Part shown: positions 1-64,000 of the stretch, one piece after another
Position numbering within the stretch: the stretch's first letter is position 1
Layout of the letters: each line of letters opens with the position of its first letter
From: Streptomyces sp. CB02058
GTDB taxonomy: Bacteria; Actinomycetota; Actinomycetes; Streptomycetales; Streptomycetaceae
Reading direction: 5' to 3'
NCBI RefSeq assembly: GCF_001905505.1
Contig: NZ_LIPG01000007.1
Coordinates: 186,001-250,000 of the forward strand
DNA length: 64,000 nt
The notes under the pieces: generated by a model
Told to the model about the DNA's origin: nothing
The model's input: the letters and a program-made list of their open reading frames with translations, nothing else
Database searches by the model: none
Program-made: the position numbers and the translations under genes

Positions 1-257
1 AGCTCGGGAATGGTCGTGCTTCCGGAGTCACGCTCCAGGTCGAGCCTGTTGCACGCCTCGGCGAAGCGGAGGTAGGTGTCCACACTCGCCACGACGATGC
101 GCGCGTCTATCTTGAGGATCTCGATCCCGACCAGCGACACCCTGACGAACACGTCGATGACCATGCCCCGGTCGAGAATGAGTTCCAGGACGTCGTAGAG
201 CGTCCCGGCCCGGGGCGGGCAGGGGGCGACTTCGTCGGCGTACATGGTCGTGGTCAT
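1..257 (-). CDS. gvpA: Gas vesicle structural protein GvpA, 3' end cut by window edge
   Basis: GvpA-family proteins polymerise into the ribbed shell of gas vesicles. The 85 visible residues read leftward and contain the family core: LYDVLELILDRGMVIDVFVRV, then VGIEILKIDARIVVASVDTY, then FRLEACNRLDL-type C-terminal residues (here LRFAEACNRLDLE). The start ATG at 257 follows a GGAAGGA ribosome site; an in-frame ATG four codons later is an alternative. GvpO lies 36 bp upstream on the same strand, the order known in streptomycete gvp clusters (gvpO-gvpA-gvpF...), so the rest of the cluster should lie to the left. GvpJ or GvpS paralogues are possible but the sequence is closest to GvpA. Confidence 0.88.
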   Translation of the reverse strand, partial: MTTTMYADEVAPCPPRAGTLYDVLELILDRGMVIDVFVRVSLVGIEILKIDARIVVASVDTYLRFAEACNRLDLERDSGSTTIPE

Positions 258-293
258 GGAGCGTCCTTCCGGGTGGGGGGCGAATCGGGTCAC

Positions 294-614
294 TCACTCG
301 TCGGCGGAGCCCCGCCGGTAGCGGCGGACCCTGCTGTACTCCATGAGTTCGCCCCGCTCGTCGATCTGGACCTCGTAGGAGGCCAGCAGGCTCGTCGTGT
401 CGGGGATGCGGGGCACTTCGAGGACATCGACGACGACGCACCAGCCGTCGTCCTTGCGCCGCACGGCCGACACCCCTTCCGCGGGGTGACAGATCAGACG
501 TTCCAGGCTCTCGCAGGCGGCGCGGGCGGCATGTTCGGGACCGCGTCGGGACGCGGTGCGGGATGCCGTCTTCTTCGCTGTCTGCCCGGAGCGGGCGCGA
601 CGATTCTCTGCCAT
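294..614 (-). CDS. gvpO: Gas vesicle protein GvpO
   Basis: This 106-residue protein has a basic Lys/Arg/Ala-rich first 30 residues and then the conserved GvpO domain: PAEGVSAVRRKDDGW, VVVDVLEVPRIPDTT, LLASYEVQIDERGEL and YSRVRRYRRGSADE. GvpO is a minor gas-vesicle accessory protein found in actinobacteria and haloarchaea. Its exact role in streptomycetes is not settled. It is the first gene of the leftward gvp unit, with gvpA 36 bp downstream, and is divergent from the gene at 737. Confidence 0.9.
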   Translation of the reverse strand: MAENRRARSGQTAKKTASRTASRRGPEHAARAACESLERLICHPAEGVSAVRRKDDGWCVVVDVLEVPRIPDTTSLLASYEVQIDERGELMEYSRVRRYRRGSADE

Positions 615-736
615 GGATTCCAGTCTGGTCAGGAACCGGCCGGGCGCATCTCGAAGGCTGGGCGGGGCCTGTGGGCACTCACCCTTTCGGCGTTCCGGCG
701 GGACGCGTCGTGCGGGAGGCGTGCACAGTCGTAGGC

Positions 737-1180
737 ATGAGTGAGACCCGTGAACCGAGTGGGCCCGACGAGGAACACGTACGGCCGTCCGGGGTCGGCG
801 ACACGACCGTCGAGGCCCTCGGGGTGCTGACGGAGGCGCTGGAGAAGGTGGAGCGGGCCCGGGGCCAGCTCTACGGGTTCCATCAGCTCACGGGCGGCGC
901 GGACCTGACGCTCGACCGGGCGGTGGAGCTGCTCCGGATGGGGGGCCACGCGGAGCAGGCCGATCTCGTGGAGCGGGAGATCCTGGGCCGCAACGTCGTT
1001 CCCGGCTGCTGGACCTTCCAGCTCGTCGAGGCGTACGACGACACCTACTACCGGCCGTTCGTCGCGGTCGAGGAGCGGGTGCGCCAGGAGCTCGCCGGCG
1101 GGCGCAGGCACCTGTACGAGGCGGAGATGAAAGAGGCCCGCCGCACGCACGGGCACCCCCAGCACACGGCCCGGCCCTGA
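737..1180 (+). CDS. Conserved hypothetical protein, 147 aa
   Basis: I do not recognise a named family. The protein is acidic, largely helical and soluble, with a conserved-looking centre (LEKVERARGQLYGFHQLTG, then LRMGGHAEQADLVEREILG and VVPGCWTFQLVEAYDD). The ATG at 737 is chosen because the longer reading frame upstream shows no coding character and overlaps the gvpO promoter region. No good ribosome site precedes it, although a CACAGT hexamer ends 7 nt before the ATG, compatible with a leaderless transcript. The stop lies 2 bp before the PHP gene, so the two are probably co-transcribed. Confidence 0.7.
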   Translation: MSETREPSGPDEEHVRPSGVGDTTVEALGVLTEALEKVERARGQLYGFHQLTGGADLTLDRAVELLRMGGHAEQADLVEREILGRNVVPGCWTFQLVEAYDDTYYRPFVAVEERVRQELAGGRRHLYEAEMKEARRTHGHPQHTARP

Positions 1181-1182
1181 CC

Positions 1183-2202
1183 ATGGATCCGGTCGACGCG
1201 CTGCGCCGGATCGCGTTCCTGCTGGAGCGGTCCCAGGCGGCCACCTACCGGGTGAAGGCCTTCCGCACGGCGGCCGGCGCGATCGGCTCGATGGACGGTG
1301 AGGAGCTCGCCGATCGGGTGACGCACGGCTCGCTCGAGGCGGTGCGCGGAATCGGGCCGAAGACGGCCGCGGTGATCCGCGAGGCGGTGGAGGGCGAGAC
1401 GCCCGCGTACCTCGCACGGCTGGAGGCGGAGTCCTCCAGCCCACTGGCGACCGGCGGCGAGAAGCTCCTCGCGGCGCTGCGCGGTGACTGCCATCTCCAC
1501 TCCGACTGGTCCGACGGTGGCAGCCCCATCGAGGAGATGGGCCGTACGGCGGCCGAGCTGGGCCACGAGTGGGCGGTGCTCACCGACCACTCCCCCCGGC
1601 TGACGGTCGCGAACGGGCTGTCGACCGAGCGTCTGCTGCGGCAGCTGTCCGTCGTGGCGGAGCTCAACGAGCGGTGGGCGCCCTTCCGTCTGCTCACGGG
1701 CATCGAGTGCGACATCCTCGACGACGGCTCGCTCGACCAGGATCCCGAAGTGCTGGAGCGCCTCGACGTGGTGGTCGTCTCCGTGCACTCGAAGCTGCGC
1801 ATGGACGCCGCGGCGATGACCCGGCGGATGCTCGCGGCCGTACGCGATCCGCACGCGGACATCCTCGGGCACTGCACCGGGCGGCTCGTCGGCGCGAAGA
1901 AGCGGCCCGAGTCCGTGTTCGACGCCGAGCGGGTCTTCGCCGCCTGTGCCGAGTCGGGCACCGCCGTCGAGATCAACTGCCGCCCCGAGCGGCTCGACCC
2001 GCCGCGTGGCCTGCTCCGGCAGGCGGTCGCGTCGGGAGCGCTGCTCTCCATCGACACCGATGCCCATGCGCCCGGCCAGCTGGACTGGCAGGCCTACGGC
2101 TGCGCGCGGGCCGAGGAGTGCGGTGTGCCCGCCGAGCGCGTCGTCACGAACTGGCCGGTGGATCGGCTGCTGGGCTGGGCGGGTGACAACAAGCGCGGGT
2201 AG
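1183..2202 (+). CDS. Helix-hairpin-helix / PHP-domain protein (PolX-like without polymerase)
   Basis: Residues 1-80 form the helix-hairpin-helix fold seen at the N-terminus of PolX/DNA polymerase beta (ATYRVKAFRTAAGAIGSM, then VRGIGPKTAAVIREA). Residues 100-335 form a PHP phosphoesterase domain with its metal ligands visible: DCHLHSDWSDG, VLTDHS, GIECDI, VVSVHSKL, ILGHCTGR and SIDTDAH. The polymerase palm domain of true PolX is absent, giving 339 residues instead of about 570. PHP domains hydrolyse phosphoesters, so a nuclease or phosphatase role tied to DNA is plausible, but the substrate is unknown. It sits 2 bp after the preceding gene. Confidence 0.85.
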   Translation: MDPVDALRRIAFLLERSQAATYRVKAFRTAAGAIGSMDGEELADRVTHGSLEAVRGIGPKTAAVIREAVEGETPAYLARLEAESSSPLATGGEKLLAALRGDCHLHSDWSDGGSPIEEMGRTAAELGHEWAVLTDHSPRLTVANGLSTERLLRQLSVVAELNERWAPFRLLTGIECDILDDGSLDQDPEVLERLDVVVVSVHSKLRMDAAAMTRRMLAAVRDPHADILGHCTGRLVGAKKRPESVFDAERVFAACAESGTAVEINCRPERLDPPRGLLRQAVASGALLSIDTDAHAPGQLDWQAYGCARAEECGVPAERVVTNWPVDRLLGWAGDNKRG

Positions 2203-2338
2203 CTGCCGGGCGGACGGGCAGCCATGGGCCGGTGGTCCGGGGCGGACCGGTGCGCACGGGCCGGTCCGGGAGGTCCGGCGTACAGTCGATCGGGGTTGTC
2301 CAGATGGCTCCGGCTCGGACCGGAGCAGGAGGAAGCTC

Positions 2339-3301
2339 ATGTCCGGTCAATGCACAGGCCCTCTGCTGCCGCAGGCACGCGGTGCGCTCTCCGAGGGTGT
2401 GATCGCCTACCTTCGGGGCGCCGGCCCGCTGCCAGGTCCCGGCGACGCGGCGACCGCCGAACCGTACGGCGACGATCTGCAGCTCGCCCTGTACGTCTGC
2501 TACGAGCTGCACTATCGCGGCTTCGCCGGCGTCCGCCCCGAGCTGGAGTGGGATCCGCCCCTGCTCGCGGTGCGCGCCGCCCTGGAGGACCGCTTCCTGA
2601 CGGCTCTGCGGCGCGATGCCGCACCCGCGGCGGGCCTGGACGATGTCCTGGACGGCCTCCTGGTGGAACCGGTCCACGGGACCGGGCTCTCCTGGTTCCT
2701 CCAGGACGAGGGCGAGCTCCGCCATCTGCGTGACTACGCGGTGCAGCGCTCCCTCTACCACCTCAAGGAGGCCGACCCGCACGCCTGGGTGCTGCCCCGC
2801 CTCCATGGGCGGGCGAAGGCGGGCATGGCGGCGATCGAGTACGACGAGTTCGGCGCGGGGCGCGCGGACCGCGTCCACGCCCAGCTGTTCGCGGACCTGA
2901 TGGGCGAACTGGGTCTGGACGCGACGTACGGCCGCTATCTGGACGAGGGCCGCGCGCCGATGCTGGCCCTGGTCAATCTGATGTCCCTGTTCGGCCTGCA
3001 CCGGGGGCTGCGCGGTGCGCTGGTGGGTCATTTCGCGGCGGTCGAGATCACCTCCTCACCCGCCTCACGGCGTCTCGCCAACGCCATGAAGCGCACCGGC
3101 GCCGGGCCCGCCGCCGAGTTCTTCTACACCGAGCACGTCGTGGCCGACGCGGTGCACGAGCAGGTGGTACGCCGTGACGTGATCGGGGGGCTGCTCGACG
3201 ACGAACCGGATCTGTCGGCCGACATCGCTTTCGGCGTCACCGCCACCTCGCATCTGGAGGACCGGCTCGGGGACCACCTGCTCGCCCACTGGCAGGTCTG
3301 A
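2339..3301 (+). CDS. Iron-containing redox enzyme (heme-oxygenase-like diiron family)
   Basis: The 320-residue all-helical protein matches the actinobacterial iron-containing redox enzyme family, which adopts the heme-oxygenase-like diiron fold. Candidate metal-ligand helices are visible as CYELHYRGF near residue 60, DEGELRHLRDYAVQRSLYHLKEADPH near 120-145, IEYDEFGAG near 165 and FYTEHVVADAVHEQ near 260. The ATG at 2339 is set by the strong GGAGGAAGCTC ribosome site. It is followed after 41 bp by a methyltransferase gene and then a CDGSH gene, which suggests joint action on an oxidised or iron-sulfur-dependent substrate; the reaction itself is unknown. Confidence 0.8.
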   Translation: MSGQCTGPLLPQARGALSEGVIAYLRGAGPLPGPGDAATAEPYGDDLQLALYVCYELHYRGFAGVRPELEWDPPLLAVRAALEDRFLTALRRDAAPAAGLDDVLDGLLVEPVHGTGLSWFLQDEGELRHLRDYAVQRSLYHLKEADPHAWVLPRLHGRAKAGMAAIEYDEFGAGRADRVHAQLFADLMGELGLDATYGRYLDEGRAPMLALVNLMSLFGLHRGLRGALVGHFAAVEITSSPASRRLANAMKRTGAGPAAEFFYTEHVVADAVHEQVVRRDVIGGLLDDEPDLSADIAFGVTATSHLEDRLGDHLLAHWQV

Positions 3302-3342
3302 CCCACACCCACCCTGGCCCGCGCCCCCGAAGGGAGCCGCAG

Positions 3343-4026
3343 ATGTCCGCAGACATGGCCGAGGACACCCCCGCCGCCCGTCTCATGACGCTTCCGGGGG
3401 TGTACGCGCCCCAGCACGACACACGCCTGCTCATGGCCGCGCTGGACCGGGAGGCCATCGGCCCGGGCGCCGAGGTCCTGGATCTCGGTACGGGCAGCGG
3501 CGCGCTGGCCCTGCACGCCGCCCGGCTGGGCGCGCGGGTGACGGCCGTCGACATCGCGTGGCGGGCCGTGATGACGGCCCGGCTGAACGCGCTGCTCTCC
3601 CGTCGGCGCATCACGGTGCAGCGCAGCGATCTCCTCTCCGCGCTGCCCGGCCGGTCGTACGACCTGGTGATCTGCAATCCTCCCTATGTGCCGTCGCCCG
3701 TGGGCCGGCTGCCGGAGCGCGGCGCGTCGCGTGCCTGGGAGGCGGGGCGCGACGGCCGGGCGGTCCTCGACCGGGTCTGCCGGGCCGCGCCTGCCGCTCT
3801 GCGTCCCGGGGGCCGTCTCCTGTTGGTGCACTCCGGCCTCTGCGACAGCGAGGTGACCTTGCGGCACCTGGCGGACGTCGGCCTGCGGGCCCGCGTCAGT
3901 GACCGCGTCCAGGTGCCCATGGGGCCGGTGCTGCGGTCGAGGCTGCGGTGGCTGCGGGACACGGGGCTGGTGGACCACGGCGAGACGACGGAGGAGCTGG
4001 TGGTCATCCGTGCCGAACACCCCTGA
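3343..4026 (+). CDS. HemK/MTQ2-like class I SAM methyltransferase
   Basis: The 227-residue protein carries a Rossmann-fold methyltransferase core: motif I VLDLGTGSGALALHAARLGA near residues 47-66, motif II acidic residue in VTAVDIAWRA, and motif IV DLVICNPPYVPSP near residues 107-119. The NPPY tetrad is the signature of N-methyltransferases acting on glutamine or adenine. This short form resembles the HemK2/MTQ2 branch, and the substrate cannot be read from sequence. A ribosome site GAAGGGAG precedes the ATG. The next gene starts inside its 3' end, which points to translational coupling. Confidence 0.82.
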   Translation: MSADMAEDTPAARLMTLPGVYAPQHDTRLLMAALDREAIGPGAEVLDLGTGSGALALHAARLGARVTAVDIAWRAVMTARLNALLSRRRITVQRSDLLSALPGRSYDLVICNPPYVPSPVGRLPERGASRAWEAGRDGRAVLDRVCRAAPAALRPGGRLLLVHSGLCDSEVTLRHLADVGLRARVSDRVQVPMGPVLRSRLRWLRDTGLVDHGETTEELVVIRAEHP

Positions 4027-4225
4027 GCGCCCGTGCAGGATCACCCTCGGCGACGAGGGTCCTCTGCTCGTCGAGGGACCGGTGGAGGTCGTCTGCGCGG
4101 ACGGCCGTGTGGCCGTCTCCGACCGGTTCGTGGTGGCCGTCTGCATGTGCAGGCGCAGCAGGACCTACCCGTGGTGCGACACCAGCCACCGGCGCCGTGA
4201 GCGGCCCGGCCGCGGTAAGGACTGA
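4010..4225 (+). CDS. CDGSH iron-sulfur domain protein
   Basis: The 71-residue protein ends in a perfect CDGSH motif, C-x-C-x2-S-x3-P-x-C-D-x2-H, read as CMCRRSRTYPWCDTSH. This binds a 2Fe-2S cluster through three Cys and one His. The most likely start is the GTG at 4010, 17 bp inside the methyltransferase gene, with GGAGGAG about 14 nt upstream; the frame has no better start further in. CDGSH proteins act in redox or iron handling. Its place behind a diiron-type enzyme and a methyltransferase suggests an electron-transfer role in that operon. Confidence 0.8.
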   Translation: MPNTPERPCRITLGDEGPLLVEGPVEVVCADGRVAVSDRFVVAVCMCRRSRTYPWCDTSHRRRERPGRGKD

Positions 4226-4230
4226 CCGGC

Positions 4231-5469
4231 TCACTCGTCGGGCCGGAAACGCGTGGGCGTCGCCCCGCGCAGCCGGCGGGACATCGCCCGCAGCCGGGGG
4301 TGGCGCTCGTGCACCTCGGCCGAGCGGCGGTCGAGCTCCTCGGCGAGGCGCTCCGTGCGCTTGTCGATGTCGAGTTCGTCGAGGATGCGGTCGATCTCGG
4401 CGAGCAGGGCGCCGTGCAGCTGCCACTGCCGGGGGTGTTCCTGCACCCCCGCGAGCAGCAGGTCGGCCACGTGGTCACGTGTGGCGCGACTGCGGGCGAG
4501 CGCGTCGGCGAGGCGGTCCTCGGCCTCCTCGCCGCTTTCGGCCATCGGCGTGGTGATCATCACCGCGAAGCCCTCGATGGCCTCGGACATGTTCCGGAAC
4601 AGTTCCCTGAGGCCTCTGGCCACGTCGTCCGGGAAGAGTGCCTCTCCGGTGCGCGCCTTGGCCAGGTCGGTCAGCGAGCGGGTCAGGACACGCAGCACCA
4701 CCGCGCAGATCTCCAGCGTGTCGAGCCCGGTCCGCAGCACGACGCGGTGCAGCATCCCCTGGCGCACCCGGGGGTTGAGCATCGTGCTCTCCTCGGCCTG
4801 CCGGAGTGAGGCGTCGACCTCCACGATGTCGTGGTCGAGCCGCCGGGCCTCGTGCAGCCGGGCGGCCGCCTCCCGTACGGGGTGGGTGCCGCCGATCTCG
4901 TCGCCCAGGTCGCGGAACATCGTGCCCATCCGCTCCCCCAGGCCGCCGATGGACGCGCTGCCGGACTCGACCCAGACGGGCGGTGCGAACAGGAGGTTGA
5001 AGAGCAGGCCGACCCCCGCGCCGATGAGGGTCTCCAGCACCCGTTCCCAGGCGTAGTCGGCGACCTGCGAGACGCCGAGGACCAGCATCGCGCTGATGGC
5101 CACCTCCGGCACGAACTCGTTGACCCGGACCACCCGCCCGATCAGCAGGGAGGTGAAGATGGTCAGTCCGAGGCTCCACCAGCTCAGGCCGACCAGGGCG
5201 CTGAATCCGCCGGCGATCAGGACCCCGACGACGACGGCGTTGACGCGCCGGATGCCGGTGGTGAGCGTGGCGTAGAGGGTCACCTGCACCACGAGCAGCG
5301 CGGTCAGGGGCGCGGTGAGGGGCGCCGGGTGCGGGGCGGGCAGGACCAGCTGGGCCACCGCGAAGGCGATGACGGCCGCCGCGGTCGAGCGCAGCGTCTG
5401 GGTCGCGGCCGGCTCGGTGGTGCGCTGGACGAGTTTGACGACGGGCGCGGGCGTGGAAACTGCAGGCAT
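4231..5469 (-). CDS. FUSC-family / aromatic acid exporter-like membrane protein
   Basis: The 412-residue protein has an N-terminal block of hydrophobic segments between about residues 25 and 155 (AVIAFAVAQLVLP, ALLVVQVTLYATL, VLIAGGFSALVGLSWWSLGLTIFTSLLIG, AISAMLVLGV, LETLIGAGVGLLFNLLF). A long helical cytoplasmic tail with heptad-like content follows. This is the layout of FUSC/ArAE efflux proteins, although homologues in actinobacteria are uncharacterised. The start is taken at MPAVSTPAP because the upstream extension is non-coding in character; an AAGGA sits immediately before this ATG, which is unusually close. It converges on the CDGSH gene with a 5-bp gap. Confidence 0.75.
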   Translation of the reverse strand: MPAVSTPAPVVKLVQRTTEPAATQTLRSTAAAVIAFAVAQLVLPAPHPAPLTAPLTALLVVQVTLYATLTTGIRRVNAVVVGVLIAGGFSALVGLSWWSLGLTIFTSLLIGRVVRVNEFVPEVAISAMLVLGVSQVADYAWERVLETLIGAGVGLLFNLLFAPPVWVESGSASIGGLGERMGTMFRDLGDEIGGTHPVREAAARLHEARRLDHDIVEVDASLRQAEESTMLNPRVRQGMLHRVVLRTGLDTLEICAVVLRVLTRSLTDLAKARTGEALFPDDVARGLRELFRNMSEAIEGFAVMITTPMAESGEEAEDRLADALARSRATRDHVADLLLAGVQEHPRQWQLHGALLAEIDRILDELDIDKRTERLAEELDRRSAEVHERHPRLRAMSRRLRGATPTRFRPDE

Positions 5470-5595
5470 TCCTTCACGGTGCCCGGAACCCGCACCGCGC
5501 AGCGCTTCAAAGGCCCGGCGGACTCCGTACGGACGTACGCGTGCGCCCATCGGCCAGCCCGCGCGGCTCCGGCGGTACAGGGGGATGGTGGAGGT

Positions 5596-5778
5596 ATGGC
5601 TATCTCACTGACACCCCCGGGAGAGACACCTCCCGCCGAGGGCTCCATAAGCGAGGCACACGTCGAACGCCCCGACGGCGGTATCTGGGAGCACCCCGCC
5701 CTGTGGGCGGCCGTGGTGCTGCTGGGCTCGCTCGTCGTCGCGGGCTACTTCATCGCACGCATCTTCGGCTTCACATGA
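5596..5778 (+). CDS. DUF6480-like single-span membrane protein, 60 aa
   Basis: This short protein has a hydrophilic N-terminus (PPGETPPAEGSISEAHVERPDGGIWEHP) and one transmembrane segment (LWAAVVLLGSLVVAGYFIARIFGF) at its C-terminus. It matches my recollection of the actinobacterial DUF6480 family; the function is unknown. GGTGGAGG provides a ribosome site. Its stop codon overlaps the start of the following glycosylase gene (ATGA). Confidence 0.72.
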   Translation: MAISLTPPGETPPAEGSISEAHVERPDGGIWEHPALWAAVVLLGSLVVAGYFIARIFGFT

Positions 5779-6389
5779 GTGCACGCCGGACGATGGACGC
5801 GTTGCTGGAGAAGCACGGAACGACATACGCGGCCGAGGCCGGTATCCGGCTGCGGGACACCCCCCAGCCTCTGTACCAACTGCTCGTGCTGAGTGACCTG
5901 CTGAGCGCCCGCATCCGGGCGGGCGTGGCGGTGGCCTCGGCCCGCGCGCTCTTCTCCCATCGGCTGCGCACCCCGCGCCGGATGGCCGACGCCACCTGGC
6001 AGGAGCGAGTCGACGCGCTGGGCGAGGGCGGCTATCGGCGGTACGACGAACGGACCGCGACGCAGCTGGGGGACGGGGCCCGGCTGCTGCTCGACGCGTA
6101 CGGCGGGGATCTGCGGCGCCTGCGCGGGGAGGCCGACGGCGATCCGGACGCGTTGCGCACGGGGCTGCGGCGCTTTCCCGGGATAGGGCCCGCCGGCGCC
6201 GACATCTTCCTTCGCGAGGTCCAGACGGTATGGCCGGAGACGGCGCCCTGCCTGGACGCGAAGGCACTCCAGGGCGCACGGCGGCTCGGCCTGCCGGGCA
6301 ATGCCGGGAAGCTGGCACGGCTCGCGGACGGCCGGGACCCCGCGGTGCTCGCCGCCGCTCTCGTGCGGGCGTCGCTGGACAAGGGCTGA
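5775..6389 (+). CDS. HhH-GPD-like DNA glycosylase/endonuclease
   Basis: The 204-residue protein resembles the endonuclease III superfamily. A helical N-terminal part (LYQLLVLSDLLSARIRAGVAVASARALFS) is followed by a hairpin motif LRRFPGIGPAGADIFLREV near residue 140 and a catalytic-Asp region AETAPCLDAKAL-type (here PCLDAKAL) near residue 160. The Lys that gives endonuclease III its lyase activity is not present in the hairpin, and no C-terminal four-Cys iron-sulfur cluster is seen. It may therefore be a monofunctional glycosylase, and its lesion is unknown. It overlaps the preceding membrane gene by 4 bp. Confidence 0.75.
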   Translation: MSARRTMDALLEKHGTTYAAEAGIRLRDTPQPLYQLLVLSDLLSARIRAGVAVASARALFSHRLRTPRRMADATWQERVDALGEGGYRRYDERTATQLGDGARLLLDAYGGDLRRLRGEADGDPDALRTGLRRFPGIGPAGADIFLREVQTVWPETAPCLDAKALQGARRLGLPGNAGKLARLADGRDPAVLAAALVRASLDKG

Positions 6390-6398
6390 ACGGAGGGC

Positions 6399-7148
6399 TC
6401 AGCCCGTCGGCCGCCGCTTGCCCGGCTTGACGGAGCGGCCTTCGACGAGGGCCCGCCTGATCTGTGCGGCGGTGGCCCGGGCGTGGTCCGAGGTGGCCGT
6501 TCGGTCGGCCACGGACGTGACGAAGCGGTGGGTGGGGCGTAGGCACTGGCCGCACGGGGTGTCGGTGGTGATCAGATAGCCGTCCTCGCACTGGGGATCC
6601 GCGCAGCGGCTGGGCCCCACCAGCGCCTCGGCGATCTCCTGCGGTGCCCAGCGGCGCCGGCCGTCCTCGTCCTTCTCGTGCAGGGCGTGGGACCAGCGGA
6701 CGTTCCACCGGCGCTCGACCCGTTCCAGGAGCTGGTTGGGCGTGCGCCGGGAGAGTTCCTGGTGGATCAGATCGTGGACCGTACGGGGGTGGCGGTGGCC
6801 GAGCGCCTGGACCAGCGGTTGCGGAAGCGCCTGGAGGATGTAGGCGACCGGGTCGCCGCCGGCCCGCTCGCGCCACTTGCGGCACGGGCAGGGACCCTCC
6901 GGAGGCAGCCGGCGCTGGCACCGGCCGCACTGGCCACGGCATTCCGCGCAGAGACCGTCGTCGAGCCCGTCCAGGTGCGGGGCCGGAGCCCGCCCGCAGT
7001 CACGGCAGCAGGCGGCGCAGGGGCCGCAGAGCTTTTCGTCGCCGAGTCTCGTCGTCCACTGCCGCTGCTGGCACCGGCAGCACAGGGCGTTGTTGCAGTA
7101 CTCGTGGTGTGCGGCGCCCGACTGCCGTCCGGGGGGCGGAAATGACAT
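6399..7148 (-). CDS. Cysteine-rich zinc-ribbon protein, 249 aa
   Basis: I do not recognise a named family. The N-terminal 110 residues hold many paired cysteines (YCNNALCCRCQQR, LCGPCAACCRDCGR, LCAECRGQCGRCQRR, CPCRKW), enough for three or four zinc ribbons. A helical middle (VAYILQALPQPLVQALGHRHPRTVHDLIHQELSRRTPNQL is one such stretch, by position about residues 95-135) precedes another Cys set near residue 195 (RCADPQCEDG and PCGQCLRP). The tail is basic. Nucleic-acid binding is the simplest guess. The start is the ATG at 7148 because upstream sequence loses coding bias. A small membrane-protein gene lies upstream on the same strand. Confidence 0.65.
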   Translation of the reverse strand: MSFPPPGRQSGAAHHEYCNNALCCRCQQRQWTTRLGDEKLCGPCAACCRDCGRAPAPHLDGLDDGLCAECRGQCGRCQRRLPPEGPCPCRKWRERAGGDPVAYILQALPQPLVQALGHRHPRTVHDLIHQELSRRTPNQLLERVERRWNVRWSHALHEKDEDGRRRWAPQEIAEALVGPSRCADPQCEDGYLITTDTPCGQCLRPTHRFVTSVADRTATSDHARATAAQIRRALVEGRSVKPGKRRPTG

Positions 7149-7306
7149 TGCTGCGTTCTCCAGGTACGTGGCCGGGCGGTCGGGTCCGAGCCATGCCGGC
7201 GAAGCGCGCGCAGGGGCCCGCGTACGACGGTAACGCCCCGTACGGGACCCGTGCGGCACTCCGCCACGATCGGGTGGACATTCTCCCACCTGGAGAGGTG
7301 GCGCGG

Positions 7307-7501
7307 TCAGGGCCGCAGGTCACTCACGACGTTCGCGGTGGCGGTGATCCCCTCGTGGATGGTGGGAGCCATGCTCGTACCCGCGAGGAGGAAACCCAGC
7401 AGGGCGCAGACGATCGCGTGCGAGAGCTTGAGTCCGCCGTTGCGCAGGAAGATCGCTGCGAGGATCAGCAGAAGCAGCACCACTGAGATCGAAATGGCCA
7501 T
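7307..7501 (-). CDS. Small two-segment membrane protein, 64 aa
   Basis: The protein starts MAISISVVLLLLILAAIFLR and continues with LSHAIVCALLGFLLAGTSM, giving two short hydrophobic segments, and ends THEGI-type TANVVSDLRP residues. A GGAGGAGG ribosome site 6 nt before the ATG fixes the start at 7501. Similar tiny proteins accompany transfer or spread genes of actinobacterial integrative elements and also occur singly in Streptomyces chromosomes; I see no other element genes here. Function is unknown. Confidence 0.65.
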   Translation of the reverse strand: MAISISVVLLLLILAAIFLRNGGLKLSHAIVCALLGFLLAGTSMAPTIHEGITATANVVSDLRP

Positions 7502-7626
7502 GGCCAACCTCCTCCGCCGCGCCGGAATTGCGGCATTCGGCCGCCAGTGTGACGCAGCGGAGGGGCCGTTCGGCGCACTGGCGTGTCGGCCGAACGGGTA
7601 GTGACGCACGGTGACCGGGTCCGCGG

Positions 7627-8502
7627 TCAGCGGCCGTCCTCGCGGCGGCGCAGGAAGGCTTCGAGTCCCGCGAGGTCGTCCGTGTTGAGGTGGTCGACGC
7701 CCGCGGCGAGGAGCTCGGCCCATACGGCATCACGCTGCGGGCCGGCGATGTCGGGGGTGCCCCAGAAGCGGACCCGCTGGCCCGCGGCATGGGCGGCCGA
7801 GACGAAGGTGTGCAGCCTGTCGCGTTCGGCCGTGGGGAAGGGGCCAGTGCCCAGCCAGCTGAAGGCCTGGGTCCAGTTGCCGCTGATGAGCGGGATGAAG
7901 GAGGCGGGGGCCGCGCTGCCGAGGTCGTCGGGGCGGCCGTCGTAGAAGGCGTACCGGGTGGTCTGTGCCTCCATGGGGACGCGGGCGGCACGGTCGCCCG
8001 AGATGACGGGGGTGACCGCGCCGGAGCGGACCCGGCCGCGGTCGTAGCGGGTGAGGATCGGCCGGTAGCGCCGGAGCAGCTGGTCGAGCGCGAGATAGGC
8101 GGCAGCTCCGTCGGTCTTGATGTCGATCAGCAGTTGCAGCGGCGCGCGGTGTCCGGCGTGGACCGATCCGTGGTGGGCGCGCACCCGGGCCAGCAGGGGG
8201 TCGAGGTAGAGCGAGACCAGGGTGCGTGCGGGGTCGAGGGTCTCGGGCTCGTGGGCGACGAGCAGTTCGCCGTCCACGAGGAAGATGTCCGCCTCGACGC
8301 TGGTGAATCCGTGTGCGAGTGCGTCGTGGAGGGGACGCGCGTGCAGGTAGTCGTTGTGCGCGTGGGCCCGGGCCAGGGGGCGAGGGCCGGCGGGCCGCAC
8401 GGTGGCAGGCGCGGCGGTGGCTGCCTGGGCGGGGATGAACGCGCATGCGGCGGCGGTGGCGAGGGCGGTGGTGACGACTCTGCGACGGGTCAGGTGTGCC
8501 AT
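7627..8502 (-). CDS. Secreted glycerophosphodiester/PI-PLC-like phosphodiesterase
   Basis: The 291-residue protein begins with a Tat-type signal (LTRRRVVTTALATAAACAFIP, cleavage near AQAATA). The mature part starts with the phosphodiesterase signature PLARAHAHNDYLHARPL and continues EADIFLVDGELLVAHEP, giving the paired His and the Glu/Asp metal ligands of GDPD/PI-PLC-like TIM barrels. Later landmarks are LLIDIKTDG and VRFWGTPD. It matches the AIM6-like branch of the family. The start is fixed by AGGAGACCCC before the ATG. It is separated from the upstream acyl-CoA dehydrogenase operon by a strong terminator, so it has its own promoter. Confidence 0.8.
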   Translation of the reverse strand: MAHLTRRRVVTTALATAAACAFIPAQAATAAPATVRPAGPRPLARAHAHNDYLHARPLHDALAHGFTSVEADIFLVDGELLVAHEPETLDPARTLVSLYLDPLLARVRAHHGSVHAGHRAPLQLLIDIKTDGAAAYLALDQLLRRYRPILTRYDRGRVRSGAVTPVISGDRAARVPMEAQTTRYAFYDGRPDDLGSAAPASFIPLISGNWTQAFSWLGTGPFPTAERDRLHTFVSAAHAAGQRVRFWGTPDIAGPQRDAVWAELLAAGVDHLNTDDLAGLEAFLRRREDGR

Positions 8503-8578
8503 GGGGTCTCCTGAAGCGGTGGGGCGGGCAGAGCGGGTGGACGGACGCGACGAGTATGGGGGCGCGGACGCGCCGAAA

Positions 8579-8592
8579 GGCAGGTACCTGCC
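8579..8592. promoter_or_regulatory. 14-bp perfect palindrome upstream of the phosphodiesterase gene
   Basis: GGCAGGTACCTGCC is a perfect palindrome about 77 bp upstream of the ATG at 8502, in the only intergenic space that can hold that gene's promoter. Its size suits a dimeric repressor such as a TetR-type protein; no regulator gene is adjacent. Confidence 0.4.
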
Positions 8593-8680
8593 AAGAGTTG
8601 GCGTCACCGTCGTCCGTCCGTCGGCTGCGCTGCGCCTGGAGTTCCCCGTGCACACCGCCCCCGGCACAGGGCGGACACGC

Positions 8681-8712
8681 GTCAGGGCGGGGGCACGCGC
8701 CCCCGCCCTGAC
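8681..8712. terminator. Strong hairpin terminator after the acyl-CoA dehydrogenase operon
   Basis: A perfect 14-bp GC-rich stem (GTCAGGGCGGGGGC with its complement) closes on a 4-nt loop. It lies 20 bp beyond the stop of the gene at 8732, so it ends the leftward operon that starts at 11999. Confidence 0.75.
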
Positions 8713-8731
8713 GGTCCGCCGCCGGCCGGAT

Positions 8732-9847
8732 CTACGGAGCGGGAAGCTCCACGAGCCCGGCGATCGTCTCGCGGTGGCGCCCCGCCGTGCCGTACGCGAT
8801 CGAGTCGGCCTTGGCCCGCTTCAGATAGAGGTGGGCGGGGTGCTCCCAGGTCATGCCGATCCCGCCGTGCAGCTGGACGCACTCCTCCGCCGCGTGCACC
8901 GCGACCCTGGAGCAGTACGCCTGGGCCACGGCCACCGCGAGCGGCGCGTCCGGGCTGCCGGTCGCCAGAGCGTCCGCCGCGTTGCGGGCGGCGGCTCGCG
9001 CGGAGACGACCTCCAGCCAGAGCTGGGCCATCCGGTGCTTGAGCGACTGGAAGGAGCCCACCGGCCGGTTGAACTGGTGGCGTTCGCGGGTGTGCCTCAC
9101 GGTCTCGGTCAGGCACCACTCGGCGAGCCCGAGCTGCTCGGAGGCGAGCAGTCCCGCACCGGCGAGCAGGCCCCGCGCGACGGCCTCGGCCGCGGGCCCG
9201 GCCCCGGCGAGAAGGGTTCCGGTCGCCCCGTCGAGGGTGACCTCCGCGAGCGGACGGGTGAGGTCCAGCGGGACCAGCGGCTGGACGGTGACTCCCTCGC
9301 CGCCGGTCTCCACCGCGTACAGGCCGTCCGATGCGGGCACGAGCAGCACGTCGGCCACGGCCGCCTCGGCGACCCCGGTCACGGTCCTGTCGAGGGTCCC
9401 GGTGAACGCCGCTGCCGCGTCGGCCGCCGGTGCGGCGAAGGGCAGGGCGAGGACGGCGATCTTGCGGCCCGCGGCCAGCTCGCCGAGGAGATCCGCGACC
9501 GGGCCGTCCCCCGCGCCGAGCGCGAGGAGGATCTCGGTGGCGACGACGGAACTCGTCAGGTAGGGCGCGGGGGCGACGCTGCGCCCCAGCTCCTCCAGGA
9601 CGACCGCGGCCTCGCGGTGGCCGGCACCCTGGCCGCCGAGCTTCTCCGGCACCAGCAGTCCCGCCGCCCCGATCCCAGTCGCGAGCGACTCCCACAAGCG
9701 CAGGTCGTACGGTGTGTCGGACTCGATCCCCGCGATGACCGTCGGCGCGTCGGCCCGGTCGGCGAGCAGCGAGCGCACGGCGGACCTGAGGTCCTCCTCG
9801 GTCTCCGAGTAGAGCAGGTCGGGTGCGGCTTCGGGCTGTGCGGTCAT
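8732..9847 (-). CDS. Acyl-CoA dehydrogenase, second subunit
   Basis: The 371-residue protein has the acyl-CoA dehydrogenase fold: helical N-terminal domain (GAAGLLVPEKLGGQGAGHREAAVVLEELG), small beta middle domain, and C-terminal helices with FQSLKHRMAQLWLEV and LHGGIGMTWEHPAHLYLKRA. The HGGIGMTWE loop is typical of the partner subunit in heteromeric mycobacterial and actinobacterial FadE pairs. It overlaps the upstream dehydrogenase gene by 4 bp (ATGA), which supports a heterotetramer. The substrate is unknown; beta-oxidation of a bulky or branched acyl-CoA is a reasonable inference. Confidence 0.85.
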   Translation of the reverse strand: MTAQPEAAPDLLYSETEEDLRSAVRSLLADRADAPTVIAGIESDTPYDLRLWESLATGIGAAGLLVPEKLGGQGAGHREAAVVLEELGRSVAPAPYLTSSVVATEILLALGAGDGPVADLLGELAAGRKIAVLALPFAAPAADAAAAFTGTLDRTVTGVAEAAVADVLLVPASDGLYAVETGGEGVTVQPLVPLDLTRPLAEVTLDGATGTLLAGAGPAAEAVARGLLAGAGLLASEQLGLAEWCLTETVRHTRERHQFNRPVGSFQSLKHRMAQLWLEVVSARAAARNAADALATGSPDAPLAVAVAQAYCSRVAVHAAEECVQLHGGIGMTWEHPAHLYLKRAKADSIAYGTAGRHRETIAGLVELPAP

Positions 9848-11034
9848 CGGGCGAGATCCTTCCAGGCGACGTCCTTGTCGTTACGCGGCTCGACGGGCAG
9901 ACCGAGGACGCGCTCGGCGACGATGTTGAGCAGCACCTCGCTCGTACCGCCCTCGATGGAGTTGCCCTTGGACCGCAGGTAGCGGTAACCGGCGTCGCGT
10001 CCGGTGAAGTCGACGAGCTCGGGGCGGCGCATCGTCCAGTCGCTGTACAACAGGCCTTCGTCGCCGAGGAGTTCGACTTCGAGGCCGCTGATCTCCTGGT
10101 TGAGGCGGGCGAACGCGAGCTTCATGCCGGAGCCTTCGGGGCCGGGCTGCCCCGCGACGAGCTGCTGGCGCAGCCGCTCGCCGGTGAGCCGGGCGACCTC
10201 GGCCTCGACCCAGAGCGTGAGCAGCCGCTGGTGGAGGTCGTGGGTGCGCAGCGCGGGCTGTTCGCGCCAGGTCTTCGCGACGGTGCCGATCATGCCGCCC
10301 TCACGGGGGATGCGGGCTCCGCCGATCGAGACGCGCTCGTTCATCAGGGTGGTCTGGGCGACCTTCCAGCCGTCGCCGACCGGGCCGAGCCGCCTGCTGT
10401 CCGGGATGCGTACGCCGGTGAGGAAGACCTCGTTGAACTCGGCCTCGCCGGTGATCTGGCGCAGCGGCCGGACCTCGACGCCCGGGTCGCTCATGTCACA
10501 GATGAAGTAGCTGATGCCGCGGTGCTTGGGGACGTCCGGGTCGGTGCGGGCGATGAGGATCGCCCAGCGGGCCACGTGCGCGCTGGACGTCCAGACCTTC
10601 TGCCCGTCGACCACCCAGTCGTCGCCGTCCCTCACGGCACGCGTGCCCAGTGCGGCGAGGTCGGAGCCCGCGCCGGGCTCGCTGAAGAGCTGGCACCACA
10701 CCTCGTCGCCCACCCAGAGCGGGCGCAGGAAGCGCTGCTTCTGCTCGTCGGTGCCGTATCCCAGGATGGTCGGGGCCGCCATGCCGAGACCGATGCCGAT
10801 GCGGCGCGGGTCGTTGTCGGGGGCTCCGGCGGCCGCGAGTTCGGCGTCGACGACGGGCTGGAGGGAGCGCGGCGCGTCCAGGCCGCCGAGCCCCGCCGGG
10901 TAGTGCACCCAGGCGAGCCCGGCGTCGAAGCGCGCCTCGAGGAAGTCGCTGCGGCCGGTCGTGGCCGGCGGGTGGGCGGCCAGCAGCTCCTGGGTGAGCT
11001 CGCGGATCTTCGCCGCGTCGAGGGCGGTGCTCAT
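9844..11034 (-). CDS. Acyl-CoA dehydrogenase, first subunit
   Basis: The 396-residue protein shows standard acyl-CoA dehydrogenase landmarks: WVHYPAGLGGLDAPRSL, the FAD-binding stretch WCQLFSEPGAGSDLAAL near residue 125, VVDGQKVWTSSAHVARW, and the C-terminal SIEGGTSEVLLNIVAERVLGLP, where GGTSE contacts FAD. An AGGAGGA site precedes the ATG at 11034. It overlaps both neighbours by 4 bp (ATGA), so the three genes form one translationally coupled operon. It is most likely the partner of the protein at 8732. Confidence 0.87.
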   Translation of the reverse strand: MSTALDAAKIRELTQELLAAHPPATTGRSDFLEARFDAGLAWVHYPAGLGGLDAPRSLQPVVDAELAAAGAPDNDPRRIGIGLGMAAPTILGYGTDEQKQRFLRPLWVGDEVWCQLFSEPGAGSDLAALGTRAVRDGDDWVVDGQKVWTSSAHVARWAILIARTDPDVPKHRGISYFICDMSDPGVEVRPLRQITGEAEFNEVFLTGVRIPDSRRLGPVGDGWKVAQTTLMNERVSIGGARIPREGGMIGTVAKTWREQPALRTHDLHQRLLTLWVEAEVARLTGERLRQQLVAGQPGPEGSGMKLAFARLNQEISGLEVELLGDEGLLYSDWTMRRPELVDFTGRDAGYRYLRSKGNSIEGGTSEVLLNIVAERVLGLPVEPRNDKDVAWKDLAR

Positions 11035-11999
11035 CGGGTTCCTCCTGACGGCAGGACGACGATCCGGCCCGTGCTGGTGCCGTCGGCGACCTTCTGGACG
11101 GCGCGCGCGGCATCGGCCATGGGCACGCGTTCGCTGATCAGCGGCTTGATGACGCCCTGCGCCGCGAGCTTGGTGAGCTCGTCGTGGCAGGCGCGCACGG
11201 CGGCCGGGTCCTTGGTGTTGTAGAGGCCCCAGTGGAGCCCGGCGATCGAGTAGTTCTTCACCAGGGCGTGGTTGAGACCCGGCGTGGGGATCGTGCCGCT
11301 CGCGAAACCGACGACGACCACGCGGCCCTCGAAGGCGATGCACTTGACGGACTTGGCGTAGGCGTCTCCGCCGACCGGGTCGTAGACGACGTCCGCGCCC
11401 CGTCCGCCGGTGGCCTCCTTGACCACCGCGACGATGTCCGCGCTCCGGCGGTCGATGACCAGGTCGCATCCCAGCTCACGGGCGATCGCGGCCTTCTCGG
11501 GGCCTCCGGCGACTCCGATGACGGTGGCGCCCGCGGCCTTGCCGAGCTGGACCGCCGCGCTGCCGACGCCGCCCGCAGCCGCGTGCACCAGGAGCGTCTC
11601 CCCGGCCTGGAGGTGGGCGCGCCGGTGCAGGCCGAACCAGCCGGTCTGGTAACCGATGTGGAGTGCGGCGGCCTCGGCGTCGTCCAGCGCGTCCGGAGCC
11701 GGAAGGAGCGCCGCTTCGTCCGCGACGACGTACTCGGCGAGGCCGCCGCCGGGGAGGGCGGGGGTGGCGAGCACCCGGCGTCCGTCCTCCGTCACGCCGC
11801 AGATCTCGACGCCGGGGGTGAACGGCAGCGGGGGCCTCACCTGGTACTGGCCCCGGCAGAGCAGCGCGTCGGGGAAGTTGATGTTCGCCGCGCGTACCTC
11901 GAGCAGCACCTGCCCGTCGCCGGGGGTGGGCCGGTCCGTCTCTTCGAGCTCCATCACCTCGCTCGGCTCACCGTTCCGGTGCACTCGCCATGCCTGCAT
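11031..11999 (-). CDS. NADPH:quinone oxidoreductase-like zinc-free MDR dehydrogenase
   Basis: The 322-residue medium-chain reductase has the QOR signature: ANINFPDALLCRGQYQVRPPLPFTPGVE at the N-terminus, then the nucleotide-binding loop ETLLVHAAAGGVGSAAVQLGKAAGA near residues 135-160. Catalytic zinc ligands are absent. It is the first gene of the three-gene operon. The start is MQAWRVHRNGEP at 11999, with GGAGG upstream. Quinone or enoyl reduction linked to acyl-CoA oxidation is plausible. Confidence 0.83.
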   Translation of the reverse strand: MQAWRVHRNGEPSEVMELEETDRPTPGDGQVLLEVRAANINFPDALLCRGQYQVRPPLPFTPGVEICGVTEDGRRVLATPALPGGGLAEYVVADEAALLPAPDALDDAEAAALHIGYQTGWFGLHRRAHLQAGETLLVHAAAGGVGSAAVQLGKAAGATVIGVAGGPEKAAIARELGCDLVIDRRSADIVAVVKEATGGRGADVVYDPVGGDAYAKSVKCIAFEGRVVVVGFASGTIPTPGLNHALVKNYSIAGLHWGLYNTKDPAAVRACHDELTKLAAQGVIKPLISERVPMADAARAVQKVADGTSTGRIVVLPSGGTR

Positions 12000-12048
12000 G
12001 AGGGGCCTCCACAACACTGTCGGCATTACCACTGCTCCGGCGCATACT

Positions 12049-12060
12049 AAGCGGTCGCTT
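12049..12060. promoter_or_regulatory. 12-bp palindrome, candidate TetR-type operator
   Basis: AAGCGGTCGCTT is a perfect palindrome about 50 bp upstream of the oxidoreductase ATG (11999). Inverted AAGC/GCTT repeats are common for TetR-type regulators of acyl-CoA dehydrogenase operons. No TetR gene lies in this window, so the regulator would be encoded elsewhere. Confidence 0.45.
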
Positions 12061-12101
12061 GCCCGTCTGGGAACACCTCGCGCCCGTCGGCTCCGGAGCG
12101 A

Positions 12102-12701
12102 TCAGGAACGCTTCGGCTTGGCCCTCACATGCATCCGCTCCCCCTGCGGCCCGAACAGGCTCAGGAACTCGACCGGCTCCTCACCGGCGGGACCGAACGC
12201 ATGGGGCAGCCGGGTGTCGAATTCGGCGGCCTCGCCGGGCACCAGCACCAGGTCGTGCTCGGCGAGCCTGAGCCGCAGGCGGCCGCTGAGGACGTACAGC
12301 CACTCGTATCCCTCGTGGGTGCGCTGCTCGGTCTCGTCGGAGCACGGGGCGGTCTGGATGACCTTGTACGCCTGGAGTCCGCCCGGCCTGGCGGAGAGCG
12401 GCAGGGACGTCTTCGTACCGTGCACGATCGGTTTGGCCTTGACGCGCGGGTCGCCCACCGGGGGCGCGCCCACGAGGTCGTCGAGCGGCACCTCGTGGGC
12501 CCGGGCGATGGGGAGCAGCAGTTCGAGACTGGGGCGCCTGCCGCCGGATTCCAGACGGGACAGCGTGGAGACGGAGATGCCGGTGGCCTCGGAGAGTCCG
12601 GCGAGCGTCACCCCCCGGTCCTTGCGCAGCCGCCGCAGCCGGGGCCCGACGCCGGTCAGTACGGCGTCGAGCTCGGGGTCGTCCTGTTTCTGTTCCTTCA
12701 T
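12102..12701 (-). CDS. XRE-cupin transcriptional regulator
   Basis: The 199-residue protein joins an N-terminal HTH_XRE domain (RLRRLRKDRGVTLAGLSEATGISVSTLSRLESGGRRPSLELL is the span near residues 20-62) to a C-terminal cupin domain near residues 110-190 with the cupin signature THEGYEWLYVLSGRLRL and VLVPGEAAEFDTRLPHAFG. Such regulators sense a small metabolite through the cupin. The ATG at 12701 is preferred over 12710 because a -10-like hexamer ends 7 nt before it, suggesting a leaderless message. It may regulate the upstream operon or itself. Confidence 0.85.
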   Translation of the reverse strand: MKEQKQDDPELDAVLTGVGPRLRRLRKDRGVTLAGLSEATGISVSTLSRLESGGRRPSLELLLPIARAHEVPLDDLVGAPPVGDPRVKAKPIVHGTKTSLPLSARPGGLQAYKVIQTAPCSDETEQRTHEGYEWLYVLSGRLRLRLAEHDLVLVPGEAAEFDTRLPHAFGPAGEEPVEFLSLFGPQGERMHVRAKPKRS

Positions 12702-12708
12702 GGAGCCC

Positions 12709-12737
12709 ATTGCAGAATCAGCAAACCGATGTGTCAA
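12709..12737 (-). promoter_or_regulatory. Promoter of the XRE-cupin regulator
   Basis: On the minus strand a perfect TTGACA -35 box (12732-12737) is followed after 17 nt by TGCAAT (12709-12714). Transcription would begin at or next to the ATG at 12701, giving a leaderless mRNA. Confidence 0.55.
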
Positions 12738-12788
12738 TCCGGACCCGGTCGCGACACCACGCAACGCACGGCGCGGCGCCTTCCCCGG

Positions 12789-13511
12789 TCAGCGGGGGAA
12801 CACCTCGAAGGCGACGGCCGGGCGGCCTCCGAAGCGTTCGGTGGCCGACCCGGTGGCACCCGTCAGGAACGTACGGCAGTACGCCTCCGGGTCCTCGTCC
12901 GTCAGCACCTCGATATAGGTGCGGTGGGCCAGCAGCGAGTGGACCGCCCGCTCGAACCCCGGTGTCGCGTCGACCGCGTGGGTGGGCCGGTCGGTTCCCG
13001 CCACCGCGACCCAGCGCACTCCGTCCCAGGGTTCGAGGCCGAGTTCCGGGAAGATCCAGCGGTTGCCCGCGTCGCCCGCCGCGTCCAGGACGGCCCGGCC
13101 GACGGCGCGGTGGTCGGGGGTGTTCCAGGCCACGCCGCCCCAGGTGTCACGGTGGTTGAGGGTGATGACCAGCTCGGGACGGTGCCGGCGCATCGCGGCG
13201 GCGATGTCGCGGCGCAGCGCCGTGCCGTACTCGATCACGCCGTCGCGGTGGTCGAGGAACTCCACGGCCGAGACGCCCACGGCCGCGGCGCTCGCTCGCT
13301 GCTCCCGTTCCCGCAGCGGGGCGCACTCCTGCGGGGCGATGGTGTCGATCCCCGCCTCACCCCGGCTCGCCAGGAGGTAGGTGACCTCACGTCCCGCGTC
13401 GGTCCATCCGGCCACGGCCGCCGCGCAGCCGTACTCCAGGTCGTCGGGGTGGGCGACCACCGCCAGCGCCCGCTGCCAGTCGGTGGGCATGGGTTCCAGC
13501 TGCTCTGTCAT
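12789..13511 (-). CDS. PIG-L family LmbE-like deacetylase
   Basis: The 240-residue protein carries the zinc-binding signature AVVAHPDDLEYGCAAAV near residues 17-33 and the later His of the site in NTPDHRAVGRAVLDAA near residue 130. PIG-L/LmbE enzymes remove acetyl groups from N-acetylglucosamine conjugates such as mycothiol precursors. The lack of MshB/Mca-specific context leaves the substrate open. No ribosome site is seen; TAGCCT (13519-13524) ends exactly 7 nt before the ATG, so the gene is probably leaderless. Confidence 0.83.
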   Translation of the reverse strand: MTEQLEPMPTDWQRALAVVAHPDDLEYGCAAAVAGWTDAGREVTYLLASRGEAGIDTIAPQECAPLREREQRASAAAVGVSAVEFLDHRDGVIEYGTALRRDIAAAMRRHRPELVITLNHRDTWGGVAWNTPDHRAVGRAVLDAAGDAGNRWIFPELGLEPWDGVRWVAVAGTDRPTHAVDATPGFERAVHSLLAHRTYIEVLTDEDPEAYCRTFLTGATGSATERFGGRPAVAFEVFPR

Positions 13512-13632
13512 ACCCGGCAGGCTATCCAGGGAAGGGGGACGGACACGTGCATTGCGGAAGCGGTTCGGGGCAGGGAGGGAGGAGTCGCTCCGGCCGGGGA
13601 CACCGCGGGCGAGCCAGCCCCACGTGGCATTT

Positions 13633-13651
13633 ATACCCCTGGGGGTATGAT
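13633..13651. promoter_or_regulatory. CsoR-family operator overlapping a -10 box
   Basis: ATACCCC-TG-GGGGTAT is a perfect 16-bp inverted repeat (13633-13648), the form bound by CsoR-family repressors including persulfide-sensing CstR types. A TATGAT -10 box (13646-13651) overlaps its right arm, so binding would block transcription of the rhodanese gene at 13724. Confidence 0.75.
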
Positions 13652-13723
13652 GAACGTCCGGGGCCGCCGGGGTGAGCAGGACCCCGGGCCGCCCCGCCCC
13701 GGCGACCGAAAGGAATTCCGCTC

Positions 13724-14296
13724 GTGATCAGCCCCGCCTCCCTCACCCCCGCCCAGGCCGCAACCCGCCTGGAGGAGTTCACCGTCATCGACGTCCGGGC
13801 TCCCGGGGAGTACGCGTCGGGACATGTCCCCGGCGCCCTGAACATCCCCCTCGACCGGCTCGGCGAGGCGGTGCCCGCCCTGAAGTCGGCCTCGGCGCGC
13901 GGCTCCCTGCTGGTGGTGTGCGCCTCCGGCGTCCGCTCGACCCGGGCGTGCGAGATCCTCGCCGATGCCGACATCGAGGCCGCCACCCTGACCGGCGGCA
14001 CCTCGGCGTGGGAGGGCGACGGTCACGGCCTGGACCGCCCGGAGGGCGCCCGCACCACGTGGCCGATGGAGCGGCAGGTGCGGCTCGCCGCCGGCTCGCT
14101 GGTGGTCGCCGGCCTGATCGCGGGACGGCGCTTCCCGGCGGCGCGCTGGCTGTCGGCGGGCATCGGCACGGGCCTCGTCTACTCCGCGGTGAGCAACACC
14201 TGCGGCATGGCGGCCGCCCTCTCGAAGCTGCCGTACAACCGCGCCCCCCACTCGGCGGCCGACCTGGACGCCACCCTGGACACCCTCCAGGGCTGA
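13724..14296 (+). CDS. Rhodanese / DUF2892 membrane sulfurtransferase
   Basis: Residues 1-105 form a rhodanese domain: VIDVRAPGEYASGHVPGALNIPL followed by the catalytic loop LLVVCASGVRS with Cys near residue 66, and LTGGTSAWEG. Residues 115-190 form a DUF2892 membrane domain (RQVRLAAGSLVVAGLIAG and SAGIGTGLVYSAVSNTCGMA), as in YgaP. It transfers sulfane sulfur from persulfides and acts at the membrane. It starts at GTG 13724 after AAGGAATT. The CsoR-type operator upstream points to sulfide/persulfide or metal control. Confidence 0.88.
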   Translation: MISPASLTPAQAATRLEEFTVIDVRAPGEYASGHVPGALNIPLDRLGEAVPALKSASARGSLLVVCASGVRSTRACEILADADIEAATLTGGTSAWEGDGHGLDRPEGARTTWPMERQVRLAAGSLVVAGLIAGRRFPAARWLSAGIGTGLVYSAVSNTCGMAAALSKLPYNRAPHSAADLDATLDTLQG

Positions 14297-14308
14297 CGGG
14301 CCCGGCTC

Positions 14309-15610
14309 CTAACGCTCGCTCTCGTCCCGCACGAGAGCGAGCAGCCGGTCCAGCACCCGGGGGCCGCCCGCGCGCACGCCGTCGTGCTCGTACTCGCTGG
14401 TCACCCACGTACGCAGACCGCGGATCGCGGACGCCGTGCTCAGCGCGTGGCCGGTGTCGACGTACATGTCGTCGTGGTAGACGGCGGCGGCCACCGGGAC
14501 CTCGTTGGCCGCGAGCCGCTCGGCGTCGTAGAGGACCGGCCAGTCGGTGCGGGCGGCGAGCAGCCCGGCCGTCTCGCGCAGCGGGCGCAGCGCGGGATCG
14601 ACGTCGAAGTGCCAGGGGTGGATGCTCTCGCCGGTGAAGAGCAGGGGCCCGTCACCGGCGAGCGCTCCGGCCGCGTCGAACTGCGGGAACTCGGCGCGGA
14701 CGCGCTCGGCGGCCCAGTCCGTGGGCCGCCCGCCCTGGCCGTAGATCGCCTCGTGCATGAGGGCGTAGAGCGGGTGCCCGGCGAACGAGGTGGCCGTGCG
14801 CATGGCCTCCTGGAAGGCGTCGGAGAGCTCGGCCCCGCGCGCACCCTCCACGAACGCGTTCTCCAGGAGGTAGTGCAGCTGGTGACTGCCGTTCCCGGTG
14901 CCCAGCATGATGCCCAGGGACTGGAACCCCTCGGGTGTCAGCCGGTGGCCGCCGCTCTCGGGGCGGTGCTCGGCGAGGTACGCCGCGATCGCGCGGGCGC
15001 GGGCGACGTCCTGCGGGTAGCGGGCGTAGTGGGCCGCGACCTTGCGCTCGATGCGCGGGTAGGCGGCGCGGTAGACGTCGTCGGCGTGCGCGTCCAGGGA
15101 GGGCAGCCCGCCGGTGATCAGGACGCTTCGCAGCCCCTCCGGGGCGGCCGACAGATAACGCACGGCGCAGAAGCCTCCGAAGGACTGCCCCAGCACCGTC
15201 CAGGGGGCGCCGCCGGTGAGCTGCGGGCGGATCAGTTCACAGTCGCGGACGATGCTGTCGGCACGGAAGTGGGCCAGATAGCCGGCCTGCTCGCGCGGTC
15301 CGCCGCGCAGGGGCAGGGTCTGCCGGTTGGCCGGGGTGGAGAGCCCGGTGCCGCGCTGGTCGAGCAGCAGCACACGGAATTCCCGCACCGCCCTGCCGAG
15401 CCAGGCCTCCGTACCGCTGAAGCGGCGGGCACCGAAACCGGGGCCGCCCTCCAGATACAGCAGCCAGGGGAGATCCTCCCCGGCCTTCGCACTCGCCACG
15501 ACCTCGCGGCCGAAGATCTCGATGGTCTCGCCGCCCGGATCGCCGTGGTCGAGCGGGACCGTGAAGCGACGGTCGGTGAGGACGGTGCCGGGCTGGCGAT
15601 AACTGTTCAA
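14309..15610 (-). CDS. Alpha/beta hydrolase, proline iminopeptidase (S33)-like
   Basis: The 433-residue hydrolase has the S33 prolyl aminopeptidase pattern: LLYLEGGPGFGA (oxyanion-hole loop, residues 50-61), VLLLDQRGTGLS near residue 83, the nucleophile elbow GQSFGGF near residue 143, and C-terminal Asp/His near YHDDMYVDTGHAL. It probably releases N-terminal proline or a related residue from peptides, in the cytoplasm, as no signal peptide is present. It converges on the rhodanese gene and is divergent from the aldo-keto reductase. Confidence 0.85.
   Translation of the reverse strand: MNSYRQPGTVLTDRRFTVPLDHGDPGGETIEIFGREVVASAKAGEDLPWLLYLEGGPGFGARRFSGTEAWLGRAVREFRVLLLDQRGTGLSTPANRQTLPLRGGPREQAGYLAHFRADSIVRDCELIRPQLTGGAPWTVLGQSFGGFCAVRYLSAAPEGLRSVLITGGLPSLDAHADDVYRAAYPRIERKVAAHYARYPQDVARARAIAAYLAEHRPESGGHRLTPEGFQSLGIMLGTGNGSHQLHYLLENAFVEGARGAELSDAFQEAMRTATSFAGHPLYALMHEAIYGQGGRPTDWAAERVRAEFPQFDAAGALAGDGPLLFTGESIHPWHFDVDPALRPLRETAGLLAARTDWPVLYDAERLAANEVPVAAAVYHDDMYVDTGHALSTASAIRGLRTWVTSEYEHDGVRAGGPRVLDRLLALVRDESER
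14314..14342. terminator. Bidirectional hairpin between convergent genes
   Basis: A perfect 12-bp stem (GCTCGCTCTCGT and its complement) with a 5-nt loop lies at the very end of the peptidase gene and 17 bp past the rhodanese stop. It can terminate both convergent transcripts. Confidence 0.65.
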
Positions 15611-15817
15611 GAAGAGCTCCTTTATCGGTGATTCCCGGACAGTTCAGCACATCACCGTGACACGCTCGGTCCCGGCCCGCGCACGCACCTCGCGGCGGCC
15701 CCGAGCGCACCGCGACACTTCGTCCGCGTTTGCCATTAACCCGCGTATGCAATTATTGTTGACGCCAGTAACCATCGTACGCAGATCGGTTCAGCCGCAC
15801 CCATGAGAGGCCCCACC

Positions 15818-16642
15818 ATGTCCACGGTCCCCACCGTCACGCTCAACAACGGCGTCGCGATCCCGCAGCTCGGTTTCGGCGTCTTCCAGGTCCCCGACGA
15901 CGAGACGGCGGCCGCGGTCTCCAGCGCCCTCGACGCGGGCTACCGCTCCGTCGACACCGCCGCCGTGTACGGAAACGAGGCGGGCGTGGGCCGCGCGCTC
16001 GCCGAGTCCGGGCTCGCCCGCGAGGAGCTGTTCATCACGACGAAGCTCTGGAACGCGGACCAGGGGTACGACGCGACCCTCACGGCCTTCGACGCCAGCC
16101 TCGCCAAGCTCGGCCTGGACCACGTGGACCTCTACCTCATCCACTGGCCCACCCCCGAGCGCGACCTGTACGTCGACACCTGGCGCGCGCTGGAGAAGCT
16201 GCTGGCCGACGGCCGGATCAGGGCCGCCGGCGTCTCCAACTTCCAGCCCGCCCACCTGCGCCGCCTTCGCGAGGAGAGCTCGCTCGTCCCCGCCGTCAAC
16301 CAGATCGAGCTGCACCCCGGGCTCCAGCAGAGCGAACTGCGCGCCGTGCACGCGGAGTACGGCATCGCCACCGAGGCGTGGAGCCCGCTGGCCCAGGGCA
16401 CTCTGCTGGACGACCCGGCGCTGCTCTCCATCGCCGAGCGCCACGGGACGACCCCGGCCCAGGTGGTGCTGCGCTGGCACCTCCAGCTCGGCAACGTCGT
16501 GATCCCGAAGTCGGTCACGCCCGCGCGCATCCGGCAGAACATCGACGTCTTCGGCTTCGAGCTCCCGGACGCCGACATGGACGCGATCGCCGGACTGGAC
16601 CGAGGCATGCGCATCGGCCCGGACCCCGACACCCTCAACTGA
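15818..16642 (+). CDS. Aldo/keto reductase, 2,5-diketo-gluconate reductase type
   Basis: The 274-residue protein shows the AKR catalytic tetrad regions: GYRSVDTAAVYGNEAGVGRAL (Asp and Tyr), LFITTKLWNADQG (Lys) and VDLYLIHWPTP (His). NADPH-binding follows near NVVIPKSVTPARIRQNIDVF. It reduces aldehydes or ketones; the physiological substrate cannot be deduced. The start is the ATG at 15818, behind GAGAGG at 7-nt spacing. A TTGACG about 60 bp upstream may be its -35 box. Confidence 0.9.
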   Translation: MSTVPTVTLNNGVAIPQLGFGVFQVPDDETAAAVSSALDAGYRSVDTAAVYGNEAGVGRALAESGLAREELFITTKLWNADQGYDATLTAFDASLAKLGLDHVDLYLIHWPTPERDLYVDTWRALEKLLADGRIRAAGVSNFQPAHLRRLREESSLVPAVNQIELHPGLQQSELRAVHAEYGIATEAWSPLAQGTLLDDPALLSIAERHGTTPAQVVLRWHLQLGNVVIPKSVTPARIRQNIDVFGFELPDADMDAIAGLDRGMRIGPDPDTLN

Positions 16643-16664
16643 GCGCCCCCCAGGGCCCTCTCGC

Positions 16665-16696
16665 CCGCCGGCCGGCCTCCGCACGCCGGCCGGCGG
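16665..16696. terminator. Hairpin between convergent AKR and DUF2087 genes
   Basis: An 11-bp perfect stem (CCGCCGGCCGG and complement) with a 10-nt loop sits in the 60-bp gap between two converging stops, as expected for a bidirectional terminator. Confidence 0.65.
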
Positions 16697-16702
16697 CTCG
16701 TC

Positions 16703-17026
16703 TCACACGCCCGTCGGCACCGCGGCGGAGGCGGCCGGAACGTCCCGGGACCCGCTCCCCCGCCGGTAGCTGCTGCCGTCCCTCGGCCGCTCCAGCAGGT
16801 CGGCGACCACCATGTAGCGCCGCAGGGCCGAGCAGTCCTCGTGAACGGTGCGCAGCGCGTCGTTGACCTCGCGCTCGGTGTACACCCGGCCGTGCTCGAA
16901 GAGCGTGTGCGCGAGGTGCTCCAGCAACTGCGCACGACGAGCGGGCTTACGAGGGATCGCCGTCAGGCGCCCGCGCGAGAAGAGGGCGGCCACCTGGCGG
17001 GCGGCGAGGGTGTCGGTATCGGACAT
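16703..17026 (-). CDS. DUF2087 domain protein
   Basis: The 107-residue protein fits DUF2087: LFSRGRLTAIPRKPARRAQLLEHLAHTLFEHGRVYTEREVNDAL spans the conserved first half (residues 14-57), then HEDCSALRRYMVVADLLERPRDGSSYRR. The domain looks like a winged helix and is often fused to, or placed near, regulators, so DNA binding is likely but unproven. The ATG at 17026 follows GAGGCTTCCGGC. It is divergent from the esterase at 17181. Confidence 0.8.
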   Translation of the reverse strand: MSDTDTLAARQVAALFSRGRLTAIPRKPARRAQLLEHLAHTLFEHGRVYTEREVNDALRTVHEDCSALRRYMVVADLLERPRDGSSYRRGSGSRDVPAASAAVPTGV

Positions 17027-17111
17027 GCCGGAAGCCTCGCAGCCACCGGACGGCGGGGCAACGCGTTTTCTCCCACCGGAAAGCGGCACGCCCGGCGAAA
17101 TGGACAGCATC

Positions 17112-17139
17112 TTGACCTTCGGGCCGACCGTCGTACGGT
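17112..17139 (+). promoter_or_regulatory. Promoter of the CE7 esterase gene
   Basis: TTGACC (17112-17117) and TACGGT (17134-17139) are separated by 16 nt, a good match to the vegetative promoter of Streptomyces. The start point would be about 35 nt before the ATG at 17181. Confidence 0.55.
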
Positions 17140-17180
17140 GTGACCATTCATTCACTCTTTCGGTTGAAGGTGGTCCCGCA

Positions 17181-18155
17181 ATGGCCCTGTTCGATCTCCC
17201 CCTCGAAGAACTGCGCACCTATCGCAGCAGTTCGGTGGAGCCCGAGGACTTCGACACCTTCTGGTCGACCACGCTCGCGGAGGCCGGAACGCACGATCTG
17301 GACGCCCGCTTCGAGCAGCGCACCGACGTCGGCCTCACCACGGTCGACGTGTACGACGTGACGTTCGCCGGATTCGGCGGGCACCCGGTCAAGGGGTGGT
17401 TCGTCATACCGGCCGGCACCACGGAACCCCTGCCGGTGGTCGTGGAGTTCATCGGTTACGGCGGCGGGCGCAGCCTCCCGCACACCCATCTGCTCTGGGC
17501 ATCGGCCGGCCTGGCGCACTTCGTGATGGACACCCGGGGCCAGGGCAGCGGCTGGGCGCCGGGCGACACCGCCGACCCCGTGGGCTCGGGGCCGTCGCTG
17601 CCCGGGTTCATGACCCAGGGCATCGAGGACCCGGAGACGTACTACTACCGCCGGGTGATCACGGACGCGGTACGCGCGGTGGAGGCGGCCCGCTCGCACC
17701 CGCTGGCCGACGCCTCGCGCTCCGCGGTGGTCGGCGCGAGCCAGGGCGGCGGCCTGGCCCTCGCGGCCGGCGGACTGGTGCCGGACCTGGCGGCCGTGGC
17801 GCCCGACGTCCCGTTCCTCTGCGACTTCCCCCGGGCGACCCGGATGACCGACCGGAAGCCGTACCGCGAGATCGGCGACTACCTCAAGACCCACCGGGGC
17901 CGGGCCGAGCAGGCCGACAGGACCCTCTCGTACTTCGACGGGGTGCACTTCGCCGCGCGAGGAAAGGCTCCCGCCCTGTTCTCCGTCGCCCTGGAGGACC
18001 TGACCTGCCCGCCGTCGACGGTGTTCGGCGCGTTCAACGCGTACGCGCACGCCGACAAGGAGATCGAGATCTACGACTTCAACGACCACGAGGGCGGCGG
18101 CCCGTTCCAGCACGCCGCGCAACTGGCCTGGCTGCCCCGGCTGCTGAAGGCCTGA
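17181..18155 (+). CDS. Acetylxylan esterase / cephalosporin deacetylase (CE7 family)
   Basis: The 324-residue protein matches carbohydrate esterase family 7 along its length. Landmarks are MALFDLPLEELRTYRSS at the start, FIGYGGGRSLPH, MDTRGQGSGWAPGDTAD (the RGQ motif), the nucleophile GASQGGGLA near residue 190, the Asp in VALEDLTCPPSTVF and the His in NDHEGGG. CE7 enzymes remove acetyl groups from xylo-oligosaccharides or cephalosporins and are usually cytoplasmic, as here (no signal). AAGGTGG lies upstream of the ATG. The neighbouring Gfo/Idh and PmoA genes also suggest sugar use. Confidence 0.9.
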   Translation: MALFDLPLEELRTYRSSSVEPEDFDTFWSTTLAEAGTHDLDARFEQRTDVGLTTVDVYDVTFAGFGGHPVKGWFVIPAGTTEPLPVVVEFIGYGGGRSLPHTHLLWASAGLAHFVMDTRGQGSGWAPGDTADPVGSGPSLPGFMTQGIEDPETYYYRRVITDAVRAVEAARSHPLADASRSAVVGASQGGGLALAAGGLVPDLAAVAPDVPFLCDFPRATRMTDRKPYREIGDYLKTHRGRAEQADRTLSYFDGVHFAARGKAPALFSVALEDLTCPPSTVFGAFNAYAHADKEIEIYDFNDHEGGGPFQHAAQLAWLPRLLKA

Positions 18156-18176
18156 CGAGCACAGGGCAGGAACCCC

Positions 18177-18225
18177 TTGACCCGCCTCGCGCGCGGAGCC
18201 TAGGTTTCCGGGAGAGAAAGCGCTT
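18177..18225 (+). promoter_or_regulatory. Promoter with LacI-type operator for the Gfo/Idh-PmoA operon
   Basis: TTGACC (18177-18182) and TAGGTT (18201-18206) are 18 nt apart. Just past the expected start point lies the symmetric AAGCGCTT (18218-18225), in the context GAAAGCGCTTGC, typical of LacI-family sugar repressors. Binding there would block the promoter. Confidence 0.65.
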
Positions 18226-18237
18226 GCTGTCCGGCGA

Positions 18238-19425
18238 GTGCCCATATCTTCGCTCCAAGGGGTGTTTGTCACGACCAGCCATCCTTCGCACCCGGTCCCG
18301 CTGCGGGTCGCGATCATCGGTACGGGCGCGATCGCGCGCGGCAGTCATCTGCCCGCGCTGACCGCGCTCGCCGCCGGGCAGCCGCTGGAGGTCGTCGCGG
18401 CGGTCGACGTCGACGCGGCGTCGGCCGAGGCGTTCTGCGCCGAGGCGGGGATCGCCCACGCGTACACCGACCTCGACCGGATGCTCGCCGAACAGCGTCC
18501 GGACCTGGTCACTCTCGCCACCCCGCCCCGGTTCCACCGCGACCAGACCGTGGCCGCGCTGCGCGCCGGGGCGTGGGTGTGGTGCGAGAAGCCGCCCTGC
18601 CCCTCGCTCGAGGACTTCGACGCGATCGAGGCGGCCGAGGGCCCGGAGGGCGAGGGGCCGTTCGCGGCGATCGTCTTCCAGCACCGCTTCGGCTCGGGCT
18701 CGGGGCACGTCCGGAAGCTGCTGGCCGGACAGGCGATGGGCCGCCCGCTGGTGGCCCACTGCCAGACCACCTGGTACCGCGACGACGCGTACTACGCCGT
18801 TCCCTGGCGGGGCACGTGGAGCAGCGAGGGCGGCGGACCCTCGATGGGACACGGCATCCACCAGATGGACCTGCTGCTCGATCTGCTGGGTCCGTGGTCG
18901 GAGATCCGCGCGATGGCGGGCCGGCTGGTGCACGACGTGGAGACGGAGGACGTCTCCACCGCGCTCATCCGCTTCGAGAACGGCGCGATGGCCACCGTGG
19001 TGAACAGCGTGCTCAGCCCGGACGAGGTGAGCCGGATACGCATCGACTGCGAGCGCGCGACGGTCGAGCTCACCCATCTGTACGGACATCGCAACGCGGA
19101 CTGGCGGATCACCCCGGCCCCCGGGGTCCCCTCCGAAGAAGCCGACGCCTGGCGTGACTTCGGGCCCGATGTGCCCAGCTCGCACCATGCGCAGCTGACG
19201 GGCCTGCTCGAGGACCTCCGGGCGGGACGCAGGCCTCGAAGCAGCGGCGCGGACGGCCGGAAGACCCTCGAACTGGTCACGGCGCTCTACAAGGCGGCCT
19301 TCACCGGGGCCACGGTACGGGCGGGTGACATCGGTCCCGGCGATCCGTACTACGCCGCACTGCACGGCGACGCACCCGGCTGGGCGCCGGAGTCGCGGGA
19401 ACCGCGCGCGGAGGTGCCGGCATGA
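18238..19425 (+). CDS. Gfo/Idh/MocA family oxidoreductase
   Basis: The protein has the NAD(P)-binding fold LRVAIIGTGAIARGSHLPAL near its N-terminus and the family motif CEKPPCPSLEDF, where EKP contributes the catalytic Lys. A helical His motif follows in MGHGIHQMDLLLDLLG. Members oxidise or reduce sugars and inositols. Two starts are possible: GTG at 18238 (395 aa) or GTG at 18262, which has AAGGG touching the codon. Its stop overlaps the PmoA-like gene (ATGA), and a LacI-type operator controls both. I infer a role in catabolism of an unusual sugar. Confidence 0.87.
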   Translation: MPISSLQGVFVTTSHPSHPVPLRVAIIGTGAIARGSHLPALTALAAGQPLEVVAAVDVDAASAEAFCAEAGIAHAYTDLDRMLAEQRPDLVTLATPPRFHRDQTVAALRAGAWVWCEKPPCPSLEDFDAIEAAEGPEGEGPFAAIVFQHRFGSGSGHVRKLLAGQAMGRPLVAHCQTTWYRDDAYYAVPWRGTWSSEGGGPSMGHGIHQMDLLLDLLGPWSEIRAMAGRLVHDVETEDVSTALIRFENGAMATVVNSVLSPDEVSRIRIDCERATVELTHLYGHRNADWRITPAPGVPSEEADAWRDFGPDVPSSHHAQLTGLLEDLRAGRRPRSSGADGRKTLELVTALYKAAFTGATVRAGDIGPGDPYYAALHGDAPGWAPESREPRAEVPA

Positions 19426-20351
19426 CGAAGGCCCTGGAACTCGTCCACCGGCACGGCGAGCACCTCGCGGTCACCGCGGCCGAGAGCGGGGTGGAGCTGC
19501 TGCGCTACGTCTACCGTGCCGAGGACGCCTGGGAGGCTCCGAAGCCGTACATCCACCCCTTGCGCACGCTGTCCGGCCGGGTCGTGACCGGTTACCGCCC
19601 CAACGACCACCGCTGGCACAAGGGTCTCCAGATGACCGCCTCACATCTGTCGGGGGCGAACCTCTGGGGCGGCAACAGCTATGTGCACGGCGAGGGGTAT
19701 CTCGCCCTGCCGGAGCGCGTGGGTTCCATGGCGCACGCCGGCTTCGACGAGGTCTCGGCCGACGACGGCTCGGTCCGTTTCGCGGAGCGGCTGACCTGGC
19801 ACCCGCGCGGCGGCGGGCTCTGGGCCGACGAGACGCGCCGTATCGAGGTGCACGACGTCGACGCGGTGACCGGCAGCTGGGCGCTGACCTGGTCCTCGGC
19901 GATCACCAACCGGCGCGAGGAGCCGCTGCGTTTCGGCAGCCCGACGACGCACGGACGTCCGGACGCGGGCTACACGGGGCTGTTCTGGCGGGGGCCGCGG
20001 GCCTTCCGGGACGGCCGGATCCTCGCGCCGGACGCGGAAGGCCCGGACATGATGGGGAAGCAGGCCCCGTGGCTCGCGTACAGCGGTGAGCACGACGAGT
20101 CCGACGGGCACGCGACCCTCGTGTTCGTCCACTCCCCCGAGAACGGCCACAGCGGTTCGGACGGGCAGCACCCGGCGCACTGGTTCGTGCGCAACACCCC
20201 CTTCGCGGCGGTCGCCCCGTCGTTCGCCTTCCACGAGGAGCTGGTGCTGGACCCGGGTGCGACGCTCACCCGCCGCTACCGCGTCCTGGTCGCGGACGGC
20301 GCCTGGGAACGCGACCGGATCGCCGCGGCGGTCGGCGGCCTGCGCTGGTAG
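19422..20351 (+). CDS. DUF6807 / PmoA-family protein
   Basis: The 309-residue protein matches the DUF6807 family, annotated PmoA-like in actinobacteria but not related to methane oxidation in any demonstrated way. Recognisable stretches are PKPYIHPLRTLSGRVVTGYRPNDHRWHKGL near residues 35-65, RHGEHL, and HPAHWFVRNTPFAAVAPSF near 245. The protein looks all-beta. Homologues usually sit next to Gfo/Idh oxidoreductases in sugar operons, exactly as here, so a role as a carbohydrate-binding or processing partner is likely. Confidence 0.8.
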   Translation: MTKALELVHRHGEHLAVTAAESGVELLRYVYRAEDAWEAPKPYIHPLRTLSGRVVTGYRPNDHRWHKGLQMTASHLSGANLWGGNSYVHGEGYLALPERVGSMAHAGFDEVSADDGSVRFAERLTWHPRGGGLWADETRRIEVHDVDAVTGSWALTWSSAITNRREEPLRFGSPTTHGRPDAGYTGLFWRGPRAFRDGRILAPDAEGPDMMGKQAPWLAYSGEHDESDGHATLVFVHSPENGHSGSDGQHPAHWFVRNTPFAAVAPSFAFHEELVLDPGATLTRRYRVLVADGAWERDRIAAAVGGLRW

Positions 20352-20363
20352 CCGACCGGCACC

Positions 20364-20397
20364 GGCCGGGTCCGGGCGTGCGCGCCCCGACCCGGCC
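20364..20397 (+). terminator. Terminator after the Gfo/Idh-PmoA operon
   Basis: A 9-bp perfect stem (GGCCGGGTC with GACCCGGCC) encloses a 16-nt loop 12 bp past the PmoA stop. It lies between converging genes and may serve both. Confidence 0.6.
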
Positions 20398-20412
20398 TTC
20401 CGGCGTCGCGGC

Positions 20413-20850
20413 TCACCCGGCAGCGGTGAGGACGAATACCGGGATCTCGCGGTCCGTCTTGGTCTGGTAGTCGGCGTAGTCGGGGAACGCCTCGACGGCG
20501 CGGCCCCACCACAGGGCCTTCTCCTCGCCCGTGACCTCGCGGGCGACCATGTCCTGCCGCTCGGTGCCGTCCCGCAGCTCCACGTGGGGGTCGGCCTGGA
20601 CGTTGTAGTACCAGACGGGGTGCTTGGGGGCGCCGCCCAGGGAGGCGACCACGGCGTACTCCCCGCCGTGCTCGACCCTCATGAGCGGGGTCTTGCGGAG
20701 CTTGCCGCTCTTGGCTCCGCGCGTCGTGAGGAGGATGACGGGCATGCCGCGCATGGTGGTCCCCTGCGTGCCCCCGGAGCTCTCGATGAGCTCGACCTGT
20801 TCACGGACCCACGTCGTGGGGCTCGGCTCGTACTCGCCCTCGATCGGCAT
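20413..20850 (-). CDS. F420-dependent nitroreductase (DDN family)
   Basis: The 145-residue protein fits the deazaflavin-dependent nitroreductase family: [46 protein letters not shown] spans the F420-binding core (residues 34-79), followed by [16 protein letters not shown]. It probably uses reduced F420 to reduce a quinone or other acceptor. Start and length are typical. It is flanked by a terminator on its 3' side. Confidence 0.9.
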
Positions 20851-21173
20851 GGCACATGTCCTCTCGTCGGAGTGCTGCGGTGCTGTGCCCCATCATGGCT
20901 CCGGCAGCCGCGAGGAGCGCGCGGGGACACCGGCGTACAGCCTGCCCGGCGTACGCCGTCTCATTCTCTGGAACCCCGTGAGACGGCCGGGGAAGAATCC
21001 ACTCACAGAAACCGAGATCATTTAGGCCGCTTTGCACCTTTATTTCCGAAATATCCCCACGCCCCGCTCCAGGGACTCCCGGCCACAGGCCGTACCGTGG
21101 GGGCAGCGGAGTAAGCCAAGCCTTACCCCGCTGCACTTTGCCCGTGGTCGTCCGCCCTAAGGAACAACACTCC
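20851..21173. other. 323-bp divergent intergenic region with palindromes
   Basis: No gene is seen here. It holds TATTTCCGAAATA (21041-21053), a perfect 6+1+6 palindrome in a locally AT-rich stretch. It also has a TACCGT -10-like hexamer at 21093-21098, and an inverted repeat GTAAG...CTTAC at 21111-21126 just upstream of the ferredoxin reductase gene. These are candidate promoter and operator elements for the flanking divergent genes. Confidence 0.4.
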
Positions 21174-22535
21174 ATGACACGCCCCGTCCGCGTCGCCATC
21201 GTCGGAGCCGGTCCCGCCGGAATCTACGCAGCGGACGCGCTTCTCAAGTCCGAGGCCGCCCAGGACCCGGGCGTATCGATCGACCTGTTCGAGCGCATGC
21301 CCGCACCCTTCGGCCTGATCCGCTACGGCGTGGCTCCCGACCACCCGCGGATCAAGGGCATCGTCAAGGCGCTGCACCAGGTCCTGGACAAGCCCCAGCT
21401 GAGGCTGTTCGGCAACGTCGACTACCCGAACGACATCGGCCTGGACGACCTGCGGTCCTTCTACGACGCCGTGATCTTCTCCACCGGTGCCGACGCCGAC
21501 CGAGCCCTGGACATACCCGGGATCGAGCTCGACGGCTCCTACGGTGCCGCTGACTTCGTCGCCTGGTACGACGGCCACCCCGAGGTTCCGCGCACCTGGC
21601 CGCTGGAGGCGGAGAAGGTCGCCGTGCTCGGTGTGGGCAACGTGGCCCTGGACGTCGCACGCATCCTCGCCAAGACCGCGGACGAACTGCTGCCGACCGA
21701 GATCCCGGCGAACGTCTACGACGGTCTCAAGGCGAACAAGGCGCTCGAGGTGCACGTCTTCGGGCGGCGCGGGCCGGCCCAGGCGAAGTTCAGCCCCATG
21801 GAGCTGCGCGAGCTGGACCACTCCCCGAACATCGAGGTGATCGTCAACCCCGAGGACATCGACTACGACGAGGGCTCGATCGCCACCCGCCGGGAGAACA
21901 AGCAGGCCAACATGGTCGCCTCCACGCTGGAGAACTGGGCGATCCGGGACATCGGCGACCGTCCTCACAAGCTGTTCCTGCACTTCTTCGAGTCCCCGGT
22001 CGAGGTGGTCGGCGAGGACGGCAGCGTCGTCGCCCTGCGGACGGAGCGCACGGAGCTGGACGGTACGGGCAACGTCAAGGGCACCGGCCGGTTCACGGAC
22101 TGGGACGTGCAGAGCGTCTACCGCGCGGTGGGCTACTACTCGGAGGAGCTCCCGAAGCTGCCCTTCGACGTGGCCTCCGGCACCGTCCCGCACGAGGCCG
22201 GCCGGGTGCTCACCGGTGGCGAGCCGATGACGTCGGTGTACGTCACGGGCTGGATCAAGCGCGGTCCGATCGGCCTGATCGGGCACACCAAGGGCGACGC
22301 CAACGAGACCGTGGCCTGCCTGCTGGAGGACCACTCCGCCGGCCGGCTGCCCGCCCCCACGCAGCCCGAGCCCGACGCGGTCGTCGACTACCTGGAGCAG
22401 CGCGGAGTCCGCTACACCACCAAGGAGGGCTGGCACCGGCTGGACGCCCACGAGCAGGCGCTCGGCGCCGAGCAGGGCCGTGAGCGCATCAAGGTCGTCG
22501 AGCGCACCGCCATGCTGGACGCCTCCGGGGCCTGA
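21174..22535 (+). CDS. Ferredoxin-NADP reductase, FprA/adrenodoxin-reductase type
   Basis: The 453-residue flavoprotein starts with the FAD site VRVAIVGAGPAGIYAADALL and continues FERMPAPFGLIRYGVAPDHPRIK, the hallmark of adrenodoxin reductase-like enzymes. The NADPH site is VAVLGVGNVALDVARIL near residue 150. The C-terminal FAD motif is VTGWIKRGPIGLIGHTKGDA. It passes electrons from NADPH to ferredoxins that feed P450s or other oxygenases. It lacks the N-terminal ferredoxin domain of FprB. The start at 21174 follows AAGGA. Confidence 0.9.
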   Translation: MTRPVRVAIVGAGPAGIYAADALLKSEAAQDPGVSIDLFERMPAPFGLIRYGVAPDHPRIKGIVKALHQVLDKPQLRLFGNVDYPNDIGLDDLRSFYDAVIFSTGADADRALDIPGIELDGSYGAADFVAWYDGHPEVPRTWPLEAEKVAVLGVGNVALDVARILAKTADELLPTEIPANVYDGLKANKALEVHVFGRRGPAQAKFSPMELRELDHSPNIEVIVNPEDIDYDEGSIATRRENKQANMVASTLENWAIRDIGDRPHKLFLHFFESPVEVVGEDGSVVALRTERTELDGTGNVKGTGRFTDWDVQSVYRAVGYYSEELPKLPFDVASGTVPHEAGRVLTGGEPMTSVYVTGWIKRGPIGLIGHTKGDANETVACLLEDHSAGRLPAPTQPEPDAVVDYLEQRGVRYTTKEGWHRLDAHEQALGAEQGRERIKVVERTAMLDASGA

Positions 22536-22556
22536 CCGATCCGGCGAGCCGTACGC

Positions 22557-22591
22557 GCCCCCGGGCCTCCCGTCAAGGAGGCTCCGGGGGC
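22557..22591 (+). terminator. Terminator after the ferredoxin reductase gene
   Basis: A stem of 14 bp with a single-T bulge (GCCCCCGG plus GCCTCC on the left) and a 6-nt loop lies 22 bp downstream of the stop at 22535. Confidence 0.7.
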
Positions 22592-22689
22592 GCCGTGCAT
22601 TCCGGGGCCGGGCCCCCGAGGACGGCCCCGAGCGCATGCGAGCGCCTCGCTACGATGGGGTGCGTAGCGCATGCGCGGGGGGGTCTGCT

Positions 22690-24072
22690 GTGACGCACGT
22701 GGCGATTGTCGGCGGTGGGATCAGTGGTGTGGCGGCGGCCCTTTTCCTGGGCCGCCGGGGTCATTCGGTGACGGTGTTCGAGCGGGATGCCCGGCAGCCC
22801 GGCGAGCACCTCGACACGGACTTCTTCGACTGGCAGCGGCCGGGCGTGCCCCAGGCGGTCCAGCCGCACGCCCTGCTGGCTCCCGTACGCACGGTGCTGC
22901 GCGCCGAGGCCCCGGACGTCCACGAGGACATGCTGCGCCGCGGCGCCGTCGAACGCCATGAGCTGGACTGGTTCCCCGAGCGGCCGCCCGCCCGTCCCGG
23001 CGACGAGGACCTGAGCGCGGCGGTCGCGCGTGAGGCGTCCATCGAGATGCGGCGCGGGGACCCCGCGCTCGGACTCCTCACGGACCGGTCCGGGGCCGTC
23101 CCGCGGGTGACGGGGGTGGAGTCGGCGTCCGGACGCCATGACGCCGGTCTGGTGCTGGACGCCGGAGGACGCCGGTCGGAGGTCGGCCGCTGGCTGACCG
23201 GGGCCGGCTGCCGCGCGCCGGTGGTGGAGAGTCACCGGACCGGCATCGCGTACTTCTGCCGGTGGTACAGGCTGCGGACCGACGGTCCGGCGAACCCCGG
23301 GCGGGTCACGTACGGTTCGTTCTCGCCCGTCGCCGTCGGAGGGGTCTTCCCCTCGGACAACGGCACGTTCGCGGTCTCCTTGACCGTGTCCACGGCGGAG
23401 CCCACGCGCGCCGCGCTTCGGGACCCGGAGGTCTTCGAGAGGGTCGCCCGGCTGTTCCCGGCGGTCGCCGCCTGGCTGGCACTGGACCCCGAAGCCGTCT
23501 CCGACGTCCACGCGATGGGCGGTCTGGACAACCGCTGGACCTCCCTCGTCACGGACTCCGGCCCGGTGGTGACGGGGCTGGTCGGCCTGGGGGACTCCCT
23601 CACCCACACCAACCCGACCATGGGCCAGGGCACGGCGCTGGGCCTGTGGGCGGCGCAGTGGATCGCCCACCACGCCGACGGGGCACCACGCGATCCCGTC
23701 GCGTTCGCCGAGGAGTACCACCGCTGGGCGGTGCGCACCCTTCGCCCGTGGTTCGAGATCCAGGCGGCGGCCGACGAGGCGGCGGACAGGCACCGCCGGG
23801 GCGCGCCGGAGGCAACGGGCAGGCAGGTCACGGGCGCCGCCCGCGAGAAGGCCGCGAGGTCGGCCTGTGCTCTCGACGACCCCGTGGTCATGCGGGCACG
23901 CGCGCATGTGCGCCACCTCGTGCTGACGGGTGAACAGGCTTACGCCACCGAGGAGGTGCGCGCCCATATCGCGCGCTGGCTCGACCAGCACCGGGACTAC
24001 GTTCCGGAGTTCGACGGACCTGACCGCGAGGAGTGGGAAGCGGCGGCGGTCCGCCGGGCTCCGGGCGGTTAG
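22690..24072 (+). CDS. FAD-dependent monooxygenase-like oxidoreductase
   Basis: The 460-residue protein opens with the dinucleotide motif VAIVGGGISGVAAALFLGRRGHSVTVFERDA and later has the FAD ribityl motif GLVGLGDSLTHTNPTMGQGTALGLWAA near residue 300, as in group A flavin monooxygenases and flavin halogenases. The FxWxWxIP halogenase motif is absent. The substrate is unknown. The GTG at 22690 is chosen because the family motif begins four codons later. A TACGAT -10-like box lies at 22651-22656 between short inverted repeats. Confidence 0.8.
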   Translation: MTHVAIVGGGISGVAAALFLGRRGHSVTVFERDARQPGEHLDTDFFDWQRPGVPQAVQPHALLAPVRTVLRAEAPDVHEDMLRRGAVERHELDWFPERPPARPGDEDLSAAVAREASIEMRRGDPALGLLTDRSGAVPRVTGVESASGRHDAGLVLDAGGRRSEVGRWLTGAGCRAPVVESHRTGIAYFCRWYRLRTDGPANPGRVTYGSFSPVAVGGVFPSDNGTFAVSLTVSTAEPTRAALRDPEVFERVARLFPAVAAWLALDPEAVSDVHAMGGLDNRWTSLVTDSGPVVTGLVGLGDSLTHTNPTMGQGTALGLWAAQWIAHHADGAPRDPVAFAEEYHRWAVRTLRPWFEIQAAADEAADRHRRGAPEATGRQVTGAAREKAARSACALDDPVVMRARAHVRHLVLTGEQAYATEEVRAHIARWLDQHRDYVPEFDGPDREEWEAAAVRRAPGG

Positions 24073-24166
24073 GCCGTCTTTCCGGATCCTGCCGGGCTCG
24101 CGGCGTCTGGCACGCACGCTCGCCGCGTTGTCGTCGCTCGTCGCTCGTCGCCGCTCAGGAGCGGAC

Positions 24167-24187
24167 TTGACCTTGACGCTGGGTCAA
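24167..24187 (+). promoter_or_regulatory. MerR-type operator/promoter of the drrAB-merR operon
   Basis: TTGACC at 24167-24172 is followed by the dyad TTGAC-GCTGG-GTCAA (24173-24187). A repeat placed between the -35 and an elongated spacer is the standard arrangement for MerR-family activators. The MerR gene is third in this operon, implying autoregulation. Confidence 0.6.
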
Positions 24188-24253
24188 CCCTCCATCCTTC
24201 CGGCAGGAGCTTCCTGGCAGCCCTTGCCCGGAACAGCTCCGCGAAGGAGGCGG

Positions 24254-25069
24254 ATGACCATGACGGCCCGATCGATCGCCGGCCCGGCGCTGAGCGTGCG
24301 GGGTCTGGAGAAGTCGTACGGGAAGGTCGAAGTGCTGCGCGGTGTGGACTTCGACGTGACGCGGGGCAGTATCTTCGCCCTGCTCGGCTCCAACGGGGCG
24401 GGCAAGACCACGACGGTCAGGATCCTCGCGACTCTGCTCAAGGCAGACGCGGGGACGGCGAGCGTCAACGGCCTGGACGTGGCCGAACAGCCCGCGAGCG
24501 TGCGCGAGTCCATCAGTCTCACCGGACAGTTCGCGGCCGTCGACGGGATCCTCAGCGGCAGGGAGAACCTCGTGCTCGTCGCCAGGCTGCGTCACCTGGA
24601 GGACCCGGGCGCGATCGCCGACGACCTGCTCAGGCGCTTCTCGCTGACCGAGGCGGGCGCGCGGAAGGTGTCCACCTATTCGGGCGGGATGCGCCGCCGG
24701 CTGGACATCGCGATGAGCCTCATCGGGAATTCCCCGGTGATCTTCCTGGACGAGCCGACAGCCGGACTCGACCCGGAGGCGCGCATCGAGGTGTGGGATG
24801 CGGTCAAGGAGCTCGCCGGTCACGGCACGACGGTGCTGCTCACCACGCAGTATCTGGACGAGGCCGAGCAGTTGGCCGACCGGATCGCGATCCTGCACCA
24901 GGGGCGGATCATCGTGAACGGCACGCTCGCCGAGCTCAAGAAGCTCTTCCCGCCCGCCGCGGTGGAGTACGTCGAGAAGCAGCCGACTCTGGAGGAGATC
25001 TTCCTCTCGGTCGTCGGCGGCGGCGACAGGAACGCCGTCATCGGCACGACAACGGGGGAACAGGGATGA
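24254..25069 (+). CDS. ABC transporter ATP-binding protein, DrrA type
   Basis: The 271-residue protein has a full nucleotide-binding domain: Walker A LLGSNGAGKTTTVRIL near residue 45, Q-loop LTGQFAAVDG, signature STYSGGMRRRLDIAMSL, Walker B VIFLDEPTAGLDPEARIEVW and an H-loop region LLTTQYLDEAEQLADR, where Q replaces His. Residues after 230 form the DrrA-type C-terminal extension. The start is the ATG at 24254 or 24260, both served by AAGGAGG. With the permease it exports a drug or toxic small molecule. Confidence 0.92.
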   Translation: MTMTARSIAGPALSVRGLEKSYGKVEVLRGVDFDVTRGSIFALLGSNGAGKTTTVRILATLLKADAGTASVNGLDVAEQPASVRESISLTGQFAAVDGILSGRENLVLVARLRHLEDPGAIADDLLRRFSLTEAGARKVSTYSGGMRRRLDIAMSLIGNSPVIFLDEPTAGLDPEARIEVWDAVKELAGHGTTVLLTTQYLDEAEQLADRIAILHQGRIIVNGTLAELKKLFPPAAVEYVEKQPTLEEIFLSVVGGGDRNAVIGTTTGEQG

Positions 25070-25827
25070 CCGGGTACTTCTTCAGCGACACCGCCGCGCT
25101 CACGGGGCGGACCCTGCGCCATGTCACCCGCAGCATGGACACCATCATCACGACCGTCCTCACGCCGGTCGCCATGATGCTGATGTTCGTCTACGTGTTC
25201 GGTGGCGCCATCGATACCGGGTCGGCCTCGTACGTGAACTACATGCTGCCCGGCATCCTGCTCATGACCATCGCATCGGGCATCTCCTACACCGCGTACC
25301 GGCTGTTCACCGATGTGCAGAGCGGGATCTTCGAGCGGTTCCAGTCCATGCCGATCGCACGGTCGGGTGTGCTGTGGGCCCATGTCGTCACCTCGCTGGT
25401 CGCCAATCTGATCGCGCTCGTCCTCGTCGTGGGCGTCGCCGTGCTCATGGGCTTCCGCTCGGGTGCAGGAGTGTCGGCCTGGCTGGCGGTCACCGGCATC
25501 CTGCTCCTGTTCACCCTGGCGCTGACCTGGCTCGCCGTGATCCCCGGGCTCTCCGCGTCGTCGGTCGAGGGCGCGGGCGCGTTCGCCTACCCGCTCATCT
25601 TCCTGCCGTTCGTCAGCTCGGCGTTCGTGCCCACGGAGACGATGCCGGGCCCGGTGCGCTGGTTCGCCGAACATCAGCCGGTGACGTCGATCGTCGACTC
25701 GATCCGTGCCCTGTTCACGGAGCGGCCGGTCGGCGACGACATCTGGATCGCGCTCGTGTGGTGTGTGGGCATCCTCGTCGTGGCGTACGTCTTCGCGATG
25801 ACCGCCTACCGCCGGAAGATCGCCTGA
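25066..25827 (+). CDS. ABC-2 type permease, DrrB type
   Basis: The 253-residue protein has six hydrophobic segments, among them VAMMLMFVYVFGGA, LLMTIASGISYT, NLIALVLVVGVAVLMGF, LLLFTLALTWLAVIPGLSA and IALVWCVGILVVAYVFAM. The stretch LIFLPFVSSAFVPTETMPGPVRWFAEHQPVT is the conserved ABC-2 region (residues 178-208). It overlaps drrA-type gene by 4 bp, so the two are translated together. Confidence 0.9.
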   Translation: MTGYFFSDTAALTGRTLRHVTRSMDTIITTVLTPVAMMLMFVYVFGGAIDTGSASYVNYMLPGILLMTIASGISYTAYRLFTDVQSGIFERFQSMPIARSGVLWAHVVTSLVANLIALVLVVGVAVLMGFRSGAGVSAWLAVTGILLLFTLALTWLAVIPGLSASSVEGAGAFAYPLIFLPFVSSAFVPTETMPGPVRWFAEHQPVTSIVDSIRALFTERPVGDDIWIALVWCVGILVVAYVFAMTAYRRKIA

Positions 25828-25836
25828 GGCAGGCTG

Positions 25837-26634
25837 GTGCCCATGCTCACCATCAGCCAGCTGGCGCGGTACGCGGGGGTGACGGTGCGGGCGGTACGCC
25901 ACTACCACAAGATCGGCCTGCTGCCCGAGCCCGAGCGCGACCGGTCCGGGTACCGGACCTACGATGCCGCCGCGGTCGTGCGGCTGATCCGGATCCGCAC
26001 CCTGGCCGATTCCGGCGTACCGCTGGCCAGGGTGCAGGAACTCCTCGACGCCGGGCCCGCGGAGTTCACCGCCGGCGTCGAGGAGATCGACAAGGGTCTG
26101 CGCGCCGAGATCCGGCGGCTGCGGGACACCCGCGCCCGGCTCGCCCGGCTCGCCGCCGGAGAGCATCTGGCGCTCCCGCAGTGCGTCGTGGACTATCTCG
26201 ACCGGCTGCGCGGTCTCGGTGTCGGGAAGCGGTACCTCGAACTGGAGCGGGACGCCTGGATCATGATCGCCGCGCAGGTGCCCGACCAGATCGGCGCCGT
26301 GATCGCCATGAAGCACGAGGAGCTGGACGATCCCGACATGGTGAGGCTCTACGGCTTCTTCACCGGGGAGCCCGACTGGCGGGCCGGTGACCCACGGATC
26401 GTCGAGGTCGCCGATGTCCTGGAGCGCCTGATGATTCGCGCCGTGGAGGCCGGCGAGGTGGGGACCGACGGCTTCGACGACCAGTTCGTCGCCCTGATGG
26501 ACTCGGCCATGCTCGAGTCCGCACCGGGCGCCGAACTGGTGCTGGCGATTCTCAAGGAGCGTGGCTGGGAGGGGTGGACCCGCATCGAGCGCGTGCCTGC
26601 CGACAGGCTCCCTCCTGAACCGCCGCCCTCCTGA
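25837..26634 (+). CDS. MerR family regulator of the DrrAB-type exporter
   Basis: Residues 1-75 form the MerR winged helix (MLTISQLARYAGVTVRAVRHYHKIGLLPEP and YRTYDAAAVVRLIRIRTLADSG), followed by a helical dimerisation stretch and a C-terminal ligand domain of about 150 residues of the TipA/multidrug-sensing type. No metal-binding Cys is present. GTG 25837 fits the AGGCAGG spacing better than ATG 25843. As last gene of the exporter operon with a MerR-type operator upstream, it should activate drrAB expression on sensing the exported compound. Confidence 0.87.
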   Translation: MPMLTISQLARYAGVTVRAVRHYHKIGLLPEPERDRSGYRTYDAAAVVRLIRIRTLADSGVPLARVQELLDAGPAEFTAGVEEIDKGLRAEIRRLRDTRARLARLAAGEHLALPQCVVDYLDRLRGLGVGKRYLELERDAWIMIAAQVPDQIGAVIAMKHEELDDPDMVRLYGFFTGEPDWRAGDPRIVEVADVLERLMIRAVEAGEVGTDGFDDQFVALMDSAMLESAPGAELVLAILKERGWEGWTRIERVPADRLPPEPPPS

Positions 26635-26672
26635 CGGCAGGTCGGCGGCCTCGGCGACGTCGTGCGGTGGTG

Positions 26673-26694
26673 CTCGCGCCTGCACGGGCGCGAG
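26673..26694 (+). terminator. Terminator after the merR gene
   Basis: An 8-bp stem (CTCGCGCC with GGCGCGAG) with a 6-nt loop lies 38 bp after the stop of the MerR gene. Confidence 0.5.
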
Positions 26695-27019
26695 GGGTCG
26701 ACCGGTCACCGCGCGGATCGTCGCGGCACACCTCCGGGGAGGTGGCTGAACGCGTCACGGGCCGACTCGTGCCCGGATGACCCGGGGCACCGGTGAGCCT
26801 TCGTCGCTCGTACAGGTGGAGCAGTTCGGCGACAAAGGGCGAACGGTCCGTGACGGGCCGTCGGACAGGGGCACCGACACGGAGCACGCCCGGAGTCACC
26901 GGGCCACCCGCCCGCGGCACTTCCCCCGCGCGCGAGCATGGGGCGGTCTCTCCCGGAACTCCCCCGGAAGGGCACTCCGAAGGCGGAACGACGTGGTCCG
27001 GAGGCCGTAGACTCGCCGG
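26695..27019. other. Intergenic region without a supported gene
   Basis: This stretch of about 325 bp holds open frames in several directions, but none has third-position GC bias, a ribosome site or a recognisable motif. It probably contains only the promoter of the downstream YciO gene, although I see no clear -35/-10 pair. Confidence 0.4.
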
Positions 27020-27640
<621 letters not shown>

Positions 27641-27757
27641 CCCGCCCGGGTCCCCGCGCGGTCACTCCGCGCTTCCGCGGGCTCCGCTGAGATGCGCGTA
27701 CCCCCCGGTGCCTGGTTCGGTGGAGGTGTCCGCTCCGTACAGCGCCAGGGAGTGATC

Positions 27758-27949
27758 ATGAGCGAGCAGGAAGACCTCCGGGGCCGCGCGCAGGAGATGC
27801 GCGACAAGGCGAAGGACCTCGAAGCGGCGGCGGAGAAGTCCACCGACCCCGCGGAACGCAAGCGTCTCCAGGAGAAGGCGCACCGGCTCGAGGACCAGAG
27901 CGTGCAGGTCAGCGGCATGGCGAGCGGGGACATCTACCCCATGGAGTAG
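27758..27949 (+). CDS. DUF6381 small coiled-coil protein, 63 aa
   Basis: The protein is short, charged and helical: LRGRAQEMRDKAKDLEAAAEKSTDPAERKRLQEKAHRLEDQS spans most of it as two helices, followed by the conserved tail GMASGDIYPME. This matches the streptomycete DUF6381 family, whose function is unknown. GGGAG precedes the ATG at 27758. Confidence 0.8.
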   Translation: MSEQEDLRGRAQEMRDKAKDLEAAAEKSTDPAERKRLQEKAHRLEDQSVQVSGMASGDIYPME

Positions 27950-28123
27950 GCCGGCACGGGGGCGTCGCGTCACCCGTCGGTGGAAGAGCCGCCGCGCGTT
28001 TGCCGCCCTCGTGCAGCCGTGTTAGTACGAACATGAGGTGGCTTGCGGTGAATACGCGGAGGGCGGGGCACGGGCTCCCCTCCCCCGCCCCGCTCTCCGC
28101 TCGCGCTCCGTGAAGGGGTACCG

Positions 28124-28522
28124 GTGACGTACATGAGATGGCAGGCGTTCCTGGAGGCCGTCCAGGAACGGGGCGACTATCCATCGGGCCTGGAGGCGGA
28201 GCGCGCGTCACGTGTGGTGCTGGCGCTGCTCGGGGCGCATCTGGTGGGTGAGGAGCGCAACGAGCTGGCGGCCCGGCTGCCCGAGACCTTCGCGCTGATC
28301 CTTCTCAATCCGCTGCAGGCCGCCGAGCCGCTGAGCCCCGAGAGATTCGTGCGCGCGGCGGCCGCCTGGATCGAGGGCGCGACCGAGCAGACCGCCGCCT
28401 GGGACACCAGCGCGGTGCTCAGTGTGGCGGCCGACGCCGCGGGCGAGGATCTCCTGGATCGGATGCTGCTGCAACTGCCTCCGGGCTACGACCTCTTGTT
28501 CGGTCACCCCGGCAGCATCTGA
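28124..28522 (+). CDS. DUF2267-like protein, 132 aa
   Basis: The helical protein begins MRWQAFLEAVQERGDYPSGLEAERASRVVLALLGAHLVGEERNELAARLPE (residues 4-54), which resembles the first half of DUF2267 proteins. The second half (RFVRAAAAWIEGATEQTAAWDTSAVLSVAADAAGEDLLDRMLLQLPPGYDLLFG) lies in the same fold repeat. Function is unknown. The GTG at 28124 follows AAGGGG at 7-nt spacing; ATG 28133 is the alternative. Confidence 0.75.
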   Translation: MTYMRWQAFLEAVQERGDYPSGLEAERASRVVLALLGAHLVGEERNELAARLPETFALILLNPLQAAEPLSPERFVRAAAAWIEGATEQTAAWDTSAVLSVAADAAGEDLLDRMLLQLPPGYDLLFGHPGSI

Positions 28523-28589
28523 GGCCGGTGGCGGGCGCTGTCCGACGTGCGGCGCGGGGTGCGTCCGAGGCCGGCACGGCATCCGAAGT

Positions 28590-29618
28590 TCAGGGCGCGG
28601 CGTCGGCGGCGGGGCGCAGGCCCGCGAGACGGGCGAGCCGCCGCATGGAGTCCACGAGCGCCTCGCGGTCGTACGTGCTCGTCGTGACCAGCACCTCGTC
28701 GGCGCCGGTCTCCTTGAGCACCAGCTCCAGTCCGTCGGCCACCGTGTCCTCGGTGCCCGCGAGATGCCCCCGCAGTCCGTCCTCGAACAGCCCGCGCTCC
28801 TTGTCCGTCATGGCCAGTGCCTCGATCCGTCCGGCCGGCGCCAGCGGCGGGAACGAGCCATGGGTGCGCGCGTACGCCATGGACCACGCTTCGGGGATCA
28901 GCAGCCGCCGCGCCTCCCGCTCCGTGCCCGCGACGGCGACGGTGCCCGCCACGATCACGTACGGCTCGGGAGCCCATGGGGAGGGGCGGAATCCGGCGCG
29001 GTACTCCTCGACCGCGCGGACGAGCCTCTCGCGGCCCCGGAGGTCGCCCACGACGAGCGGCAGACCGGCCGCGGCGGCGATCGCCGCGCCGCCGCCGGTC
29101 GCCAGGACGAACGGCGGAACGCGCAGCCCTTCGGCGGGACGGGCGTGCACCTGGGGGTGGGCCCGCTGCGTGCCGTCCAGCCAGCCGAGGAGTTCGCTCA
29201 GCTGACCGGCGAAGGCGTCGGCGTCGCCCTTGTCCCGGCCGAGGGCCCTGCGGATCCCGTCGGTGAAGCCGACGGAGCGGCCCAGGCCCATGTCGATCCG
29301 GCCGGGGAAGAGCGAGGCCAGGACCCCGAACTGCTCGGCCACGACGAAGGGCTGGTGGTTCGGGAGCATGACCCCGCCGGTTCCCACCCTGATGGTGGAT
29401 GTCGCGGCGGCCACGGCAGCCGCGAGCACCGTCGGCGCCGATCCGGCCACACCGGGCACGCTGTGGTGTTCGGACACCCAGAAGCGGTGGTAGCCGAGGT
29501 CCTCGGCCGTTCCCGCGAGCGCGACGGTGTCCCGCAGCGCCTGCGGGCCGTCATCCCCCTCGCGGGTGCGGGAGCGGTCGAGGAAGGAGAAGCGGGTCGA
29601 TCCGATGAGTGGGCTCAC
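28590..29618 (-). CDS. LLM-class flavin-dependent oxidoreductase
   Basis: The 342-residue protein is a bacterial luciferase-like monooxygenase: TAEDLGYHRFWVSEHHSVPGVAGSAPTVLAAAVAAAT (residues 38-74), STIRVGTGGVMLPNHQPFVVAEQFG, FPGRIDMGLGRSVGF, and late VADGLELVLKETGADEVLVTT. This MsnO8/SsuD-like subgroup uses FMNH2 or F420H2. The start is GTG at 29618; the nearby ATG at 29622 is in a different frame. The substrate is unknown. Confidence 0.9.
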   Translation of the reverse strand: MSPLIGSTRFSFLDRSRTREGDDGPQALRDTVALAGTAEDLGYHRFWVSEHHSVPGVAGSAPTVLAAAVAAATSTIRVGTGGVMLPNHQPFVVAEQFGVLASLFPGRIDMGLGRSVGFTDGIRRALGRDKGDADAFAGQLSELLGWLDGTQRAHPQVHARPAEGLRVPPFVLATGGGAAIAAAAGLPLVVGDLRGRERLVRAVEEYRAGFRPSPWAPEPYVIVAGTVAVAGTEREARRLLIPEAWSMAYARTHGSFPPLAPAGRIEALAMTDKERGLFEDGLRGHLAGTEDTVADGLELVLKETGADEVLVTTSTYDREALVDSMRRLARLAGLRPAADAAP

Positions 29619-29738
29619 TCATGGTTCAACGCCGGGGGCGCGCCGGGATTCCCGTATCCCTGGCGCGGCACGCGGTCACGGCCGGGAGGCCCGGCAGGGC
29701 ACGCGGCCGCCGCCGGGGTCACCCGGCGTGGCGCGCCG

Positions 29739-30125
29739 TCACCGCCGGGCTGCCGCGGCGGCGGTTTCGGCGGGCGCGTCGCGGAGTCCCAGGCGCAGAT
29801 GCTCCACGTGGTAGAGGGCCTGGTCCAGGAGTTCGGCGACGTGGTGGTCGTACAGGGCGTAGACGATCGAGCGCCCCTGCCTCTCGCCCGCGACGAGTCC
29901 GAGATTCCGCAGCAGCCGCAACTGGTGGGAGCAGGCGGAAGGTTCCATCTCCACCGCTTCGGCGAGGTCACCGACCGCGCAGGGGCCCTCCTGGAGCCGT
30001 GCCAGAATCCGCAGCCGGGACGGGGTGGCCAGCGCCTGGAGGGTCTCGGCGACGCCCGCGGCCCCCACGGCGTCCAGACGCTCGCGGGTGGTTGCGGTGT
30101 TCTGCTCGTCGCGTCCGTGGCCCAT
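29739..30125 (-). CDS. ArsR/SmtB-family metal sensor (alpha5-site type)
   Basis: The 128-residue repressor has the ArsR winged helix (LQALATPSRLRILARLQEGPCAVGDLAEAVEMEPSACSHQLRLLRNLGLV is the span near residues 25-75). In the last helix the spacing Asp-x-His-x10-His-x2-His (DHH...HVEH) is exactly the alpha5 metal site of CzrA/SmtB/NmtR-type Zn, Ni or Co sensors. No ribosome site is present. TAGAAT ends 7 nt before the ATG at 30125, so the message is probably leaderless. It diverges from a P1B-4 ATPase gene, its likely target. Confidence 0.88.
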   Translation of the reverse strand: MGHGRDEQNTATTRERLDAVGAAGVAETLQALATPSRLRILARLQEGPCAVGDLAEAVEMEPSACSHQLRLLRNLGLVAGERQGRSIVYALYDHHVAELLDQALYHVEHLRLGLRDAPAETAAAAARR

Positions 30126-30132
30126 GGCACTC

Positions 30133-30164
30133 ATTCTACGGATGACACATGAAGACCTGTTCAT
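30133..30164. promoter_or_regulatory. ArsR-type operator and leaderless promoter between metal sensor and ATPase
   Basis: ATGAA-N6-TTCAT (30149-30164) matches the core of SmtB/CzrA-type operators. The -10 box TAGAAT for the arsR gene lies at 30133-30138 on the minus strand. The site lies between the divergent genes and can repress both. Confidence 0.65.
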
Positions 30165-30222
30165 ATGTTCCTGTACGGTGGTGGCGTCGCCGTTCCCGCC
30201 GCCCGTGAGGGGTTTCTCCGCC

Positions 30223-32268
30223 ATGCCCGCTGCCGTCATCCCGCGCCCCTCGCGCACCCCGACCGCCGGTCCCGGCACGGTCCCCCGGCGCAGGACCCGC
30301 GTCCTCGCGCTGACGGAGGCCCGCTGGGCGGGCGCCTCCCTGGCGCTGTTCCTGCTGGCGCTGCCGCTCCAGGTCACCGGCGCCCCCGCCTGGGCCTGGG
30401 GCCCGCTGTACGCCCTGGTGTATGCCGCCGGAGGCTGGGAGCCCGCCCTGTCGGGACTGCGGGAGCTGCGGGAGAAGGTCCTGGACGTGGACCTGCTGAT
30501 GATCGTGGCGGCGCTCGGCGCGGCCTCGATCGGACAGGTGATGGACGGGGCGCTGCTGATCGTCATCTTCGCGACCTCGGGAGCACTGGAGGCACTGGCG
30601 ACCGCCCGGACCCAGGACGCCGTACGCGGACTCCTCGACCTGGCGCCGGACACCGCGTCCCGGATCATGCCCGACGGGGGTGAGGAGAGCGTCGCCACCG
30701 AGGACCTCGTGGTCGGTGATGTCATCCGCATCCGCCCGGGAGAGCGGGTCGGCGCCGACGGAAGGGTCCTGGACGGCGCGAGCGAGGTCGACCAGGCCAC
30801 CATCACCGGCGAACCGCTGCCGGTGACGAAGGAGCACGGGGACGAGGTGTTCGCCGGAACGCTGAACGGCACGGGAACGCTGCGGGTCGCCGTCGAGCGC
30901 GACGCCTCGGAGTCCGTGATCGCCCGGATCGTGGCCATGACGGAGGAGGCCTCCCGGACCAAGGCGCCCACCCAGTTGTTCATCGAGAAGGTCGAGCAGC
31001 GCTACTCGCTGGGCATGGTGGCCGCCACCCTGGCCGTCTTCCTCGTACCGCTGGGCTTCGGCGAGGACATGAAGGACAGCCTGCTGCGCGCGATGACCTT
31101 CATGATCGTGGCCTCCCCCTGCGCGGTGGTCCTGGCGACCATGCCGCCGCTGCTCTCCGCCATGGCCAACGCCGGACGCCACGGTGTCCTCGTCAAGTCC
31201 GCCGTCGTGATGGAGCGCCTCGGGCAGGCCGACGCCGTGGCGCTGGACAAGACCGGCACCCTGACGGAGGGCACCCCGCGCGTCACCGACGTCCGCCCGC
31301 TGACCGGTTCCGGGCTGACCGAGGACACGCTGCTCGCCCTGGCGGCCGCCGCCGAGCACGCCAGCGAGCACCCCCTGGCCCGCGCCGTCGTGAACGCCGC
31401 GCAGGAGCGGCGCCTGCCGGTCGCCCCCGCCGGGGACTTCACGTCGGCGCCCGGCACGGGGGTCACGGCCACCGTCGACGGCCACCGGATCGCGGTCGGC
31501 TCGCCCGGGCGACTGCTGCGCGAGGTCTCCACCCGTACGGCCACCACGGCCGCCGCCTTCGACCACGCCGCCTCCGCCGCCGAGGAGCTGGAGGACGGCG
31601 GGCGCACCGCCGTGCTCGTCCTGCGGGACGGCGTGCCGGCCGGGGTGCTGGGAATCGCCGACCGCATGCGCCGGGACGCCGTGGAAACCGTCGCGTCGCT
31701 GGCCCGTCTGACCGGCGGTTCGCCGATGCTGCTGACGGGTGACAACCCGCGCGCCGCCGCCCGGCTGGCCGCCGAGGCGGGCATCACCGACGTTCGCGCG
31801 GGACTGCTCCCCCAGGACAAGGCGGCCGCCGTACGCGAGCAGGAACAGGCGGGGCGCAAGGTCCTGGTGGTGGGCGACGGCGTCAACGACGCGCCCGCGC
31901 TGGCCGCCGCGCACACCGGCATCGCGATGGGCAGGGCCGGCTCCGATCTCGCACTGGAGACCGCGGACGCCGTGATCATCCGAGACGAACTGGCCACCGT
32001 GCCCGCCGTGGTGGCCCTGTCCCGGGCAACGCGCCGGCTGGTCGTGCAGAACCTGGTCATCGCGGGGGTGTTCATCTCCGTCCTGGTGGTCTGGGACCTC
32101 GTCGGCCATCTTCCGCTCCCGCACGGCGTCCTGGGCCACGAGGGCTCCACCGTGATCGTGGGCCTCAACGGCCTCCGGCTGCTGCGCGAATCGGCATGGC
32201 GGCGCGCGGCCGGCCAGGGCCTCACCCCGAAGCCGTCACCCACACCCTCGGAGCCGGCCGCCGCCTGA
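30223..32268 (+). CDS. P1B-4 heavy-metal ATPase (CoaT/CtpD type)
   Basis: The 681-residue pump has the phosphorylation site DKTGTLTEG near residue 343, actuator loop TITGEPLPVTK near 195, hinge GDGVNDAPALAAAH near 555 and HP motif EHPLARAV. The membrane metal site reads SPCAVVLATMPP rather than CPC. The last membrane helix has HEGSTVIVGLNGLRLL. SPC plus HEG(S/G)T defines subgroup P1B-4, which exports cobalt and possibly iron or zinc. There is no N-terminal metal-binding domain, as usual for this group. The divergent ArsR sensor should control it. Confidence 0.9.
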   Translation: MPAAVIPRPSRTPTAGPGTVPRRRTRVLALTEARWAGASLALFLLALPLQVTGAPAWAWGPLYALVYAAGGWEPALSGLRELREKVLDVDLLMIVAALGAASIGQVMDGALLIVIFATSGALEALATARTQDAVRGLLDLAPDTASRIMPDGGEESVATEDLVVGDVIRIRPGERVGADGRVLDGASEVDQATITGEPLPVTKEHGDEVFAGTLNGTGTLRVAVERDASESVIARIVAMTEEASRTKAPTQLFIEKVEQRYSLGMVAATLAVFLVPLGFGEDMKDSLLRAMTFMIVASPCAVVLATMPPLLSAMANAGRHGVLVKSAVVMERLGQADAVALDKTGTLTEGTPRVTDVRPLTGSGLTEDTLLALAAAAEHASEHPLARAVVNAAQERRLPVAPAGDFTSAPGTGVTATVDGHRIAVGSPGRLLREVSTRTATTAAAFDHAASAAEELEDGGRTAVLVLRDGVPAGVLGIADRMRRDAVETVASLARLTGGSPMLLTGDNPRAAARLAAEAGITDVRAGLLPQDKAAAVREQEQAGRKVLVVGDGVNDAPALAAAHTGIAMGRAGSDLALETADAVIIRDELATVPAVVALSRATRRLVVQNLVIAGVFISVLVVWDLVGHLPLPHGVLGHEGSTVIVGLNGLRLLRESAWRRAAGQGLTPKPSPTPSEPAAA

Positions 32269-32368
32269 GGTCCCGTCAGCGCGGGAGGCTCCCGGCGCCT
32301 CACCCGAACCGCGCGACCCGCCGCCATCACGGCCACCTATCGGGCACAATGTCCTATTTGCAACTAAA

Positions 32369-32401
32369 GTCCCCCTCGTATCTGCACCGCACGAGGGGGA
32401 C
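32369..32401 (+). promoter_or_regulatory. Leader hairpin that covers the ribosome site of the antiporter gene
   Basis: GTCCCCCTCGT pairs perfectly over 11 bp with ACGAGGGGGAC, with an 11-nt loop. The right arm contains the GAGGGGGA ribosome site 3-9 nt before the ATG at 32405. The hairpin lies in an AT-richer leader, so it may switch translation, or it may terminate readthrough from the ATPase gene. Confidence 0.55.
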
Positions 32402-32404
32402 CAG

Positions 32405-33859
32405 ATGACAAGCTCCCGCACCGGGACCGACGTCTCCGAAGGACCGGCCACCCCGGTCAAGATGTCGCTGCTGACGCTGACCATGATGGTGGTCGGCTCG
32501 ATGGTCGGCGCCGGAGTGTTCTCCCTGCCGTCGCGCTTCGCCCAGGAGACGGGTGTGGCGGGGGCACTGATCGCCTGGGCGATCGCCGGGACGGGCATGC
32601 TGATGCTCGCCTTCGTCTTCCAGACGCTCGCGGTGCGCCGGCCGGATCTCGACGCCGGTGTCTACGCCTACGCCAAGGCCGGATTCGGCGAGTATCTCGG
32701 CTTCTTCTCCGCGTTCGGATACTGGGCCAGCGCCTGCGTCGGCAATGTGACGTACTGGGTGCTGATCACGTCGACGGTCGGGGCCGTGTGGCCGGCCCTC
32801 GGCGACGGCGACACGCTGGTGGCCGTGGTCGTGTCCACGGCCGGGCTCTGGGCCTTCTACTTCCTCATCCGCCGGGGCGTGAAGGAGGCGGCGGCCATCA
32901 ACAGGGTGGTCACCGTCGCCAAGGTGGTCCCGATCATCGTGTTCGTGATCCTGGCCCTGTTCTTCTTCGACGCATCGGTGTTCGCCGACAACTTCGGCGG
33001 CGCGGACTACGCCGGCTCCCTGTTCAACCAGGTGCGCGGCACCATGCTGGCCACGGTGTTCGTCTTCCTGGGTGTGGAGGGCGCCAGCGTCTATTCGCGC
33101 CACGCCAGGCGACGCGAGGACATCGGGCGCGCCACCGTCCTCGGCTTCCTCAGCGTCTTCGCCGTCTTCGCCTCGGTCACGATCGTCTCGTACGGCATCA
33201 TGCCGATGGCCGAGATCGCCGACCTCCGCCAGCCCTCCATGGCAGCGGTGCTGGAGGAGGCGGTCGGTACCTGGGGCCAGGTCTTCGTGAGCGTGGGGCT
33301 GATCGTCTCCGTGCTCGGCGCGTATCTCGCCTGGACCCTGATGGCCGCCGAGGTGCTGTTCGTCGCCGCCAAGGACCACGACATGCCGCGCTTCCTGCGC
33401 CACGCCAACAGCGCCGACGTGCCGGTGCCCGCCCTGCTGATGACGACGCTGCTGTCCCAGGTCGTCCTGGTGATCACGCTCTTCTCGGACGACGCGTTCA
33501 ACTTCGCCCTCGATCTGACCAGTGCGCTGTCCCTGATCCCGTTCCTGCTCGCCGCCGCGTTCGCCGTCAAGATCATGGTCCGTCCCGACGAACTGACCAG
33601 GGGAACGGCCAAGCGGCGCGACCTGACCGTCGGCATCGTGGCGACGCTCTACACGGCGTTCCTGCTCTTCGCCGCCGGACTGAAATTCGTCCTGGTCTCC
33701 TTCATCATCTACGCCCCTGCCACGATCCTGTTCGCGATGGCCCGCAGGGAACAGGGACGGCGGGTCTTCTCCCCCGCCGAACGCCTCATCTGCGCCGTCT
33801 CCGTCGCGGGGGCCGTGGTCGGGGTGATCGCCCTGGCGGCGGGATGGATCAGCCTCTGA
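32405..33859 (+). CDS. arcD: Arginine/ornithine antiporter, APC family (ArcD-like)
   Basis: The 484-residue protein is an APC-superfamily carrier with about 12 membrane segments. It starts [28 protein letters not shown], the helix-1 substrate motif with GxG, and continues with [30 protein letters not shown]. This pattern is that of basic-amino-acid/polyamine antiporters such as ArcD. The next gene encodes arginine deiminase, which supports exchange of arginine for ornithine. The start codon is preceded by a ribosome site buried in a hairpin. Confidence 0.85.
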
Positions 33860-33905
33860 GGTCCGCACTCCCCGCGTCCGCTTCCCGACCGAAAGGCAGC
33901 CCTTC

Positions 33906-35171
33906 ATGACGAACACCTCCGCCTCCGGCGCGCCTGCCGTGCACGGCGTCCACTCCGAGGTCGGCAAGCTGCGCAAGGTGCTCGTCTGCGCACCGGGCCT
34001 CGCCCACCGCAGGCTCACCCCGGGCAACGCAGGTGACCTGCTCTTCGACGACGTGATGTGGGTGGAGAACGCGCAGCGCGACCACGCCGACTTCGTCGGC
34101 AAGCTCCAGCAGGGCGGCGTAGAGGTCGTGGAGCTGCACGACGTACTGGCGCGGACGGTCGCCGATCCCACGGCCAGGTCATGGCTCCTCGACCGCAAGA
34201 TCACCGCCAATGAGGTCGGCCTGGGTCTCATCGACGCGACCCGTGCCTACCTCGAGTCGCTGGAACCGCGTGAGCTCGCCGAGTATCTGATCGGCGGGCT
34301 GGCCACCGCCGACCTGCCCGACGACTACCGGTCCGGCTATCTCGCCCTGGCGCGCGAGTCGACGGGGGTGCGCGAATATCTGATGCCGCCCCTGCCCAAC
34401 ACGCTCTACACCCGCGACACCACCTGCTGGCTGTACGGAGGGGTGACGCTCAACCCCCTCTACTGGCCCGCGCGTCACGACGAGACGCTGTTGATGAAGG
34501 CGGTCTACCTCTTCCACCCGGACTTCACCGGAGCCAGGGTCTGGTGGGGCGACCCCGAGCAGGAGTGGGGCCAGGCCACCTTCGAGGGCGGCGACATCAT
34601 GCCGGTCGGCAACGGTGTCGTCCTCATGGGCATGAGTGAGCGCACCTCCCGCCAGGCCATCACCCAGGTCGCGGCCTCGCTCTTCGCGCAGGGGGCCGCC
34701 GAGCACGTCGTCGTCGCGGGGATGCCCAAACTGCGGACAGCCATGCACCTGGACACGGTCTTCACCTTCGCCGACCGCGACATCGTGACGGTCTACCCGA
34801 CGATCATGGACGCGGTCCGCACGTTCTCCCTCCGTCCGAGCGACAGGTCCCCCGGGGTGGAGGTCACCGACGAGGGTTCCCGGGCCTTCACCGACGTCGT
34901 GGCCAAGAGCCTCGGGCTGCCCTCCCTGCGGGTGATCGAGACGGGCGGCGACGTGTACGCCTCCGAGCGCCAGCAGTGGGACAGCGGAAACAACGCCGTG
35001 GCGCTCGAACCCGGGGTCGTGTTCACCTACGACCGCAACACCCAGACCAATGATCTGCTGCGCGCGGCGGGCGTGGAAGTCATCACGATCGTCGGCGCGG
35101 AGCTGGGACGCGGCCGGGGCGGGGGGCACTGCATGACGTGCCCGCTCATCCGCGAGCCGGTGGATTTCTGA
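33906..35171 (+). CDS. arcA: Arginine deiminase
   Basis: The 421-residue enzyme converts L-arginine to citrulline and ammonia. Landmarks are [25 protein letters not shown] at the start, the substrate/catalytic loops [53 protein letters not shown] (catalytic His), and the nucleophile Cys in [18 protein letters not shown] near residue 406. It lies 46 bp behind the antiporter. No ornithine carbamoyltransferase or carbamate kinase follows, so the pathway here is incomplete or used for citrulline or ammonia formation only. Confidence 0.95.
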
Positions 35172-35213
35172 GCGGCGCGGCCCTGAGGCAGCGTCCGGCC
35201 GGGTACTCCGGCG

Positions 35214-35242
35214 GCCGTCCCACGGTCGCGCCGTGGGACGGC
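35214..35242. terminator. Strong terminator between arcA and the convergent MFS gene
   Basis: A perfect 12-bp stem (right arm CCGTGGGACGGC) with a 5-nt loop sits in the 105-bp gap between two converging stops. It can serve both transcripts. Confidence 0.8.
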
Positions 35243-35276
35243 GTGCGGTGCCGGAACCGCTTCCGGCGCGTCGGTT

Positions 35277-36908
35277 CTACGCGGGCGCCGGCGCCGCCCG
35301 GTGAGCTTCGTCGGCGGTGTCGAGGGCCTGGGACCCGCCCGATCCGATGAGGCCGAACAGCGTCAGGGCGGCCGCGGCGAGCGCGGCGACGGCGCAGACC
35401 AGGAAGGACAGCGAGAGGGCGTCACCCAGTGCGTCCAGCGCGATCGACTGCGCCGCGGCCCCCGGGGTGCCCGGCGGGAGGCTGTTGACCGCGAGCGGAC
35501 CCGCTTCCCGCCCGATGCCCATGGCGGCCCCGACTTCCTCGGGCGGGAGCCCGGCGCCCGGCAGGGCCGACATGAAGGCGTCGCCCGCGCTGCTGAGCGC
35601 CACCGCGCCCACGACGACCGGCCCGAGGGCGAAGCCGAGGTCGCGCAGCAGGTTGGTCGTCGCGCTCGCCATGCCCGCGTAGGCGATCGGCACCGAGTTG
35701 ATGGCGACGGCGGTGATCGAGCCGACGGTCAGGGCGAATCCCACACCGACGCAGAGTTGCGGCGCGATGAACTGGGTCCAGTCCATGTCCCGTACGTCGA
35801 AGCGCGAGCACATGAAGCCGCCGATCGCGACGAGGACGAACCCGGAGGTGAGGACCCACCGGGGTGACACGTTTCTGATCAGATGCGAGATCACCGGGAT
35901 GAGGACGAATGCCGGGCCCTGGATGAAGAGGAACAGGAAGCCCAGCTTGAGCGGGCTCTGGTGCTGCACCGCGCCGACCCACATGCTCGTCGCGAAGCAG
36001 ATGCCCAGGAAGCTGAACATGCCGATCACCGCGACGAGCGACGAGATGGTGAACGCCCGGTTCCTGAACAGGTCGAGGTCCAGCAGCGGCGGGTCGGTGC
36101 GCAGCTCGATGACGACGAACGCGATGAGCAGCAGGGCGCCCACCGTGAAGGATCCGATGATCTCGGGACGGCTCCAGCCGACCTCCGAGCCCTGCACCGC
36201 GGCGTACATGACCGCGATCAGACCGACGGCGAGGGTGACCTGGCCCGGGATGTCCAGCTTCCGGCCCTCGGGGGCGGAGGAGTCCGCGGCGCCGAAGGTG
36301 AGCCCGAAGGTGACCAGGCCCAGTGCGGCCACGACGACGTAGGAGCCACGCCACGAGCCGTACTCGGCGAAGAGACCGGCCAGCAGGGGCGAGATCGCCG
36401 CGCCTGCCGAGAGGAATCCGGCCCAGACGGCGATCGCTCTCGACCGGGCGTGCTGGGTCGGGGTGACGGCGGCGATGAGGGCGAGGGAGATGGGGAACAG
36501 GACGCCCGCGCCGAGACCGCCGACCGCCTGGCCCACCCACATCGCCTGCACGGAGGGTGCGGTGGCGCAGATCAGCGCGCCGATCGCCGTGAGCACGGCT
36601 CCTCCGAAGAGCAGCTTGCGGCGGCTCCAGAGGTCGCCGAGGACTCCGAAGGTGAGCTCGAAGACGACCAGCGGGATCGAGAAGGCTGCGGTGATCCAGG
36701 TCAGCTGGGTACCGGCCGTCTGGAACTCCTGCTGGAAGGTGCCGTTGAGCGCACCGGGCAGCGCGTTGGCCAGCTGGGCGACCAGGACGGCGACGAAGCC
36801 GGCCACGAGGGTGGCCCGGTAGCGCGGGGAACGCACGCCCCGAGCGGGGCTCTCGGGGGGCGCGGCCTCCTCGGCTGCGGTTCTGTACGGCTCGCTGACG
36901 CGGCTCAT
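35277..36908 (-). CDS. DHA2-type MFS drug exporter, 14 membrane segments
   Basis: The 543-residue protein shows the DHA2 pattern: GTQLTWITAAFSIPLVVFELTFGVLGDLWSRRKLLFGGAVLTAIGALICA spans helices 2-3 (residues 62-111) with the motif A loop GDLWSRRK, followed by AVGGLGAGVLFPISLALIAAVTP, motif C-like AVWAGFLSAGAAISPLLAGLFAEYGSWRGSYVV. The long C-terminal half fits 14 segments. AAGGAG precedes the ATG at 36908. Export of a toxic small molecule is likely; two GGCATGCC palindromes lie upstream. Confidence 0.87.
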   Translation of the reverse strand: MSRVSEPYRTAAEEAAPPESPARGVRSPRYRATLVAGFVAVLVAQLANALPGALNGTFQQEFQTAGTQLTWITAAFSIPLVVFELTFGVLGDLWSRRKLLFGGAVLTAIGALICATAPSVQAMWVGQAVGGLGAGVLFPISLALIAAVTPTQHARSRAIAVWAGFLSAGAAISPLLAGLFAEYGSWRGSYVVVAALGLVTFGLTFGAADSSAPEGRKLDIPGQVTLAVGLIAVMYAAVQGSEVGWSRPEIIGSFTVGALLLIAFVVIELRTDPPLLDLDLFRNRAFTISSLVAVIGMFSFLGICFATSMWVGAVQHQSPLKLGFLFLFIQGPAFVLIPVISHLIRNVSPRWVLTSGFVLVAIGGFMCSRFDVRDMDWTQFIAPQLCVGVGFALTVGSITAVAINSVPIAYAGMASATTNLLRDLGFALGPVVVGAVALSSAGDAFMSALPGAGLPPEEVGAAMGIGREAGPLAVNSLPPGTPGAAAQSIALDALGDALSLSFLVCAVAALAAAALTLFGLIGSGGSQALDTADEAHRAAPAPA

Positions 36909-36952
36909 GCGTGAACTCCTTTGTTCCGTGCGGGAGATGGCCGTGGCGTACC

Positions 36953-37000
36953 AACCGGCATGCCGGTTCCGGCGCACCGGGGCGTCCGAGGGGGCATGCC
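36953..37000. promoter_or_regulatory. Paired GGCATGCC palindromes upstream of the MFS gene
   Basis: AACCGGCATGCCGGTT is a perfect 16-bp palindrome at 36953-36968. A second GGCATGCC with one flanking GGTAC arm lies at 36993-37000, centre to centre 36 bp away. Both lie 45-95 bp upstream of the exporter ATG and look like operators for a dimeric repressor; no regulator gene is adjacent. Confidence 0.5.
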
Positions 37001-37432
37001 GGTACGAACCACGCGGCAGGGCGAGGTCCGGATGAAGGGCGGCTCTACGGGAGGGGCGACAGCCGGGCTGAGCGGCGTGGGCCGGGGCTCAGCCCAGGGG
37101 TACGAGGGTGACGGCCCGGAGTGGCCGTGGCCGTAACGAAGGGCGCACCGGACCGTCGGCCCCGGGAGCGGGTGAGCACGTCACGCGGCCCCTCCTGAGG
37201 TGGGCAGGAGCCGCACCGGCAGCGCGACACCCTGCGACCGGCTTCACCAGCCGATTGAGGAGTGAAATTGTCACAAGCTTTATGGACTGTCAAGGACTCT
37301 TTCAGAACGTACAGATGATTCACTCGGCGATGAGTGCGCGGAACCACCGCGAAGGACGCGGAGGGAGGACCAGGCCCTACGGGGCACCGCCGGCCGAGGA
37401 AGGACGCGCCGAAGTGGCGCGCGAGGCGAAAA

Positions 37433-37450
37433 CGCCCTCTGGTGAGGGCG
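37433..37450 (-). terminator. Hairpin with T-tract, orphan terminator on minus strand
   Basis: CGCCCTC pairs with GAGGGCG over 7 bp with a 4-nt loop, and on the minus strand it is followed by TTTTCGC, the layout of an intrinsic terminator. No intact minus-strand gene ends here, which suggests loss of the gene it once served. Confidence 0.45.
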
Positions 37451-37552
37451 CCCGCGTCGGCGGTTCGGAGCGCTTGGAGCGCAGCGCTCAGCTTGTGATC
37501 TGTCCAGCGGCCTCGAGCAGGCGGACCTGGTGATCACTCGTCCGGGTGTTCC

Positions 37553-37669
37553 CGGGACAACCGCCGCCCCGCGACCCGCTACGACGTCGGCCTGCTCCCG
37601 GTGACCGGCGAGCCCTACCGCAGACCAGCCCACCACAAGGTCGGCACCGGACCACGCCGAGCTGGTTGA
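37553..37669 (+). pseudogene. Possible 3' remnant of a lost gene
   Basis: A frame of about 38 codons ending in TGA at 37667 shows strong third-position G/C bias over its first 27 codons and reads RDNRRPATRYDVGLLPVTGE then PYRRPAHHKVG. It has no start codon and upstream sequence in the same frame lacks coding bias. I cannot name the family. An antisense frame is weaker but not excluded. Confidence 0.3.
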
Positions 37670-37712
37670 CCAGCCGAAACTTTTGTCGGAGCCGCTCCGT
37701 ATGCTGCCGCCC

Positions 37713-38210
37713 ATGAGCATGAACGGCGAGTACCTGCGTGTCACACCCGGCGAGTTGGCCCGAGCCCTGGAGGACCCCGAGTGGGCCTTTGACTTCGCCT
37801 CCGACGTTCAGGACCAGGAGGACGAGGAGACGGCACCCGCCGACGCGCGGCACTTCACCACGCACCAGACCTGGAACCTGCTGGGGTTCCTGCTGAAGCG
37901 GTCGGACTTCCCGGTCGACATCGTCTTCGGTGAGGAACTCATCCCCGAGGCAGACGACTGGGGCTACGATCCGCCGCGGTACCTCTCCGTCGACCGGGTG
38001 CAACTGGCCGCCGACAGCCTGAACCGGATGACCTACGACGATCTGATCCACGGCGTCGACCACAACGAACTCACCGCAGCCGAGATCTATCCCCAGATCT
38101 GGGACTCGCCGGCCTCCCTGGAATGGGCCCGCGACCTGTTTGTGCCTCTGACCGAGTTCTTCCAGGCTGCGGCCTCCTCCGAGCACGCCATGGTGGTCTG
38201 GCTCGACTGA
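37713..38210 (+). CDS. DUF1877 (YfbM-like) protein
   Basis: The 165-residue acidic protein opens MSMNGEYLRVTPGELARALEDPEWAFDF and ends with AAASSEHAMVVWLD, matching DUF1877/YfbM. The family function is unknown. No ribosome site is present; TATGCT (37700-37705) ends exactly 7 nt before the ATG at 37713, so a leaderless transcript is likely. It converges on the GH114 gene. Confidence 0.83.
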   Translation: MSMNGEYLRVTPGELARALEDPEWAFDFASDVQDQEDEETAPADARHFTTHQTWNLLGFLLKRSDFPVDIVFGEELIPEADDWGYDPPRYLSVDRVQLAADSLNRMTYDDLIHGVDHNELTAAEIYPQIWDSPASLEWARDLFVPLTEFFQAAASSEHAMVVWLD

Positions 38211-38241
38211 CCTCCTACGGCGGGGACATTGAACGGCAAGC

Positions 38242-39129
38242 TCAGCAGAGACGGAACACGTGGCCCTTCTCGCCCCCGGGGAGCACATCGAGGTCGCGCA
38301 GGACGAGGGAGATCCTGTCGCCCCAGGCGGAGCAGCTCTCGTCGAAGCCGACGTCGCCCTCGCCCTCGTACTCGATGGCGAAGACCCGGCCGTCGTACGC
38401 GTCGGCGTACGCGTCGCACTCGTCGAACTGGGCGCACTCCTCCGTCACCGCGAAGTCGAAGCCGATCGCCGCGTGCCGGTCGAGCAGGTCGGTGGTGTTC
38501 TTCTGTCCGATCGCGAGGCCGTCATCGTGTGCCCGCTCGGCGAGTGTCCTTGCGAACGCCTCGTTGTGCGCCTTGGTCAGCCTGCCGTCGGAGCGCTCGA
38601 AGGAGTCGAGGTTGTCCGGCTCCACCGCCTGGAAGCCGCTCTCCGCGCAGCCGTCGATCCAGTCCCCGACGATCTCCGCCAGCTGCTCGCGCTTCGCGGC
38701 CGTGGAGGTGTCCAGGAGCACCTCGTCCCAGCCCTCGTCGATGACCGGCTCCCCTTCGGCGTCGGTGAGCAGGAGGTCGGGATGGGTGTCCTTCCACCAG
38801 TCCAGGGCACCGGGCTGCGCCTGGAAGGCGTTGACGTAGCAGACGTTGTAGAGGCCGGGGGCCGGTTCGTCCTCGCGGTCGCGGGACACCGCGCGCACCC
38901 CGCCGGGGGGCGTGTAGCCGCCGCCGATCTGGTAGTCGAACGCCATGCCGGCCGTCGGCAGGAGCACCTCGGACGCCGGGCTCTTCACCGGCGCGGCATC
39001 GCGGGACGGGCCGTCCTCGGCCGCGCACCCGGACAGCACGCTCGCCCCCAGCACGGCCGCGACGAGTGCGGCCGCACCGCCCGCCGTGCGCCTGCGACGG
39101 AGAAGCGGGGGAAGGTCGCGGGCGGCCAC
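38242..39129 (-). CDS. GH114 endo-alpha-1,4-polygalactosaminidase-like lipoprotein
   Basis: The 295-residue protein has a basic start and a lipoprotein signal ending in VLGASVLSGCAAE, with the lipid-bearing Cys near residue 35. The rest matches the GH114/TM1410 TIM-barrel family: MAFDYQIGGGYTPPGGV, GLYNVCYVNAFQAQPGA, GFQAVEPDNLDSFERSDG, AIGQKNTTDL and FDFAVTEECAQFDECDAY. Such enzymes cut galactosaminogalactan or related polymers, outside the cell here. The signal sequence and fold are clear; the substrate is inferred. Confidence 0.85.
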   Translation of the reverse strand: MAARDLPPLLRRRRTAGGAAALVAAVLGASVLSGCAAEDGPSRDAAPVKSPASEVLLPTAGMAFDYQIGGGYTPPGGVRAVSRDREDEPAPGLYNVCYVNAFQAQPGALDWWKDTHPDLLLTDAEGEPVIDEGWDEVLLDTSTAAKREQLAEIVGDWIDGCAESGFQAVEPDNLDSFERSDGRLTKAHNEAFARTLAERAHDDGLAIGQKNTTDLLDRHAAIGFDFAVTEECAQFDECDAYADAYDGRVFAIEYEGEGDVGFDESCSAWGDRISLVLRDLDVLPGGEKGHVFRLC

Positions 39130-39337
39130 ACGTACTCCAGATGTCGAAGAGGATCTCCCCCATCCTCCGCCATCGCTTCCGGGCCCGGCCCGCCGGGTAC
39201 CGGGAGCGCGGGTCGGGCCGGGAAGCCGGTCCCCCTCCTGCGGCCGTGGAATCCCCGCCGGCCGAACAGCCGCACGGCATCCGCGCGCGGCGTGGCGACC
39301 CGGGGGCCGCCGCGCCGCCTCGGTTTCCGGCGGTGCG

Positions 39338-40018
39338 TCAGCTCACCGAGATGCGGGAACTCCCGCTGCTCCGATAGCCCTCGGTCGCCATGATCATGTA
39401 GTAGTTGAAGCTGCCCAGCGGCATTCCGTAACGGGCCCACGCGTCGAAGTGGTTGCCCGCCGTGATGCTGCCGCCCGTCCGCTTCGACTGCCGGACGCTC
39501 CAGTACTGGTTGAAGGTCTTCGTACCCTCGACGGAGGGGGCGTTGACCCTCGTCGTCTGGTAGACGTCGTACGTACCACCATCGCTGGTGACCGTACCCT
39601 TGTACGTTCCGGTGGGCCGGTAGGTGCCCCAGTTGTCGACGATGTAGTACTCGACGAGCGGGTTGGCCGTCCAGCCGTAGAGCGTGAGGTACGCGTTGCC
39701 CGACGGGTTGAAGCTGCCGGAGTAGTTGACGGTCCTGCGGGCGCCGTTGGCCCAGCCCTTCCCGGCGACGAAGTTGCCGCAGTTGGTCCACGAGGTGCCG
39801 TAGCTGCCGCCGGACGCCAGGCTCATGGAGACCGAGCCACCGCCGTCGGTCCAGAACGAGTAGTAGTAGCCGTTGTCGGTACCCGTCTGGTTGGTGGTGA
39901 TGACGGTGTCGGCGTGCGCGGTGCTCGGCAGCATCAGTCCGGACGTCGCCAGCGCCAGGGCGCCGGCCCGGCCGATGAATCCCCTGCGATCCATCGGCTG
40001 GGTGGGGGTGTTGTCCAT
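39338..40018 (-). CDS. Endo-1,4-beta-xylanase, GH11, Tat-secreted
   Basis: The 226-residue protein begins with a Tat signal ([20 protein letters not shown], cleavage near AHA) and continues with a single GH11 jelly-roll: [16 protein letters not shown], the nucleophile Glu in [13 protein letters not shown], and the acid/base Glu in [19 protein letters not shown]. No carbohydrate-binding module follows. ATG 40018 is assigned; GTG 40024 is equally compatible with the AGGAGG site. It cuts xylan outside the cell. Its promoter shares an element with the alpha-amylase gene at 41365. Confidence 0.92.
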
Positions 40019-40105
40019 GGTCACGCTTCCTCCTCGTGGCGGCTCATGGGGAGCCCTGTGACAGGTGGGGGTACCGCAGTCCTGCGGACGGCCTGCGACG
40101 GCGCC

Positions 40106-40148
40106 AGTGTTGATCTGCCCCCGTCAAGTGTCAACAGTTTCCGCAAGG
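40106..40148 (-). promoter_or_regulatory. Xylanase promoter with CCTTGCNGAAA element
   Basis: On the minus strand CCTTGCGGAAA (40138-40148) is followed after 3 nt by the -35 box TTGACA (40129-40134) and after 17 nt by AACACT (40106-40111). The same element at the same spacing precedes the amylase promoter at 42850. Confidence 0.6.
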
Positions 40149-40220
40149 ATTACGAAAGTGCCGATCCCACCAAGGAGAGCATCGAGACCAGTTGTGCCAG
40201 GTCAGGGCTGATTATTGAAG

Positions 40221-40305
40221 ATTCGAATGCACCACCTTTCCGTGGAGTGCATAATTCCGAGATCATGATTCGAATGAGGAGGTCGAAAGTTTCGAAATTC
40301 TTTCG
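40221..40305. promoter_or_regulatory. Cluster of TTCGAA-type palindromes upstream of the xylanase gene
   Basis: ATTCGAAT occurs twice (40221-40228 and 40268-40275), followed by CGAAAGTTTCG (40284-40294), an inverted CGAAA-N-TTTCG repeat of the type reported for Streptomyces xylan-utilisation operators, and a further CTTTCG at 40300-40305. The region is AT-rich for this genome. Confidence 0.5.
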
Positions 40306-40309
40306 AGAT

Positions 40310-41236
40310 CTACTGGGGTGTCAGTTCCCCGGACGACAGCTCCTCGACCCGGGCGAGGAGCGCATCGCGCCCGATGGCATCGGTGCGCGTGGAGGGCACG
40401 GTGCAGGCGTAGGCGCCGGCCACCGCTCCGAACAGCGCGGCACGCCGCGGGTGTTCGCCGTTGAGCACGCCGAGGAGGAAGCCCGCGGCGAAGGCGTCGC
40501 CCGCGCCGTTGGAGTCGACCACCGGGGCGTGCGGGGTGACGGCCGGTGTGTGCGTCAGCTCGCCGTCGTACAGGAGGTACGAGCCCTCGGCGCCCGCGGT
40601 GGCGACGACGATCCGGGCCCTGCCCCGGGCCTCGATGTCACGCATGGTCCGCTCCGGGTCGGCCAGGGCGGTGGTCGACAGGAAGACGGTGTCCGCCTGG
40701 AGAGCGTAGGTCTCGTGGTAGGGGTTGGCTCCGTCCCAGTCGTGCAGATCGGTGGAGATGGTCACGCCCGCCTCGCGGAGCGCCGGCAGCGCCAGGTCGC
40801 ACGGCTGGGTGATCACGACGTGTGCGTGGCGGGCGTCGGTGGCGAGTTCGCGGACCGTGGACTCGTCGAAGCGTTCCGTGTCGGGCGTACGGGTGGCGTC
40901 GTACAGGGACAGCCGCCGCCCGTCCGGACCGACGAGGTTCACCGCGCGCTTGGTCCCGGCCGGAAGGTGTACGGCGGTGAGCGGGATGCCCCGGTCGCGG
41001 TGGAGGGCGCGGACCAGTTCCCCCTCGTGGTCGTCCCCGAGCATGTCGAGATGACGGGTCCTCAGGCCGAGGGCGTGCAGCCCGACCGAGACGAAGTCCC
41101 CGCTCTGCCCCGCGCGGGTCTCGATGCCCGGCCTGATCATGTGACTGTCGGCGAAGGGGAGCGGGAGTTCGGGGACATGGACGATCGTGTCCACGCCCGC
41201 GCCACCCAGGACGAGGACGTCGGTCTGCTTGCGCAT
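40310..41236 (-). CDS. PfkB-family carbohydrate/nucleoside kinase
   Basis: The 308-residue protein has both PfkB signatures: the N-terminal TRAGQSGDFVSVGLHALGLRTRHLDMLGDDHEGELV (residues 41-76) and the C-terminal catalytic loop VVDSNGAGDAFAAGFLLG near residue 235, where Asp in GAGD is the base. It phosphorylates a sugar or nucleoside; neighbours suggest a sugar from polysaccharide breakdown. No strong ribosome site precedes the ATG at 41236. Confidence 0.87.
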   Translation of the reverse strand: MRKQTDVLVLGGAGVDTIVHVPELPLPFADSHMIRPGIETRAGQSGDFVSVGLHALGLRTRHLDMLGDDHEGELVRALHRDRGIPLTAVHLPAGTKRAVNLVGPDGRRLSLYDATRTPDTERFDESTVRELATDARHAHVVITQPCDLALPALREAGVTISTDLHDWDGANPYHETYALQADTVFLSTTALADPERTMRDIEARGRARIVVATAGAEGSYLLYDGELTHTPAVTPHAPVVDSNGAGDAFAAGFLLGVLNGEHPRRAALFGAVAGAYACTVPSTRTDAIGRDALLARVEELSSGELTPQ

Positions 41237-41307
41237 GGAGATGGTCGTGCCTCTCGGGTCGGTGAACGTGCGTCATGGTCAGCAGCCACGTGGCCGTGAC
41301 CGTCGCC

Positions 41308-41343
41308 GGCGCGCGGGACGGAAGTGACTCCGTCCCGCGCGCC
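41308..41343 (-). terminator. Very strong terminator after the amylase gene
   Basis: A perfect 15-bp GC-rich stem with a 6-nt loop (AGTGAC) begins 21 bp past the amylase stop and separates it from the kinase gene on the same strand. Confidence 0.8.
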
Positions 41344-41364
41344 GGGTGTGTCTGGTCCGGCCGG

Positions 41365-42744
41365 TCAGTCCGTCCGGGCTCCGGCGTGCAGGGCCAGCGC
41401 CCCACGGGCCGGCAGGGTCGCGCTGAAGGTCCCGTCGTCGCCGACCGTGACGGTGTTGCCGTCACAGCTGCCCGCAGGCGCCGCGGCGACGTTGCAGTAC
41501 GTACCGCCCGGCAGGGAACTCGTGAAGGTCCCCTCCAGGGCGCCGTCGCCGTTGTTGAGCGCGACGAACCCCTTGTCACCGCGGCCGAAGGCGATGGCGG
41601 CGCCGCCGTTGTCCCACCAGTCGGTGAGCTCGGCGGAGCCCACCTCGTTGCGGAACCCCACGAGACCGGTGATCGCCTGCTGGGCGTGCGTGCCGGTCCA
41701 GCCGTCGGCGCCGCTCGGCGGGCCGGCGTCCTTGTCGGACCACGTGTAGCCCGAGTACACGTTCGGCGAACCGTACGGCGAGGCGAGCATGAAGACGTTG
41801 GCGAGGGTGTAGGCCGCGCCGTCCTTGTACGTCAGGGTCGAGCCGTTGCGCTCGGTGTCCCAGTTGTCCACGAACGTACGGGCGTCGGCGCTGCCCAGCT
41901 TGCCGTCCGCGACGGACTTCAGCTGCGCGAGGCCGCCGCCCTGGAAGGCACTCTTGAGGTGGCCCCCGTAGCGGAACTCGTCGACGTCGCCGATCCCCGT
42001 GTACTCCTCGGGCTGCACGGCCTCGCCGCCGCCGTGGATGACCTCCGAGACCCAGAAGCCCGGATCGCTCATCTTCCCCTTGATCGCGGCGACATCGTCG
42101 GCCGCCATGTGTTTGGCCGCGTCGATCCGGAAGCCGTCGACGCCCAGCGACCGCAGGTCGTCGAGGTACGCGGCGATGGCGGAACGGACCTCGTCCTTGC
42201 CGGTGTCCAGGTCCGAGAGCCCCACCAGTTCGCAGTTCTGCACGTCCGCGCGGTCGGCGTAGTCGCTGATCGCGGTGCGGCAGGTGTGGAAGTCGGCGTC
42301 CTGGAAGGAGCCGGGGTAGTCGTACTTCGTGTAGGCCGTGCCGCCGGTGCCCGTGCCGGAGCCGGCGGCCATGTGGTTCACGACGGCGTCGGCGATGACC
42401 TTGACGCCCGCGGCGTGGCATGCCTCGACCATGCCCGCGAACGCGTCGCGGTCGCCGAGGCGGCCGGCGATCCGGTAGCTGACCGGCTGGTAGGAGGTCC
42501 ACCACTGGTCGCCCTGGATGTGCTCACTGGCGGGCGACACCTGGACGTAGCCGTACCCGGCGGGTCCGAGCTGGTCGGTGCAGGCGGCGGCCACATCGGC
42601 GTACTGCCGCTCGAACATCGTGACGGTGACGGTCCTCTCTCCGGGCGGCGCGGCCTGGGACTGCCAGGGGGCGAGTGTCGTGAGACCGGCGACCGTGACG
42701 GCTCCGGCCAGCGTTCCGCCGATCAGACGGAAACGGTGCTGCAT
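41365..42744 (-). CDS. Secreted alpha-amylase, GH13
   Basis: The 459-residue precursor has a Sec signal ([21 protein letters not shown], cleavage near QSQAAPP). GH13 regions are visible: region [11 protein letters not shown], region [15 protein letters not shown] with the nucleophile Asp, region [12 protein letters not shown] with the acid/base Glu, and region [13 protein letters not shown], where Trp stands in place of the more usual His of FVDNHD. The C-terminal beta domain follows, but no starch-binding domain is present. AAGGAG lies 7 nt before the ATG. Its promoter carries a shared regulatory element. Confidence 0.93.
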
Positions 42745-42825
42745 GTGCGGCTCCTTCGACGACAGGGCACAGCTGTGCCCTCGAAGACAGCCACGCGCCT
42801 GGCTGCCGTGGGGGGAACGTGTCGG

Positions 42826-42890
42826 AGCCTGCCGCTCCCCGCGTGCCGCCGTCAAGGATTTCTGCAAGGTCTTTCAATTCCTTGCGCAAG
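42826..42890 (-). promoter_or_regulatory. Amylase promoter with CCTTGCNGAAA and CTTGCGCAAG elements
   Basis: On the minus strand a perfect palindrome CTTGCGCAAG (42881-42890) is followed by CCTTGCAGAAA (42859-42869), then after 3 nt the -35 TTGACG (42850-42855) and after 18 nt CAGGCT (42826-42831). CTTGCA-type repeats upstream of -35 boxes are known for Streptomyces amylase and chitinase genes. Confidence 0.6.
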
Positions 42891-42899
42891 ATCTTGGAG

Positions 42900-43169
42900 T
42901 CAGCCGTCCTGCCCGGCGGGAGTGGTGCGGGAGGGGCCCGGCGGGCGGGAGAGGCACGCCACGAGAGCCCGGCGGGCGTGGTCCACACCGGCCTCCGAAC
43001 GGGCCGCGTCCACCGGGTCCTCGGCCCGCGGGGCCTGGTCACGGCGCATGAGCAGGAGCGCGTCCCGGGCGGTGCCGGCCGACAGTGCGGTGGCCGCGCG
43101 GGGGTGCCGGACGGCGGCGAGAGCGTCGGACGAGAGATGAACCAGCGCCTGGTCGACGGGCAGCCAGCC
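42900..43169 (-). pseudogene. Cryptic coding segment without a start codon, about 89 codons
   Basis: Between the amylase and the IclR gene a minus-strand frame ends in TGA at 42900-42902 and has third-position G/C in about nine of ten codons. It reads GWLPVDQALVHLSSDALAAV, then RHPRAATALSAGTARDALLL and DPVDAARSEAGVDHARRALV. No ATG, GTG or TTG lies upstream in frame before the IclR stop, with which it shares frame. It may be a 5'-truncated gene, or start at a rare CTG (43163, with AAGGAG 10 nt upstream). I do not recognise the family. Confidence 0.45.
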
Positions 43170-43226
43170 CGTTCTCCTTCGGTGCGATGAGGGGCGCCGC
43201 CCCGCCGGAAGGCCGAGGGCGCGGGG

Positions 43227-43985
43227 TCAGGCGGGCGGCGACAGCAGGAGCGCGGCCCTGCGCAGTTCCACGGCGTGCTGGGCCAGTTCGGGTTCGCCGC
43301 CCCGGTCGGCCGGCATGGACGCCATCAAGGCGAGCCGGTCGCGCCAGCTGTTGCCTGCGAGCGGCACCGCGACGGCGTTCATCCCCCGGACCGACTCGCC
43401 GGCGCTGTCGGCGCGCCCGAGCGTACGGATGCGGGCCAGTTCGGCGAGCAGCTCGGTCCGGGAGGTGAGGGTGCGGCCGGTGACACCGGGCAGCAGCTCG
43501 TCCGGGTAGAGGGCGCAGACCTGTTCGGTGGTGAGCTGGGCGAGCAGCGCCTTGCCCGCCGATGTGGCGTGCGCGGGGTGGGCGCGGCCGGTCTCCAGGA
43601 CGGCGCGTACCGGGTGGGGCGATTCCCTGCCGTCCGTGATGATCACCTGAGCGCCGATGAGCGCGGCGGTGCTGACGGTCTCCCCGGTGGCGGCTGCTGC
43701 CGCGTCCAGCACCGGTTGGAGGCGTGCCCTGATCTCGGGGCCGTATCCGGCCGGGCGTCCCAGCGTGACGAGTTCGGGTCCCGCGGAGTAGCCCCGGCCC
43801 GAGGCGTCGCGGGTGGCGAAGCCACGCGCCTCCAGGGTGCTGAGCACCCGGTGCGCGGTGGACCGGGCCACGTCGAGCTCCCGGGCGGCGTCGGTGACCG
43901 ACAGGGTGTCATGGGTGAGGAAGAGCCGCATGAGGCGCAGTCCGGTGTCCAATGACTCGATGATGTAGCTCTTGGCGTCGGCCAC
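43227..43985 (-). CDS. IclR-family regulator 1
   Basis: The 252-residue regulator has an N-terminal winged helix (SLDTGLRLMRLFLTHDTLSVTDAARELDVARSTAHRVLSTLEARGF, residues 10-55) and the IclR effector domain with HATSAGKALLAQLT near residue 142. GTG 43985 is preferred because GAGAGGA lies just upstream; the ATG at 44006 would add seven residues. It is downstream of SDR 1 on the same strand with a 71-bp gap and probably governs the operators at 44863 and 44980. Confidence 0.88.
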   Translation of the reverse strand: MADAKSYIIESLDTGLRLMRLFLTHDTLSVTDAARELDVARSTAHRVLSTLEARGFATRDASGRGYSAGPELVTLGRPAGYGPEIRARLQPVLDAAAAATGETVSTAALIGAQVIITDGRESPHPVRAVLETGRAHPAHATSAGKALLAQLTTEQVCALYPDELLPGVTGRTLTSRTELLAELARIRTLGRADSAGESVRGMNAVAVPLAGNSWRDRLALMASMPADRGGEPELAQHAVELRRAALLLSPPA

Positions 43986-44056
43986 GGGATCCTCTCGGTA
44001 GTTCATGGGGTGCCGTGTTCATGGTGCGGCGCCCGGCCCCCATGATTCCGGGCCGG

Positions 44057-44827
44057 TCAGACGGCGGAGTAACCGCCGTCCACCACGAGCTCGGTGCCGG
44101 TGACGAAGCGCGACTCGTCCGAGGCCAGATAGAGCACCGCGTAGGCGATGTCCTCGGGCGTGCCGCGGTGGCCGACCGGGGTGTTGTCCAGCATCCGCTG
44201 CGCGTAGGCGGCGGCCTCGGGCGACGGGGCGGCGGAGAGCGACTTGCTCAACTCGGTCTCGATCGAGCCCGGATGCACGGAGTTCACCCGGATGTTCGAC
44301 GTGGCGTAGGTGGCGGCGTCCGCCTTGGTCATCAGCCTGACCGCGCCCTTGGCCGCGTGGTAGAGCGGGATATGGGCGCCGCCGACCAGGCCGTAGATGG
44401 ACGACATGTTGACGATGCTGCCGGAACGCTGCTCCAGCATGTGGCGCACCGCGTGCTTGGTGCACAGCCAGACGCCCTTGACGTCGACGTCGAAGAGGAG
44501 GTCGAACTCCTTCTCCTCGACCTCGTGCGAGGGCTTGATCGGTCCCGGCACGCCGGCGTTGTTGACCAGGATGTCGATCCGGCCGTAGGTGGCGGCGATG
44601 TCGTCGAACGCCGCGCGCACCGACGCCTCGTCGGTGACGTCCATCCGCCGGTAGGCGGCCGGACCGCCCTCGGCGGCGGTGGGTACGCCGTCGGCGGGAG
44701 CGAGGTCGGCCGCCACGACGGTGGCGCCCTCGGCGGTGAGGATCTTCCCGATCTCCGCCCCGATGCCCCGCGCGCCGCCGGTGATGACGGCGATCTTGCC
44801 CTGCACCCGTCCGCCTGCCATGTTCAT
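44057..44827 (-). CDS. Short-chain dehydrogenase/reductase 1
   Basis: The 256-residue SDR has the cofactor motif VITGGARGIGAEIG near residue 14, NNAG near 90, the catalytic Ser in IVNMSSIYGL and the YxxxK pair in YHAAKGAVRL near 158, and the C-terminal VTGTELVVDGGYSAV. Asp after the second strand (VVAADLAPAD) favours NAD. It is about half identical to SDR 2 at 48198, so the two may act on related alcohols or opposite enantiomers. GAGGAG precedes the ATG. Confidence 0.9.
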   Translation of the reverse strand: MNMAGGRVQGKIAVITGGARGIGAEIGKILTAEGATVVAADLAPADGVPTAAEGGPAAYRRMDVTDEASVRAAFDDIAATYGRIDILVNNAGVPGPIKPSHEVEEKEFDLLFDVDVKGVWLCTKHAVRHMLEQRSGSIVNMSSIYGLVGGAHIPLYHAAKGAVRLMTKADAATYATSNIRVNSVHPGSIETELSKSLSAAPSPEAAAYAQRMLDNTPVGHRGTPEDIAYAVLYLASDESRFVTGTELVVDGGYSAV

Positions 44828-44862
44828 CCGCTCCTCACTGCGCCTTCGACACCCACTTCATC

Positions 44863-44879
44863 GTCCCACTCTGAGGGAC
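44863..44879. promoter_or_regulatory. Imperfect palindrome, site 1 of the TGTCCC-GGGACA motif
   Basis: GTCCC and GGGAC (44863-44867 and 44875-44879) flank a partly symmetric 7-nt centre just upstream of the SDR 1 gene. It resembles the perfect site at 44980 and is a candidate second operator of IclR 1. Confidence 0.5.
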
Positions 44880-44979
44880 AGTATTGGAGCGGAAACCCGA
44901 AGGGCCGCATATCGATTTCCCCGATTGCTTCCATTCTCAAGATACATCCACCTCCCGAGGAGTAATGACTCCTGAATCT

Positions 44980-45000
44980 TTGTCCCTCCGAGAGGGACAA
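44980..45000. promoter_or_regulatory. Perfect 9+3+9 palindrome, likely IclR operator
   Basis: TTGTCCCTC and GAGGGACAA form perfect 9-bp arms around CGA. The site lies between the divergent SDR 1 and MHS transporter genes, 117 bp from the related site at 44863. Confidence 0.6.
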
Positions 45001-45060
45001 TCAGCGGAGACGTACACGTCGGGCGCGTACGGCGGGCGGGGCGGATCGCGGATCGGAAAG

Positions 45061-45078
45061 TTTCCCATTGGACGGAAT
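45061..45078 (+). promoter_or_regulatory. TTTCCCATTG-CGGAAT operator, copy 1
   Basis: The 18-mer TTTCCCATTGGACGGAAT carries TTCC/GGAA inverted ends, the style of IclR-family operators. It lies 98 bp upstream of the transporter ATG. A near-identical copy (17 of 18 positions) lies at 47791 before the second SDR operon. Confidence 0.6.
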
Positions 45079-45175
45079 GGCCGTATCGCGGCCCGTGTGA
45101 CGGCGGACACGCTCATCCGGCCATCGCATGCGAACCACACAGGAACTCTCTCCGCGAGCCGCGTTCGGAGGATCC

Positions 45176-46531
45176 ATGTCCGCGCACACCCACACCCCGA
45201 CCGCCACCCGTCCACCGGGCGGCCAGACCGCGCTGCCGCGAGCACAGCCCAGAAAAGCCGCGCTCGCCGCGTTCCTGGGCAGCATGCTCGAGTACTACGA
45301 CTTCTTCATCTACGGGTCTGCCGCCGCCCTGGTCTTCCCGACCCTCTTCTTCTCCTCGGGGAACCCGGCGGTGGGCACCGTCTCGGCCCTCGCCACCTTC
45401 GGCGTCGGCTACGCCGCGCGCCCGCTCGGGGGCATCATCCTCGGCCACTTCGGCGACAAGGTCGGCCGCAAGAAGGTCATGGTCTTCACGCTTCTCATGA
45501 TGGGCGTGTCGAGCCTGGCCGTCGGCCTGCTGCCCACCTACGAGCAGGTGGGCATCATCGCCCCGGTGCTGCTGGTGATCGCCCGTCTCGGCCAGGGCAT
45601 CTCGGCCGGCGGCGAGGCGGCGGGGGCCAGCACCCTCACCCTGGAGCATTCGCCCGAGGGGCGCAGGGGCTTCTTCACCAGCTTCGCGATGTCCGGCACC
45701 ATGGCGGGCATCCTGCTGGCCAACTTCGTGTTCATCCCGGTGGCCGCCCTCCCCGAGGACCAGTTGATGTCCTGGGGCTGGCGGGTGCCCTTCTGGCTCT
45801 CCATCGTCATGATCGTGCTCGCCTACGTCGTGCGCAGGCGGCTGGACGAGACGCCGGTCTTCGTGGCCGAGGCGGACGCCGAGGAGCTGCGGCCGCTGCC
45901 GCTGGCCCATCTCTTCCGCACCCAGTGGGCCGATGTCGTCAAGGTCATGTTCGCCTCGCTCTTCGCCGTGTTCCAGACGGTCTTCATGGTGTTCGGCCTG
46001 GCGTACGCCACGTCGGACGCCGTCGGTCTCGAACGGTCGACCATGCTCTGGGTGTCCGTGGCCGCGAACGCGGTCGCGGTGGTGGCCGTGCCCGCGTCGG
46101 CCGCGCTCTCCGACCGGGTGGGCCGCAGGCCTGTGTGGATCACGTCCGCGCTGAGCTGTGCGGTCCTGGTCTGCGTCTACTTCTGGGCGGTGTCCACCGG
46201 GAGCATCCCCCTGATCGTCGTGGCCGCCGTCCTGCTCAACGGCTTCGCCTACTCGGGGATGAACGGCCTCTGGCCCGCGTACTTCTCGGAGCTGTTCGCC
46301 GCCCGTGTGCGCTACTCCGGCTTCGCGACCGGCAGCCAGTTCGGTTTTCTGCTCGCGGGGTTCGCCCCGGCCATCGGATTCGCGATCATGGGGGACGGCG
46401 TCACCGGCTGGATCCCCGTCGCGGTCTTCGCCGCGGCATGCGGTCTGGTCTCCGCGGTCGCGGTCCTCACCGCGCGTGAGACCCACAAGGTGCCGCTGGC
46501 CGAGCTGGGCAAGCCGCTCCCCCGCCGCTGA
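45176..46531 (+). CDS. MFS metabolite:H+ symporter (MHS family)
   Basis: The 451-residue carrier has the MHS signature: AALAAFLGSMLEYYDFFIYGSAAALVFPTLFF at helix 1 (residues 28-59), GYAARPLGGIILGHFGDKVGRKKVMV with the motif A loop, and ARLGQGISAGGEAAGASTLTLEHSPEGRRGFF. MHS members import dicarboxylates, shikimate, betaines or aromatic acids with protons. GGAGG precedes the ATG at 45176. Together with the SDRs and the KSTD-like flavoprotein it probably imports the island's substrate. Confidence 0.9.
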   Translation: MSAHTHTPTATRPPGGQTALPRAQPRKAALAAFLGSMLEYYDFFIYGSAAALVFPTLFFSSGNPAVGTVSALATFGVGYAARPLGGIILGHFGDKVGRKKVMVFTLLMMGVSSLAVGLLPTYEQVGIIAPVLLVIARLGQGISAGGEAAGASTLTLEHSPEGRRGFFTSFAMSGTMAGILLANFVFIPVAALPEDQLMSWGWRVPFWLSIVMIVLAYVVRRRLDETPVFVAEADAEELRPLPLAHLFRTQWADVVKVMFASLFAVFQTVFMVFGLAYATSDAVGLERSTMLWVSVAANAVAVVAVPASAALSDRVGRRPVWITSALSCAVLVCVYFWAVSTGSIPLIVVAAVLLNGFAYSGMNGLWPAYFSELFAARVRYSGFATGSQFGFLLAGFAPAIGFAIMGDGVTGWIPVAVFAAACGLVSAVAVLTARETHKVPLAELGKPLPRR

Positions 46532-46574
46532 GCGGGCCGGCGGGCCCGCGTCCGTACACGAGGAAGGAACCGGT

Positions 46575-46868
46575 ATGCCGGTCTTCGCTGTCATCTACAC
46601 CTACACCGACGACACCGCGGGGCGCGACGAGCACCGCCCCGCGCACAGGGAGTACCTGGGAGGTCTCGGTGACCGGGGCATCAACCTCTGCTCGGGGCCG
46701 TTCGGCCCGGAGGAGGCCCCCGGTGCGCTCCTCCTGCTCCGCGCCGGCACCAGGGACGAGGCGCTCGGGCTCACCGACGACGACCCGTTCCGGCTCAACG
46801 GCCTGGTGAGCGAGGTCACCGCACGGGAGTGGACCCCCGTGCTGGGCCGGCTGGCCTCGCAGATCTGA
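46575..46868 (+). CDS. YciI-like protein
   Basis: The 97-residue protein fits the YciI/dimeric alpha-beta barrel family: MPVFAVIYTYTD, a conserved RPAHREYLGGLGDRGINLCSGPFG with the His-Asp/Glu pair seen in YciI enzymes, and DDPFRLNGLVSEVTAREWTPVLG. Relatives include chlorohydroquinone dehydrochlorinase and muconolactone isomerase-like proteins. It follows the transporter by 43 bp with GAGGAAGGA as ribosome site, so it probably works on an intermediate of the same pathway. Confidence 0.85.
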   Translation: MPVFAVIYTYTDDTAGRDEHRPAHREYLGGLGDRGINLCSGPFGPEEAPGALLLLRAGTRDEALGLTDDDPFRLNGLVSEVTAREWTPVLGRLASQI

Positions 46869-46900
46869 GAACAGCCGCACAGTCCCGCACGGAGGACCCA

Positions 46901-46931
46901 GGTCACCGCGGACCCACGGCTCGCGGTGACC
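46901..46931 (+). terminator. Terminator after the yciI-like gene
   Basis: A perfect 10-bp stem (GGTCACCGCG with its complement) and 11-nt loop lies 32 bp past the stop and just upstream of a TACCGT -10-like box (46936-46941) for the next gene. Confidence 0.6.
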
Positions 46932-46976
46932 GGGCTACCGTGAAAAGTGCCAGTCCGGAACAGAAGGTGACCGTTC

Positions 46977-47801
46977 ATGGCCAGGTCGAACGCCGGTGAG
47001 TCGGTGCTCACCCGCGCGATGCGCATCCTGCGGCTGTTCACGTCCAGCTCGCCCACGCTCACCGTGTCGGAGATCGCCCGCCGGGCCGGTCTCCCGGTGG
47101 CGACCGCCCACCGGCTCGTCAACGAGCTGGTCGAGCTCGGGGCGCTCGACCGCGTCGAGGGCAGACAGGTACGCATGGGCTACCAGCTCTGGGAGCTCGC
47201 GTCCCGCTCGTCCCGGGCCCTCGATCTTCGCGAGGTCGCCATGCCGTTCATGGAGGACCTCCAGACCGTGGTGCGTCAGCACACCCAGATCGGTGTGCTG
47301 GAAGGCACCGACGTGCTGTACCTGGAACGGCTGTCGGCCAGGGGCGCCGTGCAGAACATCACCAGGATCGCCGGCCGGCTGCCGATCCACGCCACGTCGG
47401 CCGGGCTCGTGCTCCTCGCCCACAGCCCCCTGGAGCTCCAGGAGGAGGTGCTCTCCCAGCCGCTGCCCCGCTACACGCCCCGGACCGTCACCGATCCGGC
47501 GCAACTGCGCTCCCTGCTGGCACAGGTGCGCCGCGAGGGGTTCGTGGTGGCCACCCGCATGATCAGTCAGGCCGGCACGGGCGTGGCCGTCCCGGTGCGG
47601 GGTGAGGACGGCGAGGTGGTGGCGGCGCTCTCCGTCGTCATCCCGGCCGCCGACCCCCATCCCCGGGCCCCCGTCCCCGCGTTGCAGGCGGCGGGCCGCG
47701 GTATCTCGCGCGCCATGGGCGCTCCCGCCGTGGACGAGGACGTACTGCGCAGCCACGGCCCCCGGCTCCCGGGCGACGGCCGGCAGCGCTTTTCCCATTG
47801 A
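46977..47801 (+). CDS. IclR-family regulator 2
   Basis: The 274-residue protein has an N-terminal winged helix (SVLTRAMRILRLFTSSSPTLTVSEIARRAGLPVATAHRLVNELVELGAL, residues 9-57) and an IclR effector domain (IHATSAGLVLLAHSPLELQEEVL and RMISQAGTGVAVPVRGEDGEVVAALSVV). AAGGTGA precedes the ATG. The likely target motif overlaps its own stop codon at 47791, ahead of the SDR 2 operon, and recurs before the MHS transporter. Confidence 0.9.
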   Translation: MARSNAGESVLTRAMRILRLFTSSSPTLTVSEIARRAGLPVATAHRLVNELVELGALDRVEGRQVRMGYQLWELASRSSRALDLREVAMPFMEDLQTVVRQHTQIGVLEGTDVLYLERLSARGAVQNITRIAGRLPIHATSAGLVLLAHSPLELQEEVLSQPLPRYTPRTVTDPAQLRSLLAQVRREGFVVATRMISQAGTGVAVPVRGEDGEVVAALSVVIPAADPHPRAPVPALQAAGRGISRAMGAPAVDEDVLRSHGPRLPGDGRQRFSH

Positions 47802-47808
47802 GCGGAAT
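47791..47808 (+). promoter_or_regulatory. TTTCCCATTG-CGGAAT operator, copy 2
   Basis: TTTCCCATTGAGCGGAAT overlaps the last codons of the IclR 2 gene and faces the SDR 2/flavoprotein operon. It matches copy 1 at 45061 in 17 of 18 positions, so both units should share one regulator, most simply IclR 2. Confidence 0.6.
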
Positions 47809-48000
47809 GTGTGTTGTGGGCCACCCCCACCGCACCGCACGCTGATCACACCGATCACCGGCCCCGCACCGGGGCCGACGAGCGGAGCGCGCAGGCGAGT
47901 CGAGGGCCCCGTCCGATGTTCCGGGGTCTCGTGGCCGGCTCCTCCACCGCGTGGACGGGACTTCGGTCGGCTCCCGCGCACGCATTCGCCCGCGTACCAC

Positions 48001-48168
48001 TTACGCCAGGACGAACAACCGCCGCTCGGCGAACTCGGCCCGGTCACGGGCTCCGTGACCGGGCGCGCCTTCCTGGCCGAGAACTGCACCGGACGGCCCA
48101 TGGCCCTCACCAACCCGGAGTCGGGCGCCGCCGAAGCGCTCCGGCTCACCGCGGCACGCACCCCGTGA
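48001..48168 (+). pseudogene. Possible 3' remnant of a lost gene
   Basis: A frame ending in TGA at 48166-48168, 29 bp before the SDR 2 start, has very strong third-position G/C bias over about 50 codons. It reads GELGPVTGSVTGRAFLAENC then TGRPMALTNPESGAAEALRL. No start codon or ribosome site is present and upstream sequence in frame loses coding bias. I do not recognise the family; it looks like a truncated gene left between IclR 2 and SDR 2. Confidence 0.35.
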
Positions 48169-48197
48169 CCCGCGAGGACCGAACGAGAGGTACCCGT

Positions 48198-48968
48198 ATG
48201 AACACCGATCGGCAGCACACGGGACGCGTCGCCGGCAAGGTCGCCGTCGTCACCGGTGGCAGCGGCGACCTCGGAGCAGCCGTCGTCCGCATGCTCAGCG
48301 CGCACGGCGCCCGGGTCGCGAACCTCGACCGCACACCGCCGCCGGCCCCCTGGGACAGCGAGTCGGTGGCCGACTGGACCCTCGACATCACCGACGCCGC
48401 GCAGGTCGAGGACACCGTACGCCAGGTGACGGAACGATTCGGCCCCCCGGACGTCCTGGTCAACGGCGCAGGCATCCTGGGGCGGCCGGCTCCTTCGCAC
48501 GAGTCGACGGAGGAGGAGTTCGACGCCGTCATCGGGGTCAACCTCAAGGGCACCTGGCTGCTCACCAAGTACGTCGTGCCGCACATGATCGAGCGGGGGC
48601 GCGGCAGCATCGTCAACTTCTCCTCGATCCACGGCCTGACGGGCGGCGGCAACGTGCCGCTCTACCACGCGTCCAAGGGCGCCGTACGGCTGCTGAGCAA
48701 GTCGGACGCCGTGGTGTACGGCCCGCACGGAATCCGGGTGAACTCCGTCCACCCCGGCTCCATGCGCACGCGGATGAGCCGTTCCTCGGCCGAGCGCAGC
48801 CCGCTCGGCGCCGAGGAGTACTACCGCCTGCTGGTCGAGGGCAACCCGATCGCACGCCAGGGCGAACCGGACGAGATCGCGTACGGCGTGCTCTACCTGG
48901 CTTCCGACGAGTCGTCGTTCACGACGGGCACCGAGCTCGTCATCGACGGCGGCTACACCGCCCACTGA
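48198..48968 (+). CDS. Short-chain dehydrogenase/reductase 2
   Basis: The 256-residue SDR shows VVTGGSGDLGAAVVRML (cofactor loop), VNGAG in place of NNAG, catalytic Ser in IVNFSSIHGL, YHASKGAVRL and FTTGTELVIDGGYTAH. It is paralogous to SDR 1, with matching phrases such as RVNSVHPGS and YLASDES. GAGAGG lies 7 nt before the ATG. The KSTD-like flavoprotein gene follows after 26 bp, so it probably oxidises an alcohol to the ketone used by that enzyme. Confidence 0.9.
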   Translation: MNTDRQHTGRVAGKVAVVTGGSGDLGAAVVRMLSAHGARVANLDRTPPPAPWDSESVADWTLDITDAAQVEDTVRQVTERFGPPDVLVNGAGILGRPAPSHESTEEEFDAVIGVNLKGTWLLTKYVVPHMIERGRGSIVNFSSIHGLTGGGNVPLYHASKGAVRLLSKSDAVVYGPHGIRVNSVHPGSMRTRMSRSSAERSPLGAEEYYRLLVEGNPIARQGEPDEIAYGVLYLASDESSFTTGTELVIDGGYTAH

Positions 48969-48994
48969 GTTCCGAGCCGCGAAAGTTGGACATC

Positions 48995-50734
48995 ATGAGT
49001 GACAAGACCTACGAGTACGACGTCCTCGTCATCGGTTCCGGCGCCGCCGGGATCTCGGCCGCCCTCAAGGCGAAGCAGCAGGGCCTGGACGTGCTGGTCG
49101 TCGACAAGGAACCGTATCTGGGCGGGACGACGGCCGTCTCCGGCGGCTGGCTCTGGGTGCCGGGCAACAAGCAGGGCGTCGCCGAGGGAGACACCCGCGA
49201 GGAGGCCGAGACCTACATCAGGGCCCTCGCGGGTGAGTCCTACGATCCGGACGCGGTCGGCACCTTCCTCGACCTGGTGCCCGAGGCGCTCGACTTCTTC
49301 GAGAACGACGCGGATGTCGAGTTCCACTACCCGGAGACGGCACCCGACTACCAGATGGACACCCCGGGCGCCCGGAAGTCGGGCCGGGCCCTGACGGTGA
49401 AGAAGGCCGACGGCCGGATGCTGAAGAAGAACCGGCTGCGCGTCCAGCCGTACCTCCACACGTACACCGTGTTCGGCTACATGCCGGAGATCGGCCCGGA
49501 CATCGCGACCTTCATCAAGGCCAACCGGTCCGCCAAGGCCTTCCTCTACGTCACGAAGCGCCTGGTCAGGACCTGGGCCGAACGCGGTCTGTTCCGGCGC
49601 GCGTTCACCCGGACCAACGGCAACGCGCTGATGACCCGCATGCTGGCGAGCGCGGGAGCGATGGACATCCCGATGTGGACCGACACCCGGGTCACCGAGG
49701 TCCTGAAGGGCGAGGACGGCGTGGTGAACGGCGCGGTGATCACGGGCCCGCGGTCGGGCACGGTCCGCGCGAGGTACGGCGTCGTCATCGCGGCCGGCGG
49801 CTTCTCGGGGAACGCCAGGCTGCGCACCCAGGCCTTCGGGCACGACCCGCGCGGCGACAACCACTTCACGCCGACCATCGGCCACCAGGGGGACAGCTAC
49901 TTCCTGGCCGAACCGCACGGCGGTGTGCTCGACACCCGGCCGCACCAGCCCGCCTCCTGGGGGCCGGTCACCGTCTGGAAGAACCTGCGCGGCCAGGACC
50001 GGATCTTCCCGCATCTGCGCGCCTTCGGCCTGCCCGGGCTGATCGCGGTCAACCGCAAGGGCGAGCGGTTCGCCAACGAGTCGTACTCGTACCACGACTT
50101 CGGGGTGGAGATGATCAAGGAGGACGCGGGCGAGCGGGACACCTTCGGCTGGATCGTCGCCGACAGGAAGGCGATGCACACCTACGGCATCGGGTACGCC
50201 AAGCCCTGGCCGCTGCCTGCCTGGTACTACAAGAAGGTCGGCTACCTGGTCCAGGGCTCATCGGTGGCGGAGCTCGCCGCGAAGATCGATGTGCCCGCCA
50301 CGGCGCTGAGGGAGACCCTGGAGGAGTTCAACGCGGATGCCGCCCTGGGGCGGGACGTGAAGTTCAGGCGCGGCTCGAACTGGTTCCACCACTTCAAGGG
50401 CGACATGGAGCACAAGCCCAACCCCAACCTCGCACCCATCGACAAGGCCCCCTACTACGCCGTGAAGATCCAGATGGGCGACCTCGGCACCTACGCGGGA
50501 CTCTCGGTGAACGGCCGGAGCGAGGTCATGGCCTCCACGGGCGAGGGCGTACCCGGCCTGTACGCCGTCGGTACGGCCGCCGTCAGTGTCTTCGGCGGCG
50601 GTTACCCGGGATACGGCGCGAACATCGGCCCCGCCATGGTCTTCGGCTACCAGGTCGGCCGGGACATCGCGGCGCACGCCGCCGAGCGCACGGGCGGGCT
50701 CCAGCCGGCCGCGAGCCGGAACGGCGAGGGCTGA
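48995..50734 (+). CDS. 3-Ketosteroid delta1-dehydrogenase-like flavoprotein
   Basis: The 579-residue protein has the FAD site DVLVIGSGAAGISAALKAKQQGLDVLVVDKEPYLGGTTAVSGGWLWVPGN (residues 8-57) with the GGTTAxSGG signature of this family. The C-terminal motif GGGYPGYGANIGPAMVFGYQVGRDIA keeps the Tyr-Pro-Gly-x-Gly catalytic stretch of 3-ketosteroid delta1-dehydrogenases. Such enzymes desaturate next to a ketone. No steroid genes are near, so the substrate may be a smaller cyclic ketone. ATG 48995 is preferred to TTG 48986. Confidence 0.85.
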   Translation: MSDKTYEYDVLVIGSGAAGISAALKAKQQGLDVLVVDKEPYLGGTTAVSGGWLWVPGNKQGVAEGDTREEAETYIRALAGESYDPDAVGTFLDLVPEALDFFENDADVEFHYPETAPDYQMDTPGARKSGRALTVKKADGRMLKKNRLRVQPYLHTYTVFGYMPEIGPDIATFIKANRSAKAFLYVTKRLVRTWAERGLFRRAFTRTNGNALMTRMLASAGAMDIPMWTDTRVTEVLKGEDGVVNGAVITGPRSGTVRARYGVVIAAGGFSGNARLRTQAFGHDPRGDNHFTPTIGHQGDSYFLAEPHGGVLDTRPHQPASWGPVTVWKNLRGQDRIFPHLRAFGLPGLIAVNRKGERFANESYSYHDFGVEMIKEDAGERDTFGWIVADRKAMHTYGIGYAKPWPLPAWYYKKVGYLVQGSSVAELAAKIDVPATALRETLEEFNADAALGRDVKFRRGSNWFHHFKGDMEHKPNPNLAPIDKAPYYAVKIQMGDLGTYAGLSVNGRSEVMASTGEGVPGLYAVGTAAVSVFGGGYPGYGANIGPAMVFGYQVGRDIAAHAAERTGGLQPAASRNGEG

Positions 50735-50883
50735 GACCGCACGGGGCGAGGAACTGCGGCAGCCGGGGCACCGGCCCGGGACGGACGCGGCCACGTGCCC
50801 CAGGGGCCCACGGACGGAGGAATCACAGCGCTCCCACAGGTGTCTCCCTCGTCCCTGACAGGCTGCCTTCCTACCGTCGGACC

Positions 50884-51012
50884 ATGAGCGGACACCACCC
50901 AGGCCAGCGGATCACCCGACGCCGTGCCCTCGCGATCCCCGGTGGCACGGCGGTCGCCCCGTGCGGCGCCGTCTCCCCGTCCGCGGCTTCTCCTTCCGCG
51001 GCGTCCCGGTAG
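50884..51012 (+). pseudogene. 42-residue Tat-signal-like ORF, probably truncated
   Basis: The short frame reads QRITRRRALAIPGGTAVAPC, a twin-arginine-like start, then AVSPSAASPSAAS and stops. It looks like the signal peptide of a secreted protein whose mature part is missing. TACCGT (50872-50877) ends 6 nt before the ATG, so it could be transcribed leaderless. It sits 10 bp before the CitG-like gene. Confidence 0.35.
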
Positions 51013-51021
51013 GCCCGGGGC

Positions 51022-51879
51022 ATGAACAGCAGTCGCGAGGACCAGGCGCTCGCACGGGCGGCCGTGGAGGCCCTCACCCAGCAGGTGGCCCTGTGCCCCA
51101 AGCCGGGCCTGCCCGACCCCCGGGACCTCGGCGCGGGAGCGGTCCACCGGGATCACCGTGCGGTGCGCTGGTCGGCCAGGGCGCTCGAACCCGGTCTCGT
51201 GGCGATGGCTGCCGCCGCCCGCCGCGCGGGTGCGCCCACGCCCGGGCTCCGGGCGGAGCTGGGCGCGATCGGACGGTCCACCGCGCACTCGGTGGACCTC
51301 GCGGGCGGCGGCCACCGCGGCGCGCTGTGGACGCTGGGCCTCCTGGTCGCGGCGGCGGCACTGGAGCCTGACGCGCGGGCGGCCGACGTGGCGCTCCTGA
51401 CCCGGCGCATCGCCGCGCACCCCGACCGGGGCGCGCCCCGCAGACCGTCGCGCGGCGCCACCATCTCGGCGACGTACGGCGCCGCCGGGGCGCGGGGCGA
51501 GGGCAGGGCCGGGTTCCCCCACGTACGCCGTGCGCTGACCGCGCTCGCCACCGCCCGGACGGCGGGTGCCGCGGAGGACCAGGCCCGGCTGGACGCCCTG
51601 CTGACCGTGATGTCGACGCTCCAGGACACCGAACTGCTGCACAGCGCGGGCCCCGTGGGCCTGCGTCACGTCCAGGCGCAGGCTCGTGGCGTCCTGGACG
51701 CGGGCGGCTCGGCGACGGACGCGGGGGCGTCGGCCCTGGCGGCTCTCGACTCCGAGCTCCGCGCGCGCGGATGGAGTCCGAGGGGCAGCGCCGGACTCCT
51801 CGCCGGCGCGCTGTTCGCGGACGCGCTGCCGGTGCGCGCCGGTCGCCCCGCGCGGACGGCCCGGCTCCTCGGGTCGTAG
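51022..51879 (+). CDS. Divergent CitG/MdcB-like (triphosphoribosyl-dephospho-CoA synthase) protein
   Basis: The 285-residue protein matches CitG/MdcB in several places: EALTQQVALCPKPGLPDPRDLGAGAVH near residue 17-43, GLVAMAAAARRAG, LRAELGAIGRSTAHSVDLAGGGHRGALWTLGLLVAAAA near 85-122 and GSATDAGASALAALDSEL near the end. The family motif TGGVNTHRGA is here LAGGGHRGA, with the Val-Asn-Thr replaced. No citrate lyase or malonate decarboxylase genes are nearby, so it is an orphan that may have lost or changed activity. Confidence 0.7.
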   Translation: MNSSREDQALARAAVEALTQQVALCPKPGLPDPRDLGAGAVHRDHRAVRWSARALEPGLVAMAAAARRAGAPTPGLRAELGAIGRSTAHSVDLAGGGHRGALWTLGLLVAAAALEPDARAADVALLTRRIAAHPDRGAPRRPSRGATISATYGAAGARGEGRAGFPHVRRALTALATARTAGAAEDQARLDALLTVMSTLQDTELLHSAGPVGLRHVQAQARGVLDAGGSATDAGASALAALDSELRARGWSPRGSAGLLAGALFADALPVRAGRPARTARLLGS

Positions 51880-51999
51880 GCGGCTCGGCCGGTGGCCGTC
51901 GGCTGCCGACCGCTGGGGGAAGCGCTGTGAAGCACACCGCGCGTCGGCGCCCGCGCGGCCGGGCAGGCCGCACCGTACTTGTCTCCAGCGCGCGCGGTC

Positions 52000-52029
52000 T
52001 TGACCAGGCGTCAGGCGTACTGCTTTGAT
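52000..52029 (+). promoter_or_regulatory. Promoter of the leader peptide, giving a leaderless start
   Basis: TTGACC (52000-52005) is followed after 18 nt by TTTGAT (52024-52029). Seven nucleotides later stands the ATG at 52037. Confidence 0.5.
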
Positions 52030-52036
52030 CATGCAC

Positions 52037-52120
52037 ATGAAGCGCTGCCAGAGTCTCACGCGACGACGTCACGTCGATCTCGTGCGTACCGCCGGCGCGC
52101 TCTGTCTCCACGCGGGCTGA
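52037..52120 (+). CDS. Cysteine-type leader peptide, 27 aa
   Basis: The peptide reads MKRCQSLTRRRHVDLVRTAG then ALCLHAG. It belongs to the actinobacterial leader-peptide type RRHVDLxRxxSALC found ahead of sulfur-metabolism operons, where translation of C-terminal Cys codons senses cysteine supply. ATG 52031 would add two residues. The next gene, 253 bp downstream, encodes a secreted propeller-like protein rather than a sulfur transporter, which is unusual. A 9-bp hairpin at 52167 lies between them. Confidence 0.7.
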   Translation: MKRCQSLTRRRHVDLVRTAGALCLHAG

Positions 52121-52166
52121 CCGTACGAGGCGGCCTCTTCGCGCCCGCCTCCTGATCCCGCGTCCT

Positions 52167-52192
52167 CGCATCCGCCCTTCCTCGCGGATGCG
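52167..52192 (+). promoter_or_regulatory. Hairpin between leader peptide and secreted protein, candidate attenuator
   Basis: CGCATCCGC pairs with GCGGATGCG over 9 bp with an 8-nt loop, 47 nt after the leader stop. It could act as an attenuator or an anti-attenuator arm whose folding depends on leader translation. Confidence 0.4.
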
Positions 52193-52373
52193 CTGCCGTG
52201 TGTCGCCCCCTCTGAGACGGCTCCCCGCTCCGCGAGCGGTCCCAGCCGTGCTCGCGTCGCGGTTCCCGACAGGCCGGTCCGCCCTGCCCCACCAGGCGGT
52301 CGGCGTGCGTTCTCCTGCCTTCCCGGCATCCCTGTGCCCCCGGACCTGTGTCCCCAGAAAGGACCATCCCACC

Positions 52374-53837
52374 GTGTCCCCATCCCCCGGCCTCCGCCGA
52401 GCCGTTTCCTGGAAACCCCTCGGCGCCCTGCTCGCGGCCCTCGTCATCGGCTGCGCCGGCTCAGCCTCGGCCGTCCCGGCCGGGTCCTTCGGCCCGACAC
52501 CTCCGCACAACCCCTACGCGGGCCCCGACGGCAGCGCCACGATGCACGGTGACACGGGTTCCTCCGACACCACGCCGCTGGCCGGTCCCGGCGCGGGCAC
52601 GCTGGACTCCTCGCGCGCCGCTCTCGCGTCGGCGTGCCCGACCGTGCTGGTCGGGGCGGACGGCTATCCGGTGGCCCTGTGCACCCCGATCTTCGGCCAG
52701 GTTCCCACCGTCCATCTCCTCGACCCGGCCGACGGCTCCTCCCTGACCACGCTGAAGCTGACCAAGGGCTCGCTGCTGGGCGGCGTGTACGCGTACATCG
52801 ACCACCAGGACCGGCTGGTCGTCGCGGACGGCAGCCGCAGCCTGCTCCGCATCGGACACCACAAGGACGGCGACGGCGACTGGAGCCTGACGGTCGACAG
52901 GAGCCTCTCCCTGGCCTCCGTGATTCCGGAGGACGACGCGGTCACCGGTCTGTCACCCGACTGGAAGGGACGCGTCTGGTTCGCCACGGGCGGCGGTGTG
53001 GTCGGCACGGCGGACGACACCACCGGCACCGTGAAGACCCTCGCCCTGCCGGCCGGGGAGCGGGTCGCCAACAGCATTTCCACGGCCCCCGAGGGCACGG
53101 CGGTCACCACCACCCATGCCACCTACCTCCTGACCACCACCGACGGCACCCCGAAGATCGTCTGGCGCAAGGCCTACGACAGGGGCACCGCCCGCAAACC
53201 GGGTCTGCTGAGCTGGGGCAGCGGTTCGACCCCGACGTTCTTCGGCCCGGGGACCGGCACGGAGTACGTCGCGATCGTCGACAACGCCGACGCCTCCGCG
53301 AACCTCAAGGTCTACCGCGCCTCCGACGGTTCGGACGTCTGCTCGGTCCCGGTGCTCAAGGCCGCGGGCGGCCCCGGCAGCGAGAACTCCCCGGTGGGCA
53401 TCGGCCGCAGTGTCTTCGTGGCCGGAACGTACGGCTACCCGTACCCGGCCGTGCCCGAGGGTGCGGGCACAAGCGTGCCCGCCTCGGCCGACTTCGCGGG
53501 CGGCCTGTCCCGGGTGGACGTCCGCGCGGACGGCACGGGCTGCTCGCTGGTGTGGGACAACGCCCTGCGCTCGGCCGCCGTCCCGAAGCTGTCGACGGCC
53601 GACGGCCTCCTGCACACGGTGGTGCGCGACCCGCTGATCCCGGGCACCAAGGGGACGAGCCTGCTGGACCCGTACCGCTACGTGCAGATCGATCCGGCCG
53701 ACGGAAAGGTCAAGCGCTCGGCGCAGGTCGGGGTGGGATCGCTGTACGACACCCTGCAGATGGCGGGCACGATCACACGGGACGGCGCCTATCTCCAGGG
53801 CACCGTGACCGGCATTCTGCGTATCGCCGCGGAGTGA
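52374..53837 (+). CDS. Secreted beta-propeller-like protein, 487 aa
   Basis: A Sec signal (LGALLAALVIGCAGSASAVP, cleavage near ASA) precedes a mature protein rich in beta-strand repeats such as TVHLLDPADGSSLTTLKL, IDHQDRLVVADGSRSLLRIG, ISTAPEGTAVTTTHATYLLTTTDGTPKIVWRKAYD-type blades (this span near residues 240-275) and YRYVQIDPADGKVKRSA. The pattern suggests a seven- or eight-bladed propeller of the PQQ/WD-like kind. Three Cys could form disulfides. I cannot assign an enzyme activity. GTG 52374 follows AAAGGA; a Cys leader peptide lies upstream. Confidence 0.7.
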   Translation: MSPSPGLRRAVSWKPLGALLAALVIGCAGSASAVPAGSFGPTPPHNPYAGPDGSATMHGDTGSSDTTPLAGPGAGTLDSSRAALASACPTVLVGADGYPVALCTPIFGQVPTVHLLDPADGSSLTTLKLTKGSLLGGVYAYIDHQDRLVVADGSRSLLRIGHHKDGDGDWSLTVDRSLSLASVIPEDDAVTGLSPDWKGRVWFATGGGVVGTADDTTGTVKTLALPAGERVANSISTAPEGTAVTTTHATYLLTTTDGTPKIVWRKAYDRGTARKPGLLSWGSGSTPTFFGPGTGTEYVAIVDNADASANLKVYRASDGSDVCSVPVLKAAGGPGSENSPVGIGRSVFVAGTYGYPYPAVPEGAGTSVPASADFAGGLSRVDVRADGTGCSLVWDNALRSAAVPKLSTADGLLHTVVRDPLIPGTKGTSLLDPYRYVQIDPADGKVKRSAQVGVGSLYDTLQMAGTITRDGAYLQGTVTGILRIAAE

Positions 53838-53841
53838 GTCT

Positions 53842-53874
53842 CCGTGGCGGGCGGCCCCGGCCTGCCCGCCACGG
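53842..53874 (+). terminator. Terminator after the secreted protein gene
   Basis: An 11-bp perfect stem (CCGTGGCGGGC with its complement) and 11-nt loop begins 4 bp past the stop at 53837. Confidence 0.75.
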
Positions 53875-53968
53875 CCGCGTCGCATCAACACACCCCGGCA
53901 GGTGGCCGGTTGACCGTACGCTGGTCACCGCCGGGGCCTTCGCCGCCCTCTACCACCACGGTCACAAT

Positions 53969-53987
53969 TTAGGTTAGGGTAACCTAA
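53969..53987 (+). promoter_or_regulatory. Iron box (DmdR1/IdeR site) upstream of the isochorismatase-like gene
   Basis: TTAGGTTAGGGTAACCTAA matches the actinobacterial iron-box consensus TTAGGTTAGGCTAACCTAA at 18 of 19 positions. It lies 55 bp before the ATG at 54043, so the isochorismatase-like/argB unit should be repressed when iron is sufficient. Confidence 0.85.
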
Positions 53988-54042
53988 CAATGACCGCAGG
54001 CGCCCAGTGGTGTGCGCCGCCCCGGGGGGAGGAAGCCGGCCC

Positions 54043-54696
54043 ATGAACATGCCCTCCCTCGGTTCCTATCCGATGCCCGACCGCACCGCCCTCCCCCGGA
54101 CCCACGTCAGCTGGACCGCCGATCCGGCACGCGCCGTGCTACTGGTCCACACCATGCAGAACCACTTCGTCGGCGCGTTCCGGCGGGGTTTCTCCCCCGT
54201 CACCGAGCTCGTCGACAACATCGCATCGCTGCGGCACACCGCACGGACCCTCGGCATCCCCGTCGTCTTCACCGCGGAGCCCGCCGGGCAGCCACCGCAC
54301 CGGCGCGGGCTCGTCGCCGACGTGTGGGGGCCCGGCATCGAGGACGGACCGGCCGCCGCGATCATCGCGCCCCTCGCGCCCCGCCCCGGCGAGCATCTGC
54401 TGCCGAGCACCCGTCACAACGCCTTCCTCGGCAGCCATCTCGGCACTCTGCTGCGTTCGGGCAACCGTGACCAGCTGATCGTCTGCGGGGTCCACGCCCA
54501 CCTGGGGGTCCTGCTCACCGCGGCGGACGCCTTCATGCACGACATACAGCCGTTCGTCGTCGCGGACGCGGTGGCCGACCTCTCCGCCGAGGACCATGCC
54601 ATGGCCCTTCGCTGGGTCGCGCGCAGCGGCACGGTCCGCCTGACGGACTCCCTGGTGCGGGAACTCCGCGCGCGTGACAGGACGAAGAACACGTGA
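54043..54696 (+). CDS. Isochorismatase-like protein with altered active site
   Basis: The 217-residue protein aligns with isochorismatases of catechol siderophore pathways: SWTADPARAVLLVHTMQNHFVGAF, VTELVDNIASLRHTARTLGIPVVFTAEP, LPSTRHNAFLGSHLGTLLRSGNRDQLIVCGVHAHLGVLLTAADAFMHDIQPFVVADAVAD (span near residues 120-180). The catalytic Asp of VHDMQ is Thr here (VHTMQ) and the Lys of TKWRYSAF is replaced (PSTRHNAF). No aryl carrier domain is fused and no other DHB genes are seen. It may be inactive or do another reaction. An iron box controls it. Confidence 0.8.
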   Translation: MNMPSLGSYPMPDRTALPRTHVSWTADPARAVLLVHTMQNHFVGAFRRGFSPVTELVDNIASLRHTARTLGIPVVFTAEPAGQPPHRRGLVADVWGPGIEDGPAAAIIAPLAPRPGEHLLPSTRHNAFLGSHLGTLLRSGNRDQLIVCGVHAHLGVLLTAADAFMHDIQPFVVADAVADLSAEDHAMALRWVARSGTVRLTDSLVRELRARDRTKNT

Positions 54697-54700
54697 CCTC

Positions 54701-54760
54701 ACGCGGACGGCACGAGGCTGACACGGACGGCACGAGGCGGACACGGCCGGCACTCACAAC
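54701..54760 (+). repeat. Three tandem 20-bp imperfect repeats
   Basis: Units ACGCGGACGGCACGAGGCTG and ACACGGACGGCACGAGGCGG agree in 18 of 20 positions; a third, more diverged unit follows (54741-54760). They fill the gap between the isochorismatase-like gene and argB, just ahead of the argB ribosome site. Confidence 0.6.
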
Positions 54761-54781
54761 TCGCGAACGGGATGGAGAGAG

Positions 54782-55711
54782 ATGAGACCGAGACCGCTCG
54801 TCACGGAACGCGAGGACGCCGATCCGTCCGCCGGGCCACCCGGCCCGCGCGGCGCCACCGTCGTCGTCAAGTTCGGCGGCAACGCCATGGTCGACGCGGC
54901 CCTCCAACGGACCTTCGCCCACGACGTGGTGGAGCTGTGGCGCACGGGCCTGCGCCCCGTCGTGGTGCACGGCGGCGGTCCCCAGATCAACACGATGCTC
55001 GACCGCCTGAGCCTGGAGAGCCGCTTCGAGGCGGGTCTGCGGGTGACCACACCGGAGACCATGCAGGTGGTTCGCATGGTGCTCACGGGCGGGGTCCAGC
55101 GTGAACTGGTCGGCCACATCAACAGCCACGGTCCGTTCGCGGTGGGGATGACCGGCGAGGACGCGCACACGATGACGGCGGTGCGACGTCCGGCCTGGGT
55201 TGACGGGCGGCCCGTGGACATCGGCCTCGTCGGCGACGTCGTGGACGTGAACCCGGGCATGCTGCGCACGCTCCTGGAACAGGGGCACATCCCCGTGGTC
55301 TCCCCTGTCGCCCGCGGCGAGGACGGGCAGGTCTACAACGTCAACGCCGATCTCGCCGCGTCCGCACTGGCCGTGGCGCTCGGCGCCGAGCGGCTCGTGA
55401 TGCTCACCGATGTGGAGGGGCTGTACGCGGACTGGCCGCGCAGCACCGAGGTGATCGAGCGGCTGACCGCCGACGCGCTGCACACGCTCCTGCCGGGGCT
55501 GGCGAGCGGCATGCTGCCCAAGATGGAGGGCTGCCTACGGGCCGTCAGGGGCGGTGTGCGCCGGGCGCACGTGCTGGACGGCCGTGTGCCGCACGCGGTG
55601 CTGCGCGGCGTTCTCGACGAGGTCAGCCCCGGCACCACCGTGGTGCCCGGCCGCGTCGAGGACCAGGAAAGCGGGGCGGCGCGCCTCGCACCCGCCGCGG
55701 GCCGCGGCTGA
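54782..55711 (+). CDS. argB: Acetylglutamate kinase in siderophore locus
   Basis: The 309-residue kinase phosphorylates N-acetylglutamate, the second step to ornithine. Family motifs are [12 protein letters not shown] near residue 28, [25 protein letters not shown] near 50, [46 protein letters not shown] near 185, [14 protein letters not shown], and [27 protein letters not shown], the C-terminal Lys loop. The usual streptomycete argB sits in an arg cluster, so this is probably an extra copy. Its operon has an iron box and adjoins a hydroxyornithine-using NRPS, implying extra ornithine under iron limitation. Confidence 0.92.
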
Positions 55712-55763
55712 CGTACGCGGGTCCGCACGGCCGGCGACTCCGCACGGCCGTCCGGGCTGCGCC

Positions 55764-55805
55764 GGCGCTGTGAGCGCGGGTCGCCCGGCCCGCTCTCACA
55801 GCGCC
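55764..55805. terminator. Bidirectional hairpin between argB and the GNAT gene
   Basis: A stem of 16 pairs with one mismatch (GGCGCTGTGAG plus GCGGG on the left) and an 8-nt loop lies between converging stops and overlaps the last codons of the GNAT gene. Confidence 0.7.
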
Positions 55806-56317
55806 AGCGCGAGCACCCGTGCGTTGCGGCGCGGGTCCAGGGAATCGGCCCAGGACGGGGGCGCCGACCCCACGTGCACGGGCGTGAAGCCATGGCGCAG
55901 GAACAGCGCGCCGTCCCCGGTCGTGGCCGTGAACAGCCCGGTGAGCGCCTGGGCGCCGGCCATGGCCAGCGCGGTGCGCAGGAGCCCGCCTCCCACCCCG
56001 CGCCCCTGTCTGTGGCCCGCCACACAGAAGTTGTAGAGGACACCCGCGGAGCCCGCGCCGTCCACCGCCCCCGCCGGATACGTCCGCAGGCCCACGCAGC
56101 CTTCGAGGGCGCCGCCGGGCGCCTGCGCCACGAGGAAGTCGGCCGCGTGGCGGGCGTAGTGTGAGGCGGGCCGGTCCCGGAGCGCCCCGGAGCGTACGAA
56201 CGGCCACGCCAGGCCGGCGAGTGCGGCAGCGTCCGCCTCACGGGCCGGGCGGAGCAGGGGTGCCGGCGCGAGCCGCCCGTGGCGTACCGGGGCAGGGCCC
56301 GGCGTGACCGTGATCAA
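55796..56317 (-). CDS. GNAT acetyltransferase, ArgA/NAGS-like
   Basis: The 173-residue protein has the GNAT acetyl-CoA loop HRQGRGVGGGLLRTALAMAGAQALTG near residues 105-130 and the tail GDGALFLRHGFTPVHVG, a layout like the short actinobacterial N-acetylglutamate synthases (ArgA). It starts at TTG 56317, fixed by GAAGAGGA 7 nt upstream. It lies 48 bp behind mbtH and shares its iron box. NAG synthesis is the first ornithine step and pairs logically with argB next door. A general small-molecule acetyltransferase cannot be excluded. Confidence 0.72.
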   Translation of the reverse strand: MITVTPGPAPVRHGRLAPAPLLRPAREADAAALAGLAWPFVRSGALRDRPASHYARHAADFLVAQAPGGALEGCVGLRTYPAGAVDGAGSAGVLYNFCVAGHRQGRGVGGGLLRTALAMAGAQALTGLFTATTGDGALFLRHGFTPVHVGSAPPSWADSLDPRRNARVLALAL

Positions 56318-56365
56318 GACGTGTCCTCTTCAGGTTCCGCTGTCGGCATCGTTGCGCCAGGAAGG

Positions 56366-56578
56366 TCAGGCCTCCAACGGCCCGGCGAGGGACCGGGGGC
56401 GCAGATCGGTCCAGTGGGTCTCGACGAAGTCCAGGCACGCCTCGCGTGTGTTCTCCTCGAGGACGGTCCTCCACCCTCCGGGCACCTCGGCGAAGGACGG
56501 CCAGAGCGAGTGCTGGCCCTCGTCGTTCACCAGGACCAGGAAGCGGCCTTCGGGGTCGTCGAAGGGGTTGGTGCTCAT
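56366..56578 (-). CDS. cchK: MbtH-like NRPS accessory protein
   Basis: The 70-residue protein has the MbtH signature: [36 protein letters not shown] (residues 1-36) with the conserved Trp residues, and [11 protein letters not shown]. MbtH proteins bind NRPS adenylation domains and support their folding and activity. Together with the NRPS, exporter and esterase this matches the gene set of the coelichelin cluster (cchH-I-J-K). An iron box lies about 100 bp upstream. Confidence 0.92.
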
Positions 56579-56679
56579 TCCGCGTGTCCTCCTCGGGTCC
56601 GACGGGCCGGGGCGGCGCGTCGAGGGTGTGCGTCATGCCTTCGGGCGAGGTTCGGCCGGTATGGAAGAGAGAGCCGTGA

Positions 56680-56698
56680 TTAGGTTAGGCTCGCCTAA
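56680..56698. promoter_or_regulatory. Iron box between divergent mbtH and esterase units
   Basis: TTAGGTTAGGCTCGCCTAA differs from the iron-box consensus at two positions in the right arm. It lies between the leftward mbtH-GNAT unit and the rightward esterase unit, so one DmdR1/IdeR site can control both. Confidence 0.85.
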
Positions 56699-56745
56699 TC
56701 GACGCGAGCTTAGCCTCTCAACTTGCCGCTCACAAGGAGATGTTC

Positions 56746-56835
56746 ATGCGCCGGGTGTTGGATCGGGTCCGCGAAGCGGGCAGCGGGGGCACGCCCTCGA
56801 GCACGTCCCTCCGGAGCGTCGGCGGCCGGCCGTGA
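56746..56835 (+). CDS. 29-residue micro-ORF coupled to the esterase gene
   Basis: ATG 56746 has AAGGAG 6 nt upstream, the best ribosome site in this unit; ATG 56740 in the same frame is too close. The peptide begins MRRVLDRVREAGSGG and is basic. Its TGA (56833-56835) overlaps the GTG of the esterase gene (GTGA), and that GTG has no good ribosome site of its own. The arrangement implies translational coupling. Whether the peptide itself matters is unknown. Confidence 0.5.
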   Translation: MRRVLDRVREAGSGGTPSSTSLRSVGGRP

Positions 56836-57947
56836 CGGCGCCCTCCGCAGGAGTAGAGCACGCCTTCGAGGCGTTCGGACTGTCCGGTGAGCCCGGCACC
56901 GACGCGTTCTGGACGGCGGCGCGGACACCCGCGTCGAGGCCCGTCGAGGACGGGGGCTGGGTGACGCTGTTCCTGTGGCGCGGGTCGCCCGCGAGCATCG
57001 GCTTCGAGAGCTGGTCGGACCCCGTGCCCCTGCGCCGGTGGGGCGCCACGGACTGCTGGTACGCCGAGGTGCCCATGCCGGCGCGGCTGCGGGTGACCTA
57101 TCAGTTCCTCGATGACGGTGAGGCGGGCGGCGCCGCGTACGCCGACCCCCTCAACCCGGCGGGTGCGGGCGGTGACCGCTCCCTCGCGGCGACGCCGGAC
57201 GCCCCGCCGCAGCCGCACTGGCCGGCGGTCGGTCCCGACGACGTGCTGCCCCTCCCCCGCACCCGTGTCCGCTGGGCGAGCGAGCGGCTCGGCGGGCGGC
57301 GCACCGTGCGGGTGCATCCGGCGGGCGGCGGCGGGCCGGTGGTCCTGCTGCTCGACGGGGACGACTGGCTGTATCTCCATCCGGCCATGGCCGCGTTCGA
57401 CTCGGCCGTCGCCGCCGGTGATCTGCCTCCGGTCACCCTCGTCTTCCTCCCGGCCAAGGACAGGGAGGCCGAGTTCGCGTGCCGGCCGGAGCTCTGGGAG
57501 GCGGTCCGGGACGAACTGCCGCCGCTGGTCGCGGAGTCCGGAGTCCTCGCCGACTGGGACAAGCTGGTGGTCGCCGGGCAGAGCCTCGGCGGGCTGAGCG
57601 CGCTGTACGCGGCGCTGGAGTTCCCGGACCTGGTGTCCCGTGTCGCCTGTCAGTCGCCCTCGCTGTGGTGGGAGCCCGGGGCCCCGGAACGGCCCGACCC
57701 GCTGGGCGGTCCGGCCGGTGGCGCCCTCGCCGCACGTCTGCGGGAGCACCCCGGCCTGTCCGGGCTCCGGGTCGCGTTCGACGTGGGGGAACACGAGACG
57801 CGGATGCTGCCCCACTGCGAGGCGGCCGAGGCCCTGGCCCGGGAGGCCGGTGCGACGGTGCGGGTCTCCCGGTCGCCGTCCGGGCACGACCGGGCCGGCT
57901 GGCGGCACGCCCTGCTCAGGGATGTCGCCTGGGCGCTGGATCAGTAG
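56832..57947 (+). CDS. cchJ: Siderophore esterase, enterochelin esterase (Fes/CchJ)-like
   Basis: The 371-residue hydrolase has the N-terminal Fes beta domain (TDAFWTAARTP, VTLFLWRGSPASIGFESWSDPVPLRRW, CWYAEVPMPARLRVTYQFLDDG) and a C-terminal D-type esterase fold: VVLLLDGDDWLYLHP, VFLPAKDREAEFACRPELW, nucleophile VVAGQSLGGLSALYAAL near residue 255, and the late His in SGHDRAGWRHAL. In the coelichelin cluster the corresponding CchJ is thought to help release product from a synthetase lacking a thioesterase; iron release is the alternative. It converges on the exporter gene with a 1-bp gap. Confidence 0.88.
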   Translation: MTAPSAGVEHAFEAFGLSGEPGTDAFWTAARTPASRPVEDGGWVTLFLWRGSPASIGFESWSDPVPLRRWGATDCWYAEVPMPARLRVTYQFLDDGEAGGAAYADPLNPAGAGGDRSLAATPDAPPQPHWPAVGPDDVLPLPRTRVRWASERLGGRRTVRVHPAGGGGPVVLLLDGDDWLYLHPAMAAFDSAVAAGDLPPVTLVFLPAKDREAEFACRPELWEAVRDELPPLVAESGVLADWDKLVVAGQSLGGLSALYAALEFPDLVSRVACQSPSLWWEPGAPERPDPLGGPAGGALAARLREHPGLSGLRVAFDVGEHETRMLPHCEAAEALAREAGATVRVSRSPSGHDRAGWRHALLRDVAWALDQ

Positions 57948-57948
57948 G

Positions 57949-59649
57949 TCATCTGGCGACCGCCAGGCAGTAGTTCTCGTCGGTGGCCAGGAGGTTGCGA
58001 TGGGTGTCCTCGGCGGCGATGACGCCGTCGTCCAGCACGAGGACCCGGTCGGCGGCATCCAGGAGGGCCGGGCTGCTGGTGAGCACGACGGTGGTGCGGC
58101 CCCGGCGGAGCTGCGCGAGGTTGCGCGCGATGAGCTGTTCGGTGACCGCGTCGACCGCCGTCGTCGGGTCGCGCAGGACGAGGATGCCGGAGTCGGCCGC
58201 GAGGGCCCGGGCCAGCGAGAGCCGCTGGCGCTGGCCGCCGGAGAGGTTCGCGCCCCGGTCGCGCACGGCGTGGTCGAGCCCCTCGCGGTGGAGGGCCACG
58301 ACATCGGTCAGCAGTGAGGCCTCCACGGCTTCGGGGAGGATGCGGCTGGTGCCCGACGGATCGATGTTGGTGCGGAGACTGCCCGCGAAGATCTCCCCGT
58401 CGTACGGGTTCACCAGCATGTGTTCGCGCAGCGCCTCGATCGAGAGGTCCGTGATCTCCCGGCCGCCGATCCGCACCACTCCCTCGTAGTCCTGCGGCGG
58501 GACGTTCACCGCCAGGATCGACGCGAGGTCGGCCGCCGCGCGGGGCTGGTAGGCGGCGATGGCCACGAACTCGCCGGCGCGCACCTGGAACTTCAGCTCG
58601 CGCAGCGCCCCGTACCGCACACCGTCGATCTCCAGTTCCCCGTCCCCGGACGGGCTCTGTGTGCCCGGGGCCGTCAGCGGTGGTGCGGCGAGCACCAGGG
58701 CCATCCGCTCGGCCGAGGCGCGCGCCATCATCACGTACTTCGGCATCTCCGAGAACATCTTCAGGGGTTCCATGATGAACTGCGCCAGGCCCACGGCCAT
58801 GACGAGCTCCCCGATGTTGATCCGGCCTCCGTACGCCAGCCAGCCGGCGGTCAGGGTCACGGCGGCGGCGAGCACCGCGTTGAGGGCCAGGGCGGTGCCG
58901 GCGTACACGCCGTTCACCCGGGCGACGGTGATCGCCTGCTGCTTCGCCTCCGTGCTGACCTTCCGGTAGGAGAGGAAGGCCGCCTGGTTGCCGCCGAAGC
59001 CGTGCAGCGGGCGCAGGCCGGTGATCAGGTCCGCGACCTTGGCTCCGGCCCGGGCGACCCTGGCCTGCTGTTCGCGGGTGCTCGAACCGATCCGCCGGGA
59101 CATCACGCTGAGGATCGACAGGATGGCGACCGTTCCGACGATCACCAGCAGACCGAGCCGGATGTCCGCGAGGCCCAGGGCGACCGACGCGACCACCACC
59201 GCGACCAGCGAGCTGATCAGCAGCGGCACGACCTCGACGATGTCGGCGGTCTGGTCGGCGTCCTCGGTGGCGATGGTCAGCACCTCGCCCGACTTCAGGT
59301 CGACGTCCCTGGCCACGGGCTGGAGTCCGCAGGCGGCGACCTTCACCCGCCAGCGGTGCGCCTCGGTCGTGTTGGCCTTCTGCAGGACGCGCATCCCGAA
59401 CCGCCACGACAGCGAGACGGTGGTGATGATCACCGCCAGCGCGCCGATCGACAGGCCGAGAGAGCCGAGGCTGCGGTCCTGCATCGTGTACTCGACGATC
59501 AGGCCCAGCGCGATCGGGAAGGCGGTCTCGCCGGCCTGGTAGAGGCCCATGAGGACGGTGCCCCGGACCACCGCGCCGGCGTTGCGGCGCAGGGCGGTCC
59601 GGAGGATGCCGGCCCCCTCCCGGGGGCCCTTGGGGTCAGGAGTTGTCAT
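57949..59649 (-). CDS. cchI: ABC exporter-like membrane protein with degenerate ATPase domain
   Basis: The 566-residue protein has six membrane segments in its first 300 residues and an NBD afterwards. The signature [18 protein letters not shown] is intact. Walker A is replaced by [16 protein letters not shown] with no GxxGxGKS. Walker B reads [13 protein letters not shown], with Arg for the Asp and Asp for the catalytic Glu, and the H-loop reads VLTSSPALL without His. ATP hydrolysis at this site looks impossible, so it may need a partner ABC protein. Its ATG lies 14 bp inside the NRPS end, matching the cchH-cchI order. Confidence 0.82.
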
Positions 59650-62600
59650 CAAGATGGCGGGCAATCGCTTCCGGGGTTCGAAGGGTGAGCAGATCACGGA
59701 TCGTGATCACAGGACCGTACTCCCGGCGGAGCAGCCCGATCAGGCGCACCGCCAGCATCGAGTGTCCTCCGAGGGAGGCGAAGTCACTGACCGCGCTCAC
59801 CTCGTCGTCGTCCAGGTCGAGTGCCTCGGCGAAGAACTCGCAGACCAGGATCTCGGTCCCGGTCTCCGGGGCGCGCTCCTCGACCATGGTCAGCACGCCG
59901 AGGGGCTTCGCCTCCGGCAGCGCCTTGGTGTCGGCCTTCCCGTTCACGGTCAGCGGGATCGCGTCGACCTGGGCGTAGTGCGTCGGGCGCAGGAAGTCCG
60001 GCAGCCCCGCGCCCGCCTCCGCGGCAACCGTGGCCAGGTCGGAGCCGTCCAGCACGAGGTAGGCGGCAAGCCGGTACGCTCCGTCGACCTGCGGGTCGGG
60101 CTGGGCGACCGCGGCGGCGAACCGCACCGCCGGATGGGCGGCGAACACGGCCTCCACCTCGCCCGGTTCGACCCGGTGGCCCCGGATCTTGACCTGCTGG
60201 TCGGTGCGGCCGAGGTACATCAGATTCCCGTCGGGCCGCCTGATCACCAGGTCCCCCGTGCGGTACATCCGCTCGCCGGGTGCGCCGAACGGGCACGCGA
60301 CGAAGCGGTGCGCGGTCTGGGCGGGCTGCCCGAGGTAGCCGCGCGCGATGCCCACGCCCGACACGTAGAGCTCACCGGGAACCCCGTCCGGCAGGGGCCT
60401 CAGCCACGGATCGAGCACGTACACCTCGGTGTTGTCGATCGCCACGCCCACCACCGGGTCCTGGCACTCGAAGGTGCCGACGCCGAGGGTGTTGATGGTG
60501 TACTCGGTGGGCCCGTACAGGTTGTAGCCGGCCGTCCCCGGGGTCTCGGCGAGCCGCTGCCACAGCTGCGGGGTGACGGCCTCACCGCCCAGCAGCACGA
60601 GCGCGGGGCGCCGTTCGGGGTCGTCGAGCAGTCCCTCGGCGACCAGCTGCTGCGCGTAGGTCGGCGTCACGTTGATGACGTCGATCCCGTGCTCGGCGCA
60701 GTACTCGACCAGACGGGGCGCGTCGCGGCGCAGTTCCTCGTCGCAGATGTGCACCTCGTGGCCGTCGGCGAGCCACAGCAGCTCCTCCCACGACATGTCG
60801 AACGCGAACGAGACGGTGTGCGCGATCCGGAAGACGCGGTGTCCGTGGTCCGCCAGCACCGGTTCGAAGATGCGGCGCTGATGGTTGATCAGCATGTTGG
60901 TGAGCCCGGCGTACTCGGTGACCACACCCTTGGGCTTCCCGGTCGATCCTGAGGTGTAGATCGTGTACGCGGGGTGCTTCAGCCGGTCCGGGTCGTCCGG
61001 GGCGAACGTCACGCGGGGTTCGGCGTCCGGCAGCGGGCGGTCGAGTTCCATGAGCTCGCCGGTCAGCCGGTGCGACACCCCGCTCACGGTGAGGATCACG
61101 TCCGGACGGGCGCTGTCGACGATCGCGGCGATCCGCTCGTCCGGGTGGTCCAGCTCCAGCGGCACATAGGCGGCGCCGACGCGGAGTACGGCGAAGAGCG
61201 CCACGATCGAGTCGAGGGAGCGCGGGATCGCGAGGGCCACGGTCCGCTCGGGGCCGATACCGCGCCGGGCGAGGACCCCGGCCACCGCCCTGCTCCGGTC
61301 ACGGAGTTCGGCGAAGGTCATGGCCGAGCCGTGGGAGACGAGGGCGGTCCGCCCCGGGTCGCGGTCGGCCGCCAGGTCGAAACGGTCGACGACCGTGTCC
61401 GTGCCGATGTCCGTGCGGGCGGCCGGCTCGGGTGCGGCCCCGAGTCCGCGCAGGGCACCGACCGGCCCGGTCGAACGGGCCAGGTCCTCCAGCACCCGCA
61501 CGTAGTCGTCGACGAGCCGGCGGGCCCTGCCGCCGTCGCCGTCGCGGTACTCCAGCTTGACCGTGAGCCGGTCTCCGGGGGTGACGACCCAGGTAAACGG
61601 ATAGTGCGTCGAGTCGTCGGCCTTCACCTCCGTGATGCCGTGCCTGGCGTTCATCTCGGCGAAGGCGTCCATGTCCAGGAAGTTCTGGAGAACGAACAGG
61701 TTGTCGAAGAGACTCTCGTGGCCGCCGGCCCGCTGGATCTCGCCGAGCCCCAGGTGCTCGTGCTCCATCGCCTCGATCCTGGCCGACTGGACGGCCGAGA
61801 GGTAGGCACGGACCGTGTCACCGGGCCGGGCCGACGTCCACAGGGGCACGGTGTTGAGCAGCACTCCGACGATGTCGGACAGCCCCTCGCCCTCGCGGCC
61901 GGAGACGGTCACGCCGAAGACGGCGTCGGAGCGGCCCGTGTGCGCGCCCAGCAGAAGGCCGAAGGCGCCGGTCAGCACCGTGTTCAGCGTGACGCCGTGC
62001 GTCCTGGCCGCGTCCCGCAGCAGTTCCGACTGTGCGGAGGACAGCTGGTGCACGAGTGCGCGCGGCAGTTCGTCCGCGAAGGCCGGCTGCGGTCCGGCCA
62101 GCAGCGTCGGGCTCGTGAGGCCGGCCAGGTGCTCCGCCCAGAAGCGCTCCGAGACGGCGGAGTCCTTGGCGTCGAGCGCCCTGGCGTACTCCTCGAAGCC
62201 GGGCGTGGCCGGGGCCGGGTCGAGTTCGCCCCCCGCGAGGACGGCCTCGTAGGCGTCGAACAGGTCCCGGAGCAGGATCTCGCGGGACCAGCCGTCCCAT
62301 AGCAGCAGGTGGTAGCTGAGCAGCAGGCCGTCGCGCCCGCCGGGCAGCCGTACGACGGTCAGCCGGACCAGCGGCGGTTCGCCCGGGTCGAAGCCCGTGT
62401 CGCGGTCCCGGGCCCGCAGGGCGTCCACGGCCTCGTCCGTCGGCAGCTCGACCGTACGGACGGCGACCCGTCGGCCCGCCTTGAGGACCTGTACGGGGTT
62501 GCCCCGGTCGTCGGTGGTGAAGCCCGCGCCCACGACGGGGTGCCGTGCGATGACGTACGCCATCGCCTCGGCCAGCGCGTCGGTGTCGAGGCGCCGGTCG

Positions 62601-64000
62601 AAGGCGAACCAGCTCTGCGCGACGTAGTGTCCGGCCGGGCCCGCCATCTGCGCCTGGAAGAACAGGCCTCGCTGGAGCGGGGTGACGGGCGCCGTGCGTT
62701 CGGCGGTCGTGGAGGCGTCCGCGAGGCGTTCGAGTGCGGCGTTCCAGTGCTCGGTCACCTCGTCGGGGATGCCGTCGGCGAGGGTGAACTCCGCGTGCAG
62801 GCTTCGGGTGGCCCCGTCGGTCCAGGCGTTGACCTCGACGGCGTACGGGCTGCCCTGGTCGCCGCCCGTGATGCGCGGCGCCCGGGACTCGTCGCCCCGG
62901 CCGAGGTAGTTGAACAGCACCTGCGGGCGGGTGCCCAGCAGCGGGGCGGTCTGCGGGTCGAGGTATCTGAGCTGCCCGTAGGCCAGGTGCCCGCGCTCGT
63001 CCGGCTGGCGCTCGGCGACCTCGCGTGCGGCCGCGAGCGGGTCGGTGTGCGCGGTGAGGCGCACGGGTGCGATGGAGGTGAACCAGCCGACGGTACGGGT
63101 GTAGTCGTGGTGTTCCAGCACCGGGACACGGCCGTGCCGCTCCAGCTCGATCGCCAGATCCGTGGGCGAGGACTGCACATGCGTCAGCGCGGTGCGCAGC
63201 GCCCCGCACAGGAGCTCGGTCAGCCCGGTCCCGAGCGCGGCGGGCGCGGTGCGCGTCAGCCGGTCGCTCGTCTCGGGGGCGAGCACGGACGTGACCGTGC
63301 GCAGGCCGCTCCCGGCCGAGGGCAGGAGCGGGGGCGCCTGGAGGGTGGTGATCCAGTGCCCGAGGCTCGCGGTGGCATGGGCGGCCCCTGAGCTGAGGGC
63401 CTCGGCGTACGCGGCGTAGGACGTGGTCGGCGCCGGCAGCGCCGCACCGCGCATCGCGGCGGCGAGGTCGTCCAGCAGGATCAGCCAGGAGACCGCGTCG
63501 ACCGCGAGGTGGTGGACGGTCACCACCAGGGTCCTGCTCGGCTCCAGCCAGGTGAACGCGATGACGTCACCGGCCTCCGGGTCGAGTCGCCCGGCGGCTT
63601 CGTTCGCGGCGGCCGTCGCGTCGGCCGTGTCCGTCCGGGCCACGGTGACCTCGCGGGCGGGACCGGTGCGCAGCGCCCACACCCCGTGCTCGACGCGCAA
63701 CTCCATCCGGAGCACCGGGTGCGCGGCCACGACGGCGTTCGCGGCGCGCACGGCGTCGGCGAACCCGGTGTCCTCGGCCGCCTCCACGGTCCTGGCCTGG
63801 GCGAACCGGGCGAGGGACGCGCCCAGTTCCCGCTGGCGCAGGATGATCGGTGACGGCGTCAGCGGGCCGTCCTCGGGGACGACGGGCCCGGGTGACGGGG
63901 CCGGGGGTGCGTCCGCCGTCAGGTGTCCGGCGAGGGCGCGCGGTGTCTTGAGGAGGAACACGTCCCGGGGCGCGATCGGCAGCCCGAGTGCCCGGGCCCG
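59636..64000 (-). CDS. cchH: Siderophore NRPS, C-terminal part (PCP-E-C-A-PCP), 5' end beyond window
   Basis: The 1454 visible residues begin in a carrier-domain tail. An epimerisation domain follows ([10 protein letters not shown] near residue 160, then FNYLGRGDE), then a condensation domain starting TPLQRGLFF near 435 with an active site [11 protein letters not shown] in which the second catalytic His is Leu. The adenylation domain ([11 protein letters not shown]) has pocket residues D-M-E-N-L-G-L-I-N, the code I recall for N5-hydroxyornithine. A final carrier domain (LGGHSMLAV) ends the protein without thioesterase. This matches the end of coelichelin synthetase CchH. Confidence 0.92.

Follow-up and report, generated by a model that had tools for sequence, protein, structure and literature searches.

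The gene arcD of Streptomyces sp. CB02058, encoding a protein of the arginine/ornithine antiporter family, is preceded by a perfect 11-bp hairpin, which covers its Shine–Dalgarno (SD) sequence and the left arm of which overlaps the −10 element of a predicted arcD promoter. Our leading interpretation, held with about even confidence, is that the hairpin is a silencer of read-through transcripts nested in the arcD promoter. Transcripts derived from the heavy-metal P-type ATPase gene upstream would carry both arms and form the hairpin, thereby hiding the arcD SD, and with only the metal operon switched on, arcD would not be translated. Polymerase initiating at the arcD promoter would start at about position 32377 and produce an mRNA devoid of most of the left arm, which would be freely translated. 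What the computation shows is a stem that covers the SD, a promoter supported by orthologues and overlapping this left arm, an ATPase gene running in the direction of arcD, and a predicted difference in SD opening.

The hairpin and its genomic context

The window (the whole stretch of 64,000 nucleotides that was analysed) contains the following features around the hairpin. L031 and L111 denote the arcD loci of the two closest related species.

29739–30152 (start approximate), minus strand: coding stretch of an ArsR/SmtB metalloregulator, divergent from the ATPase gene (protein models)
30025–32268 (5′ end approximate), plus strand: heavy-metal P-type ATPase (TIGR01525 and TIGR01512 above cutoff)
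32369–32379, plus strand: left arm of the hairpin, GTCCCCCTCGT, the anti-SD strand (sequence letters, RNA folding, stem count)
32380–32390, plus strand: loop of 11 nt, ATCTGCACCGC (sequence letters; of equal length in L031 and L111)
32391–32401, plus strand: right arm of the hairpin, ACGAGGGGGAC (sequence letters, RNA folding, stem count)
32393–32400, plus strand: SD stretch GAGGGGGA, within the right arm
32405–33859, plus strand: arcD, arginine/ornithine antiporter family, 484 amino acids (open reading frame, protein models)
33906–35171, plus strand: arcA, arginine deiminase, 421 amino acids (open reading frame, protein models)

The arcD product passes the broader model TIGR00905 and reaches 540 bits with the arginine–ornithine antiporter model TIGR03810, which is under the cutoff of 591. 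The arcA product exceeds the cutoff of the arginine deiminase model NF002381 and narrowly misses that of TIGR01078. The ATPase gene is co-directional with arcD and ends 136 nt before it; no notable RNA structure was found in the gap between the ATPase gene and the arcD promoter (z +0.77). On the opposite strand, 3′ of arcA, lies a gene for an MFS transporter, the best match of which was the DHA2-type model TIGR00711, below cutoff. A perfect 12-bp hairpin at 35214–35242, 42 nt past arcA, is likely the terminator between arcA and this opposing gene.

The first-pass annotation had described a perfect 11-bp stem in front of arcD with the ribosome site in its right arm and no T-tract behind it, and all three observations were confirmed. 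Positions 32369–32379 pair with 32391–32401, and the right arm is followed by the three nucleotides CAG and the arcD ATG at 32405. The letters after the stem are CAGATGACAAG and contain no T-tract, and a consensus terminator scan of 32100–32600 returned no terminator-like match. The duplex of the arcD SD with the anti-SD amounts to −10.7 kcal/mol. The stem was retained in RNA folding with a z-score of −2.31, 4 of 200 dinucleotide shuffles being equally or more stable. Within a transcript from −100 to +40, opening of the SD was calculated to cost 20.2 kcal/mol, which places arcD third among 500 genes, itself counted, that were called by a rough in-house method in an 800-kb portion of its genome (median 5.5 kcal/mol). 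The two genes ranked above it look like starts miscalled within terminators. The arcD SD is also the hardest to open among 95 nonredundant arcD leaders, its own included; L138, a locus of one of the close relatives, is fourth (10.6 kcal/mol).

Perfect stems of at least 11 bp with loops of 3–15 nt occur ten times in the window, whereas 20 first-order Markov simulations yielded 1.0 on average; several of the ten may be terminators. Among the very strong perfect stems, those of 17 bp at 41306–41345 and of 15 bp at 8680–8713 are perhaps terminators as well. Taking the simulated rate, ten permitted positions of the arm and an assumed number of about 7,000 genes, we estimate that chance would put a stem of this kind over a start site about once per genome, and the stem alone is therefore not decisive.

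A further gene of the same genome, encoding a kinase-like protein with a Pkinase domain and starting at L206:9338, has its SD covered by a perfect 11-bp stem (loop of 7 nt; L206:9280–9340), directly 3′ of a CAGGGT/TATGGC stretch. No like stem over the start was found in three homologues of this gene (45–61% identity), and we therefore do not claim a general class of SD-covering stems.

A predicted arcD promoter overlapping the left arm

Relatives of arcD were collected from 61 genomes, from a scan of species representatives (80 of 277 loci kept) and from 392 genomes of the genus; in 70 of the latter, counting the own genome, an arcD match at E 1e-150 or better was present. An unsupervised motif search in the 130–160 nt upstream of nonredundant arcD orthologues revealed a composite motif consisting of a GGGCA/GGACA element and TANNNT at an 18-nt spacing, which was found with 111 regions and again with 95. 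In the latter run, the posterior was at least 0.5 in 75 regions, and a canonical TANNNT with a posterior >0.9 was present in 56. A profile built from 54 canonical sites, with the close clade excluded, scored 20.6 bits at 32341–32370, the first of 127,942 window positions on both strands (second position 13.5 bits). A consensus sigma-70 scan of 32100–32600 gave no match. The motif places the following elements in front of arcD.

32341–32346, plus strand: −35-like element CGGGCA of the proposed arcD promoter, with an 18-nt spacer to the −10 element (orthologue-derived motif)
32365–32370, plus strand: −10 element TAAAGT (orthologue-derived motif; invariant in L031 and L111)
32375–32379, plus strand: predicted transcript start zone, nominally 32377 (from the position of the −10 element)

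The left arm begins with the last two bases of TAAAGT. Given the usual distance between a −10 element and +1, transcription from the own promoter of arcD is predicted to start near 32377, inside the left arm. Across the 56 canonical sites, the −10 element lies anywhere between 7 and 124 nt from the assigned start codon, which indicates that the conserved unit is the promoter and not the leader. The arc promoter motif, shared across the orthologues, is directly usable.

The predicted start bears on the proposal of the first-pass annotation that translation of arcD could depend on melting or remodelling of the hairpin; that normal arcD expression requires such melting is probably wrong. A transcript start inside the loop had been named there as the observation that would speak against this proposal; the start zone lies in the left arm instead of the loop, which in essence amounts to the same. 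A start inside the hairpin is thus probable for the normal mRNA, and the hairpin would act on a different RNA, the read-through from the ATPase gene. Besides the transcript start, we infer the read-through, its translational effect and the benefit of that effect. The absence of an evident terminator is no proof of read-through.

Several features of other arcD leaders were noted in the course of the motif search. In some Streptomyces orthologues, the GGGCA-like element is apparently repeated 18–22 nt further upstream (second element >5 bits at 22 nt in 7 of 48 sites and at 19 nt in 6 of 48), which looks as if an activator bound tandem sites. In L078 and L100, the −10 element is located only 9 and 7 nt, respectively, before the assigned start codon, which suggests that these arcD mRNAs are leaderless. 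A different leader type in L050, L061, L064, L072, L074, and L136 shares a block GATGCCCGAAG..GCACAGTGGT, recognized by eye, which is perhaps another operator and promoter.

Predicted SD opening and conservation in relatives

According to folding predictions, opening of the arcD SD costs 20.6 kcal/mol in read-through RNA with both arms and between 6.7 and 4.4 kcal/mol in RNAs with 5′ ends from 32376 to 32382. When the 5′ end was moved stepwise, the cost fell from 17.5 kcal/mol at ATG−36, the first base of the arm, to 7.1 kcal/mol at ATG−31 (32374), and it was at most 7.1 kcal/mol for all 5′ ends from there onward. The value of 7.1 kcal/mol comes close to the median of 5.5 kcal/mol for the genome. 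In L111, read-through RNA requires 12.5 kcal/mol as compared to 4.5–5.2 kcal/mol for own-promoter RNA. The corresponding values in L031 are 11.9 and 8.6–9.7 kcal/mol, a difference of only 2–3 kcal/mol, and with the 5′ end of the read-through RNA at −60 (9.1 kcal/mol) there is no difference; in the predicted own-promoter folds of this locus, the SD pairs with the start of the coding sequence. Read-through RNA of the window in which the order of the left arm was reversed still required 12–14 kcal/mol, and part of the masking is therefore due to the C-run alone. Among arcD orthologues in general, the median cost of SD opening was 5.8 kcal/mol behind co-directional and 5.0 kcal/mol behind divergent genes (p 0.056; 40 and 49 of 93 loci, respectively, window included, with rough orientation calls), and masking is thus not clearly stronger behind co-directional genes.

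Only two other species among those returned are close to the window (93% protein identity of ArcD), namely S. silvae (L031, and L138/G648 with the same leader) and G378 (L111/L167). The relative set may omit records very near the window, and draws of 394, 361, and 297 genomes, which partly overlapped, contained no further close species for an analysis of covariation. Both relatives retain the layout of GTTCCCTCGT, an 11-nt loop, ATGAGGGGAC, and ATG. Their stem comprises 10 bp including two G-U pairs; compared with the window, G-U replaces G-C at two pairs through a change on one side only, and each arm is shorter by one nucleotide. All 29 scored cells were paired (4 gap cells set aside), as against 42–62% in slid controls; a shuffle control was as high in 500 of 500 cases, the three rows being too few to discriminate. 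The stem sequence is identical in L031 and L111, for which reason they count as one independent comparison. Of the compensatory changes that the first-pass annotation had suggested looking for in orthologues, no two-sided substitution was found in the stem among the window and the two relatives, and what stood up was that pairing is kept in both. The conservation evidence is supportive but thin.

The ATPase gene is located 5′ of arcD and co-directional with it in the window species and in both relatives. Among 148 loci whose arcD match reached 60% identity or more, seven showed it within the available flank, and all of these seven come from the three species. The association between the ATPase gene and the long stem is confounded by shared descent. 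For plasmids, similarity was confined to the coding part among the matches listed (20 of 68).

Alternative explanations and related systems

The main rival to the read-through silencer is a fortuitous complementarity, in which the tail of the −10 element and the SD match each other although each is under its own constraint, and the hairpin is without function. We regard this as possible, if rather doubtful. The promoter tail after the −10 element tends to TTCCC/GTCCC (GTCcC in the motif) and the SD to GAGGGGA, and outside the clade, L122, L047, and L113 show 8–9 pairs between the two, as does L153 with an interruption; the estimate of about one such stem per genome by chance and the absence of the long stem from the other arcD leaders, among those listed, point in the same direction. 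However, the stem of 11 bp exceeds these shared letters and SD opening ranks third of 500 genes, and in the relatives the two varying pairs still pair and the difference in length is matched in both arms. The hairpin could also belong to the 3′ end of the ATPase transcript, as an intrinsic terminator without T residues or as an RNA-stability hairpin, its overlap with the arcD promoter and SD being incidental. Such an element would provide an identical insulation, the stem is strong and G+C-rich, and the gap between the ATPase gene and the promoter holds no other notable structure. We nevertheless consider it unlikely, and a canonical intrinsic terminator was rejected: there is no T-tract, and the stem is located 3 nt before the ATG and not near the ATPase stop codon, which is 100 nt upstream.

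A role of the dyad at the DNA level, as the operator of a repressor bound over the arcD −10 element and start site, fits its palindromic nature and its position between −8 and +25 relative to the predicted start. Five other places in the genome match it with 3 mismatches, as compared to two for a reversed control, but no other genome copy has fewer than 3, so that a repeated operator is not supported by genome-wide copies of the dyad; moreover, two positions in the relatives are G-T mismatches as DNA and yet paired as RNA. This makes an operator very unlikely. The least probable reading, to which we assign hardly any weight, is the one suggested by the first-pass annotation, a regulated leader (a thermometer, or remodelled by a protein or ligand) gating all arcD translation. 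It would account for an SD lying wholly in the right arm, whereas for own-promoter RNA a start within the left arm is predicted, and a search of 31900–34300 for a riboswitch, T-box, or other Rfam leader gave two matches with E up to 1, both far under the gathering scores.

An OsdR/DevR (DosR) box had been considered first, in view of the similarity of ACTAAAGTCCC to one half of the consensus, and was rejected. The sequence GCAACTAAAGTCCC has 2 mismatches to GGGAC-N4-GTCCC, a degree of similarity no rarer in the window than by chance (69 matches as against 117.7 expected), and is not retained in L031 and L111. Neither the 20-nt consensus nor the Streptomyces consensus in the accessible part of PMC5069765 has a match here at up to 3 mismatches. 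The word arginine is absent from the accessible main text of that article on OsdR.

A silencing of read-through transcripts might also be a more general property, in that an anti-SD strand would be a recurrent part of the −10/start region of Streptomyces arginine deiminase promoters and correct initiation would remove the block. We think this quite unlikely. When the pairing of the −10/start region with its own SD was compared to that with permuted SDs, p was 0.007 with the window clade (54 orthologues) and 0.073 without it (52 orthologues). In a sliding version without the clade, the own SD paired better than those of other genes at some offsets, with 0.069 at the same offset and 0.006 and 0.010 at two neighbouring offsets; some supposedly neutral upstream offsets reached 0.03–0.06. 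These p-values, from 17 offsets and 12 subset tests, are uncorrected and include shared descent. If recurrent, the arrangement would be a general and sequence-cheap insulation of genes from read-through.

Hairpins that silence read-through transcripts have counterparts elsewhere. In the fold-back inhibition of the IS10 transposase, transcripts impinging from outside hide the SD and those from the own promoter do not; in contrast to arcD, IS10 is a mobile element. According to excerpts of PMC3014915, early long transcripts of phage T4 gene e fold into an inhibitory structure and lysozyme synthesis is reduced 100-fold in comparison to transcripts without it; the late promoter lies within the DNA encoding the 5′ strand of the helix, so that late transcripts lack the 5′ portion, and I-TevI is a like case. 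The predicted parallel in arcD consists in an SD that would be held in a helix in long RNA started upstream and an RNA from the proximal promoter that would lack the 5′ strand and be well translated. The T4 case, however, involves phage timing and a phage late sigma factor and was shown experimentally, whereas the arcD case is chromosomal, has a vegetative-type promoter and is predicted only. For Bacillus subtilis sigG, downstream of spoIIGA-sigE, a hairpin has been proposed to block translation of read-through transcripts (PMC5942855, in part). Like arcD, sigG is chromosomal, and its transcripts from the own promoter cannot form the hairpin, as is predicted for arcD; the sigG stem has 20 or more bp and developmental sigma factors are involved, as compared to a stem of 11 bp at arcD, where an operon for arginine deiminase follows a metal ATPase gene. 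The translational T-box of actinobacterial ileS likewise hides the SD in a hairpin, but it is a T-box leader and no described sensor was found at arcD; as far as the excerpted text of PMC1262725 goes, no conserved RNA structure was present upstream of arginine operons in the genomes analysed there.

T4 gene e and sigG are characterized by an SD or start codon in a stable helix, which is also predicted for arcD. A proximal promoter yielding RNA devoid of the 5′ strand is predicted for arcD from the orthologue profile and the stepwise shift of the 5′ end, and the co-directional ATPase gene is a candidate source of read-through. The arcD hairpin is likely a member of this kind. Judging from titles and the openings of abstracts among the matches listed, no such hairpin has been reported for a Streptomyces arc gene. 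The muting of read-through transcripts by a hairpin is already known from phage and Bacillus, and Streptomyces arcD is likely a new example. If true, it would be a simple chromosomal case from a high-G+C actinobacterium, in which a hairpin sorts transcripts by their start point, and it would explain how a dense genome stops a metal-response transcript from switching on arginine catabolism. It would also advise caution, as long as the start of a transcript has not been established, against interpreting each SD-masking hairpin in a genome as a regulated leader.

Follow-up and report, generated by a model that had tools for sequence, protein, structure and literature searches.

Organization of the locus

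The window, which is the whole stretch of 64,000 nucleotides of Streptomyces sp. CB02058 DNA that was analysed, carries an isochorismatase-like gene beside siderophore genes. The following features were identified.

53969..53987, no strand assigned: iron box TTAGGTTAGGGTAACCTAA, found by motif scan upstream of the isochorismatase-like gene
54043..54696, + strand: gene of an isochorismatase-fold protein of 217 aa (PF00857, structure matches and AlphaFold2 model)
54782..55711, + strand: argB paralogue (N-acetylglutamate kinase) for ornithine supply (TIGR00761, E 2e-70)
55796..56317, - strand: GNAT acetyltransferase with weak similarity to the N-acetylglutamate synthase C-terminal domain, syntenic across the clade described below
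56369..56578, - strand: MbtH-like protein in the CchK position, from its reading frame and syntenic matches
56680..56698, no strand assigned: another iron box, located between mbtH and the esterase gene, found by motif scan
56904..57947, + strand: Fes/CchJ-like siderophore esterase with a putative start (the mechanical ORF begins at 56304)
57949..59697, - strand: ABC exporter in the CchI position, with an orthologue in 69/296 Streptomyces genomes
59636..64000, - strand: three-module, CchH-like NRPS, A-T-E-C-A-T-E-C-A-T, which continues past the window to coordinate 70582 (3648 aa)

The E domains of the NRPS were called by motif and by Condensation-family matches, and we take the resulting order to be the architecture of the coelichelin synthetase CchH. 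Past the window edge, a second ABC exporter, a binding protein, FecCD permease genes, an ornithine monooxygenase and a formyltransferase were found. All features by which a coelichelin-type locus was recognised were present: the ornithine monooxygenase and the formyltransferase, together with an NRPS of three modules that includes two epimerisation domains. Judged by gene content, this is a coelichelin-type hydroxamate siderophore locus with the isochorismatase-like gene at its edge. It shares with the S. coelicolor cch cluster the formyltransferase, ornithine monooxygenase, FecCD permease, binding protein, two ABC exporters, NRPS, esterase and MbtH protein, in a gene order that presumably matches cchA-K. 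However, it has an extra flank made of the isochorismatase-like protein, the argB paralogue and the GNAT protein. The argB paralogue shares 62% identity with the housekeeping copy at C11:330052, and the GNAT protein may complete a local ornithine pathway.

The iron box TTAGGTTAGGGTAACCTAA showed one mismatch to the consensus used, with zero expected in shuffles, and lies about 55 bp 5' of the gene start. We infer that the gene is iron-repressed through this box. The genes identified in the locus included no isochorismate synthase, DHB dehydrogenase or aryl-AMP ligase. The original prediction, a hydroxamate locus with an iron box ahead of the gene, argB behind it and no visible DHB genes, was thus borne out for the genes and the box; control by the box is the presumed part. 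argC, argJ, argD and an amidohydrolase gene were absent from the locus. Because relatives also carry argC, argJ and argD, most of an ornithine-supply operon has apparently been lost from this locus.

Fold and active site of the window protein

The reading frame at 54043-54696 was unbroken, and the profile search assigned the product to the Isochorismatase family with E 2e-32. Its nearest solved relative was the VibB isochorismatase domain (3tb4, phmmer E 2e-56), and S. maltophilia EntB, AngB, PhzD and E. coli EntB were also close. AlphaFold2 predicted a complete fold with pLDDT 92 and pTM 0.91. Foldseek placed this model on 3tb4 with a TM score of 0.90 and an rmsd of 1.0 Å. By fold and sequence homology, the protein belongs to the isochorismatases.

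The active site gave a different result. In enzymes of the EntB type, the ring carboxylate is bound by Gln79 and Arg88, Lys123 is located at the pyruvyl group, and Asp is the catalytic residue (PMC12210187). Pocket roles in this study follow such published residue assignments and not model coordinates, and window residue 122 corresponds to Lys123 of S. maltophilia EntB. In the alignments, VHDMQ was VHTMQ in the window protein, so that Thr37 stood where Asp37 was found in 77/77 canonical and 31/31 clade sequences. The Lys of TKWRYSAF aligned with Ser122 in LPSTRHNAF. Lys123 and Gln79, which lie at the substrate carboxylates, were replaced by Ser122 and Glu79, and further pocket residues were H125 and N126. 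The Cys-Asp-Lys triad of the isochorismatase-like cysteine hydrolases was also absent, since the Cys, Asp and Lys positions held Gly155, Thr37 and Ser122.

The protein is thus an EntB/VibB/PhzD-type domain without the isochorismatase active site (D37T, K122S, E79), as the original prediction had described for the catalytic Asp and Lys. It resembles the DhbB/EntB/VibB domain, which is single-domain in Streptomyces DhbB and S. maltophilia EntB, in fold, in 45-57% identity and in having the same Arg88, Trp95 and Gly156. It differs in the missing Asp and Lys, in the changes Gln79 to Glu, Tyr126 to His and Ser127 to Asn, and in the lack of adjoining DHB genes. PhzD, the ADIC hydrolase of phenazine synthesis, is similar in fold and single-domain size, but the window protein shows the same active-site losses against it, and no phenazine genes were identified in the locus. 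The window protein has almost certainly lost isochorismatase activity.

The same genome carries a canonical DHB cluster on contig C8 (L007 7451-15135) with DhbB, DhbC, DhbE (DHB-AMP ligase) and an EntF-like NRPS. The canonical isochorismatase of this genome reads DLQNHF and TKWKYSAF, keeps both Asp and Lys, and is 51% identical to the window protein. Therefore, DHB supply need not depend on the window protein.

A Streptomyces clade with an altered pocket

Contig-collection and genome searches found orthologues at 60-75% identity in 26/393 Streptomyces genomes, the window's own included, and the clade comprises about 40 sequences. In a sample of 294 genomes of the order, matches above the cut-off occurred only in Streptomyces. 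The clade was joined in the tree with support 100/99 and a stem of 0.4. As far as sequence can tell, it descends from the DhbB/EntB isochorismatases.

Active sites were compared between 31 clade members and 77 canonical sequences, and more members were added later. Asp, Gln and Lys were present in 77/77 canonical sequences. The clade kept Asp37 in 31/31 and had Glu79 in place of Gln79 in 31/31, whereas Lys123 was Asn in 29/31 and His in 2/31. Other switches were Trp124 to Val or Ile, Tyr126 mostly to His, Ser127 to Asn and Ile155 to Leu; Arg88, Trp95 and Gly156 were retained. Among positions conserved in canonical enzymes, 4/11 published pocket positions were switched in the clade, compared with 7/78 other positions (Fisher p 0.027). 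Purifying selection in the clade was strong, with a GY omega of 0.05-0.08. The clade pocket is best read as an old repurposing and not as decay. The AlphaFold2 model of an Asp-bearing relative (L088) had a pLDDT of 50 from a shallow alignment and was left out of the analysis.

Since the pocket residues for both isochorismate carboxylates were replaced, the clade protein most likely binds a different small ligand, and loss of isochorismatase activity is very probable for the clade as a whole. We considered whether the clade could still hydrolyse isochorismate or aminodeoxyisochorismate, with Asp37 as the acid and the Lys loss tolerated, and supply DHB for mixed catechol-hydroxamate siderophores, the window copy being a dead relict. 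The retained Asp37, Arg88, Trp95 and Gly156 fit such a role, the Lys of VibB lies 3.7 Å from the pyruvyl group (PMC12210187), and some loci have an NRPS that starts in a condensation-type domain, as in catechol-capped siderophores. However, all clade members compared carry Glu79 in place of Gln79, which makes the carboxylate site negatively charged. Some copies of the gene lie in loci of the coelichelin type, and the known product of such loci is free of catechol. Moreover, the flanks read showed no isochorismate synthase next to the clade gene, and in G226 a canonical copy with dhbC/dhbE was about 34 kb off. We regard this explanation as improbable.

A separate, divergent subclade (L107, L109 and L110) on a branch of 0.57 carried Asn for Asp37, Val for Glu79 and Glu for Trp95. 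It is still iron-boxed and adjoins argB and the ornithine monooxygenase gene; the G226 gene that lies about 34 kb from a canonical isochorismatase is of this type.

Genomic setting of the clade genes

Loci for N5-hydroxyornithine siderophores were the setting of the clade genes, usually with argB as a neighbour and often with argC, argJ and argD as well. The gene often heads an argB, argC-argJ-argB or argC-argJ-argB-argD block, which is followed by the GNAT protein and usually by an Amidohydro_3 protein and MbtH. The clade gene of L012-type loci is directly followed by the Amidohydro_3 gene, and argB lies elsewhere in the locus. An iron box stood about 70 bp upstream in nearly all members; one locus (L011/L116) had no box, and L100 had its box at -358. 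The adjoining hydroxamate NRPSs were of several kinds: coelichelin-type, one of 4.7 kaa with an initial condensation-type domain, and at least two others. Where the reading of the flanks extended far enough, the locus types contained genes for an ornithine monooxygenase and a formyltransferase.

The qinichelin NRPS cluster contains an ornithine-supply arg operon. Such operons also occur in the lunaemycin and stenothricin clusters, where argC/J/B/D lie beside ornithine-using NRPSs (PMC9866976). They differ from the loci described here, which have the isochorismatase-like gene at the head and of which the window locus retains argB alone. Since arg operons in NRPS clusters are known, the arg part is not new, and what sets these loci apart is the isochorismatase-like partner.

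In the 69 sampled Streptomyces with a CchI orthologue, 13 carried the clade gene within about 12 kb, and it was not found beside the other 56 coelichelin-type loci. The gene is thus optional there. It also tends to erode in coelichelin-type loci, to judge from the copies compared below.

The Amidohydro_3 protein (L011 15693-17276, - strand, and equivalents) was found in many hydroxamate siderophore loci and in 74/296 Streptomyces. No close copy was found in the window's genome, and G148 had a fragment. A strict link between loss of Asp and loss of this protein was rejected: G032 and G157 are without Amidohydro_3 yet keep Asp, G226, G198 and G269 have it yet carry Asn, and most of the 74 Streptomyces with it are without the clade gene.

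Changes private to the window copy

The original prediction had proposed recruitment to a new role and had asked whether Thr and Ser are conserved in close homologues. The alignment answered in the negative, because Thr37 and Ser122 were in no other homologue examined. Relatives at 60-75% identity kept Asp37 and had Asn in place of Lys. Close homologues with both Asp and Lys had been named as evidence against the proposal; Asp was indeed kept, but Lys was kept in none. The idea of recruitment survived in part. The active site is not that of an isochorismatase, the iron box is conserved and the lineage appears to have been recruited into hydroxamate loci, but Thr and Ser do not form a conserved new site. 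By these comparisons, recruitment is a property of the clade, the Asp loss is late and private to the window genome, and the Lys and Asp losses have different histories.

The uniqueness of Thr37 could also be expected from an assembly or sequencing error. However, the codon change GAC to ACC requires two substitutions, the reading frame is unbroken, and further clade-invariant or near-invariant sites changed with it: Asn to Ser (AGC), A32V, P47R and G141N. An error is extremely improbable.

The terminal branch of the window protein was 0.35 in the tree, compared with a median of 0.08. dN/dS on this branch was 0.61-0.69 (bootstrap 0.41-1.19), compared with 0.19 among four or five relatives; these values come from pairwise and three-point simple NG86 counts on one gene of 217 codons. 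The neighbours gave low values on the window branch (argB 0.19, esterase 0.28, ABC exporter 0.21, NRPS end 0.18), and the GNAT gene gave 0.38 versus 0.35. The window copy kept 80/84 clade-invariant residues and changed 4/84.

The coelichelin-linked sublineage of the window copy comprised G007, G009, G080, G148, G238, G064 and G123. Orthologues in 2/7 of these relatives were frameshifted: L161 in G064 (9788-10436) and L162 in G123 (9638-10262), with branch dN/dS of 0.45 and 0.44. In the G064 copy, Asp is also replaced by Asn and further conserved sites have changed. The frameshift of G123 is located at a G homopolymer and may reflect a sequencing error.

Erosion is the probable fate of the window copy. 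Counting against it are the unbroken frame, the high-confidence predicted fold, the 80/84 invariant residues kept, and a sound iron box and ribosome site, and elevated dN/dS can also mean adaptive change. The same intact frame and fold, the retained box and the small number of altered invariant sites would fit a new function of the window copy itself, binding or structural, with Thr37 and Ser122 as adaptive changes. However, the two residues occur in no other sequence, dN/dS is raised with no burst clearly above 1, related copies are frameshifted, and the module has shrunk at the window locus, where argC/J/D and the amidohydrolase are gone. We consider a new function of this copy unlikely.

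Proposed role

We favour, at a probability of roughly 0.6, a non-isochorismatase accessory protein of ornithine-hydroxamate loci, of which the window copy is eroding and probably catalytically dead. Low iron would release the observed box, and the gene would be expressed with the syntenic ornithine-biosynthesis and hydroxamate machinery. In the clade, the residues for the isochorismate carboxylates would have been swapped (Gln79 to Glu, Lys123 to Asn) and the pocket thereby rebuilt; the proton donor Asp37 stays, as do Arg88 and Gly156. Since Asp37 and Asn123 are gone in the window copy and selection is relaxed, it is most likely without catalytic activity, and its remaining role may be no more than residual binding within an optional accessory module.

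The clade ligand might be an amine-bearing intermediate of the ornithine/hydroxyornithine pathway; an origin in this pathway, suggested by the Glu79/Arg88 pair and the neighbouring genes, is a speculative idea that we hold to be rather unlikely. A fuller version is conceivable, though we would not expect it: the clade would use the isochorismatase fold as a new enzyme or ligand-binding protein, its conserved Asp37-Glu79-Arg88-Asn123-His126-Asn127 site would handle an amino-acid-like compound (ornithine or hydroxyornithine) in hydroxamate siderophore synthesis, and the window copy would be further derived.

The open papers searched for an isochorismatase with coelichelin, scabichelin or qinichelin contained no report of the window gene. 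The general interest lies in the Asp-bearing clade and not in the window copy. The clade would represent a siderophore enzyme fold recruited from catechol chemistry to hydroxamate loci, with a rebuilt and conserved pocket. Annotation tools will mislabel it as isochorismatase, which may prompt false predictions of catechol siderophores. The intact, altered and broken copies form a set for testing the role of the accessory module.
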